Source of the DNA: Gemmatimonadota bacterium
Lineage (GTDB): Bacteria > Gemmatimonadota > Gemmatimonadetes > Longimicrobiales > Gaopeijiaceae
Direction: 5' to 3'
Assembly (NCBI GenBank): GCA_028874995.1
Contig: JAPPGM010000113.1
Coordinates: forward strand, 1-35,742
Length of the DNA stretch: 35,742 bases
Below are positions 1-35,742 of this stretch, in pieces. Position numbers and translations under genes: made by a program. The notes under the pieces are model-generated. The model saw nothing but the letters and a program-made list of their open reading frames with translations, was not told the DNA's origin and did not search any database. Within the stretch, counting starts at the first letter, position 1; every line of letters starts with the position of its first letter.

Positions 1-2
1 AT

Positions 3-326
3 CAGTACGCAGAACTGTTCAACGAAGGCCGCAACGTGGTGCTCATGGCGATCTCGAACGACTCGCCCGAAGAGGGCGCCTCATGGCTGAAGGACGAGGA
101 CTTCCCCTACCTGTTCGGTTCGGACCCCGGCGGCGGCGCCTTCGCGGCCTTCGGCGGATCGCTCAGGGACAACGGCATGGTGGGCAGCCGGGCCGTGATC
201 GTGATAGGGCCCGATGGCCGCGTGGCCAAGGTGATCCCGCAGTTCCGGCAGACGGATCCGACCGCCTACGACGAGTTGGCCGCCGTGATCGACGAGGTGA
301 CGCCGGAGCCGGACGAGGGGTCCTGA
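3..326 (+). CDS. Redoxin (AhpC/TSA-like) protein, 5' truncated
   Basis: The reading frame is open from the window edge (codons from base 3: Q-Y-A-E-L-F-N) to a TGA at 324-326, so this is the C-terminal part of a longer protein. The residues NVVLMAISNDS, then a short helix, then SRAVIVIGPDGRVAKVIPQF match the later strands of the thioredoxin-like fold of peroxiredoxin/redoxin proteins ('V-x-V-I-G-P-D-G-x-V'). The catalytic Cys region would lie left of the window and cannot be checked. Its last 61 bases overlap the 3' end of the opposite-strand thioredoxin gene, so the two are convergent. Family assignment is moderate; a TlpA/bacterioferritin-comigratory-type protein is the alternative. Confidence 0.6.
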   Translation, partial: QYAELFNEGRNVVLMAISNDSPEEGASWLKDEDFPYLFGSDPGGGAFAAFGGSLRDNGMVGSRAVIVIGPDGRVAKVIPQFRQTDPTAYDELAAVIDEVTPEPDEGS

Positions 327-892
327 AGGAGCGTCTCCACCGCCTTCACCAATTCCTGCTTCGGCCCCACGCCGGTCGACACCACCCGCCCCTCCCCATC
401 CACCAGCACCACGATCGAGGTCGTGAGGGCCTTGTACGCTCTCACGGCCTCGCCGCTTGCATCATAGACGTAGTCGTACCCCGGCGCGTGCCGCTCCACA
501 TGACGGCGCACCCTGCGGCGTGACTGGGAGACCGCCACGGCCACCGCCACCACCGCCACCTCTTCCCCGAACCGCTCCTGCACACGGTCGATCTCCGGCT
601 GGAGCGCCTCGCACTGCTCGCACCACGACGCCCAGAACTCGATCAGCGCGGGACGCCCGCCGATGACCTCGAGCAGGGAGACCTGGTTGCCCTCCATGTC
701 CTCCACCTGGGCGTCGGGCGCCGGCGTGCCGGCGGGGAGGCCCAATCCGTCTTCCGGCTCCTGGGCGGTGATGGTGGCAGGGGCGGCGAGGGCCAGAGCG
801 AGTGCGAAACACGCTGCGGTGGGCGCGAGGGCCACGACGACGGCGAGCCGCGCGGCGGTGGACGTGCCGGCCAGAGGTCGCTTGGTGTTCAC
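266..892 (-). CDS. Secreted TlpA-like thioredoxin
   Basis: Predicted periplasmic thiol-disulfide oxidoreductase of about 208 residues. I chose the GTG at 892 because GGGAGGA lies eight bases upstream; a GTG at 946 would add 18 residues without a good ribosome site. A long hydrophobic signal segment (residues about 15-42) ends at A-x-A-Q. The thioredoxin domain follows, with the active-site motif W-C-E-Q-C (Cys91, Cys94) and the later strand 'SIVVLVDGEGRVVSTGVG'. The usual cis-Pro before the later strand is replaced by 'TTSIVV', which is odd for the family. It is the last gene of module A; TlpA-type proteins usually receive electrons from a DsbD/CcdA-type membrane protein, and one is encoded in the neighbouring module. 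The 3' end overlaps the convergent redoxin gene. Confidence 0.85.
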   Translation of the reverse strand: MNTKRPLAGTSTAARLAVVVALAPTAACFALALALAAPATITAQEPEDGLGLPAGTPAPDAQVEDMEGNQVSLLEVIGGRPALIEFWASWCEQCEALQPEIDRVQERFGEEVAVVAVAVAVSQSRRRVRRHVERHAPGYDYVYDASGEAVRAYKALTTSIVVLVDGEGRVVSTGVGPKQELVKAVETLLQDPSSGSGVTSSITAANSS

Positions 893-946
893 GGCTGAAG
901 TCCTCCCGACAGGTGCGTCGTGTCGACCGGATGGTCGGACGATCAC

Positions 947-967
947 CTACATGTTATACCCCGCGTG
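947..967 (-). pseudogene. Remnant of a dsbD-like 3' end (deletion scar)
   Basis: Directly after the stop of the module-A Cys-rich protein, the minus strand reads His-Ala-Gly-Tyr-Asn-Met-stop. The intact DsbD-like gene of module B ends Gln-Ala-Gly-Tyr-Asn-Leu-stop (3083-3103). The two 21-base stretches match at 19 positions. Since the gene order in module B is OMP, Cys-rich protein, DsbD-like, this is best read as what is left after nearly the whole dsbD copy was deleted from module A. Confidence 0.7.
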
Positions 968-2059
968 CTACTTGCCGCCACGCCGCACGGCCTTGCGGCC
1001 GGTGCTGCCCTTGCAGGAGGAGGATTTGCCCCCGCTGCTGCAGCCGGAGGAAGTGGTGGTGGACTCGGGCTTGCGGTAACCCTTGCCCGCGATGACCTGA
1101 CCGGGCCTGCCGCCGCTCCTGGCGGGCGGATTGGGGTCGCCGGTGACCACGCGGGTGCTACCGGTCGGACGGACAGGACGATGCTCCTCAATGACGACTA
1201 CGGTGGTACCCGGGTGCCCAAGGCCGTGGTGATGCCAATCTATCCGCCCGTACCTGCGGTACCCGTCGGCGTCATCCGTTTCCTCCTTCAAGGCGAAGTG
1301 CTCCGCGAACGAGAGCTCGACCACCATGTCGATCACGGCCGTCGCCACACCGGCGTCGTCCAGCCGGATCAGATCCTCCACGGTCAGACCCTCGAACCGG
1401 GGCGCGACCTCGGCGAGCCATCCCGTCACCGCGTCGACATCGACGTTGCGCGAGGCGTCGATCACGTCGCCGATGGTGATGGCGGATGTCGGGGACGTGA
1501 TGCCACCCTGCACCGCGAAGGGGCTGGGGCGGGCGACCGGGATGTCCAGCTCCAGCCCGCTCAGCAGGCTTTGGCTCGTGCGCCGGTATCGCTTCGACCA
1601 TGCGGTGGTCGCGCCGTTCGCCTCGATGGCCCGGACGTCGATCCATTCGTCCGGAGTGGGCATGGAGATGATTCCGGTGCTCCGCCGGGGGGCTTCACCC
1701 TCGCAGGTCGCCAGGGACGCGGTGTATAGACGGCGCCGGTCCTCTGAGAAACGGGCGGACTCGGTGCCCCAACATCCATCCCGCTCGAATTCGTGTGTGC
1801 CGCCGTCCGCCACCAGCGGCTCGCTGAACTCAATCTCGCCATCGATGATGGTCAGCATTTCCACATCCTGCCCCTCGGCAATCAGGCACAGCACACCCTG
1901 GCCCTCCTCCTCGGCGGCCATCGACAGCCAGCACCCGAGAAAGGGCTGCCAGCCGGCGCGCAGTCCCTGCTCCTGCGCCTGTGCCGGGCTGTGGAGGGCG
2001 ATGGTGGCCACTGCAGCCAGGCCGATGAGCAAGCCGATTGCTGCTCTCTTCGTATTCAT
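968..2059 (-). CDS. Secreted Cys-rich protein A, module A (unknown function)
   Basis: About 363 residues with a Sec signal peptide ending A-Q-A-Q near residue 29. The start is the ATG at 2059, with GGAG five bases upstream; it is the exact counterpart of the paralogue's start. The N-terminal domain (residues about 36-190) has four cysteines (43, 58, 96, 119) at positions matching the paralogue at 3864-4967, starting with a 'W-Q-P-F-L-G-C-W' motif. A helical segment (about 210-275) contains 'ITIGDVIDASRNVD' and 'AGVATAVIDMVVELSF'. The C-terminal tail is His/Pro, then Gly/Ser/Lys-rich with two extra cysteines, ending R-R-G-G-K. No enzymatic motif is recognised. It follows OMP-A, so a cell-envelope role is likely. 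Confidence 0.8.
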   Translation of the reverse strand: MNTKRAAIGLLIGLAAVATIALHSPAQAQEQGLRAGWQPFLGCWLSMAAEEEGQGVLCLIAEGQDVEMLTIIDGEIEFSEPLVADGGTHEFERDGCWGTESARFSEDRRRLYTASLATCEGEAPRRSTGIISMPTPDEWIDVRAIEANGATTAWSKRYRRTSQSLLSGLELDIPVARPSPFAVQGGITSPTSAITIGDVIDASRNVDVDAVTGWLAEVAPRFEGLTVEDLIRLDDAGVATAVIDMVVELSFAEHFALKEETDDADGYRRYGRIDWHHHGLGHPGTTVVVIEEHRPVRPTGSTRVVTGDPNPPARSGGRPGQVIAGKGYRKPESTTTSSGCSSGGKSSSCKGSTGRKAVRRGGK

Positions 2060-2079
2060 GATCGCTCCGTCCATTCTTG

Positions 2080-2886
2080 TCATCGCCAAATCCTCAAGCC
2101 GACCCCGAGGCTCACGTTCAAGCCCGAGAGGTCGAGCTTGGGGAAACCGATGAAGTCGGAGTATCCGCTATCCCTTACCTCGAAGGGGCCTTTCGCGAAG
2201 CCATAGCGTGCTTCCCCGGTCAGCATCAGGCGCCCGCTGATATTGATGTCCATTCCGGTGAACAGGTGCACGGTCGGTGCCCTCTCCTCCGACCAGAAAT
2301 CCTCGTAGAAGATTTCTAACGACTCGTAATCGACGAACTCGCCATACTGGTCGAAACTGTACCAGACCATCCCACCGGCGATTCCCACAAACGGATTGAA
2401 GGTGCGGGGCACCCAGACGTGACTGCCGATCGTCCGGCCCCTGGGCTTCAGGTAGGCCTTGATGCCGGCGGTGAGCGGCGTGGTGGTGAAATTGGTGGTC
2501 TGGGTGATGGGCAGGCCGTCGTCGCCCTCCCAACCGCGGAACTCGGACAGAACTGAAGTGGGACTGTGCCCGAGCGCTACGACCAGGTCGATACGCTCCG
2601 ATCCCCGGATTCCCAGTTCGGCCATGATGTGGGAGCCCGCGAAATCGCGGTTCCCCACCGTCAAGTGCTGTTTGGTGAAGTCCCACAGGCTTTGAGTGTC
2701 GCCGCCTCCTCCAAGCCGTGGCACGCTGTATCCCCCCCTGACCACGACGGTGAACTGCGGCGTGCCGAGAAGAAACTCGCGCGCCTGGCCGTTGAGTTCC
2801 GCAGCGCCTACCGGTGCCAGCACGGCGAGGACGGGGATGATCCGGAGGGCCCGCATCGTCTTGAACTTACTGATTTGGCTGAACAT
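2080..2886 (-). CDS. Outer-membrane beta-barrel-like protein OMP-A
   Basis: About 268 residues. The start at 2886 has GGAGG seven bases upstream; an open frame continues further upstream but runs through the promoter region. A signal peptide (residues about 10-33) is followed by alternating hydrophobic/polar strands typical of small outer-membrane barrels ('FTVVVRGGYSVPR', 'GIKAYLKPRGR', 'FVGIAGGMVWYSF', 'LMLTGEARYGFAKGPF', 'LNVSLGVGLRIWR'). Much of the length matches OMP-B (5034-5834). It ends in W-R rather than the aromatic C-terminal residue usual for BAM substrates, unlike OMP-B, which ends in Phe. It is the first gene behind a sigma-54-type promoter. Specific function unknown. Confidence 0.82.
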   Translation of the reverse strand: MFSQISKFKTMRALRIIPVLAVLAPVGAAELNGQAREFLLGTPQFTVVVRGGYSVPRLGGGGDTQSLWDFTKQHLTVGNRDFAGSHIMAELGIRGSERIDLVVALGHSPTSVLSEFRGWEGDDGLPITQTTNFTTTPLTAGIKAYLKPRGRTIGSHVWVPRTFNPFVGIAGGMVWYSFDQYGEFVDYESLEIFYEDFWSEERAPTVHLFTGMDINISGRLMLTGEARYGFAKGPFEVRDSGYSDFIGFPKLDLSGLNVSLGVGLRIWR

Positions 2887-2923
2887 GTTCGGCCTCCTTC
2901 CTGCGGTTTGAAGAACATGATCA

Positions 2924-2937
2924 GCAAGACCCGTGCC
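2924..2937 (-). promoter_or_regulatory. Sigma-54 (RpoN) promoter of module A
   Basis: On the minus strand the site reads GGCACGGGTCTTGC, fitting the -24/-12 consensus TGGCACG-N4-TTGC with exactly ten bases between the GG and GC dinucleotides. Transcription would start near 2912, about 26 bases before the OMP-A start codon. The same 14 bases occur at the same distance upstream of OMP-B. Confidence 0.75.
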
Positions 2938-3024
2938 GCATTGGATTTCGGTGCGGAAGTGGAGGATTGGTAAGCACTTCCCGGGCTCGGGGGCCCGGCA
3001 AAGGTGCACATCGGGGGAGGCGGA

Positions 3025-3052
3025 GTCACCGAAGGGTGACAGGCGCGTCACC
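3025..3052. promoter_or_regulatory. Putative enhancer site of module A
   Basis: GTCACC-N4-GGTGAC (3025-3040), a perfect six-base inverted repeat, is followed after six bases by a third GTCACC (3047-3052). The same three half-sites with identical spacing lie upstream of OMP-B. The site is 87 bases upstream of the sigma-54 element, the usual distance for a bacterial enhancer-binding protein. Confidence 0.65.
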
Positions 3053-3082
3053 TCTCAGGGGCAAGCACCGGGTGCGTGGGAC

Positions 3083-3877
3083 CTACAGGTTATACCCCGC
3101 CTGAACGAAATAATACTGCGCGACCCCCAGCATGATCACCGCGGCCACGCGCTTGACCGCCACCATCCACTTCCCCGACTTCGGCAGCCGCGAAATCGTC
3201 CCCGAGAAGAGCCCGACCGCCACCAGCAGCGCGGTCATCCCGATGGAGAAGACGAAGAGGTAGACGAATCCCATGAAGCCCGCCCGCGTGGCGGCCACCC
3301 ACGCCAGCACGGCCGCGAAGGCGGGCGCCCCGCACGGCGCGGCCACCACCCCCGACGTGGCCCCCAGAACGAAGACGGCCCCGTACGAACCTCCCTCGCG
3401 ACCGCCCGCCCACGCCATGAGACGCTGCGGCACCCGCACCGGGATCACGTCGAACATGGCCAGCGCGAAGACCAGCAGCAGGTTGCCGATCGCCAGCAGC
3501 GCCCACGGGCTCGCGCTCACCGTGCCGAAGAGCGTGCCCGTGAGACCCGCCACCAGCCCGAGCACGGCGTAGAGCAGCGCCATGCCCGTGACGTAGGTCA
3601 TGGTGAGTCCGAGCGTGCGGGTCCACGGCTGCCTGTCACGCGCCGTCCCCGAGATCACCGAGGCGGTGATGGGGATCATGGGGTAGACGCAGGGAGTCAG
3701 GCTGGTCGCGACGCCGGCTCCGAAGAGGACGGCCAGCGCCAGCAACGGACTGGAGGCAAGTGTCTCGGAGAGCCCGCCGGCCGTTTCCTGTACGAACGAA
3801 AGCATGGCCGGGGCGGGCGGGAGGTCGCCGGCCCCGGCCATGAGTGTTGAGAACGTGGAGGTGCTACTTGCCGCCAC
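3083..3877 (-). CDS. DsbD/CcdA-like transmembrane thiol reductase
   Basis: About 264 residues, nearly all hydrophobic, matching the transmembrane domain of DsbD/CcdA, which carries electrons from cytoplasmic thioredoxin across the inner membrane to periplasmic thiol proteins. The two catalytic cysteines sit in the expected Pro-flanked motifs: 'L-T-P-C-V-Y-P-M' (Cys63) and 'A-A-P-C-G-A-P' (Cys182). About six to eight helices are visible. The periplasmic alpha and gamma domains of full DsbD are absent. The start is uncertain: the GTG at 3877 overlaps the upstream gene by 14 bases (translational coupling), while the ATG at 3841 is the alternative; neither has a clear ribosome site. Third gene of module B and the likely partner of the TlpA-like protein. 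Confidence 0.88.
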   Translation of the reverse strand: MAASSTSTFSTLMAGAGDLPPAPAMLSFVQETAGGLSETLASSPLLALAVLFGAGVATSLTPCVYPMIPITASVISGTARDRQPWTRTLGLTMTYVTGMALLYAVLGLVAGLTGTLFGTVSASPWALLAIGNLLLVFALAMFDVIPVRVPQRLMAWAGGREGGSYGAVFVLGATSGVVAAPCGAPAFAAVLAWVAATRAGFMGFVYLFVFSIGMTALLVAVGLFSGTISRLPKSGKWMVAVKRVAAVIMLGVAQYYFVQAGYNL

Positions 3878-4967
3878 GCCGGACGGCCGTGCGGCCGGTG
3901 CTGGTCCTGCCGGACGCCTTCCCGGTGCTGCTGCCCGACGAAGAGCCGGAATAGCCCGAGCCCGAGGATGCGGAGCCTCCGGGACGCCGGTAGCCCCTGC
4001 CCGCGACGGCCTGACCGCCGCCGCCCCCCGGAATACGGTTCACGGAGACCACGACGGGCGTGTAGTAGCCCGGATACCACCTGCGATAGCCCAAACCCCA
4101 GCCGTAGCGACCGTAACCGTAGCCGTAGCCGTAGTAGGAGCCGTAGTAGTACGGATCCGCCCACGGGTACAGGTAACCGCTGCGGGTGTTCGATTCCTCA
4201 TTGAGGGCGAAGTGCTCGGGGAACGAGACCGCGACCACCACGTCGATCACGGCAGTGGCCACGCCAGCCTCCTCCATCCGGAGCAGGTCCTCGGCGCGCA
4301 GGCCCTCGAACTGCTGCTCGACCACGGCAAGCCATCCCTTGACCGCGTCCGTATCCACGTTTCGCGAGGCGTCGATCACGTCGTCGATGGTGATTGCAGA
4401 CGTTGCGTAGCTGATGCCGCCACGCAGAGCGAAGGGGTTGGGACGGGCGACCGGATCAGCCAGCCCCAACTGGGTCAGCACACTGTGGCTCGTGCGCTGG
4501 TACCGCTGCGACCAGACGGCGGTCGCGCCGTTCGTCTCGATAGCCCGGACATCCACCCATTCGTCCAGCGTGGGCATGGAGATGATGCCGGTGCTGCGCC
4601 GGGAGGCTTCGCCGTCGCAGGTGACCAGGGACGCGGTATAGAGCCGCCGCCGGTCCTCGGAGAAGCGGGCGGATTCCGTACCCTGGCAGTTGTCCCGTTG
4701 GAATTCGTGCGTGCCCCCGTCCGCCACGAGGGGCTCATTGAATGCCACCTCGCCGTCGACGATGGTCAGCATCTCCACGTCCCGGCCGTCAGCGACGAGG
4801 CACAGGATCCCCTGGTCCTCTTCGGTTTCCATGGCCTGCCAGCACCCCAGATAGGGCTGCCAACCGGCTCGGAGGTCACCCTCCTGCGCCCCTACCGGAC
4901 TGTGCATCGAGATGGCGGCCACAGCCAGGCCGGCGAGCAAAGCGGTTCCCGTTCTCTTCGTACTCAT
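3864..4967 (-). CDS. Secreted Cys-rich protein B, module B (unknown function)
   Basis: About 367 residues, paralogous to the protein at 968-2059. The start at 4967 has GGAGGGAG just upstream. A signal peptide ends near residue 28 (V-G-A-Q). The N-terminal domain has four cysteines (42, 56, 94, 117) matching the paralogue, with 'W-Q-P-Y-L-G-C-W', then a helical part with 'ITIDDVIDASRNVD'. The tail differs sharply: a Tyr/Gly-rich run at about residues 268-300, then Gly/Ser-rich sequence ending R-R-G-G-K. Low-complexity Tyr/Gly tails occur in adhesive or surface-layer proteins, but that role is a guess here. It lies 66 bases after OMP-B and overlaps the DsbD-like gene. Confidence 0.8.
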   Translation of the reverse strand: MSTKRTGTALLAGLAVAAISMHSPVGAQEGDLRAGWQPYLGCWQAMETEEDQGILCLVADGRDVEMLTIVDGEVAFNEPLVADGGTHEFQRDNCQGTESARFSEDRRRLYTASLVTCDGEASRRSTGIISMPTLDEWVDVRAIETNGATAVWSQRYQRTSHSVLTQLGLADPVARPNPFALRGGISYATSAITIDDVIDASRNVDTDAVKGWLAVVEQQFEGLRAEDLLRMEEAGVATAVIDVVVAVSFPEHFALNEESNTRSGYLYPWADPYYYGSYYGYGYGYGRYGWGLGYRRWYPGYYTPVVVSVNRIPGGGGGQAVAGRGYRRPGGSASSGSGYSGSSSGSSTGKASGRTSTGRTAVRRGGK

Positions 4968-5033
4968 GATCGCTCCCTCCGCGTTGAGCATCTTTCTGTT
5001 GCGTCGATCCTTGTTCGTCATCGTCTGTTTGCC

Positions 5034-5834
5034 CTAGAACCTGAAGCTGACCCCGGCGCTGACGTTCAGCCCCGCCAGGTCCAGGTCGGGGAATCCCGCG
5101 AAATCGGTATAGCCGAGATAGTCCTGCTGGATGGGACCCTTGGCGAATCCGTACCGTGCTTCTCCGGTGAGCATCATCCGTCGGCTGATGCCCACATCCA
5201 CTCCGGTGAAGAACTGCACGATCGGCCCCCGCTCGACCGTTCGGAGATTCGTGATGAAGATGTCGAGCGTCTCGTAGTCCACGAATTCGCCGTATTGCTC
5301 GAAGCGGTACCAGACCATCCCGCCCGCGATCCCGGCAAAGGCATTGAAGTTGCGGGGCACCCAGGCGAAACTGCCGATCGACCGCCCCCGCGGCATCAGG
5401 TAGGCCTTGACCCCGAGCGTGAGCGGCGTCGTGGTGAATTCGGTGGTCTGTACGATGGGCAGGCCGTCGTCTCCGATGTATTCGCGGAACTCGGACTGCG
5501 TGGACGAGGCGCTGTACCCCATACCGAGGACGAGGTCGAGGCGCTCCGTCGCCCGCACGCCGACATCGGCCGCGAGGTAGGGTCCGGCGAAATCGGCGGT
5601 CTCCACCGTCAAGTGCTTGCGCGTGAAGTCCCAGATACTCTCCGTGACATCGCCACTCCCCGCCCGCGGCATGCTGTATCCCCCTCTGAGCGAAACGGAC
5701 ACCTGCGGCGTCCGGAGGAGGAAGTCGCGCTCCTGGGCGTCGAGTTCCGGGGCACTCACCGGCGCCAGCAACGCAAGGCCGGGAATGATCCGGAAAGCTC
5801 GCTTCATCTTGCGTCTCCCGATGTGACTGGACAT
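5034..5834 (-). CDS. Outer-membrane beta-barrel-like protein OMP-B
   Basis: 266 residues. The ATG at 5834 has AGGAG eight bases upstream. A basic N-terminus and hydrophobic segment (residues about 9-33) are followed by amphipathic strands and a typical barrel-closing end, 'NVSAGVSFRF', with terminal Phe. Long stretches match OMP-A (2080-2886), for example 'FAGIAGGMVWYRFEQYGEFVDYE' against its counterpart. It heads module B and is preceded by its own sigma-54 element and enhancer-like site. Ligand or function not recognised. Confidence 0.83.
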   Translation of the reverse strand: MSSHIGRRKMKRAFRIIPGLALLAPVSAPELDAQERDFLLRTPQVSVSLRGGYSMPRAGSGDVTESIWDFTRKHLTVETADFAGPYLAADVGVRATERLDLVLGMGYSASSTQSEFREYIGDDGLPIVQTTEFTTTPLTLGVKAYLMPRGRSIGSFAWVPRNFNAFAGIAGGMVWYRFEQYGEFVDYETLDIFITNLRTVERGPIVQFFTGVDVGISRRMMLTGEARYGFAKGPIQQDYLGYTDFAGFPDLDLAGLNVSAGVSFRF

Positions 5835-5871
5835 TTCGGTCTCCTAAGCTGGGGTTTGCCGAACATGTTTA

Positions 5872-5885
5872 GCAAGACCCGTGCC
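5872..5885 (-). promoter_or_regulatory. Sigma-54 (RpoN) promoter of module B
   Basis: Minus-strand GGCACGGGTCTTGC, identical to the module A element, with GG-N10-GC spacing. The predicted start near 5860 leaves a leader of about 26 bases before OMP-B, the same as in module A. Confidence 0.75.
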
Positions 5886-5970
5886 GCGTCTGGAAAGGCG
5901 CGCGGACCAGGCGGAATCAGGGGTTTGGGAGGATCGGGAGCCGGAAGCGGCGGCGCCCCGCGGAATCGAA

Positions 5971-5998
5971 GTCACCTCAGGGTGACAGTCGCGTCACC
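5971..5998. promoter_or_regulatory. Putative enhancer site of module B
   Basis: GTCACC-TCAG-GGTGAC (5971-5986) plus a third GTCACC at 5993-5998. Arrangement and spacing are identical to 3025-3052, while the bases between half-sites differ, which suggests selection on the half-sites. It lies 85 bases upstream of the sigma-54 element. Confidence 0.65.
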
Positions 5999-6102
5999 CC
6001 TTTGGGACAGGCGTCGGGCAGGACCGCGGGACGTTCCGGCCGGGCACCCGGGAGGGAGCGGAAGGACAGCGGATGGACCCGCGGGGTGTCGGCCGTCCGC
6101 GC

Positions 6103-6516
6103 CTACGGTTCCGGCAGCACCTCCGCGCCGGTAAGCCCCAACCTACGGTCCGTGGACCAGACCGTGTTGATGTCGTGTTCGCCGATCAGGACCAGGGTGG
6201 ACGCGTCCACGTAGGTCAGCTTCTCATGGCGCAGCCGGTCCGACATGCGACAGACACGGGCGTGGTGGTCCTCGTCGGCGGTGAACATGACCAACCCTTC
6301 GAGGCTCGCGACCATCGAGCCGAACGAACGCGCCGCCTCGTCCCCGTGCTGGTCCAGGAACCAGTTGTACGCCTCCGACCAGACCAGCACCGAGGTGTGC
6401 CACCGGGGATTTGGAGTGGCCGCGAACAGGGCGCGGGCCTGCTCGTGATATCGGTCGCGCCTGCTCATGGCGGCGATGAAGATGCCGGTGTCGAGGAATA
6501 CCCTGGGACCCTTCAT
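6103..6516 (-). CDS. vapC: PIN-domain toxin (VapC-like)
   Basis: 137 residues, the usual VapC size. PIN-domain RNases cleave RNA using acidic residues that bind magnesium or manganese; the expected set is visible as Asp9 ('V-F-L-D-T'), Glu48 ('W-S-E-A'), Asp104 ('Y-V-D-A-S') and Asp123 ('S-T-D-R-R'). Its start codon overlaps the stop of the upstream ribbon-helix-helix gene by four bases, the typical antitoxin-first, coupled arrangement. The target RNA cannot be told from sequence. Confidence 0.9.
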   Translation of the reverse strand: MKGPRVFLDTGIFIAAMSRRDRYHEQARALFAATPNPRWHTSVLVWSEAYNWFLDQHGDEAARSFGSMVASLEGLVMFTADEDHHARVCRMSDRLRHEKLTYVDASTLVLIGEHDINTVWSTDRRLGLTGAEVLPEP

Positions 6517-6740
6517 CGCGTGTCGCGTCCGTAAACGACGTGGTCGACGGTGCTGCTGTCGCGCGGGCGTCCTTCCAGGCTGCCCACATAGGCCATCCAG
6601 GGCTTGTCCTCGGGATACCGTGCCAGCGCCTCGCGCAGCGTGCGACGACAGAAGTCGGTCAGCGACACGCCCTGGCGGCGTGAAACCCTGTCGGCGTGCT
6701 CATACAGGTCGCGGTCCAGCGAGATCCGGATCGGGATCAT
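6513..6740 (-). CDS. Ribbon-helix-helix antitoxin of the PIN toxin
   Basis: 75 residues from the ATG at 6740, which has AAGGAG six bases upstream; a longer open frame (to 6791) lacks this site. The N-terminus 'IPIRISLDRDLYEHADRVS' followed by 'GVSLTDFCRRTLREAL' fits a CopG/MetJ-type ribbon-helix-helix DNA-binding fold: a beta strand, then two helices. The Pro/Trp-containing C-terminal half would wrap the toxin. It overlaps the toxin gene by four bases. Confidence 0.8.
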   Translation of the reverse strand: MIPIRISLDRDLYEHADRVSRRQGVSLTDFCRRTLREALARYPEDKPWMAYVGSLEGRPRDSSTVDHVVYGRDTR

Positions 6741-6769
6741 GTTATCTCCTTGTCCGGGGGTAACATAAC
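6741..6769. promoter_or_regulatory. Possible autoregulatory operator of the PIN toxin pair
   Basis: GTTAT at 6741-6745 and ATAAC at 6765-6769 form a short inverted repeat covering the ribosome site and a TATGTT-like -10 on the minus strand, where an antitoxin operator is expected. The arms are only five bases, so support is weak. Confidence 0.3.
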
Positions 6770-6803
6770 TCCGTGCGGCGACCTTTCCCAAACCGCCCGC
6801 GCG

Positions 6804-7652
6804 TCAGCGGAGCGTGCGGTCCAGATACGCCTTCAGACGCTGCCACGCGTCGGCGGCAGGCGCGGTCCGGACCTCGGGGTCGGCGTCCACGCGAAGCCAG
6901 AAGCCGTGGTTCACGTCGTCGTAGATGTGCAGGTCGTGCTCGATGCCCGCGGACCGGAGCGCGGCCTCGAAGGCCGCCACCGACTCGGGCGATGGTCCGT
7001 TGTCGAGGGCGGCGAAGGTGCCGTAGACCTCGTGGTCCATGGTGGCGAGCACCTCGGGATCGTCCACCAGGCGTCCGTAGAAGATTGCGGTGGCCTCGTG
7101 GTTGACGCCGTCGAGGCCGAAGGACAGCGCGACGCCGCCACCGAAACACCATCCCATCGCCCCCACCCGTCCGGTCACGTCCGGGCGCGCCTTCAGATGG
7201 GCCACCGCCGCGTCGAGGTTGGCGATCATCGCCTGCGGGTTCGCGCGCGCTTCGCGCACCAGGGCCATGTTCTCCTGCGGGTTGGAGCCGGTGCGTCCCT
7301 GGAAGAGATCGGCCGCGAGTGTGACGTACCCCTCGGCGGCGAAGTCGTCGGCGAGCTGGCGGACACGGTTCTGGAGGCCGTTCCATTCGTGGATGATGAC
7401 CAGGGCGGGGAAGGGGCCGTCGCCGGCCGGGACGGCGAGGTAGCCGGTGGTGAGGGTGTCGCCGCCGACGTAGTGAACGTCGGTGCCTTCGAGCGCGCCG
7501 CCCTGGCCGATGATGGCGGGGGGGAGGTCCTGGGGGGTGGTTGCGTTGGCTCGGGCGCCGGGGTTCTGCGCGGCGGCGTCGCGTGGTGGGGCGTCGGTGC
7601 ATGCGGGCACCAGGAGGGGTGCGAGGAGTGCGGTGGCAAGGAGGCGTCTCAT
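6804..7652 (-). CDS. Dienelactone hydrolase-like lipoprotein
   Basis: 282 residues from the ATG at 7652 (GGAGA eight bases upstream); ATG 7667 is an alternative. The signal peptide ends in the lipobox L-V-P-A-C (Cys18). The rest is an alpha/beta hydrolase of the dienelactone hydrolase family: Glu89 in 'H-E-W', nucleophile Cys169 in 'G-W-C-F-G-G-G', Asp217 in 'A-L-D-N', His249 in 'V-N-H-G-F'. The family hydrolyses lactones and esters with a Cys-His-Asp triad. Lipid-anchored, exported versions are less common than the cytoplasmic ClcD type, so the natural substrate is open. Divergent from the metallo-hydrolase gene, 96 bases away. Confidence 0.9.
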   Translation of the reverse strand: MRRLLATALLAPLLVPACTDAPPRDAAAQNPGARANATTPQDLPPAIIGQGGALEGTDVHYVGGDTLTTGYLAVPAGDGPFPALVIIHEWNGLQNRVRQLADDFAAEGYVTLAADLFQGRTGSNPQENMALVREARANPQAMIANLDAAVAHLKARPDVTGRVGAMGWCFGGGVALSFGLDGVNHEATAIFYGRLVDDPEVLATMDHEVYGTFAALDNGPSPESVAAFEAALRSAGIEHDLHIYDDVNHGFWLRVDADPEVRTAPAADAWQRLKAYLDRTLR

Positions 7653-7748
7653 GTCGGTATTCTCCATGGGGGTGACGGTGGCCTTATTGATATGGATGGG
7701 GCGCGCCGTTCGCCACAATCCCACCAGCGAAAGGAGAGGAGTCGAAGG

Positions 7749-8672
7749 ATGAGGACTTCGTACCGGAGCGGGTTCGTCCGCTTTGCCGGGCTGGCCGTTC
7801 CTGGATTGCTGGGCGCGGGCGCTGCCCCGGGTCCGGTCAACGGCCAGCAGGATATGTCGAATGTGGAGATCACGACCATCGAATTGGAGAGCGATCTCTT
7901 CATGCTGGTGGGCCGCGGCGGCAACATCGGCCTGTCGGTGGGGGACGACGGTGCCTTCCTGATCGACGACCAGTTCGCACCGCTGACGGAGAAGATCCTG
8001 GCGGCGGTCGCGGCCGTCACCGACCAGCCCGTTCGCTGGGTGCTCAACACCCACTGGCACGGAGACCACACCGGGGGCAACGAGAACCTCGGCGAGGCCG
8101 GCGCAATGATCGTGGCCCACGAGAACGTGTACCGCCGCATGAACCCGGCCGAGTTCGCGGACCTGGTCGGGCGTTCGGGCCAGGCGCCGCGCGCCGCCCT
8201 TCCGGTCGTCACCTTCGACCAGGGCGTGCGCTTCCACTGGAACGGGCGCCACATCCGGGTCACCCACATCGGGAAGGCCCACACCGACGGCGACGCGATC
8301 GTGCACTTCCCGCGGGCCAACGTCTTCCACATGGGCGACACCTTCTTCCGGAGCCGCTACCCGTTCATCGACGTGGACAGCGGGGGCGGGGTGGACGGGG
8401 TGATCGCGGCGGCCAACTTCGTGCTGGAGCGGTCGAGCGAGGGGACGCGGATCATCCCCGGGCACGGGGAGCTGGCGTCGCCGGAGCACCTGCGCGAATA
8501 CCGGGACATGCTGGAGACCGTGCGGCTGCGGGTTGCCGGACTGGTGGCCAACGGGCGGACGGAGGACCAGGTTGTAGCCGCGGCGCCGACTGCGGATCTG
8601 GATGCGGTTTGGGGGGAGAATCCGGAGAGGTTCGTGCGGGCGGTGTACCGGAGTCTGGCGGGGTCGAATTAG
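7749..8672 (+). CDS. Secreted metallo-beta-lactamase-fold hydrolase
   Basis: 307 residues. The ATG at 7749 follows a purine-rich site (AAAGGAGAGGAG). A signal peptide spans about residues 10-33. The zinc-binding signature is T-H-W-H-G-D-H (His102, His104, Asp106, His107), with later ligands in 'G-K-A-H-T-D-G-D', 'H-M-G-D-T' and 'P-G-H-G-E'. This fits the class B-like/SoxH branch rather than a proven antibiotic resistance enzyme; the conserved 'AHTDGD' and 'GHGELAS' motifs are typical of general MBL-fold hydrolases. Transcribed away from the dienelactone hydrolase gene and followed 112 bases later by the M20 gene. Confidence 0.9.
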   Translation: MRTSYRSGFVRFAGLAVPGLLGAGAAPGPVNGQQDMSNVEITTIELESDLFMLVGRGGNIGLSVGDDGAFLIDDQFAPLTEKILAAVAAVTDQPVRWVLNTHWHGDHTGGNENLGEAGAMIVAHENVYRRMNPAEFADLVGRSGQAPRAALPVVTFDQGVRFHWNGRHIRVTHIGKAHTDGDAIVHFPRANVFHMGDTFFRSRYPFIDVDSGGGVDGVIAAANFVLERSSEGTRIIPGHGELASPEHLREYRDMLETVRLRVAGLVANGRTEDQVVAAAPTADLDAVWGENPERFVRAVYRSLAGSN

Positions 8673-8700
8673 AGTCTTCCGCAACGAGCCCACAGGAAAA

Positions 8701-8737
8701 TGTAATCCTGAGTTTACAAAATGTCATGTCCAATTTA
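8701..8737. promoter_or_regulatory. AT-rich putative promoter/operator before the M20 gene
   Basis: A short AT-rich island in a GC-rich background. TGTAA (8701-8705) and TTACA (8714-8718) form an inverted repeat, and a further TTTACA lies about 15 bases on. TTTACA at 8713 could serve as a -35 box; the -10 is not clear. Confidence 0.35.
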
Positions 8738-8784
8738 CACGCCTGGACGCCGAGACTTCACAACCACAAGAACAGGAAACCACC

Positions 8785-10125
8785 ATGACCGATGTGCCGC
8801 CCAAACGCCGCCTCCCCCTCGGGACCGCAGCCATGCTGGGCGCGGCTGTCCTCGTCGCCCCCGCACCACCGCTTTGCGCACAGGAAGCACAGGAGGCGCA
8901 GATCGAGGAGGTCCTCGCCCGGGTCCAGGACTCGATCATTCGCCTGCGGGAACACATCCACCGGTACCCGGAACTCGGCAATCGCGAGTTCAAGACGGCG
9001 GAGCTGGTTGCGAATCACCTGCGCTCGCTCAACTTCGACGAGGTGCAGACGGGGATCGCGCACACAGGCGTGGTGGGGATTCTGCGGGGTGGGCTTCCCG
9101 GGCCGGTGGTTGCGGTTCGGGCCGACATGGACGCGCTCCCGGTCACCGAGGACACGCCGTATCCGTTCAAGTCGACGGTGCGGACCACCTACCTGGGACA
9201 GGAGGTGGGGGTGTCGCACGCGTGCGGGCATGATATCCATGTTGCGGTGCAGCTGGGGGTGGCCTCGGTGCTGGCGTCGATGCGCGACGAGATTCCGGGC
9301 ACGATCAAGTTCATCTTCCAGCCGGCCGAGGAGGGGCCGCCTCCGGGTGAGGAGGGCGGTGCGGACCTGATGGTGGCGGAAGGCGTGCTGGAGGACCCCG
9401 CGCCGAGCGCGATCTTCGGGCTGCACAGTTTCGCGGAGATGGAGGTTGGGAAGGTGGGCTTCACGTCGGGGCCGGCGCTTGCCGCGGTGGACCACTTCAA
9501 GATCCGGATCGTGGGAAAGCAGTCGCACGGGGCGGCGCCGCACCTGGGCATCGACCCGGTCGTGATGGCTTCGCAGGCGGTGACCGCCTTCCAGACGATC
9601 CGGTCGCGCAACCTTCCCCCGCTCGAGCCCAGCGTGGTGACGGTGGGGATCTTCAGGGGCGGGAACCGCTTCAACATCATCCCGAACGAGGTCGAGCTCG
9701 AGGGGACGGTGCGCACCTACAACCCCGACGTGCGTGATGCGGTCGAGCAGCGCATGGGCGAGATCCTGGCGGGGATCACGGCGGCGGGGGGCGGGACGTA
9801 CGAACTGGACTACGACCGCGGCACCCCCGCGACGATCAACGACCCGGAGCTGGGTGCGCGCATGCTGCCCACGCTGGAGCGGGTGATTGGCGCGGAGAAT
9901 GTGGTGAAGCTGGATCCGACGATGGGTGGGGAGGACTTCGCGTACTTCGCGAATGAGGTGCCGGGGTTCTACTTCAGGCTGGGGCAGGTCTTGCCCGGAG
10001 GGACTTCGGGGGGACACCACACGCCGGATTTTCAGGCAGACAATTCGGCGGTTCCGGTGGGGATTCGTGCGATGTCGAATCTGTTGCTGGACTATCTGCG
10101 GGGAGCGCGGCCGGCGTCGGAGTAG
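8785..10125 (+). CDS. Secreted M20-family amidohydrolase
   Basis: 446 residues; the ATG at 8785 has AGGAAA upstream. A signal peptide (to about residue 32, 'L-C-A-Q') is followed by the M20D amidohydrolase core: 'HRYPELGNREF', 'VRADMDALPV', metal ligands Cys147 and His149 in 'H-A-C-G-H-D', Glu182/183 in 'Q-P-A-E-E-G', and the C-terminal 'G-G-E-D-F'. Relatives (IAA-amino-acid hydrolase, N-acyl-amino-acid deacylase, hippurate hydrolase) cleave amide bonds of N-acyl amino acids. The bacterial dimerisation domain is present in the middle ('QSHGAAPHLGIDP'). An exported form suggests scavenging of acylated amino acids or peptides. Confidence 0.92.
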   Translation: MTDVPPKRRLPLGTAAMLGAAVLVAPAPPLCAQEAQEAQIEEVLARVQDSIIRLREHIHRYPELGNREFKTAELVANHLRSLNFDEVQTGIAHTGVVGILRGGLPGPVVAVRADMDALPVTEDTPYPFKSTVRTTYLGQEVGVSHACGHDIHVAVQLGVASVLASMRDEIPGTIKFIFQPAEEGPPPGEEGGADLMVAEGVLEDPAPSAIFGLHSFAEMEVGKVGFTSGPALAAVDHFKIRIVGKQSHGAAPHLGIDPVVMASQAVTAFQTIRSRNLPPLEPSVVTVGIFRGGNRFNIIPNEVELEGTVRTYNPDVRDAVEQRMGEILAGITAAGGGTYELDYDRGTPATINDPELGARMLPTLERVIGAENVVKLDPTMGGEDFAYFANEVPGFYFRLGQVLPGGTSGGHHTPDFQADNSAVPVGIRAMSNLLLDYLRGARPASE

Positions 10126-10128
10126 GGT

Positions 10129-11502
10129 CTAATCCGGTCCGCCGCCCCGGTCCAGCCCGTACATGTGCACGTATTCGATGTGGAGGTCGTCCCGAACGAG
10201 GCCGAGGACGTAGTCCGCGCCGATCTCGGTGATGCGGAGGTCCTGGGGCAATTTGACGGTGCCGAGATAGACGCCGTTCGGGCGGAAGACGTCGTGGAGG
10301 CCCGAAGCGGCCGGTATCACCCATTCCTTGCCGTCCGGCGTAGTGATCTCCCTCATCGCCCCCTCGTCGCCCGCGGTTGGTGACGGTCCCTGGCGGACCC
10401 ACAGGTACCCGAGGTCGTCGAGCAGGAAACCCTCGGCGATAGACAGCGAATCGATTGCCGACCAACGCTCGTCTTCCGCGTCCCTCCCGGAGTCCTGAGC
10501 GCCAAACGACCCCCATTTCGCCAGGAAGTCGGCCTCTTCCGCCGTCCGGGCACGCCGCGGGGCTTGCCGTTCGACCACCAGCGTCAGCGCGCTGGTGGCA
10601 ACGTCCCAGAACTCGATCCTGTAGTTGTCGTTGCGGGCGAACAAGAGAGTGGGCCGGGGACGGTTGCCGACCCGGAAGATTCCCTTCAATCCCAACGGCG
10701 AGCGAATGGGGCCGCGCCAACGGCTGTCGTCCACGGTCCAGGCCATCTCGACGAAGTTGCCGAGGGTGTCGAGCCTTTCCAGCTCCCACGTGGTCCGCAT
10801 GATCGTCACCTCGCGAGTGAAGATGTCGGGCATCGGATCGTCGAACTCGCTGTGGCAAACCACGATCTGATCTTGCAGGTAATAGGGCTCGAATGGACAG
10901 TATTGGAGGTAGAGGCGCCCCCACCGGCGGAATCGAGCGTAGTCGACTTTCCCGTGCTCGAGCAGGTCGCCGCCGGAGCCGAAGCGCACGCGGTCCTGGC
11001 CGTTCTGCAGCTGCAGGATATCCCCCGGGAGCTTCGTGAGAACCGCGCGCGAGTCGGGGTACGGCCTCGTCTCGCCTGGGCCGTCCCCGATGCCGCCGGC
11101 GGTCCATAGCAGGCCCCCGGAGGGGTCGAAGGCCCGGAGTTGCGCATCCTCGATCTCGAGCACGACGACCGTGCCGTCGGTCAGCCGGGTCGCTTCACCG
11201 AGCCGTTGGAATTGTTGCTCGACGGGATAGTCGACGGTTCCCAGGGTCAGCACGGGCTCGGGCGTCACCCGCCATCCCTCGGACTCGCCCCACTGCGGGC
11301 CCGAATTCACGACCACGCGGACGCCCGCGCTGTCGGTGACCGTGAACGCGGGTGGCGGGGGCTCCCCGGGTATTTCGGAACAGCCGGCGGCGAACAGGGC
11401 CAGAAAGCACGTCGGATGGAGTCTGCTGCTCCGTCTCCTTCTCTCTCGATCCCCGTGCACCGATGACAAAGCGGTTTCAGAACCCGCTATTCCCGTGATC
11501 AT
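10129..11502 (-). CDS. 6-bladed beta-propeller lipoprotein (copy 2)
   Basis: 457 residues. The ATG at 11502 has GAGGAGG seven bases upstream. An Arg-rich N-region precedes a hydrophobic stretch and the lipobox F-A-A-G-C (Cys41). The mature part contains repeats such as 'LTDGTVVVLEIEDAQLRAFDPSGGLLWTAG' followed by 'G-D-G-P-G-E', the pattern of NHL-like six-bladed propellers. It is paralogous to the adjacent gene 11550-13001, with shared 'FRRWGR', 'YCPF', 'RPNGVYLGTV' and the final 'YGLDRGGGPD'. Such propellers usually bind ligands or proteins; no catalytic site is seen. It lies 47 bases after its paralogue and likely shares a transcript. Confidence 0.88.
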   Translation of the reverse strand: MITGIAGSETALSSVHGDRERRRRSSRLHPTCFLALFAAGCSEIPGEPPPPAFTVTDSAGVRVVVNSGPQWGESEGWRVTPEPVLTLGTVDYPVEQQFQRLGEATRLTDGTVVVLEIEDAQLRAFDPSGGLLWTAGGIGDGPGETRPYPDSRAVLTKLPGDILQLQNGQDRVRFGSGGDLLEHGKVDYARFRRWGRLYLQYCPFEPYYLQDQIVVCHSEFDDPMPDIFTREVTIMRTTWELERLDTLGNFVEMAWTVDDSRWRGPIRSPLGLKGIFRVGNRPRPTLLFARNDNYRIEFWDVATSALTLVVERQAPRRARTAEEADFLAKWGSFGAQDSGRDAEDERWSAIDSLSIAEGFLLDDLGYLWVRQGPSPTAGDEGAMREITTPDGKEWVIPAASGLHDVFRPNGVYLGTVKLPQDLRITEIGADYVLGLVRDDLHIEYVHMYGLDRGGGPD

Positions 11503-11549
11503 CCAAACCTCCTCGTTCCTTGGCGCGGGCGCAGCCGCAGCCCGCGAGA

Positions 11550-13001
11550 TCACCCCGGCCCGCCCCCCCGGTCCAGCCCATAGACCCGCACGTACTCGAC
11601 ATCGAGGCCATCCCTCGTCTTGCCGAGCACGTAGTCCGCGCCGATCTCTTCCACCTCAAGGTCGTGGGGGAGTTGCACGGTCCCCAGGTACACGCCGTCC
11701 GGCCGGAAGACGTCGTGGAGGCCGGAGGGGCGCGGGAGCGTCCACTCCTTGCCCGTGTAGTCTGTGAATTCGCTTGTCAGGCCCTCGTCACCCTCCGATG
11801 GAGACGGACTCCGGCGGACCCAGAGGAAACCGAGTTCGTCGAGCAGGAAGTCCTCGGCGATGGACAGGGAATCGAGCGCCTGCCAGCGGTCGTCGGCCGG
11901 ATCCAGATCCGAGCGGTCGTTCCCGGGTAGCATCATCACTCCCCATTGAAGCGTATAGGTGGCTTCCTCCTGCGTCCGGGCTCTCCGGGGGGCTCGCCGC
12001 TCGACCACCATGGACAGCGCCCCGGTCAGGATGTCCCACACCTCGATCCGGTACCGGTCGTTGCGGGCGTAAAGGAGCCGGGGCCGGTCACGCACACCGA
12101 CCCTTAGAATGCCCTTCGGACCCAGTGGCGAGGAGACCCGATGGGTCCTGCGCCCCCCGAACCGCTCCCTCATCAGGTCGGTGTATTCAGGGCCGGCGAG
12201 AACCACTGAATAGTCCATCTCCACCGACGCGCGGACCGCCCGGAAGAAGGTGCCCAGTGTATCGAGCCCGTCCAACGACCAGTCGGTCCGCATGACCGCC
12301 TGCTCGCGGACCGGACTGTCGGCGTCGGACGCGTCCAGCCCGGCGGTGTCGCAAAACACGATCGCATCCTGCAGGAAATAGGCACTGAATGGGCAGTATT
12401 GCAGGAAGATCCGCCCCCATCGGCGGAAGCGCGTGTAGTCGACCTTGACGTGCTCAAGCAGGCCGCCGCCGGAGCTGAAGCGCACGCGGGCCTGGCCGTT
12501 CTGCAGCTGCAGGGTATCGCCCGGGAGCCTCGTAAGGACTGCGCGCGTATCGTCGTACGGCCTCGTCTCGCCGGGACCGTCCCCGATGCCGCCGGCAGTC
12601 CAGAGCAGGGTCCCGGAGGGGTCGAAGGCCCGCAGCTCCGCATCGTCGATCTCGAGCACGACGACCGTGCCGTCGCTCAGCCGGGTGACCTCGCCGAGCC
12701 GGAGGAATTGCTGCTCTACGGGATAGTCCACCGTCCCCAGAGTCAGCACGGGGTCGGGCGTCACCTGCCATCCCTCGTTCTCGGCCCACTGAGGTGCGGA
12801 GTTTACCACGACGCGAACGCCCGCGCTGTCTGTGGCGGTGAAGGTGGGGGGAGGTGGTTCCGCAGGTGTCTCGGAGCAGCCGGCGGCGAACAGGGCCAGC
12901 AAGCCGGCGACGGCAAACCCGAGGCTCCGTTGTCTGCTGTCGGAGCGGCGGTCCCGGGGTAACGGGCTGGCGAACCGGAGCAGGGTGGTTTGCGACGTCA
13001 T
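11550..13001 (-). CDS. 6-bladed beta-propeller lipoprotein (copy 1)
   Basis: 483 residues; the ATG at 13001 has AAGGAGG nine bases upstream. Arg-rich N-region, hydrophobic segment and lipobox F-A-A-G-C (Cys42). Same propeller repeats as its downstream neighbour ('LSDGTVVVLEIDDAELRAFDPSG', 'WTAGGIGDGPGE') and the same C-terminal 'VYGLDRGGGPG'. Compared with copy 2 it carries an insertion at about residues 245-290 ('FFRAVRASVEMDYSVV...'). The pair is a tandem duplication. Two tyrosine/cysteine-containing stretches (YCPF...VFCDTAG) could be disulfide-bonded. Function not recognised. Confidence 0.88.
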   Translation of the reverse strand: MTSQTTLLRFASPLPRDRRSDSRQRSLGFAVAGLLALFAAGCSETPAEPPPPTFTATDSAGVRVVVNSAPQWAENEGWQVTPDPVLTLGTVDYPVEQQFLRLGEVTRLSDGTVVVLEIDDAELRAFDPSGTLLWTAGGIGDGPGETRPYDDTRAVLTRLPGDTLQLQNGQARVRFSSGGGLLEHVKVDYTRFRRWGRIFLQYCPFSAYFLQDAIVFCDTAGLDASDADSPVREQAVMRTDWSLDGLDTLGTFFRAVRASVEMDYSVVLAGPEYTDLMRERFGGRRTHRVSSPLGPKGILRVGVRDRPRLLYARNDRYRIEVWDILTGALSMVVERRAPRRARTQEEATYTLQWGVMMLPGNDRSDLDPADDRWQALDSLSIAEDFLLDELGFLWVRRSPSPSEGDEGLTSEFTDYTGKEWTLPRPSGLHDVFRPDGVYLGTVQLPHDLEVEEIGADYVLGKTRDGLDVEYVRVYGLDRGGGPG

Positions 13002-13025
13002 TCCGGAGTCCTCCTTGCCGGGGTC

Positions 13026-13050
13026 CCGGGGTCAGGGCGGGCAACCCCGG
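13026..13050 (-). terminator. Possible terminator/hairpin after asnB
   Basis: CCGGGGT (13026-13032) and ACCCCGG (13044-13050) form a seven-base perfect stem with an 11-base loop, between the asnB stop and the propeller gene. No T-run follows, so intrinsic termination is uncertain. Confidence 0.35.
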
Positions 13051-13093
13051 CCCTCTCGCATTTTCGATGGGCCACGACGCCATGGATGTTGCC

Positions 13094-14752
13094 TCAATAC
13101 GCCGCCCGATGCACCCCCGCCACCGCCCTCCCCGACGGATCCACCGTCCTCGACAGCTCCGCGTCCCACGCCAGCGCCTCCGGCGTCGAACAAGCCACGC
13201 TCGGCCCGCCCGGGACGCACCGCGCCGCATCGGGCAACGGAAAGTGGGACTCGAAGATCCGCCGGTAGAGGTAGGCCTCCTTGTCCGCCGGCGGATTGTG
13301 GGGGAAGCGGAAGCGCGCATTGGCCATCTGGCGGTCCGTGACCTGCTCCGCCGCGTGCTCCCGGAGAGCGTCGATCCAGGAATAGCCCACACCGTCCGAG
13401 AACTGCTCCTTCTGGCGCCATAGCACGGTGTCTGGCAGGTAGTCGGCGAATGCCTCGCGCAGAATCCGCTTCTCGATCCCGCCTGCGGGCATCTTGGCGG
13501 CCGGGTCGATCGACATGGCCACGTCCAGAAACTCCTTGTCGAGGAAGGGGACGCGGGCCTCGACGCCCCACGCGGCGGTCGCCTTGTTCGCGCGCAGACA
13601 GTCGTACTGGTGCAGGCGGTCGAGCTTGCGGACGGTCTCCTCGTGGAAGGCGCGGGGATCGGGGGCGCGGTGGAAGTACAGGTAGCCGCCGAAGACCTCG
13701 TCCGCCCCTTCGCCCGAAAGGACCATCTTCACACCGAGGGTGCGGATACGTCGCGCCATCAGGTACATGGGGGTGGCGGCGCGCACGGTGGTGACGTCGA
13801 AGGTCTCCAGGTGGTGGATGACGTCGGAGAGCGCGTCGAGTCCCTCCTGGATCGTGAAGTGGAACTGGTGGTGCACGGTGCCGATGTGGTCGGCGACGAT
13901 ACGGGCGGCGGCCAGGTCCGGCGACCCCTCCAGCCCGATGCAGAAGGAGTGCAGGCGGGGCCACCACGCCTCGGTGCGGTCGTCGTCCTCGATGCGGTGG
14001 CGGGCGTAGCGTTGGGCCACGGCGGCGATGATGGAGGAGTCCAGTCCCCCGGAGAGGAGCACGCCGTAGGGGACATCGGACATGAGCTGGCGGTGGACGG
14101 CGGCTTCGAGGGATTTGCGGAGGGTGGCGGGGTCGGGGTCGGCGTTGGCGGCGGCGTGGTTTCGCCAGGGGCGCTCATAGTACGGGCGCGGGGTGCCGTC
14201 GGCGGAATCGAGGACGTGGCCGGGGGGGAACTCGGAGACGGTGCGGCAGACGGGGATGAGGGCCTTCATTTCGGAGGCGACATGGAAGCGTCCCTCGTCG
14301 TCGTGGCCGGTGTAGAGCGGGACGATACCCATGTGGTCGCGTGCGACGATGTACCGGTCCGCGCCCGCGTCGTGGAGGACGAAGGCGAAGATCCCGTTCA
14401 ACCGGTCCAGGAAACCGCTGCCCTCCTCGGCGTAGAGCGCCAGGATGACCTCGCAGTCGCTGCGGGTCCGGAAGTCGTAGGGGCGTGTTAGCGCGGCTTC
14501 CAGTTCGCGGTGGTTGTAGATCTCTCCGTTGACGGCCAGGATGTGAGTGCCATCCGGGCTGCGAAGCGGCTGAGCCCCGTTCTCCACATCCACGATGGCC
14601 AGCCGGTTGTGGGCCAGGACGGCCCGCTCGTCGGCGTAGACGCCGGACCAGTCCGGACCGCGGTGGCGCTGGATCCGGGAGAGCGCCAGGACCCGCTCGC
14701 GCGGAACCGGCTCGGAGGGATCGAGTCCCAGGATGGCGAGGACGGAGCACAT
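13094..14752 (-). CDS. asnB: Asparagine synthetase B (glutamine-hydrolysing)
   Basis: 552 residues, the length of E. coli-type AsnB. It makes asparagine from aspartate, ATP and glutamine. Met1-Cys2 starts the class II glutaminase domain (Cys2 becomes the N-terminal nucleophile), with 'HRGPDWSG', 'HNRLAIVD' and 'NGEIYNH'. The synthetase domain has the pyrophosphate loop 'L-S-G-G-L-D-S-S' and 'L-S-G-E-G-A-D-E-V-F-G-G-Y'. The ATG at 14752 is fixed by the need for Cys2; no ribosome site lies upstream, but a TATCTT box ends six bases before the ATG, suggesting a leaderless transcript. Divergent from the selenoprotein-like gene. Confidence 0.96.
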   Translation of the reverse strand: MCSVLAILGLDPSEPVPRERVLALSRIQRHRGPDWSGVYADERAVLAHNRLAIVDVENGAQPLRSPDGTHILAVNGEIYNHRELEAALTRPYDFRTRSDCEVILALYAEEGSGFLDRLNGIFAFVLHDAGADRYIVARDHMGIVPLYTGHDDEGRFHVASEMKALIPVCRTVSEFPPGHVLDSADGTPRPYYERPWRNHAAANADPDPATLRKSLEAAVHRQLMSDVPYGVLLSGGLDSSIIAAVAQRYARHRIEDDDRTEAWWPRLHSFCIGLEGSPDLAAARIVADHIGTVHHQFHFTIQEGLDALSDVIHHLETFDVTTVRAATPMYLMARRIRTLGVKMVLSGEGADEVFGGYLYFHRAPDPRAFHEETVRKLDRLHQYDCLRANKATAAWGVEARVPFLDKEFLDVAMSIDPAAKMPAGGIEKRILREAFADYLPDTVLWRQKEQFSDGVGYSWIDALREHAAEQVTDRQMANARFRFPHNPPADKEAYLYRRIFESHFPLPDAARCVPGGPSVACSTPEALAWDAELSRTVDPSGRAVAGVHRAAY

Positions 14753-14831
14753 GTCGTTAAGATACCTGCGACACCGATCGACGGTGTACCCGCACAGACA
14801 GCAACCGCCCCCGAGAAACGGACGGCACCCG

Positions 14832-15458
14832 ATGAGACTTTCAATCCGATCCCTGGCCACCGCATGCGCCCTCGCGCTCCTCGCCCTTTTCGTTGCGGTC
14901 GGGCCCGTGTCCACCGCGCAGGCGCAGGAACTCGGACCCGCGGACGGCCGCGAACTGCCCCGCGCCGACCTGGAGCGGGTGGCCGTGGGCGACGAGGCGC
15001 CGAACTTCACCCTGGCGTCGTACGGCGGCGAGGCGGTGGAGCTGGCGAGCTTCCGGGGCCAGAAGTTCGTGGTGCTGGTCTTCTACCGGGGCCACTGGTG
15101 ACCCTTCTGCGCCAGTCAGCTCGGCGAGCTGAGAGCCCTTCTCCCCGACGAACTCAAGGAGCAGACCGAGGTCGTCACGGTATCGGCGGACGACCAGGAG
15201 GGGATGAAGAGGATGATCGACAGGATCTCGAAGGATGACAAGGTCATGCCCGACTTCGTGATGCTCTCGGATCCGGACCACGCGGTGATCGACCGGTATG
15301 GCCTCTTCAACGAGGACTCGTCACGGAGGAGGCCGTTCCCGCATCCGGCCACGTACGTGATCGACAAGGAGGGGGTGGTGCGGTACCGGTTCGTGGAGGT
15401 GGACTACAAGGTGCGTCCGACGAACGAGGACATTCTGGAGGTGCTGAAGGGGTTGTAG
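14832..15458 (+). CDS. Secreted peroxiredoxin-like protein with in-frame TGA: candidate selenoprotein
   Basis: One frame of 209 codons runs from ATG 14832 to TAG 15458, interrupted only by a TGA at 15099-15101 (codon 90). A signal peptide (residues 1-32) is followed by an AhpC/TSA-like redoxin domain: 'GDEAPNFTLASYGG', 'FVVLVFYRGHW', then TGA, then P-F-C, continuing 'ASQLGELRALLPDEL', 'VTVSADD' and 'PDFVMLSDPDHAVIDRYGLF'. In this family the position after 'YRG-x-W' is the redox-active Cys of W-C-P-x-C. TGA there gives U-x-x-C with Cys93 intact, the classic pattern for selenocysteine. A SECIS-like hairpin follows. If selenocysteine is not inserted, the product would be an 89-residue fragment; a TGC-to-TGA mutation or sequencing error is the alternative. 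The ribosome site is weak. Confidence 0.78.
15116..15132 (+). promoter_or_regulatory. SECIS-like hairpin downstream of the in-frame TGA
   Basis: TCAGCTC (15116-15122), loop GGC (15123-15125), GAGCTGA (15126-15132): a perfect seven-base-pair stem whose loop begins with GG. The loop begins 21 bases after the TGA. Bacterial SECIS elements have a short stem, a small loop with G in the first two positions, and roughly 16-37 bases between UGA and loop. Pairing was found by eye, not by folding. Confidence 0.6.
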
Positions 15459-15483
15459 GGGGGCGGGGGCGCAAGGGAAATCT

Positions 15484-15540
15484 GTCCCAAACAGACATGT
15501 ATGCGCCCGTCCGGGGCGTTTAGGATGGTGTCGCTTGATC
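15484..15540 (+). promoter_or_regulatory. 57-nt shared promoter element, copy P3 (propeller/ABC operon)
   Basis: A 26-base core (15484-15509) with GTCCC and ACATGTATGCGCCCG, eleven bases, then TAGGAT (15521-15526, -10-like), then TGATC (15536-15540). All three spacings are identical in the copies at 18403 and 19349; the core differs from the 19349 copy at one base. A clear -35 box is not visible, so an activator may bind the core. Confidence 0.7.
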
Positions 15541-15641
15541 GTGAGACGACCGTTCCAACACCCTGGAGAATGAGAATTGAACGCAGTTGCTTCTGAATCG
15601 CTTGGCGAGAGCGCGCTCGCCCGAACGCTTCGCGCGAATCG

Positions 15642-16727
15642 GTGACCCGGCATCCTGAGGCACCCCGGAAGGGGCTGGGTACGTGGATGACGATAGTGAC
15701 CGGTGCGGTGGCGGGAGTCATACTCGTCTGGGGCATCGTTGAGATTGCCCGGGCGAGGATTGACGCCCGGACAACAGCTGCGGACGAGGAACCAGCCGCG
15801 GACACGATGACGACCGCGTCCCCCGGGGCGCGGTTGCACAGGGACGTGCTCTCGGTTTCCGACGCCGTACTGTACCGGGGCTCCTGGTTCGTCCTGGACC
15901 GTCTGGGTTCACAGGTTCACCGCATCAGCGAGTCCGCGGACCTGCTCGGGAGTTTCGGCCGAAGGGGCGAAGGGCCGGGCGAGCTTCGCGGCCCCGCGGC
16001 GATTGCCCTTCACGGAGACACCGTGGTCGTCTTGGACGGTGGAGACCTGCACCTGTACGACCTGGATGGGGATCATCTGGCGGACCGGCGGGTCGGTCTG
16101 GGCGGTTGTGCCAACGGGTCGGCGCGGGATCTGCTGTCGCAGCCGACGGGTCTGCTGCTGTTGGTGGACTGCAGGGCGCCCGACAGGTCGGCAATGTCGG
16201 TCATTCTCGCGAACGGCGAGGGCACCTCCCAGACTTTGGTGGTTCGCGCCAGCGAACCCGGAGTCGTGGATTTGGGCATGGCAAGCGCTGTCCTCGGTGC
16301 GCACCCGCGCGGATTCGTCTTCGGGTTGCCGAGCAACGACTGTCTCGGCCTTTTCACCCCACGGGGGGAGGAATTGGGTGAGGTATGTCACGACTGGGTC
16401 GAGCGGCTGCCGGTCCCGGCTGCCGTGCGAGGCCCGATGGAGAGCCTGCGGGCGCGTGCCCGCCAAAGCGGAATCCGACTGGTTGAACTCGATCACCTGC
16501 CACCCTTCGTCCAGGTTTTTTCGGTCAGGGGTGGGTTCGCCTACCAGGTCCCGGTGCCTGAAGAGATTGAATCGTTCCGCCTGGTCACGCGAGGGCCTGC
16601 GGAAGAGGCGGTCGCCTTTCCCTTGCCTGTCGCCGATGGCCTGTTTGCCGCCGACAACTCGGTGCTCCTGTGGTGGGAGGACGTCGAGGGAATCCGAATT
16701 GCGGTCCGGAAGCTGGATCCCTCTTGA
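15642..16727 (+). CDS. Membrane-anchored beta-propeller protein of the peptide/ABC locus
   Basis: 361 residues from GTG 15642. One N-terminal transmembrane helix (about residues 17-37) follows basic residues, giving an N-in topology with the rest outside. The soluble part has propeller-like repeats: 'SDAVLYRGSWFVLDRLGSQVHRISESADLLGSFGRRGEGPGEL' and 'AIALHGDTVVVLDGGDLHLYDLDG', typical of six-bladed propellers. ATG 15687 is an alternative start, but it drops the positive charges before the helix. Upstream, ATG 15570 has a good ribosome site in the same frame but hits TGA after eight codons, so the true start is uncertain. It is 13 bases before the ABC ATPase gene and lies behind shared element P3. 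Confidence 0.82.
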   Translation: MTRHPEAPRKGLGTWMTIVTGAVAGVILVWGIVEIARARIDARTTAADEEPAADTMTTASPGARLHRDVLSVSDAVLYRGSWFVLDRLGSQVHRISESADLLGSFGRRGEGPGELRGPAAIALHGDTVVVLDGGDLHLYDLDGDHLADRRVGLGGCANGSARDLLSQPTGLLLLVDCRAPDRSAMSVILANGEGTSQTLVVRASEPGVVDLGMASAVLGAHPRGFVFGLPSNDCLGLFTPRGEELGEVCHDWVERLPVPAAVRGPMESLRARARQSGIRLVELDHLPPFVQVFSVRGGFAYQVPVPEEIESFRLVTRGPAEEAVAFPLPVADGLFAADNSVLLWWEDVEGIRIAVRKLDPS

Positions 16728-16740
16728 TCCAGGACGGGTT

Positions 16741-17466
16741 GTGGTGAAACAGGCCAGGGTGGTTGTCGAAGACCTTTTCGCGTCCTACAGGACGGGTTTC
16801 CGGCGGAATACGGTGCTTACGGGGGTGGACATGTCGGCCGCACCCGGCGAGATCACCGCGATTGTGGGTCCCAACGGGGCGGGCAAGACTACATTGTTTT
16901 CGGTCATAACGGGCCTGCTCCGCCCGGACCGCGGGAGGTGCCTGATCGGCGGGTTGCCGCCTGCGGACTACCGACGCCGCCATGGCGTCGGCTACCTGCC
17001 GGAACTCAGCGCATTCCCCCGCGGCTGGACGGTCCGGAATTCGCTGGCCCGGTGCGCTGACCTGTCCGTGTCGGAGGATTCCGCGAAGGTCTTCGCGACG
17101 GCGCTTGCCCGCACCGGGTTCGATTCCGCAACGCTGTCCAAACCCGTGGACAAGTGCTCGAAGGGGATGCAGCGCCTGGTAGGCCTTGCATACGCGCTGG
17201 CGGGCGATCCGGCGCTCGTGGTGCTCGACGAGCCGTTTTCGGGGCTTGACGTGCATGCCCGGGCGCGGCTGCGGCTTGAGATGATTGCCGCCCGCAACCG
17301 GGGTGCGACGGTGTTGTTCGCCAGCCACGAGCTTCTGGAGGTCGAGCGTCTGGCCGACCAGATATTCATTCTCGAAAACGGCAGCGTGAGGACCGCCGGT
17401 GGTGGGGACGAAAGCGTGTCCGCAGGCACGGGTCTGGAAGCCCAACTGATGAGCCACGACAGATGA
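16741..17466 (+). CDS. ABC transporter ATP-binding protein
   Basis: 241 residues from GTG 16741 (16744 is also possible). Walker A is 'G-P-N-G-A-G-K-T-T' (43-51), Walker B 'L-V-V-L-D-E-P' (159-165), D-loop 'SGLD', and the switch His196 in 'A-S-H-E-L'. The signature motif is degenerate: C-S-K-G-M-Q (139-144) instead of L-S-G-G-Q, as is often seen in ABC-2-type exporter ATPases. It overlaps the permease start by four bases (ATGA), so both are translated together. With the propeller upstream and secreted peptide genes downstream, an export or self-protection role is an inference. Confidence 0.93.
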   Translation: MVKQARVVVEDLFASYRTGFRRNTVLTGVDMSAAPGEITAIVGPNGAGKTTLFSVITGLLRPDRGRCLIGGLPPADYRRRHGVGYLPELSAFPRGWTVRNSLARCADLSVSEDSAKVFATALARTGFDSATLSKPVDKCSKGMQRLVGLAYALAGDPALVVLDEPFSGLDVHARARLRLEMIAARNRGATVLFASHELLEVERLADQIFILENGSVRTAGGGDESVSAGTGLEAQLMSHDR

Positions 17467-18197
17467 CGAGACGACTCCTGCCACTCCCGAGCCGGATCGC
17501 GATCCTGATCGCATCCCGCTGCGGCCCTCTCCTGATCCTGGTCCTCGCGGCTGTCGCGATGGCCGCTCTTGAGCGCAGGGCCGGTGGCTTCGATGGCACC
17601 ACCACAGGTCTGGTGATGGTGCTCGGTCTCCCGTTGGTGCTGACGACCGTTGGAGCCGACCTGCGCAAAGGGGTGGCGCCGCTCTGGGTTCAGAAGCCAG
17701 TAGATCCCGTGCATTTCTACCTGGGGAAGTTCGTCGAGGGCGCCCTGGCTTCGGTCGGGTTGACAGTGGTCACGATCAGCGTCGTTGTCGCGGTGGTCTC
17801 GTGGTCGGGATGGGAACCGGCCACGCATCCCCTTCGCCCAGTTGTCGTCAACGCTCTGTTCGCGTTCGTCGTCGTCTCGGTTGCGTTCGGTTTCTGCGTC
17901 ATGGTGCCACGCGGCGGCAAACTGGCCACGATGACCCTGTTTGGCATCACGATTGCCAGGGAAGCGCTGGTGTCCATGGACCCGTCCGGATGGGATTGGA
18001 TTGGGTCACCCTTGGTAAGCACGGTTCTGTTCCCGTTAAGACCTCTCATTGAACTGCGGACGGTGGGAGGGGTGGAACCCGAATCGGTTCTGGGGCCGCT
18101 CGCCTGGGTCATTTGCTACGCCGTGGCCTGGGTTGTTATGGGGGCCCTTGGAATCCGGCGCGCGTTCTCGCGCGGCGCATGGGCGCGGTCTGCCTGA
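17463..18197 (+). CDS. ABC-2-like transporter permease
   Basis: 244 residues with about six hydrophobic helices: near 18-36, 48-64, 92-113, 128-148, a weaker one near 175-195, and 213-232. Short loops and a basic C-terminus (RRAFSRGAWARSA) are visible. The architecture and the coupled ATPase fit an ABC-2-type membrane component; no substrate-specific motif is seen. The start ATG overlaps the ATPase stop. Last gene of the operon before a 506-base non-coding stretch. Confidence 0.82.
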   Translation: MTRRLLPLPSRIAILIASRCGPLLILVLAAVAMAALERRAGGFDGTTTGLVMVLGLPLVLTTVGADLRKGVAPLWVQKPVDPVHFYLGKFVEGALASVGLTVVTISVVVAVVSWSGWEPATHPLRPVVVNALFAFVVVSVAFGFCVMVPRGGKLATMTLFGITIAREALVSMDPSGWDWIGSPLVSTVLFPLRPLIELRTVGGVEPESVLGPLAWVICYAVAWVVMGALGIRRAFSRGAWARSA

Positions 18198-18230
18198 CTC
18201 CCCGGATGCTGCTTCACAGCCGCTCTACTT

Positions 18231-18270
18231 CCTTCTCACAGATGGTCGACTGAGGCCAGGACTGAGAAGG
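18231..18270 (+). terminator. Inverted repeat after the ABC operon
   Basis: CCTTCTCA (18231-18238) and TGAGAAGG (18263-18270), eight perfect pairs with a 24-base loop, 33 bases after the permease stop. It could help end the transcript, but there is no T-run. Confidence 0.35.
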
Positions 18271-18306
18271 GGTCCTAAGGTGCCTTTGGGAACGAATGTC
18301 AACTGC

Positions 18307-18325
18307 ACATTACATTATGTAATGT
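18307..18325. repeat. AT-rich perfect palindrome
   Basis: ACATTACAT-T-ATGTAATGT: nine-base arms around one base in an otherwise GC-rich region, about 80 bases before shared element P1. It looks like a dimeric regulator's operator or a binding site shared by the flanking transcripts. No neighbour identifies the regulator. Confidence 0.55.
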
Positions 18326-18402
18326 AAACATTACCAGCAATTAATGGCATGTTGGCCCGGTGCGAGTTGAATCGCCCCCCAATGACAGGTGCTCGGGAAT
18401 CA

Positions 18403-18459
18403 GTCCCGAATCAACATGTACGCGCCCGGAAGAGGCGCTTAGGATGGGGTTGCCTGATC
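18403..18459 (+). promoter_or_regulatory. 57-nt shared promoter element, copy P1 (peptide 1)
   Basis: Core at 18403-18428 (GTCCC... ACATGTACGCGCCCG), TAGGAT at 18440-18445, TGATC at 18455-18459: the same geometry as P3 and P2. GCGCC-N7-GGCGC forms a small inverted repeat inside. Similarity to P2 extends upstream to about 18382. Confidence 0.7.
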
Positions 18460-18703
18460 GAATCGATCCCCCCACACCCGGATTTGTCCGGACAGTCTCG
18501 CAACGCTCGCTACAGCCTGCGGAGCCACGAGGAACGCCGCCACTCGGGTATGGCAGTCCAACGGCCAGGGCGCTGTGGGTGGTCGGACAAATGAGCATGT
18601 GGTTGGGTGGGAGACTTGATCGGCGAAAGCGCGTCCGTGAGACGCGGACCGGCGGAGCAATCCGGCGGGAAAACACTTCATCCCCTGTTATGGAGGTACG
18701 ACT
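18460..18703 (+). ncRNA. Conserved structured 5' leader of peptide 1
   Basis: About 245 non-coding bases before the peptide 1 start, with islands shared with the peptide 2 leader: TTGTCCGGA (about 18484), a CCACGAGGAA-N-GCCGCC block (about 18524-18541), and a stretch at 18621-18652 that matches 19562-19593 at 30 of 32 bases. The last can fold as GTCCG-N7-CGGAC. Conservation without a reading frame suggests an RNA element; it fits no riboswitch class I know. Confidence 0.5.
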
Positions 18704-19084
18704 ATGATGGGCGAGAGGAGAAGGAAAATGGACAGGTTTGGAATCGGTCGGCTGGTGGCTTCTGTTGCTGTCTTCGCAGCCATTGCGGTGTCGCCGGCGC
18801 TGGTGCCGCTGGTCGGGTCCCACCTGGACGGGGTCGGGCTTGCCATTGCGGCAGCGGTGTTCGGCGAGCCCGCCAGCGCACAGGAATGTACGGACAGGAA
18901 TGGCGACCCGCGGATGTGTACGGCCACGGAGAAATTCGGACACTGCATGATTGCCGCCGACGACAACTTTCTTCAGTGTGCCGATTTTCACCCCTGGTGG
19001 CGAGAGTGGATGTGTTGGGCGGCCCTGGCGGTGGACTCTGCAGCGTGCGGTGGAGGGTTGGCGCGTAACATCCTCACTGGATGA
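18704..19084 (+). CDS. Small secreted Cys-rich peptide 1
   Basis: 126 residues; ATG 18704 has GGAGG seven bases upstream. Residues 1-60 are a leader: a basic start, a hydrophobic core (about 17-37), then an unusually long conserved segment S-H-L-D-G-V-G-L-A, then 'AVFGEPASAQ', with cleavage expected after Gln60. The mature part (about 66 residues) has six cysteines: 62, 72, 81, 92, 104 and 115. The last four have the spacing C-X10-C-X11-C-X10-C, identical to peptide 2, and both share 'PW(W/Y)' and 'C-W-A-A-x-A-V-D'. The pattern suggests a disulfide-stapled helical hairpin. The leader recalls the Bacteroidetes NVEALA secreted peptides in style, but this is a weak resemblance. Function unknown. 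Confidence 0.8.
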   Translation: MMGERRRKMDRFGIGRLVASVAVFAAIAVSPALVPLVGSHLDGVGLAIAAAVFGEPASAQECTDRNGDPRMCTATEKFGHCMIAADDNFLQCADFHPWWREWMCWAALAVDSAACGGGLARNILTG

Positions 19085-19309
19085 CCAGGATCTGGAGTAG
19101 AGAACGCCAAAGCGTTCCGAAAAGGTTGGATCACGCTGGTCGCAACCATGAGGACGACGAACCTGCGGGTTGGCGGCGGGGGTCGGGATCCCGTTCCGGC
19201 ACCAATTGAGTGCACACACCGATGGTGAGCCCGGGCCGAGCTCGGGGCCCTTGGGTCCGCAGGGAAGCAAATGCGGAGGTTCTCCGGGAATTGGAGGACC
19301 TCCGCCGTT
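19085..19309 (+). ncRNA. 3' region of peptide 1 cassette with conserved 13-bp hairpin
   Basis: No gene. The 3' end is repeated after peptide 2. Conserved blocks are GATGGTGAGCC (19221) and a hairpin at 19273-19305: GCGGAGGT/ACCTCCGC outer stem, one T-G wobble, CTCC/GGAG inner stem and a seven-base loop. No T-run follows, so it may be a processing or stability element rather than a simple terminator. Confidence 0.55.
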
Positions 19310-19348
19310 GAGGGTGCAACCCCCCGGGTGACAGGTACGAGGAAACCA

Positions 19349-19405
19349 GTCCCAAACCGACATGTATGCGCCCGCAATAGCAGGTTACGATGGAGTCGCC
19401 TGATC
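19349..19405 (+). promoter_or_regulatory. 57-nt shared promoter element, copy P2 (peptide 2)
   Basis: Core at 19349-19374, TACGAT at 19386-19391, TGATC at 19401-19405; same spacings as P1 and P3. The core differs from P3 at one of 26 bases, although the genes driven are unrelated. Confidence 0.7.
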
Positions 19406-19647
19406 AAAACGACCGTCCTCACCCAGGATTGTCCGGATAGGGCAGCCGCCGTAGCAGCCCTCGGTGCCACGAGGAAAGCCGCCCCTCGATTCCGGCAGGT
19501 ACGTGCCAAGGCAACGGGCACCGCCGGAGTGGCCTGGGTGTGCCGGATCGGAAGCTTTGGTCGGCGAAGACGCGTCCGTGAGACGCGGACCGGTGGATCA
19601 GTCCCCCGGAAACATCCTCCACCCCCTTTTCTTTGGGAGGTAACATC
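19406..19647 (+). ncRNA. Conserved structured 5' leader of peptide 2
   Basis: About 240 non-coding bases with the same islands as the peptide 1 leader, in the same order: TTGTCCGGA (about 19423), the CCACGAGGAA-N-GCCGCC block (about 19467), and the 32-base GTCCG/CGGAC hairpin region (19562-19593). It ends in GGGAGG before the start codon. Sequence between the islands has diverged. Confidence 0.5.
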
Positions 19648-19989
19648 ATGATAGGCAGTTGGAGAAAGAGGATTGGCAGGTTCGGATCCGCGCCGCGAGT
19701 GGCCTCAGCCGTCGCGATAGCGATCCTGACAGTGTCACCGGCAATCGTGCCGATGACCAGCTCCCACCTTGATGGCACCGGACTGGCCGTCGCGGAGGCG
19801 GTATTCGGCGAGCCCGTGTACGCGCAGGAGCCGCCCGGCGAGCCCTCCCCCACGGCCATTTGCGTTGCGTCGGCCGACGCGGAGTTCAAGGCGTGCCTCA
19901 AGCGGAGCCCGTGGTACAAGGATTTCCTGTGCTGGGCAGCGCGAGCTGTGGACTACCTGGCATGCGGTCTCGAGATCTTGAGCTACTAA
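19648..19989 (+). CDS. Small secreted Cys-rich peptide 2
   Basis: 113 residues; ATG 19648 has GGGAGG seven bases upstream (a TTG at 19633 lies before that site and was not used). The 60-residue leader aligns with peptide 1 without gaps; from residue 29 to 60, 23 of 32 positions are identical, including 'S-H-L-D-G' and 'A-V-F-G-E-P', ending A-Q. The mature part (about 53 residues) has four cysteines (72, 83, 95, 106) spaced C-X10-C-X11-C-X10-C exactly as in peptide 1. The region between signal and first Cys is Pro-rich. The gene is a tandem duplicate of peptide 1 with its own promoter element, leader and 3' hairpin. Toxin, signal or structural peptide are all open. Confidence 0.82.
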   Translation: MIGSWRKRIGRFGSAPRVASAVAIAILTVSPAIVPMTSSHLDGTGLAVAEAVFGEPVYAQEPPGEPSPTAICVASADAEFKACLKRSPWYKDFLCWAARAVDYLACGLEILSY

Positions 19990-20225
19990 CCTTCACACCG
20001 GATCAGAAGACCCACGCGCGAAACTCCCGATGCGTCCGGATAGGGACGAATCACATGCGCGACAACCCAGACCAGGACCTGTGGAGTGGCGGCATGGTCC
20101 GGGACTTGATTCCCGCACCACCGAGGGGCATTCGTCGATGGTGAGCCAAGCCTGAAATCGGAACCCTCGGCCCACAGGGAAGCGAACGCGGAGGTTCTCC
20201 CGGAGTTGGAGGACCTCCGCCCTCG
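19990..20225 (+). ncRNA. 3' region of peptide 2 cassette with conserved 13-bp hairpin
   Basis: No gene. It repeats the peptide 1 3' region: a GGGA-N-TTCC-GCACCA-like block, GATGGTGAGCC (20137) and the hairpin at 20188-20220, with identical stems. The seven-base loop is CGGAGTT instead of GGGAATT, so the stem is kept while the loop varies. Confidence 0.55.
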
Positions 20226-20349
20226 AACGACGACGAAGAGGACGGTCGTGGCAACGCAGGTTTTCCGGCTTCGACCAGCACGAAGAGCCCCTCCTCCCTT
20301 GGCCGGAGTCCTGTCCCGATGGAAACGGAGGGCCTATTGCGCCCCCCGT

Positions 20350-20355
20350 TATAGT
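20350..20355 (+). promoter_or_regulatory. -10-like box before the M28-like peptidase
   Basis: TATAGT, a good -10 match, about 37 bases before the ATG at 20392. The expected -35 is unclear. The position is read by eye. Confidence 0.35.
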
Positions 20356-20391
20356 AGAGGGAACATTTGGCCACCCCTCCCCACCGCCCTC

Positions 20392-22161
20392 ATGCCACGA
20401 CCCACATCGAGCCTGGCCAACACCTTCCTGGCCGACGTCTCATTCGACCTGGGCTGGAGTCTGCTCGAACGGTTCGCGGTCCTCGTGCGCGAGTCCGGTT
20501 CGGCGGATGAGCGGGCGGCCGCACACTTCATCGTGTCGCGCCTCGAGGCCATGGAGATTCCGCATACGGTCTACGAGCCCGAATTGTATCTCTCCATTCC
20601 CCGCGGTGCCTCCGTGGAGGTGGCCGGCGCCAACCTCGTGGCCAAGCCGCCGTCCTTCGCCGCCTCGACCGCGCGGAAGGGCCTCTCGGGGCAGCCGATC
20701 CACGTTCCCGCCGCTGAGATTCCGGATGCATCCGCCCTCTTCGAGTCCGCCCTCGGCACCCTGCCGGAAGAGGTGGCCGGGAAGATCGTGGTCACCGAGG
20801 GCTATCCGATGCCCGTGGCTGTGGCGCAACTGGAAGCCGCCGGCGCCGTGGGCCAGGTGTACATCAACCCGGGCAGCCGCGTCCACTGGGGGATCTGCAC
20901 CACGATCTGGGGAACTCCGGGGGATTCCCAGCGCCACCTGAAACCGACCACTCCCGTCGCGGCCATCAACCGCCCCGACGGCGACCATCTGATCCAGGCC
21001 ATCAAGGACGGTCTGGACCGGATCACACTCCACACCGATCTGCAGGAAGGCTGGTTCGACTGCCCCCTACCCGTCGCCCGTATCGACGGTCGCGAAAAGG
21101 ATTTCCTGCTCGCTCACGGGCACTACGATTCCTGGGACATCGGCATCGGTGACAACGCGGTCGGCGACGCTACGCTTCTGGAACTCGCCCGCATCTTTCA
21201 CGAGCATCGCGATGCGTTGCGCCGCTCTCTGAGAGTCGCCTGGTGGCCCGCTCACTCCACCGGCCGCTACGGCGGATCCGCGTGGTACGCGGACAACTTC
21301 GGCCTCGAACTGTCCCGGCACTGTATCGCGACCGTCAACATCGATTCGCCGGGCTGCCGGGGTGCCACGAACTACGACGCAGTCGCGTGGATGGCCGAGG
21401 CCGGAGAGGTGTGCCGTACGTCGATCCGAGTGATCGCGGGTGTCGAGCCCGGACGGGAGTTGCCTCCCAGGGCGGGGGACTACTCCTTCAACGAACTCGG
21501 CATCTCGTCGTTCTTCATGCTGCTGTCGAACATTCCGCGAGAGGAGCGGGAACGTCTCGGCTTCTACCCGGTCGGGGGCTGCGGCGGCAACATCGCCTGG
21601 CACACCGAAGCGGACCGGCTCGATATCGCCGACCGCGGGAATCTGGAACGCGACCTGGCCGTGTACGTCACGGCGATCCTGCGGTTCCTGGACGACGACA
21701 TCATCCCGCTGGACTTCAGGGAAACGATGGCCGAGCTGAATGAGGCGCTCGAAGGCTACGAGACCACGATCACCAAGGACCTGGGCAAGAAATTCAACCT
21801 GAGTCCGGTTCGTGCCGCTTTCGACGCCCTCGCGGAGCGGGTGGAAGCGTTCTACGAGGCCCTCGACGAACCGTTTGTGGACCCGGTCCCCGTCAACGAA
21901 GCGCTGCTGAGGCTCGGCCGGATTCTCGTCCACCTGGGATACGCGGAAGGGCCCCGCTTCGAACACGATCCGGCGACGCCTCGCGCCCCGCTTCCCAAGC
22001 TGTCCAGGGTGCCCGAGCTGGAGCCGCTGCGGGAGGCGGAGTCGGATCGATTCCTCTTCGTGCTCACCGAGGTCCGGCGCCAGACGAACAAGGTGGTCGA
22101 GGGATTGCACGAAGCGCGCCGGATCCTGGACGGGGTCGTGGGGGTGGCGGCCGGCGGGTAG
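20392..22161 (+). CDS. M28-like metallopeptidase with PA-type insert and atypical active site
   Basis: 589 residues from ATG 20392; no signal peptide, so probably cytoplasmic. The M28 zinc core is recognised: 'H-G-H-Y-D-S-W' (His244, Asp246), 'G-D-N-A-V-G-D' (Asp254/258), 'N-I-D-S-P-G' (Asp318) and 'A-W-H-T-E-A-D'. A PA-like protease-associated segment lies at about residues 75-230. Where M28 enzymes usually carry the catalytic Glu-Glu before 'G-L-x-G-S', this protein reads 'W-P-A-H-S-T-G-R-Y-G-G-S', so the general base may be replaced or the protein may not be a peptidase. The C-terminal ~180 residues form a helical extension rich in Glu/Arg. It follows the peptide cassettes but has its own promoter-like box. 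Confidence 0.82.
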   Translation: MPRPTSSLANTFLADVSFDLGWSLLERFAVLVRESGSADERAAAHFIVSRLEAMEIPHTVYEPELYLSIPRGASVEVAGANLVAKPPSFAASTARKGLSGQPIHVPAAEIPDASALFESALGTLPEEVAGKIVVTEGYPMPVAVAQLEAAGAVGQVYINPGSRVHWGICTTIWGTPGDSQRHLKPTTPVAAINRPDGDHLIQAIKDGLDRITLHTDLQEGWFDCPLPVARIDGREKDFLLAHGHYDSWDIGIGDNAVGDATLLELARIFHEHRDALRRSLRVAWWPAHSTGRYGGSAWYADNFGLELSRHCIATVNIDSPGCRGATNYDAVAWMAEAGEVCRTSIRVIAGVEPGRELPPRAGDYSFNELGISSFFMLLSNIPREERERLGFYPVGGCGGNIAWHTEADRLDIADRGNLERDLAVYVTAILRFLDDDIIPLDFRETMAELNEALEGYETTITKDLGKKFNLSPVRAAFDALAERVEAFYEALDEPFVDPVPVNEALLRLGRILVHLGYAEGPRFEHDPATPRAPLPKLSRVPELEPLREAESDRFLFVLTEVRRQTNKVVEGLHEARRILDGVVGVAAGG

Positions 22162-22275
22162 CCACTCGGTCACGCTTGCATCCTCGTGAGCACTGTGGGG
22201 ATTGCTTTGCCGGACCGCAGGCTGGTCGCGCCCGCCAACCTTGTCCGGCGGCTGGAAACGTGCCAGCCTTACTAG

Positions 22276-22314
22276 CGGTCCAAGCCTCGTCGCTAGCGGT
22301 TTCGCCTTGGACCG
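22276..22314. promoter_or_regulatory. Inverted repeat before the first choice-of-anchor B gene
   Basis: CGGTCCAAG (22276-22284) and CTTGGACCG (22306-22314), nine perfect bases with a 21-base spacer, ending 42 bases before the start codon. CTAGCGGT also occurs twice as a direct repeat (22272 and 22293). It could be an operator or a leader hairpin. Confidence 0.45.
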
Positions 22315-22356
22315 TAACGCTTTGTCAGATTCTTCAACGGTTCGGAGGCAACGAGC

Positions 22357-24708
22357 ATGAGGAGAGTGTTCCGGGGCGCCATGGTGTCCCTGGCCGGTGT
22401 CGGCCTTCTGTCCGGGGCCTTGAGCGCCCAGGGCTTCGGCGATGGTGTGGTCGTGAACGGAGACGAAATCCTCGTTGCGGCGCCCCGCGGCGCTAGCGGG
22501 GGTGCCGTGTACATCTTCACGCGGAGCGGAGATGGCTGGGCGGAGACGGCGAAGCTGATGGGACCGGACCCCGCCGAGGGCGACGGTTTCGGTACCGGCA
22601 TGGCCGTGTCGGGAGACCGTTTGCTGGTCACGCACTTCAGCCCCTTCCCGCCGGTGAGCGGCGGCGTCCATTCCTACGTACGAGCGGGTTCGGGGTGGCA
22701 GCACGAAGGGATGATCGTGCCCGAGGGTCTGCCCGAGGGAATGATCGTCGGGAATTCCGTGGTGCTGAGCGGGGACCGGGCCGCTCTGAACGCGGCCGCA
22801 CCGCGAGGAGGGGATGGCATGGTCCTGGTCTTCCGGCACGCGGATGGCGCCTGGGTTCAGGAGGCCGTACTGGAGTCTCCGGGCGGAGAGACGGGCACAG
22901 GCTTCGGCGGAACCCTCGCCATGTCGGGCGATCTGCTGGTGGTCGGCGCGACCCAGGCCGATTCGGCGGCGGGCGCCGCGTACGTCTACGAGAATGTGGC
23001 GGGCGGCTGGACCATGACTGGTGAATTGACGTCCGATGGCGGACCGGGGGCCTGGTTCGGCGCCGGGGCGCTGGTCGTGGGGGACCGTATCCTGGTGGCG
23101 GCAGGGAGTCCGTTTGGCCGGACCGCCGGCACCGTCACCGCCTTCGCCCGGCAGGACGGCGAGTGGGCCGCGGCCGGGACCTTCGTGGCCTTCGACGGTG
23201 GCGTCGGAGACATGTTCGGCTCGTCGATGGCGAGCGACGGCAACACACTCTGGATAGGGGCGGGGGGATTGGATTCCCGCAGGGGCGCCATCTACGAATT
23301 CGCACCGGACGCGCAAGGGGCGTGGAACTCGGTCAGCAAGATCACGGTGCCCGATCCGCAGCCCGGCGACGGCCTGGGCAGGGTGGTGGCCCATGGCGGC
23401 GATATCCTCGTGTCCGGGATGCCCGGGGACGACTACGGCGCCGGCACGGCTCTCATATTCGAGCGCGACGGCGACGGCTGGAGCAGCGCCCCCCCGATTT
23501 ACACGGCAATCGCGGAATTCGACCCGGTCGTCGGAGGACAGCTTGACTGCTCGGAAGGCGAGGCTTCCGTTTTCGGGTGCGACGACGTGGATCTGGTCGC
23601 GTACCTTCCGGTCAGCGCCCTGGGCGGCGAGCGCGGCACCCGCCTCAACGACATCTGGGGGTGGACCGATCCGGAGACGGAGCGCGACTACGCCCTCGTG
23701 GGGCGCATGGACGGCACCTCGTTCGTCGACGTGACCGACCCGGCCAACCCCATTGTGGTGGGCAACCTGCCCAAGACCGAAGGAATCCGCGGAACCTCCT
23801 GGCGCGACATGAAGGTGTACAGCGACCACGTGTTCGTGGTATCGGACATCGCCGGGGCGCACGGGATGCAGGTCTTCGACCTCACGCGCCTGCGCGAGTT
23901 CTCGGGAACGATGCTCACCTTCGACGAGGACGCCCACTACGACCGCATCAACAGCGTCCACAACATCGTCATCAACGAGGAGACCGGCTTCGCCTACGCC
24001 GTGGGCAGCAGCGCGGGCGGCGACACCTGTGGCGGGGGACTCCACATGATCGATATCCGGGATCCGAAGAACCCGACCTTCGCGGGTTGCTTCGCCGACG
24101 CGAATACCGGACGGTCGGGAACGGGGTACACCCATGACGCGCAGTGCGTCATCTACCGTGGGCCCGACGAGGAGCACCGCGGCAAGGAGATCTGCTTCGG
24201 CGCGAACGAGAACGCTCTCAGCATCGCCGACGTCTCCGACAAGGAGAGCCCCGTGGCGCTTTCGGTGGCCACCTATCCCAACATCGGCTACGCGCACCAG
24301 GGGTGGCTCACCGAAGACCAGGCCTACTTCTTCATGGGAGATGAAACGGACGAGTTCCAGCTGGTCCCGAACACGAGGACGCTGATCTGGGACGTCAAGG
24401 ACCTCGACGAACCCATCCTCGTGAAGGAGTTCTTCTCGGAGAACACCTCCAGCGACCACAACCTCTATGTCGTCGGCGACCTGATGTTCCAGTCCAACTA
24501 CAACAGCGGGCTGCGCATCTTCGATGTCTCCGACGCGGAAAACCCACGCCTGGTCGGATTCTTCGACACGCTGCCGGGCGCGGACTCGCCGGCGATGCGG
24601 GGTTCCTGGAGCAACTACCCGTTCTTCAAGTCCGGCATCGTGGTCGTGACGTCCATGGAGGAAGGACTCTTCATCGTGAAGAAGAGGGGACGGGCCCCGA
24701 TCTCATGA
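22357..24708 (+). CDS. Choice-of-anchor B family secreted protein, copy 1
   Basis: 783 residues; ATG 22357 has GGAGG eight bases upstream. A signal peptide (to about residue 24, 'L-S-A-Q') is followed by an N-terminal half of FG-GAP-like repeats ('G-D-x-L-L-V-G-A', 'F-G-x-S-M-A-S-D-G-N-T-L-W-I-G-A'). The C-terminal half has LVIVD-type repeats ('GRMDGTSFVDVTDPANP', 'HMIDIRDPKNP', 'GLRIFDVSDAENP'), as in proteins called choice-of-anchor B. About six cysteines lie in the C-terminal half. The family is extracellular, with no known reaction. It heads an operon whose next gene starts inside its stop codon. A paralogue lies at 31646-34039. Confidence 0.9.
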   Translation: MRRVFRGAMVSLAGVGLLSGALSAQGFGDGVVVNGDEILVAAPRGASGGAVYIFTRSGDGWAETAKLMGPDPAEGDGFGTGMAVSGDRLLVTHFSPFPPVSGGVHSYVRAGSGWQHEGMIVPEGLPEGMIVGNSVVLSGDRAALNAAAPRGGDGMVLVFRHADGAWVQEAVLESPGGETGTGFGGTLAMSGDLLVVGATQADSAAGAAYVYENVAGGWTMTGELTSDGGPGAWFGAGALVVGDRILVAAGSPFGRTAGTVTAFARQDGEWAAAGTFVAFDGGVGDMFGSSMASDGNTLWIGAGGLDSRRGAIYEFAPDAQGAWNSVSKITVPDPQPGDGLGRVVAHGGDILVSGMPGDDYGAGTALIFERDGDGWSSAPPIYTAIAEFDPVVGGQLDCSEGEASVFGCDDVDLVAYLPVSALGGERGTRLNDIWGWTDPETERDYALVGRMDGTSFVDVTDPANPIVVGNLPKTEGIRGTSWRDMKVYSDHVFVVSDIAGAHGMQVFDLTRLREFSGTMLTFDEDAHYDRINSVHNIVINEETGFAYAVGSSAGGDTCGGGLHMIDIRDPKNPTFAGCFADANTGRSGTGYTHDAQCVIYRGPDEEHRGKEICFGANENALSIADVSDKESPVALSVATYPNIGYAHQGWLTEDQAYFFMGDETDEFQLVPNTRTLIWDVKDLDEPILVKEFFSENTSSDHNLYVVGDLMFQSNYNSGLRIFDVSDAENPRLVGFFDTLPGADSPAMRGSWSNYPFFKSGIVVVTSMEEGLFIVKKRGRAPIS

Positions 24709-25826
24709 GAGGTGACAACGTCTTGCAACGAGGCATGGTGATGCATAGCAAATCGGTGGTGGGAGGGTTCCTCCTTGTCGGGGTGGGCGTTTCGGCTTGC
24801 ACGACCGACGAAGAGGCCCCGTCCGGCGAGCCGCCGCCGCCGGCCGAGCGCGTCTACGTCGCGAACCAGGCCGGGGCGAGCGTTTCGGTGATCGACGCGG
24901 GGTCCGGCGAGGTGGTCGCGACGATCGACGTGATGCAATACGGGTTCGACGCCAACTCGCGTCCCCATCACACCGCGGTGGATCCCGACGGCGGCCACTG
25001 GTACGTGTCGCTGATCGGCGGGGGGCACGTCCTGCGCTTCAACGCCGCGAACGAGCTGGTCGGCCGCGCGCCCTTCGAGACGCCGGGGCTGCTGGCCATG
25101 GAACCGTCGTCCGGGATGCTCTACGTGGGCCGCTCGATGATGGCGCCGAGCCCACCGCAGCGAATCGGCGTGATCGACCCGGCCGACATGGGTATCGAGG
25201 AGCTGGACGTCTTCTTCCCGCGCCCCCATGCCCTGCTCGTCGATTCGGAGACCCGGCGCGTGTTCGCGGCCTCGCTGGTCGAGAATCGCTTCGCGGTCCT
25301 CCACGAGGAATCCGGGGACTTGGATCTCGTCAACGTCGACGGTCCCCCGCACACCCTGGTGCAGTTCGCGCTGTCACCCGATGGCCGCCACCTCGTCGCG
25401 ACCGCGCAGATGACCGGAAAGCTCCTCGTCTTCGATGCGGCCGCCCCCGCGGCCGGGCTCGTGGCCGAGGTGGACGTGGGCACGCAGCCGTGGCACCCCG
25501 TCTTCTCGCCGAACGGCGACCGGGTGTACTTCGGCGCCAAGGACGACGACGCGGTGATCGTGGTCGAGACGGTCGGCTGGACGGTCGTGCAGCGGATCAC
25601 GGCGCCGGGAATCGTGGAGCCGCACGGAAGCGCGGTCACCGCCGACGGGCGCTACCTGTTCGTGTCGAACCGCAACCTGAAGGGTACCTACACGCCCACC
25701 GGCGAGGTCGAGAACAACGCCGACGTGGGCACTGTGGTGAAGATCGACACGGAAACGTACGAGGTCGTGCAGACGATCGAAGTGGGCGCCTATCCGGCGG
25801 GCATCTCGATCGGGCCGGCGGGGTAG
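24705..25826 (+). CDS. YncE-like beta-propeller lipoprotein
   Basis: 373 residues. The ATG at 24705 overlaps the previous stop (ATGA); ATG 24735 or 24741 are possible later starts. Lipobox 'V-G-V-S-A-C' (Cys32), then a Pro-rich linker. Repeats typical of seven-bladed YncE/cytochrome-d1-like propellers follow: 'VYVANQAGASVSVIDAGSGEVVATIDV', 'ALSPDGRHLVATAQMTGKLLVFD', 'VFSPNGDRVYFGAKDDDAVIVVE', 'GTVVKIDTETYEVVQTIEVG'. These bind partners or DNA/ligands rather than catalyse; no haem-binding CXXCH is present. Same operon as the choice-of-anchor B gene. Confidence 0.9.
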   Translation: MRGDNVLQRGMVMHSKSVVGGFLLVGVGVSACTTDEEAPSGEPPPPAERVYVANQAGASVSVIDAGSGEVVATIDVMQYGFDANSRPHHTAVDPDGGHWYVSLIGGGHVLRFNAANELVGRAPFETPGLLAMEPSSGMLYVGRSMMAPSPPQRIGVIDPADMGIEELDVFFPRPHALLVDSETRRVFAASLVENRFAVLHEESGDLDLVNVDGPPHTLVQFALSPDGRHLVATAQMTGKLLVFDAAAPAAGLVAEVDVGTQPWHPVFSPNGDRVYFGAKDDDAVIVVETVGWTVVQRITAPGIVEPHGSAVTADGRYLFVSNRNLKGTYTPTGEVENNADVGTVVKIDTETYEVVQTIEVGAYPAGISIGPAG

Positions 25827-25830
25827 GTCG

Positions 25831-27669
25831 GTGCCGGGCCGGCTATACGCGGCGGTGCTCCCCGCCCTGGTCCTCCTGATCTTGGCGGACTGGGCGGCCG
25901 CACAGTCCCCCCGGTGGCAGCGCATCATCTACGGCATCGAGGTGCGGGACGAAGCCGGCGACCTCATCGACCACCCCTTCCTGGGCGGCTTCAATCTGCC
26001 GCGCCCCCAGCTGGCCGACTCCGACGGCGACGGCGATCTCGACCTGTTCCTTCAGGAACACTCCGACCGGATCATGTTCTTCCGCAACGACGGTTCCGGC
26101 GCCAGCGCGTACCGCTGGGTCACGGACGCCTTCGAGGAGCTCTCTGTGGGCGAATGGTACCGGTTCACCGATGTGGACCTCGACGGCGACCTCGACCTGC
26201 TCGCCGAGGAGCCCTACAGCTACATCCGCTACTACCGCAACGACGGCGGTTCGGGACCCGCCAGGTACGTTCTCGCGGCCGATACCCTGAAGGACATCGC
26301 GGGCGAACCCATCTTCTCGGACCGCCAGAACATCCCCAACGCCGCCGACATCGACTGCGACGGCCAGCTGGATCTGCTCATCGGCCGCCTCACGGGAACG
26401 ATCACACGCTACGAGGCCGAGGACACGGACGAGAACGGGGTGCCGCGCTTCCGCCACATCACCGATTCCTTCGAGGACATCGAGATCGTGGCCGCCTTCC
26501 AGGGGCTCCGGCACGGCGCCAACACCATGGCGCTGGGAGACGTCGACCAGGACGGCGACCACGACCTCTTCTGGGGCGACTTCTTCGAAGCCGGCCTCCT
26601 CTTCATCGAAAACACGGGGACCTGTGGGCGCCCGGTCCTCAGGGGAACCCCGCGCCCCTTCCCCCTTTCCAACCCGATCGCCACCTCGGGGTACAACGCC
26701 CCCGCGCTGGGAGACATCGACCTGGACGGCGACCTCGACCTCACCATGGGCGTGCTCGGAGGCGCGTACGGCCCGAACCGCACCACCGTCGAGAACCTCT
26801 ACCAGTTCGTACAGGGCGACAACGGCGATTTCGCGGCCGTGACCTCGCGCCTGATCAGCACCATCGACGTGGGCAGCGAATCCATCCCCGCCCTCACGGA
26901 CCTCGACGGCGACGGCGACCTGGACCTCCTCCTCTCCAACAAGATCGAGCCGGAGGAATTCGAAACCGGCGCGCTCTACGTCTTCGAGAACACCGGGTCC
27001 GCGACCGAGCCCGCCTTCCATGCCCGGGGCGCGGTCCCCGGTCTCCCCACCGCCTACCACCTCGCGCCCGCCTTCGGCGACCTGGACGGCGACGGCGACG
27101 ACGACATGGTGCTGGGCGAGTGGCGCGATCGGGTGATGTACTACCGCAACGACGGCCCGGGCTCGTCCCCGGGCAACAAGCTCCTGCCACGCTGGACGCT
27201 GGTCGATTCCGCCGCAGCCACCCTTACCCGGGGCCGCAACACCACCCCGACGCTGGGCGATCTGGACGGCGACGGCGACCTGGACCTCATCGTCGGCGAG
27301 TCGTCAGGCGCGCTCAACTACTACCGGAACGACGGGGGCCCCGGCGCCCCGGATTTCCAGCTCGTGTCCGACGAGTTTCAGGACATCGACATCGGCCGCC
27401 GCAGCGTCCCCACCCTGGTCGACCTGGACGGCGACGGTGATCTCGACCTGGCGGTCGGGTCGGAAATCTCCGGTCTGCGGCTCTTCCTCAACGAGGGAAC
27501 GCCACGGGAGCCGGTCTTCGTGGAGACCGAACCGTTCGGACCCGACGTCCCCGCATTCACCACGCCGGTGTTTGCGGATATAAACGGTGACGGCGACCTT
27601 GACCTGGTGACGGGAGGAAACGGGGGCGGGCTCGTCCTCTATCTTGGAACGAAGGGGGGTGCGCGGTGA
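25831..27669 (+). CDS. VCBS/FG-GAP repeat secreted protein
   Basis: 612 residues from GTG 25831, four bases after the previous stop. A signal peptide (to about residue 25, 'A-A-A-Q') is followed by many repeats with the calcium-binding pattern D-x-D-G-D-G-D-L-D-L ('DSDGDGDLDLFL', 'DVDLDGDLDLLA', 'DLDGDGDLDLLL' and others), each followed by 'YYRNDGGSG'-like strands. This is the FG-GAP/VCBS integrin-like propeller architecture used for extracellular binding or adhesion. No catalytic domain is seen. Repeat codons are strongly biased to GAC/GGC, which makes the opposite strand look open. Confidence 0.92.
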   Translation: MPGRLYAAVLPALVLLILADWAAAQSPRWQRIIYGIEVRDEAGDLIDHPFLGGFNLPRPQLADSDGDGDLDLFLQEHSDRIMFFRNDGSGASAYRWVTDAFEELSVGEWYRFTDVDLDGDLDLLAEEPYSYIRYYRNDGGSGPARYVLAADTLKDIAGEPIFSDRQNIPNAADIDCDGQLDLLIGRLTGTITRYEAEDTDENGVPRFRHITDSFEDIEIVAAFQGLRHGANTMALGDVDQDGDHDLFWGDFFEAGLLFIENTGTCGRPVLRGTPRPFPLSNPIATSGYNAPALGDIDLDGDLDLTMGVLGGAYGPNRTTVENLYQFVQGDNGDFAAVTSRLISTIDVGSESIPALTDLDGDGDLDLLLSNKIEPEEFETGALYVFENTGSATEPAFHARGAVPGLPTAYHLAPAFGDLDGDGDDDMVLGEWRDRVMYYRNDGPGSSPGNKLLPRWTLVDSAAATLTRGRNTTPTLGDLDGDGDLDLIVGESSGALNYYRNDGGPGAPDFQLVSDEFQDIDIGRRSVPTLVDLDGDGDLDLAVGSEISGLRLFLNEGTPREPVFVETEPFGPDVPAFTTPVFADINGDGDLDLVTGGNGGGLVLYLGTKGGAR

Positions 27670-28178
27670 ATCTGGACGATATTCAGGCCGTCATCGACAG
27701 CGCCAAGGTGCGCGACGACGGGAAACTGGAAGAGTTCATCCGGCGCATGTCGCCGGGTTCGACCGACGAAGAGGTGGCCGACGCGGCAAAGGTCGCCACG
27801 GAAGTGGTCGAGATGGTGCCGATCGTGCTCGCATGCGCGGCACAGGCCGCCGAACAGCGGCGCCTTACGCTGGTGGTCATGCCGATTCTGGACCACGCCG
27901 CCCGCTACATCGTCAATCCGGTGGACCTGATTCCGGAGATGACCCAGGGGATGGCCGGGCTCCTGGACGATACCTACCTGGTTTTCCGGATCCTGGAGAA
28001 CCTGAACCGCGGATCCCCGCCGCTCATGGACACCGACTTCGGCGTGCCGCTGCGCTTCCTGCGGAGGCTGCTGGGGGAGGAGATAGGCGGGAAGCTGGAC
28101 GCCGCGTCGATCTTCGCGCTCCAGGACGTTTCCGAGCAGATGACCCGGGCGTGGGACGAGGCGGGACACCAATCGTGA
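27666..28178 (+). CDS. DUF1232-like protein
   Basis: 170 residues from GTG 27666, overlapping the previous stop by four bases (GTGA). The middle carries 'A-R-Y-I-V-N-P-V-D-L-I-P-E-M' (residues 79-92) followed by 'GLLDDTYLVFRIL', the signature of the DUF1232/YkvA family ('NPIDLIPDF...LDD'). Family function is unknown; members are small and often membrane-associated, but only a weak hydrophobic stretch is visible here (about 47-73). It is coupled to the VCBS gene. Confidence 0.82.
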   Translation: MNLDDIQAVIDSAKVRDDGKLEEFIRRMSPGSTDEEVADAAKVATEVVEMVPIVLACAAQAAEQRRLTLVVMPILDHAARYIVNPVDLIPEMTQGMAGLLDDTYLVFRILENLNRGSPPLMDTDFGVPLRFLRRLLGEEIGGKLDAASIFALQDVSEQMTRAWDEAGHQS

Positions 28179-28256
28179 GGGCGGATGGGAAACGACGCGG
28201 CGCCGGCAGCCGTAGGCAGTGAGTAAACGGGGTTTGCCCCGGGAAAGGAAAGAACA

Positions 28257-28508
28257 ATGATAATGGAGACGGTCGGACTGGTAGCGGGAGTGTTCGGACA
28301 TGTGAAGACCAAGGACTTCGTGCGCCGGAAGCTGCGGTACACGAAGGTCGCGGAAAAGTCGGCGAGCGGGATGGGGCTTGCCACGGGTGCGGTTGCGACC
28401 GTCGGACTGGCCGCCCTGCCGGTGGTTACGTTGCTGCCGGCGGTGATTGTGGGCGCGGGCATCGGCTCAGGGGTGGCGTTCGGGATCAAGCAGGCGCGGG
28501 GGAGGTAG
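28257..28508 (+). CDS. Small Gly/Ala-rich membrane protein
   Basis: 83 residues; ATG 28257 has AAAGGAA seven bases upstream. The N-terminal half is basic ('KTKDFVRRKLRYTKVAEK'); the C-terminal half is one or two hydrophobic Gly/Ala/Val segments (about 39-75) followed by 'KQARGR'. It could be an inner-membrane anchor or holin-like peptide; not recognised. Codon use and a good ribosome site support a real gene. Confidence 0.6.
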   Translation: MIMETVGLVAGVFGHVKTKDFVRRKLRYTKVAEKSASGMGLATGAVATVGLAALPVVTLLPAVIVGAGIGSGVAFGIKQARGR

Positions 28509-28568
28509 CAGGCGTCGACCCCGTGCGGAGTTTCACAGGCCTCCGGCAATCAATCGGAAAGCAGCCCA

Positions 28569-29810
28569 GTGAGCCACGACAAGCGAACCGTCCGGGCGTG
28601 GGTCCTCTACGACTTTGCCAACTCCATCTATCCGGCGGTCGTCACGACGGCGGTGTTTCCGATCTTCTACAAGGGGCGGATCGTTGGAGGCGAAGGGGGG
28701 CTCGGTGAACTCTGGTGGGGCTGGGCGGTAGCCGCTTCGGCGCTCATCGTCGCCTTCACCTCGCCGCTCCTGGGCGCGATCGCCGATCGCAGCGGCGCCC
28801 GCAAGCGCTTCCTGGCGTTCTACGTCGTCACCTGCCTCATCGGCGTGGCGCTGATGACGACGCTGGAACCCGGCATGATCGTCGCCGGCTTCTTTTTCTT
28901 CATCATTGCCAACGTCGGGTTCGAGAGCGCGAACGTCTTCTACAACGCATATCTACCGGACATCGTCCCCCCGGAACGGATCGGCCGCACATCCGGGTAT
29001 GGCTACGGCCTTGGATACCTCGGGTCGGCGCTGGGCCTGCTGCTCGTGCTTCCCTTCGCGCGAGCCGGGCAAATGGAGATCGTCTGGCTCATCGTGATCG
29101 CGTTCTTCGCCATCTTCTCGATTCCGGCTTTCCGGTCTCTTCCGAAGGGCCACGCGGGCGGCCTGGGCATCGGGCAAGCCGCGGCGAAGGGAATCGCGGA
29201 CTTCAGGCGGATCGCGGGCGAAGTGTGGCGCTACAAGAACCTGAGACGGTTCCTGTTTTCGTTCTTCTTCTACATCGACGGCGTCCTGACCATCATCGTG
29301 ATGGCCGCCATCATCGCGGAGGAGACCTTCGGCTTCAATCAGCAGCAGGTGATCATCCTCTTCCTCATCGTGCAGTTCTCCGCCCTGGCCGGTGCGTACG
29401 CGCTTGCGAAGCCGGCCGACACGATCGGGCCGAAGAAGGTGCTGACCGGCGTGCTGTTTCTGTGGGTTGCGGCGGGAATCTCCGCGTACTTCGTCGAGAG
29501 CTCCAACGTCTTCTACGGCCTGGCTGTCGCGGCGGGGTTCGGCCTGGGGTCGGTGCAGTCCGCCAGCCGGGCGCTCATGGCGTCGCTGATTCCGGACGGG
29601 CGGGAGGCCGAACTGTTCGGATTCTATGCGCTCTGCGGGCGGTCGTCGTCGGTTCTGGGTCCGCTGCTTTTCGGTGGGACCACGTATCTTGCCGGCGGGA
29701 ACCAGCGCCCGGGCTTCCTGGTGCTGACCGCGCTGTTTCTGATTGGACTTATTCTATTGCAACGGGTGAAGGATCCTAAGGCGCCCGCCGCTGAAGGAGG
29801 GACGACATGA
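28569..29810 (+). CDS. UMF1-type MFS transporter
   Basis: 413 residues from GTG 28569 with GGAAAG upstream. About 12 transmembrane helices. The opening 'R-A-W-V-L-Y-D-F-A-N-S', followed by 'PLLGAIADRSGARKRFL' and 'AYLPDIVPPERIGRTSGYGYGLGYLGS', matches the UMF1/Atg22-like branch of the major facilitator superfamily. Substrates are mostly unknown. Its stop overlaps the start of the methyltransferase gene by four bases, so the two are probably made together. Both could serve handling of arsenic or another toxic compound, though that is an inference. Confidence 0.93.
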   Translation: MSHDKRTVRAWVLYDFANSIYPAVVTTAVFPIFYKGRIVGGEGGLGELWWGWAVAASALIVAFTSPLLGAIADRSGARKRFLAFYVVTCLIGVALMTTLEPGMIVAGFFFFIIANVGFESANVFYNAYLPDIVPPERIGRTSGYGYGLGYLGSALGLLLVLPFARAGQMEIVWLIVIAFFAIFSIPAFRSLPKGHAGGLGIGQAAAKGIADFRRIAGEVWRYKNLRRFLFSFFFYIDGVLTIIVMAAIIAEETFGFNQQQVIILFLIVQFSALAGAYALAKPADTIGPKKVLTGVLFLWVAAGISAYFVESSNVFYGLAVAAGFGLGSVQSASRALMASLIPDGREAELFGFYALCGRSSSVLGPLLFGGTTYLAGGNQRPGFLVLTALFLIGLILLQRVKDPKAPAAEGGTT

Positions 29811-30721
29811 CCATCGACGCCGCCGAAAGACGTGCCGCAGTACGTGAATGCTACGCGAGAGCCGCGACCACCGGAGGGGGCTGCTGCGGGCCCTGGGATG
29901 ACGGTGCACCCGCGGACACCGCCACCGCAACCATGGATGACGGCTGCTGCTCCTCTACCGATGGCGGACAGGTGTCCCAGGGAGCGGATCCCTCCGCTGC
30001 CGAAGCGATCAGTTGCGCGGTGGGGTACGACGAAAGCGAGATCAGCCGCGTCCCCGAGGGCGCCAACCTGGGCCTGGGGTGCGGGAATCCCGTCGCGCTG
30101 GCTTCGCTGAGCCCCGGCGAAACGGTGCTTGACCTCGGTTCGGGCGCGGGCTTCGACTGCTTCCTGGCCGCGGACCGCGTCGGGCCGTCGGGCCGCGTCG
30201 TCGGCGTGGACATGACCCCGGAGATGGTGGAGCGGGCCCGCGCGAATGCGGCCGGGGGAGGCTACGCCAACGTCGAGTTCCGGCTGGGCGAGATCGAAGC
30301 GCTGCCGGTGGGCGACGCGAGCGTGGACGTGGTGATCTCGAACTGCGTGCTGAACCTCTCGGGCGATCGGCCGCGTGTTCTCGCCGAGGCGCTTCGCGTG
30401 CTCAGGCCGGGCGGCCGGGTGATGATCTCGGACCTGTTGTCCGACCGGGCGGTGCCTGACTTCATCGCGACGTCGAAGGAGTCGCTGGTGGGGTGCCTGC
30501 CCGTCCAGGTGACGGAGTACGAGGCCGATCTGGTCGCGGCGGGATTCGTGGAAGTGGCCGTGGAGCTCGGGCGGCCGTATCCGTCGCTGCACATCCTGGC
30601 CGACCCGCGGGTGCGGGCGGTCATCGAGCGCGAACCGTGGCGGGAGGGGGAGGTGCGGGACTTCGTGGAGTCGATCCACGGGGGGGCCATCGCGGCCGTG
30701 AAGCGCAACCATCAAGACTGA
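29807..30721 (+). CDS. arsM: Arsenite S-adenosylmethionine methyltransferase (ArsM-like)
   Basis: 304 residues. S-adenosylmethionine site 'V-L-D-L-G-S-G-A-G-F-D-C' (107-118) and 'G-V-D-M-T-P-E-M' (133-140). The cysteines used by ArsM enzymes to hold As(III) are present at the right places: Cys92 ('G-L-G-C-G-N-P'), Cys180 ('I-S-N-C-V-L-N-L') and Cys230 ('V-G-C-L'). The N-terminal extension carries two extra Cys pairs (26/27 and 47/48) in Gly/Asp-rich sequence, which could pre-bind metalloid. The family methylates arsenite to volatile or exportable forms. Coupled to the MFS gene; no arsR is seen in the window. Confidence 0.9.
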   Translation: MTIDAAERRAAVRECYARAATTGGGCCGPWDDGAPADTATATMDDGCCSSTDGGQVSQGADPSAAEAISCAVGYDESEISRVPEGANLGLGCGNPVALASLSPGETVLDLGSGAGFDCFLAADRVGPSGRVVGVDMTPEMVERARANAAGGGYANVEFRLGEIEALPVGDASVDVVISNCVLNLSGDRPRVLAEALRVLRPGGRVMISDLLSDRAVPDFIATSKESLVGCLPVQVTEYEADLVAAGFVEVAVELGRPYPSLHILADPRVRAVIEREPWREGEVRDFVESIHGGAIAAVKRNHQD

Positions 30722-30732
30722 AAGGACGACCC

Positions 30733-31599
30733 GTGCGACACACAGCATTCCTCGCGGCCGCGGCCGCCACACTTCTCGGCGCCTGCGCCTCCGGCGGGCC
30801 CGCCCCGACCGAGGCCCCGCCCGACAATCCGTTCAGGTACGATGTGCCATCGCCGCCCGCGGCCACCTACCTGATGGCCGACACCATGACCATGATCATC
30901 ACCATGCCCGACGGTGAAATGGACATGGCCACGTCGTCCGCCACCACGATGGCGCTGACTTTTGCGGCGGATTCCGCAGGTGTGCGCGTGACCGGCACGG
31001 TGTCGGACCATTCGCAGACGATGTCCAGCACCATGATGGGCAACATCGAGATGGACGGGGACGGCGTGTCGGGCCATCTCGAGTTCGTGATCGACCCGCT
31101 CGGCAGGGTCGAGATGATATCGACACCCGAGGTCCCCGGAGACGGGATCATGCCGGCGACGCCCATCTCGTTCAACGCGCAGGAACTGCTGCCGCGCTTT
31201 CCTGGCCGTCCGCTCGAACCCGGCGATACGTGGGCCGACACGGTGATCGAGTCGGCGGACCTCAGCGGGCTCGACATACCCGTCCCGGTCGCGGTGAGCG
31301 GGGAAACCACGACCGTCTACACCTACACGCTGGTTGGAGACACCCTGGTCGATGGGCGTCCGCTCCGGAAGATTGCCGTAAACAGCGTGGTAACCGGGCA
31401 ACCCTCCATCGAGGAGGGCGGCGGGCAGGTCCCCGCGGACATGACCTCCACCACGGAAGGGTACATCCTGTGGGACGCCGAGCGCGGACTCGTTGCCGCC
31501 GCGGACCTGGTCCGCACGATGGACGGATCGATGTCGACGATGGGCATGTCGATGTCGATCACCGGGGCCGGGCCGTCGAAGCTGCGGCTGGTGAACTGA
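30733..31599 (+). CDS. Lipoprotein of unknown function
   Basis: 288 residues from GTG 30733 with AAAGGA about seven bases upstream. Lipobox 'L-L-G-A-C' (Cys18), a short Pro-rich linker, then a beta-rich domain with 'MTMIITMPDGEMDMATSS', 'GHLEFVIDPLGRVEM', 'TTTVYTYTLVGDTLVDGRPLRKIAV' and 'GYILWDAERGLVAAADLVRTMDGSM'. It is unusually rich in Met and Thr (Met-rich stretches at about 50-75 and 265-280). The pattern resembles DUF-type lipoproteins that bind hydrophobic ligands, but I do not recognise it. Eleven bases after arsM, so probably co-transcribed. Confidence 0.8.
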   Translation: MRHTAFLAAAAATLLGACASGGPAPTEAPPDNPFRYDVPSPPAATYLMADTMTMIITMPDGEMDMATSSATTMALTFAADSAGVRVTGTVSDHSQTMSSTMMGNIEMDGDGVSGHLEFVIDPLGRVEMISTPEVPGDGIMPATPISFNAQELLPRFPGRPLEPGDTWADTVIESADLSGLDIPVPVAVSGETTTVYTYTLVGDTLVDGRPLRKIAVNSVVTGQPSIEEGGGQVPADMTSTTEGYILWDAERGLVAAADLVRTMDGSMSTMGMSMSITGAGPSKLRLVN

Positions 31600-31645
31600 C
31601 GGGGATTCGGCCACCCCGACCCTGCCACACGGAAAGACAAGCGAA

Positions 31646-34039
31646 ATGGAGCGCGTGCAGATGAATCTGGTGGAACACATGAAAACGGTGTCCGGAGTTG
31701 TCTTTGTTGCCTGTGCCCTCGTGGGCCTGTCGCCGGCGAGCCTGCTCGCGCAGGGCTTCGGCAGAACCGTTGCGGTAACCGGGGGCGTGGTGGTGGTCGG
31801 GCATCCGAACTGCAGCGGGGTGACCGGGGGCTGCGTCCACACCTACGCGAAAAACGGCGGAGAATGGACGGAGACGGGGACGATCATGAGTCCGGACGCC
31901 GCCATCGGCGACGGATTCGGCACCAGTCTGGCGGCTGCGGGGGGACGTCTGGTGGTGGTCGCACGGAACTCGGAAGACGGCGAAGCCGGACGGATCTACA
32001 TCTTCTCCAGAACCGCGGATGGCTGGACTCCGGACGGCACGATTCTTCCGGAGGGCCTTCCCGAGGGTGCGCAGTTGCGCAGTGTGGTCCTTGGCGGAGA
32101 CCTGGCCGCGGCCGCCGTCTTGATCCGGCGCGAGCCACCCGCGCCCCCGGCCGACGGCATGGTACTCGTCTTCCGCGACAGGGGGGACGGTTGGATGCAG
32201 GAAGCCTTGCTGGAGTCTCCCTTCAACCGGATATCCCGCTTCGGGGGCGCACTCGCCGTGGGCGACGAGAAGCTGGCGATCGGCGCATCCCGGGCCGGTG
32301 CGCTGGCCGGTGCGGTCTTCGTCTATGAGCCCGGTGCGGACGGTTGGAGCCTGTCCAGCGAACTGTCCAGCCCGGACGGACCGGCGTCGTTCTTCGGGGG
32401 GGCCGTGGCGTTCGCCGGTGACCGCCTCCTCGTCTCGGCCGGCAACCCGACGACACAGCCCGGCCGCGTCATCGCGTTTGAGCGCAACGGAGAAGGGTGG
32501 GCCGAGGTCGCCCGCGTACAGGCGCCCGACGGCGCCCCGCAGGACCGGTTCGGTTCCACCCTGATCACCGACGGTGCTACGGTCTGGGCGGGAGCTCCGG
32601 GCGTGGACGAACAACGGGGCGCGATCTACGAAATCGCCCTGAACGATGCTGGCTGGGGTCCGGTGCAAAGGGTGCGCGGCGGCGCCGACGGCGGGTCGCA
32701 GCTCGGTGGCCGCCTTGCCTACGGCGAAGGTGTGTTGGTGGCCGGGAACCCCGGGGCCGACAACGGCCTGGGTACCGCCTTCATCCTGGACGGCACCCCC
32801 GGAAACTGGTCCGAGGGAACGACCGTCTTCAAGGACGTGGAGGAGATCGAGGCGGTTCTGGGCGGCCAGGTCGACTGCGCCGGAGGCGAAGCCACCGTCT
32901 TCGGGTGCAACGAGGTGGACCTGGTGTCGTACATGCCGGTCTCGCAGCTGGGTGGCGGACGTGGCGTGCGGACCAACGACATCTGGGGCTGGACGGATCC
33001 GGAGACCAACCGGGACTACGCCATCGTGGGACGCAGCGACGGAACGGCCTTCGTGGACGTCACCGATCCGCCCAACCCGTTCCTTGTCGGGAACCTGCCC
33101 CGGACCGAAGGGGCGCCGAGCTCGAGCTGGCGCGACATGAAGGTCTACAACGACCACGTCTTCGTGGTCTCCGACAACGCGCCCGGCCATGGCGTGCAGG
33201 TACTTGACCTCACGAGACTGCGGCAATACGCCGGCGAGCCGCTCGCGCTCACCGAGGACGCGCGCTACGACGAGGTCAGCAGCGTCCACAACATCGTCAT
33301 CAACGAGGAGACGGGCTTCGCCTACGCGGTGGGCGCAGGGGGTGGTGGGGAGACGTGCGGCGGCGGTCTCCACATGATCGACATCCGCGACCCGAAGAAC
33401 CCGACCTTCGCGGGCTGCTTCGCCGATGAGAGGACGGGCAGGTCGGGCACGGGGTATTCCCACGACGCGCAGTGCGTGGTCTACAGCGGACCCGACACCG
33501 AGCACCACGGCAAGGAGATCTGTTTCGGGTCCAACGAGACCGCGCTGAGCATCGCCGACGTCACCGACAAGGAGAACCCCCTCGCACTCTCGATGGCGGA
33601 GTACCCCAACGCCAGCTACACCCATCAGGGATGGCTGACCGAGGACCAGGCCTGGTTCTACATGAACGACGAGACGGACGAGACCGGCGGCCAGGTGTCG
33701 AACACGCGCACCCTGATCTTCGACGTCGCGGACCTCGACGAGCCGATTCTGGTCAAGGAGCACCTCTCCGAGAACACCTCCAGCGACCACAACCTCTACA
33801 TCGTGGGCGACCTGATGTACCAGTCGAACTACAACAGCGGGCTCCGCGTCTTCGACATCGCCGACCGGGAGAACCCGCGGCCCGTGGGCTTCTTCGACAC
33901 CGTGCCGGGGGAGGACTTCCCATCGATGAACGGGTCGTGGAGCAACTACCCGTTCTTCAAGTCGGGGATCGTGGTGGTGACTTCAGGGGGTGAGGGGCTG
34001 TTCGTGGTGAGGTACCGGGGGAGGAGGCCGGTGTCGTAA
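31646..34039 (+). CDS. Choice-of-anchor B family secreted protein, copy 2
   Basis: 797 residues from ATG 31646; ATG 31661 (GGAG eight bases upstream) and 31679 are alternatives. A signal segment ends 'L-L-A-Q' near residue 36. Same layout as the 22357-24708 protein: FG-GAP-like N-terminal half and LVIVD-type C-terminal half ('NDIWGWTDPETNRDYAIVG', 'HMIDIRDPKNPTFAGCFAD', 'GLRVFDIADRENP'). The C-terminal half is much more conserved between the copies than the N-terminal half, so the latter may set ligand specificity. It stands alone, without the YncE/VCBS partners of copy 1. Confidence 0.9.
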   Translation: MERVQMNLVEHMKTVSGVVFVACALVGLSPASLLAQGFGRTVAVTGGVVVVGHPNCSGVTGGCVHTYAKNGGEWTETGTIMSPDAAIGDGFGTSLAAAGGRLVVVARNSEDGEAGRIYIFSRTADGWTPDGTILPEGLPEGAQLRSVVLGGDLAAAAVLIRREPPAPPADGMVLVFRDRGDGWMQEALLESPFNRISRFGGALAVGDEKLAIGASRAGALAGAVFVYEPGADGWSLSSELSSPDGPASFFGGAVAFAGDRLLVSAGNPTTQPGRVIAFERNGEGWAEVARVQAPDGAPQDRFGSTLITDGATVWAGAPGVDEQRGAIYEIALNDAGWGPVQRVRGGADGGSQLGGRLAYGEGVLVAGNPGADNGLGTAFILDGTPGNWSEGTTVFKDVEEIEAVLGGQVDCAGGEATVFGCNEVDLVSYMPVSQLGGGRGVRTNDIWGWTDPETNRDYAIVGRSDGTAFVDVTDPPNPFLVGNLPRTEGAPSSSWRDMKVYNDHVFVVSDNAPGHGVQVLDLTRLRQYAGEPLALTEDARYDEVSSVHNIVINEETGFAYAVGAGGGGETCGGGLHMIDIRDPKNPTFAGCFADERTGRSGTGYSHDAQCVVYSGPDTEHHGKEICFGSNETALSIADVTDKENPLALSMAEYPNASYTHQGWLTEDQAWFYMNDETDETGGQVSNTRTLIFDVADLDEPILVKEHLSENTSSDHNLYIVGDLMYQSNYNSGLRVFDIADRENPRPVGFFDTVPGEDFPSMNGSWSNYPFFKSGIVVVTSGGEGLFVVRYRGRRPVS

Positions 34040-34053
34040 GGCGGTCGCTGGCG

Positions 34054-34072
34054 CGCACCGTTTTTCGGTGCG
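34054..34072. promoter_or_regulatory. Operator-like hairpin 1 of the Xre/RES pair
   Basis: CGCACCG-TTTTT-CGGTGCG, a perfect seven-base inverted repeat just after the choice-of-anchor B stop. It could also slow transcription of that gene. Confidence 0.5.
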
Positions 34073-34105
34073 TAGCGGGGTGCTTAGGGAGATACTGGAC
34101 CATCG

Positions 34106-34124
34106 CGCACCGTTTTTCGTTGCG
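34106..34124. promoter_or_regulatory. Operator-like hairpin 2 of the Xre/RES pair
   Basis: CGCACCG-TTTTT-CGTTGCG, a near copy of the first element 52 bases further on and 30 bases before the antitoxin start. A GATACT -10-like box lies between the two. Two repeated sites flanking a promoter fit an autoregulated antitoxin. Confidence 0.5.
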
Positions 34125-34154
34125 CGTCATCCGATCCACCGCTACACCCCGTGC

Positions 34155-34529
34155 ATGAGCCAACCCGCCCCCGCCACCATGCCGACCCCTGATCGACGCA
34201 CCGCCAGAGCGCAGAGTCATCTGAAGATGATCCGCGACGGCGTGCGCTCCGACCGAGCGATCGCGTCCGTTCTCGGAGTCTCGCATTCCCAGGTGTCCCG
34301 TTGGCGACAGGGTCAGCGTCCCGACCGGGAGAACGCCGACCGCCTTGCCGGGCTCGCCCTGGTGGTCGAGATGCTGCTCCGGTGGCTTGACGCCGACATC
34401 GTCGAGGAGTGGCTGACCGGGGCGAACCCGCATCTTGATGGGGCCACGCCCTCCTACTTCATTCAGCGAAGCCGGCTGTCCGGGGTGGTGGGGGCGGTGG
34501 AGGCGATAAAGACCGGTGTCTTCGCCTGA
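34155..34529 (+). CDS. Xre/MbcA/ParS-type antitoxin
   Basis: About 124 residues from ATG 34155; an open frame from 34068 runs through the operator-like hairpin and was not used. A helix-turn-helix lies at about residues 31-52 ('SDRAIASVLGVSHSQVSRWRQG'), followed by the toxin-binding helical part 'EMLLRWLDADIVEEWLTGANPHLDGATP', typical of the DUF2384 antitoxins that pair with RES toxins. The antitoxin neutralises the toxin and represses the operon. Fifteen bases before the toxin gene. Confidence 0.88.
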   Translation: MSQPAPATMPTPDRRTARAQSHLKMIRDGVRSDRAIASVLGVSHSQVSRWRQGQRPDRENADRLAGLALVVEMLLRWLDADIVEEWLTGANPHLDGATPSYFIQRSRLSGVVGAVEAIKTGVFA

Positions 34530-34544
34530 GCGGTCCCGCTGATC

Positions 34545-35108
34545 TTGGCCCGCTTCTGGCGCGTCATCCCTTGGGATCCGGACGTTGGCGAGGGGCGGCT
34601 GTTCTCGCCGTCCCACATCCCCCCGACGACCGGCCGTGGCCGCTTCGATCTGCCCGCGGCCTGCTCGCCCGTGCTCTACGTTGCCGAATCACCGGAGCAC
34701 GCGATCGCCGAGGCCATTCAACCGTGGCGGAACCGGCCTCTGCGCACGGCGCACCTGGTGCGGGCCGGACGGCCTCTGGCGCTGGTGGGTGTGGAGATGG
34801 CGCCCGAGACGGTTTCGGATCTGGCCGACCTGTGTGATCCGGGCGCGCTCGGGCGGCTGGGAGTGAGCGCGGATCAGGTGGCGTCCCGCGATCGGGGGCG
34901 GGCCCAGCGGATCGCGGCGTCGGTGTGGGACCGGGGGCATGTGGGGTCGCGGTGGTGGTCCAGCTTCCGGGGGGACTGGCACGGTGTCGTGCTGTTCACG
35001 GCTCGCGTGAAGAGGAGCGTGCGGTTCCGGAGGCCGGAGGTGCTGGCGGCGGAGACCCCGGCGTTGCGTGAGGCGGCCGACGTACTCGGAATGCCGCTGG
35101 CAATCTGA
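34545..35108 (+). CDS. RES-domain toxin
   Basis: 187 residues from TTG 34545 (no strong ribosome site, so translation probably depends on the upstream gene). RES-domain features: 'F-W-R-V', 'G-R-G-R-F-D' (Arg), 'L-Y-V-A-E-S-P-E-H-A-I-A-E' (Glu) and a Ser in 'G-S-R-W-W-S-S'. The domain is named for these Arg, Glu and Ser residues; characterised members degrade NAD+ and arrest growth. Immediately downstream of its Xre-type antitoxin, the usual order. Confidence 0.88.
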   Translation: MARFWRVIPWDPDVGEGRLFSPSHIPPTTGRGRFDLPAACSPVLYVAESPEHAIAEAIQPWRNRPLRTAHLVRAGRPLALVGVEMAPETVSDLADLCDPGALGRLGVSADQVASRDRGRAQRIAASVWDRGHVGSRWWSSFRGDWHGVVLFTARVKRSVRFRRPEVLAAETPALREAADVLGMPLAI

Positions 35109-35125
35109 AGCGGATAATAGTACGC

Positions 35126-35143
35126 CCGCCAGCGAATTGGCGG
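35126..35143 (+). terminator. Hairpin after the RES toxin gene
   Basis: CCGCCA-GCGAAT-TGGCGG, six perfect pairs, 18 bases after the toxin stop; no T-run follows. From here to 35447 (about 300 bases) I see no supported gene. Confidence 0.35.
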
Positions 35144-35447
35144 AGTATCCTGCGGGGCAACCGCTTCGTGGTAAGCCACCACGTAGCTGGAGCCTGCGAC
35201 ATATTCCCACTGGCGGTGCCCGACCGACAACCGTGGTCTCCGGCCGCCTGTCGGGCGGGGAAGTCGGCATTGCGCTGCGGCGGGATCAGCCGGCTGACGC
35301 GCCGCCACGGTGTGATGGAACCCGCCGCACCGTCTCGTGCGAGACGCCGCACTTGACTTGGGGGGCGGCACGAATCCCGCCGGTGGCCTGTCCCATTCCG
35401 ACATGCTCGTGTCCCGGGTTTTGCCGCGGCGACGGGTGGGCGCCCGG

Positions 35448-35742
35448 TCACGCCACCGCCTCCAGCGCTGCGAGCTCCAGCGGCAGCGGGACCGCCGAGT
35501 CGACGAAGCGGGGGGCGCCGTTGGACAGGCGGTTGGGGGGTGGGGGCGGGGGCTCCGGCAGCTTCCGGGTGACCTCCGGCAACGGCGGCGAGCCCCCGAG
35601 CACCTGACCCTCGCGCGTGAAGAACGCGGCCTTGCCGTCGCGGTCCAGCGCCATCCGCGTCCCGCCCTCGTGGACCAGGCGATGGTGCCGGCGGCAGAGC
35701 AGGATCGTGTTGGCCAGGCTGGTCTCGCCGCCATCGGCCCAG
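35448..35742 (-). CDS. HNH endonuclease (DUF222-type), 3' part only
   Basis: The frame enters from the right edge and stops at 35448, so the N-terminus is missing. The visible start is W-A-D-G-G-E-T-S-L-A-N, then 'L-L-C-R-R-H-H-R-L-V-H-E-G-G', the C-terminal half of the HNH motif found after DUF222 domains. The tail is Pro-rich ('PEPPPPPP'), then 'NRLSNGAPRFVDSAVPLPLEL'. DUF222-HNH proteins are widespread in high-GC bacteria and often occur in several copies; they are thought to be DNA nucleases, possibly mobile. The first metal-binding half lies outside the window. Confidence 0.85.
   Translation of the reverse strand, partial: WADGGETSLANTILLCRRHHRLVHEGGTRMALDRDGKAAFFTREGQVLGGSPPLPEVTRKLPEPPPPPPNRLSNGAPRFVDSAVPLPLELAALEAVA

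Follow-up and report, generated by a model that had tools for sequence, protein, structure and literature searches.

The window, by which we mean the whole stretch of DNA analysed (35,742 nt), carries two related gene modules, all of whose genes lie on the minus strand. Module 2 consists of OMP2 (5034..5834, 266 aa), SEC2 (3864..5021) and, at its end, a gene for a CcdA/DsbD-type membrane protein (3083..3877; Pfam DsbD_TM, 1.1e-47), which is found 3' of OMP-SEC in the genus. Module 1 consists of OMP1 (2080..2886, 268 aa), SEC1 (968..2089) and, at its end, a gene for a TlpA/ResA-like thioredoxin-fold protein (266..946; Pfam Redoxin, 7.5e-16), which is found 3' of ccdA in relatives. OMP1 and OMP2 are paralogs with 63% amino acid identity, as are SEC1 and SEC2 with 64%. 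Judged by sequence, the OMP and secreted-protein pair was duplicated in tandem to give the two modules, with the duplication inserted between ccdA and tlpA. The pair itself is constant: OMP and SEC genes are adjacent in all 79 of the 79 named loci.

The OMP proteins matched no Pfam or NCBIfam family. The structural model of OMP2 (pLDDT 82) has eight predicted transmembrane strands, and its best Foldseek matches are OmpA, OmpW and OmpX; OMP2 is thus predicted to be an 8-stranded outer-membrane barrel of the OmpA/OmpW type. It shares this predicted barrel with those small proteins, but differs from them in having no sequence-family match and in having SEC as a constant partner. SEC2 is predicted to be exported, and sequence and model indicate a calycin-like barrel, helices and a Ser/Gly-rich tail, with four conserved Cys in the protein. 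A search by sequence returned no solved relatives of SEC. The barrel part of the SEC model is similar in fold to fatty-acid-binding proteins and lipocalins (Z ~9, in a comparison that mainly covers the barrel); because this type of barrel is a common arrangement, we claim no SEC function from the likeness.

Each OMP gene is preceded by an identical sigma-54 promoter element of the form GG-N10-GC, CGGCACGGGTCTTGCT, on the minus strand at 2923..2938 (OMP1) and 5871..5886 (OMP2), which is kept upstream of homologs. When the window was searched with TGGCACG-N4-TTGCW, holding GG and GC invariant and allowing up to 2 mismatches, just these two elements were found, each with 1 mismatch to the consensus. 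Counting with the C of GC set at -12 places the predicted starts at 2912 and 5860, and hence gives leaders of 26 nt to the ATG codons at 2886 and 5834. Pattern search and coordinates thus bear out the proposal of the first-pass annotation that both OMP genes have the same element placed for a 26-base leader. No sigma-70-like promoter was found at 1-7000, and no RNA family at 1-8000.

Further upstream, each promoter has a candidate enhancer on the minus strand, at 3025..3063 (OMP1) and 5971..6009 (OMP2), likewise kept in homologs. Both contain the array GTCACC-N3-GGGTGAC-N3-CGCGTCACC (3025-3052 and 5971-5998), for which no further copy was found in the 4.5-Mb genome with up to 3 mismatches allowed. 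The annotation had described three half-sites; there are instead four, the fourth being weaker, and the array resolves into two TGTC-N10-GAC palindromes 22 bp apart. On the coding strand the OMP2 enhancer reads TGTCCCAAAGGGGTGAC-GCGAC-TGTCACCCTGAGGTGAC, with both palindromes perfect, and the OMP1 enhancer reads TGCCCCTGAGAGGTGAC-GCGCC-TGTCACCCTTCGGTGAC, with the distal palindrome starting TGCC. Spacing within the array is indeed identical at the two genes, as had been claimed, but the distance to the promoter element, given as about 87 bases, is 86 bp for OMP1 and 84 bp for OMP2. These paired, conserved and helix-phased palindromes are located where upstream activator sites are expected, ~80-150 bp from the start. 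As the two copies are tandem paralogs, a shared sequence could by itself be inherited. Yet the copies differ in the stretch that separates enhancer from promoter while the elements themselves are nearly identical, and distant homologs carry both elements too, which together argue that enhancer and promoter are under constraint.

The same layout recurs in relatives. A strong sigma-54 site was present upstream in 67 of 91 homologous loci, compared with 4 on the antisense strand and a mean of 2.3 after shuffling. At 50 of the 91, this site was accompanied by a palindrome at -140..-45 relative to it (palindrome shuffle mean 0.01), with palindrome starts clustering near -79, -90, -101 and -123..-126, that is, in helical phase. 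The base that follows TGTC-N10-GAC in homologs is G, A or T. Across 148 genomes the combined enhancer-promoter pattern had 73 matches versus 7 for a reversed control, and exactly 2 of the matches are in this genome, at the two OMP promoters. The layout proposed for RpoN and an enhancer-binding protein is therefore supported, being kept across the family at rates that far exceed those in the antisense, shuffled and reversed-pattern controls. Of 10 Acidobacteriota-labelled homologs checked, one (L322) has both elements and one (L315) the sigma-54 site alone, which marks the switch as chiefly a feature of Gemmatimonadota.

The proposed control depends on a sigma-54 factor and its activators, and the genome encodes both: an rpoN gene (G000:C132, 43.5 bits, an open frame of 539 aa) and five full-length Sigma54_activat proteins. 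A genome without rpoN had been named by the annotation as grounds for refutation, and this is not the case here. The presence of rpoN does not discriminate among genomes, as 138 of the 148 relatives have it and it separates nothing. Among the five activators, the best fit, and likely the switch, is OG6 (G000:C178, 452 aa), an NtrX-like response regulator whose gene is unlinked to the OMP operons. OG6 has the AAA+ Sigma54_activat domain (PF00158) and a Fis-type HTH (PF02954), and its loop reads GSFTGA, of the GAFTGA type, in 20 of 21 orthologs. Its gene is surrounded by genes for an uncharacterised protein, an aminotransferase, a factor of sigma-70 type and ribosomal proteins, with no kinase adjacent; a check for autoregulation found neither a sigma-54 site nor the palindrome within 1.2 kb upstream.

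We assign OG6 on the basis of its phylogenetic co-occurrence with the enhancer. Where the genome has OG6, the enhancer was found at 50 of 77 OMP loci, versus 0 of 14 where OG6 is missing (p = 3e-6, weakening to p = 0.049 when collapsed to genera), leaving 27 of the 77 without a strict enhancer. In genus g62 the sigma-54 element, the enhancer and OG6 are all missing while the OMP gene is kept. In G049, a 46-aa scar of the OG6 gene remains at the syntenic slot and the enhancer is missing. Genus g15 and G014 keep the sigma-54 core without enhancer or OG6, which suggests that another activator can serve the promoter. Because the genomes compared are MAGs, a gene or site scored as absent may lie in an assembly gap.

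Could a different activator bind the enhancer of these sigma-54 promoters? OG5, OG7 and OG8 were rejected, since each is absent from several enhancer-bearing genomes among the activators and relatives fetched. The most plausible competitor is OG4 (G000:C180), a protein without a recognisable receiver domain, which is present in nearly all enhancer-bearing genomes examined, including those with just three activators. However, no OG4 turned up in G012, a genome with a perfect enhancer, and it is kept in genus g62, genus g15 and G049, all of which lack the enhancer. A missing enhancer follows a missing OG6 instead, and we think control by another activator unlikely.

Less likely still is that the palindromes are sites for an ordinary repressor or a sigma-70 activator, with a fortuitous -24/-12 match. 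Paired palindromes are not restricted to sigma-54 activators; yet in about 50 loci the distance between palindrome and sigma-54 core is fixed and helix-phased, no sigma-70-like promoter was found in the region 1-7000, and genus g62 lacks both elements together with OG6 while keeping the OMP gene. That the matching upstream regions are a functionless relic of recent tandem duplication is hardly credible: the modules are indeed paralogous (63-64% protein identity), but the spacer has diverged between nearly identical elements, and these are also found across the family in homologs that occur as single copies.

We consider it rather probable, from these comparisons, that sigma-54 promoters with paired-palindrome enhancers drive both duplicated operons, with OG6 as the most likely activator. 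The OMP-SEC unit and its control region were tandemly duplicated inside what would have been an ancestral OMP-SEC-ccdA-tlpA operon, and two sigma-54 promoters would now drive OMP2-SEC2-ccdA and OMP1-SEC1-tlpA. OG6, phosphorylated by a kinase, would bind the two TGTC-N10-GAC palindromes as dimers, reach RpoN-polymerase ~100 bp away via DNA looping, and use its GSFTGA loop to open the closed complex. The products would be the predicted outer-membrane barrel and the predicted exported, Cys-containing calycin-like protein, along with thiol-handling partners.

The annotation had also predicted a regulator dedicated to the OMPs. The strict pattern does mark just two promoters in this genome; among relatives, however, it is also found ahead of genes for other lipoproteins and secreted proteins, and the regulator that fits best is widespread and unlinked. 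OG6 is therefore probably not dedicated to the OMP operons. No further targets emerged among the other candidate sites inspected in this genome: 7 other exact GGCACG-N4-TTGCW sites lack a strict upstream palindrome and fall inside long open frames, and inspection by eye of a stretch at a paired-site candidate (C19:45832) revealed no sigma-54 element. The core alone is uninformative, as at one mismatch it is not commoner (101 matches) than its reversed control (188). We put at about even the chances of a broader reading, in which orphan, NtrX-like OG6, encoded beside ribosomal-protein genes, would be a Gemmatimonadota-wide sigma-54 outer-membrane regulator acting through paired TGTC-N10-GAC sites. 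Its targets would be the OMP-SEC operon and, depending on lineage, lipoproteins, an OmpA-family protein, an L,D-transpeptidase and a TonB-plug protein; the site would have the same form as that of GlrR/QseF without the protein being GlrR.

This analysis provides a concrete regulator-site-operon assignment, open to testing, in Gemmatimonadota, a phylum for which the literature searched yielded neither a sigma-54 activator nor a sigma-54 regulon. A further result is a conserved outer-membrane unit of two genes for which neither Pfam nor NCBIfam has a family. That sigma-54 controls the exterior of bacteria has been put forward as a general proposal (Francke 2011, PMC3162934). Here too sigma-54 promoters precede envelope genes, and to this are added a specific enhancer, an operon and a probable activator in Gemmatimonadota, as well as a comparative case in which a genome that has lost the activator gene from its syntenic locus also lacks the enhancer at an unlinked promoter.

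Two known regulators are closest. GlrR/QseF, which in Enterobacteriaceae activates glmY and rpoE with sigma-54, has the consensus TGTCN10GACA (PMC8745638, PMC6075780) and has in common with the present system the TGTC-N10-GAC palindrome, sigma-54 promoters and envelope-related targets. However, OG6 scores below the GlrR NCBIfam cut-off (336.8 versus 763 bits), a linked kinase and glmY are absent, and the phylum is another one; the likeness of the sites may be convergent. NtrX, of NtrYX, is an envelope regulator in Rhodobacter sphaeroides with envelope genes as direct targets (PMC7240162). It is the best family model for OG6, which aligns over its full length with the solved Brucella NtrX, but OG6 scores below the NtrX equivalog cut-off (NF051870; 410.7 versus 600 bits), has no adjacent NtrY, and is assigned here a TGTC-N10-GAC site, which differs from the GCA-N9-TGC proposed for proteobacterial NtrX. 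By these scores and alignments, OG6 is NtrX-like and lies outside the NtrX equivalog.

A pattern search of the window found only two near-consensus sigma-54 elements, one upstream of each of the paralogous predicted outer-membrane barrel genes, OMP1 and OMP2. Both read CGGCACGGGTCTTGCT on the minus strand (2923-2938 for OMP1 and 5871-5886 for OMP2), and with the C of GC set at -12 the predicted starts are 2912 and 5860, each leaving a leader of 26 nt, just as the first-pass annotation had placed its GG-N10-GC element. The array GTCACC-N3-GGGTGAC-N3-CGCGTCACC is present at both genes (3025-3052 and 5971-5998, respectively), with measured gaps to the promoter element of 86 and 84 bp rather than the 87 or so bases proposed earlier. 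Allowing up to three mismatches, a search of the whole genome (4.5 Mb in 191 contigs; closest named relatives Gemmatimonadota MAGs, several labelled Longimicrobiales) returned these two sites only. The three half-sites described initially do exist, but comparison with homologs makes them three of four: the unit is a palindrome, TGTC-N10-GAC, in two copies as a 22-bp repeat. The OMP2 enhancer is TGTCCCAAAGGGGTGAC-GCGAC-TGTCACCCTGAGGTGAC; at OMP1, the distal palindrome copy starts TGCC.

We compared 91 homologous OMP loci from 148 related genomes. A strong sigma-54 site lies within 300 bp upstream in 67 of the 91, versus 4 on the antisense strand and a dinucleotide-shuffle mean of 2.3 (maximum 7). 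The palindrome occurs at -140 to -45 of the sigma-54 site in 50 of 91 loci; with the upstream stretch limited to 300 bp, 47 loci carry it versus 0 antisense and a shuffle mean of 0.01. Its starts concentrate near -79, -90, -101 and -123 to -126, a spacing of about one helical turn. The combined pattern (TGTC-N10-GAC, 60-90 bases, GGCAY-N5-TTGC) has 73 matches in the 148 genomes, 44 of them OMP loci by our count, versus 7 for the reversed pattern; about 7 chance matches are expected. In the window's genome this strict pattern matches exactly twice, at the OMP1 and OMP2 promoters. Spacer DNA has diverged between OMP1 and OMP2, and the promoter and enhancer elements persist. This divergence, together with recurrence in homologous loci, rules out that the similarity was merely inherited from duplication. 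We conclude that the central sigma-54/enhancer reading of both predicted promoters is right, with sequence support beyond what the window alone gives.

OMP1 and OMP2 share 63% identity, and the predicted exported-protein genes directly downstream, SEC1 and SEC2, share 64%. All 79 named loci, which come from MAGs carrying Gemmatimonadota, Acidobacteriota and a few other labels, have a SEC homolog directly after the OMP gene (in one, L312, it is seen as two segments). Within the genus, the genes usually run OMP-SEC-ccdA-tlpA; the window has a doubled OMP-SEC, so that ccdA closes module 2 and tlpA closes module 1. Locus L252 shares this duplication, and L249 has it in damaged form. Judged by gene order, the two predicted envelope modules are a single operon split by tandem duplication, with the control region copied along. 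In L249 (genome G021), the second OMP copy, about 3 kb downstream of the first, matches over 198 residues only, and no second SEC was seen beside it, yet promoter and enhancer remain; this copy is a decaying duplicate. At about residues 285-320, SEC2 (3864-5021) has a Tyr/Gly-rich segment that is replaced in SEC1 (968-2089) by a His/Gly stretch, so the two may have diverged functionally. A PIN-domain (VapC-like) gene lies at 6103-6516 and, just upstream of it, a small ORF resembling a ribbon-helix-helix antitoxin (about 6514-6740), both on the minus strand; in the closest relatives (L249-L252) the PIN gene likewise lies upstream of OMP.

The structural model of OMP is an eight-stranded barrel (pLDDT 82) like its nearest matches, OmpA, OmpW and OmpX. 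In the SEC model (mean pLDDT 70), a calycin-like barrel leads into helices and then a disordered tail rich in Ser and Gly; Cys60, 74, 112 and 135 each show at least 90% conservation, and we infer a link between these cysteines and the CcdA and TlpA neighbours.

The genome contains one rpoN and five proteins whose Sigma54_activat domain is complete (OG4-OG8, named after loci L004-L008), both of which the first-pass annotation had called for. Four are response regulators; no recognisable receiver domain was found in OG4. Activators were compared from this genome and 34 relatives, for some of which part of the set was covered, and the OG6 DNA-binding domain was then searched in all 148 genomes. 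OG6 is in most of them and is absent or weakly matched in several lineages, including genera g62 and g15 and genomes G014 and G074. The enhancer is present at 50 of 77 OMP loci with OG6 in the genome versus 0 of 14 without (Fisher p = 3e-6), and within the family at 49 of 65 versus 0 of 6 (p = 5e-4), related genomes being counted as independent in both; collapsed by genus, with the palindrome anywhere within 450 bp, the counts are 22 of 40 versus 0 of 5 (p = 0.049). In genome G049, the OMP gene has no enhancer, and at the position beside the aminotransferase gene that OG6 would occupy, all that remains of it is 46 residues of the DNA-binding domain. OG5, OG7 and OG8 are rejected, being missing from several enhancer-bearing genomes among those compared. 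OG4 might strictly still be the activator because MAGs are incomplete, so that its absence from the activators compared from G012, whose enhancer is perfect, could be a gap; but it is retained in g62, g15 and G049, all without the enhancer. By phylogenetic co-occurrence, OG6 is the best candidate activator of the five, agreeing better than the others with the observations as a whole. Three g15 genomes (G036, G068, G084) and G014 have a strong sigma-54 core upstream of OMP, no TGTC-N10-GAC enhancer and no OG6; another activator may have taken over the promoter there.

OG6 has receiver, AAA+ and HTH_8 domains, with the LDVK receiver motif conserved in orthologs, 20 of 21 of which have a GSFTGA loop. 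Among NCBIfam models it scores best against NtrX (410.7 bits, short of the cut-off of 600); the GlrR model scores 336.8, short of 763. It aligns full length with 4l4u, a solved NtrC-family regulator, and with 5m7n, which we take to be Brucella NtrX. Its partly conserved neighbourhood comprises a 289-aa uncharacterised protein, a class-V aminotransferase, a sigma-70-type factor and L13/S2; no kinase gene adjoins it among the neighbours inspected, and neither a sigma-54 site nor the palindrome was found upstream. The 289-aa protein (L187:8932-9801, minus strand, contig C178), for which Pfam gave no match, is encoded 31 bp ahead of OG6, keeps this place in several relatives and might contribute to its signal input.

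The regulator was originally predicted to be dedicated to the OMP genes. Within the genome, the strict pattern marks these genes only. In relatives it is also found ahead of other genes: those for TonB-plug, OmpA-family glycine-zipper, L,D-transpeptidase and mechanosensitive-channel proteins, several small proteins whose N-termini resemble lipoprotein or export signals by eye, and one cytoplasmic STAS-domain protein. A putative envelope regulator whose targets differ between lineages accounts for this better than a dedicated one.

We found no sigma-54 or enhancer-binding-protein work specific to Gemmatimonadota in the open-licence literature; for this phylum, matching this site and operon to a probable activator appears to be new. 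Systems of this type are well known, and a general connection of sigma-54 with the cell exterior has been put forward (PMC3162934). In Rhodobacter sphaeroides, envelope genes are under the control of NtrYX, with GCA-N9-TGC as the proposed site (PMC7240162), as against TGTC-N10-GAC at the OMP promoters. The latter is like the QseF/GlrR consensus, TGTCN10GACA (PMC8745638); QseF/GlrR activates sigma-54 promoters with a relation to the envelope (PMC6075780).
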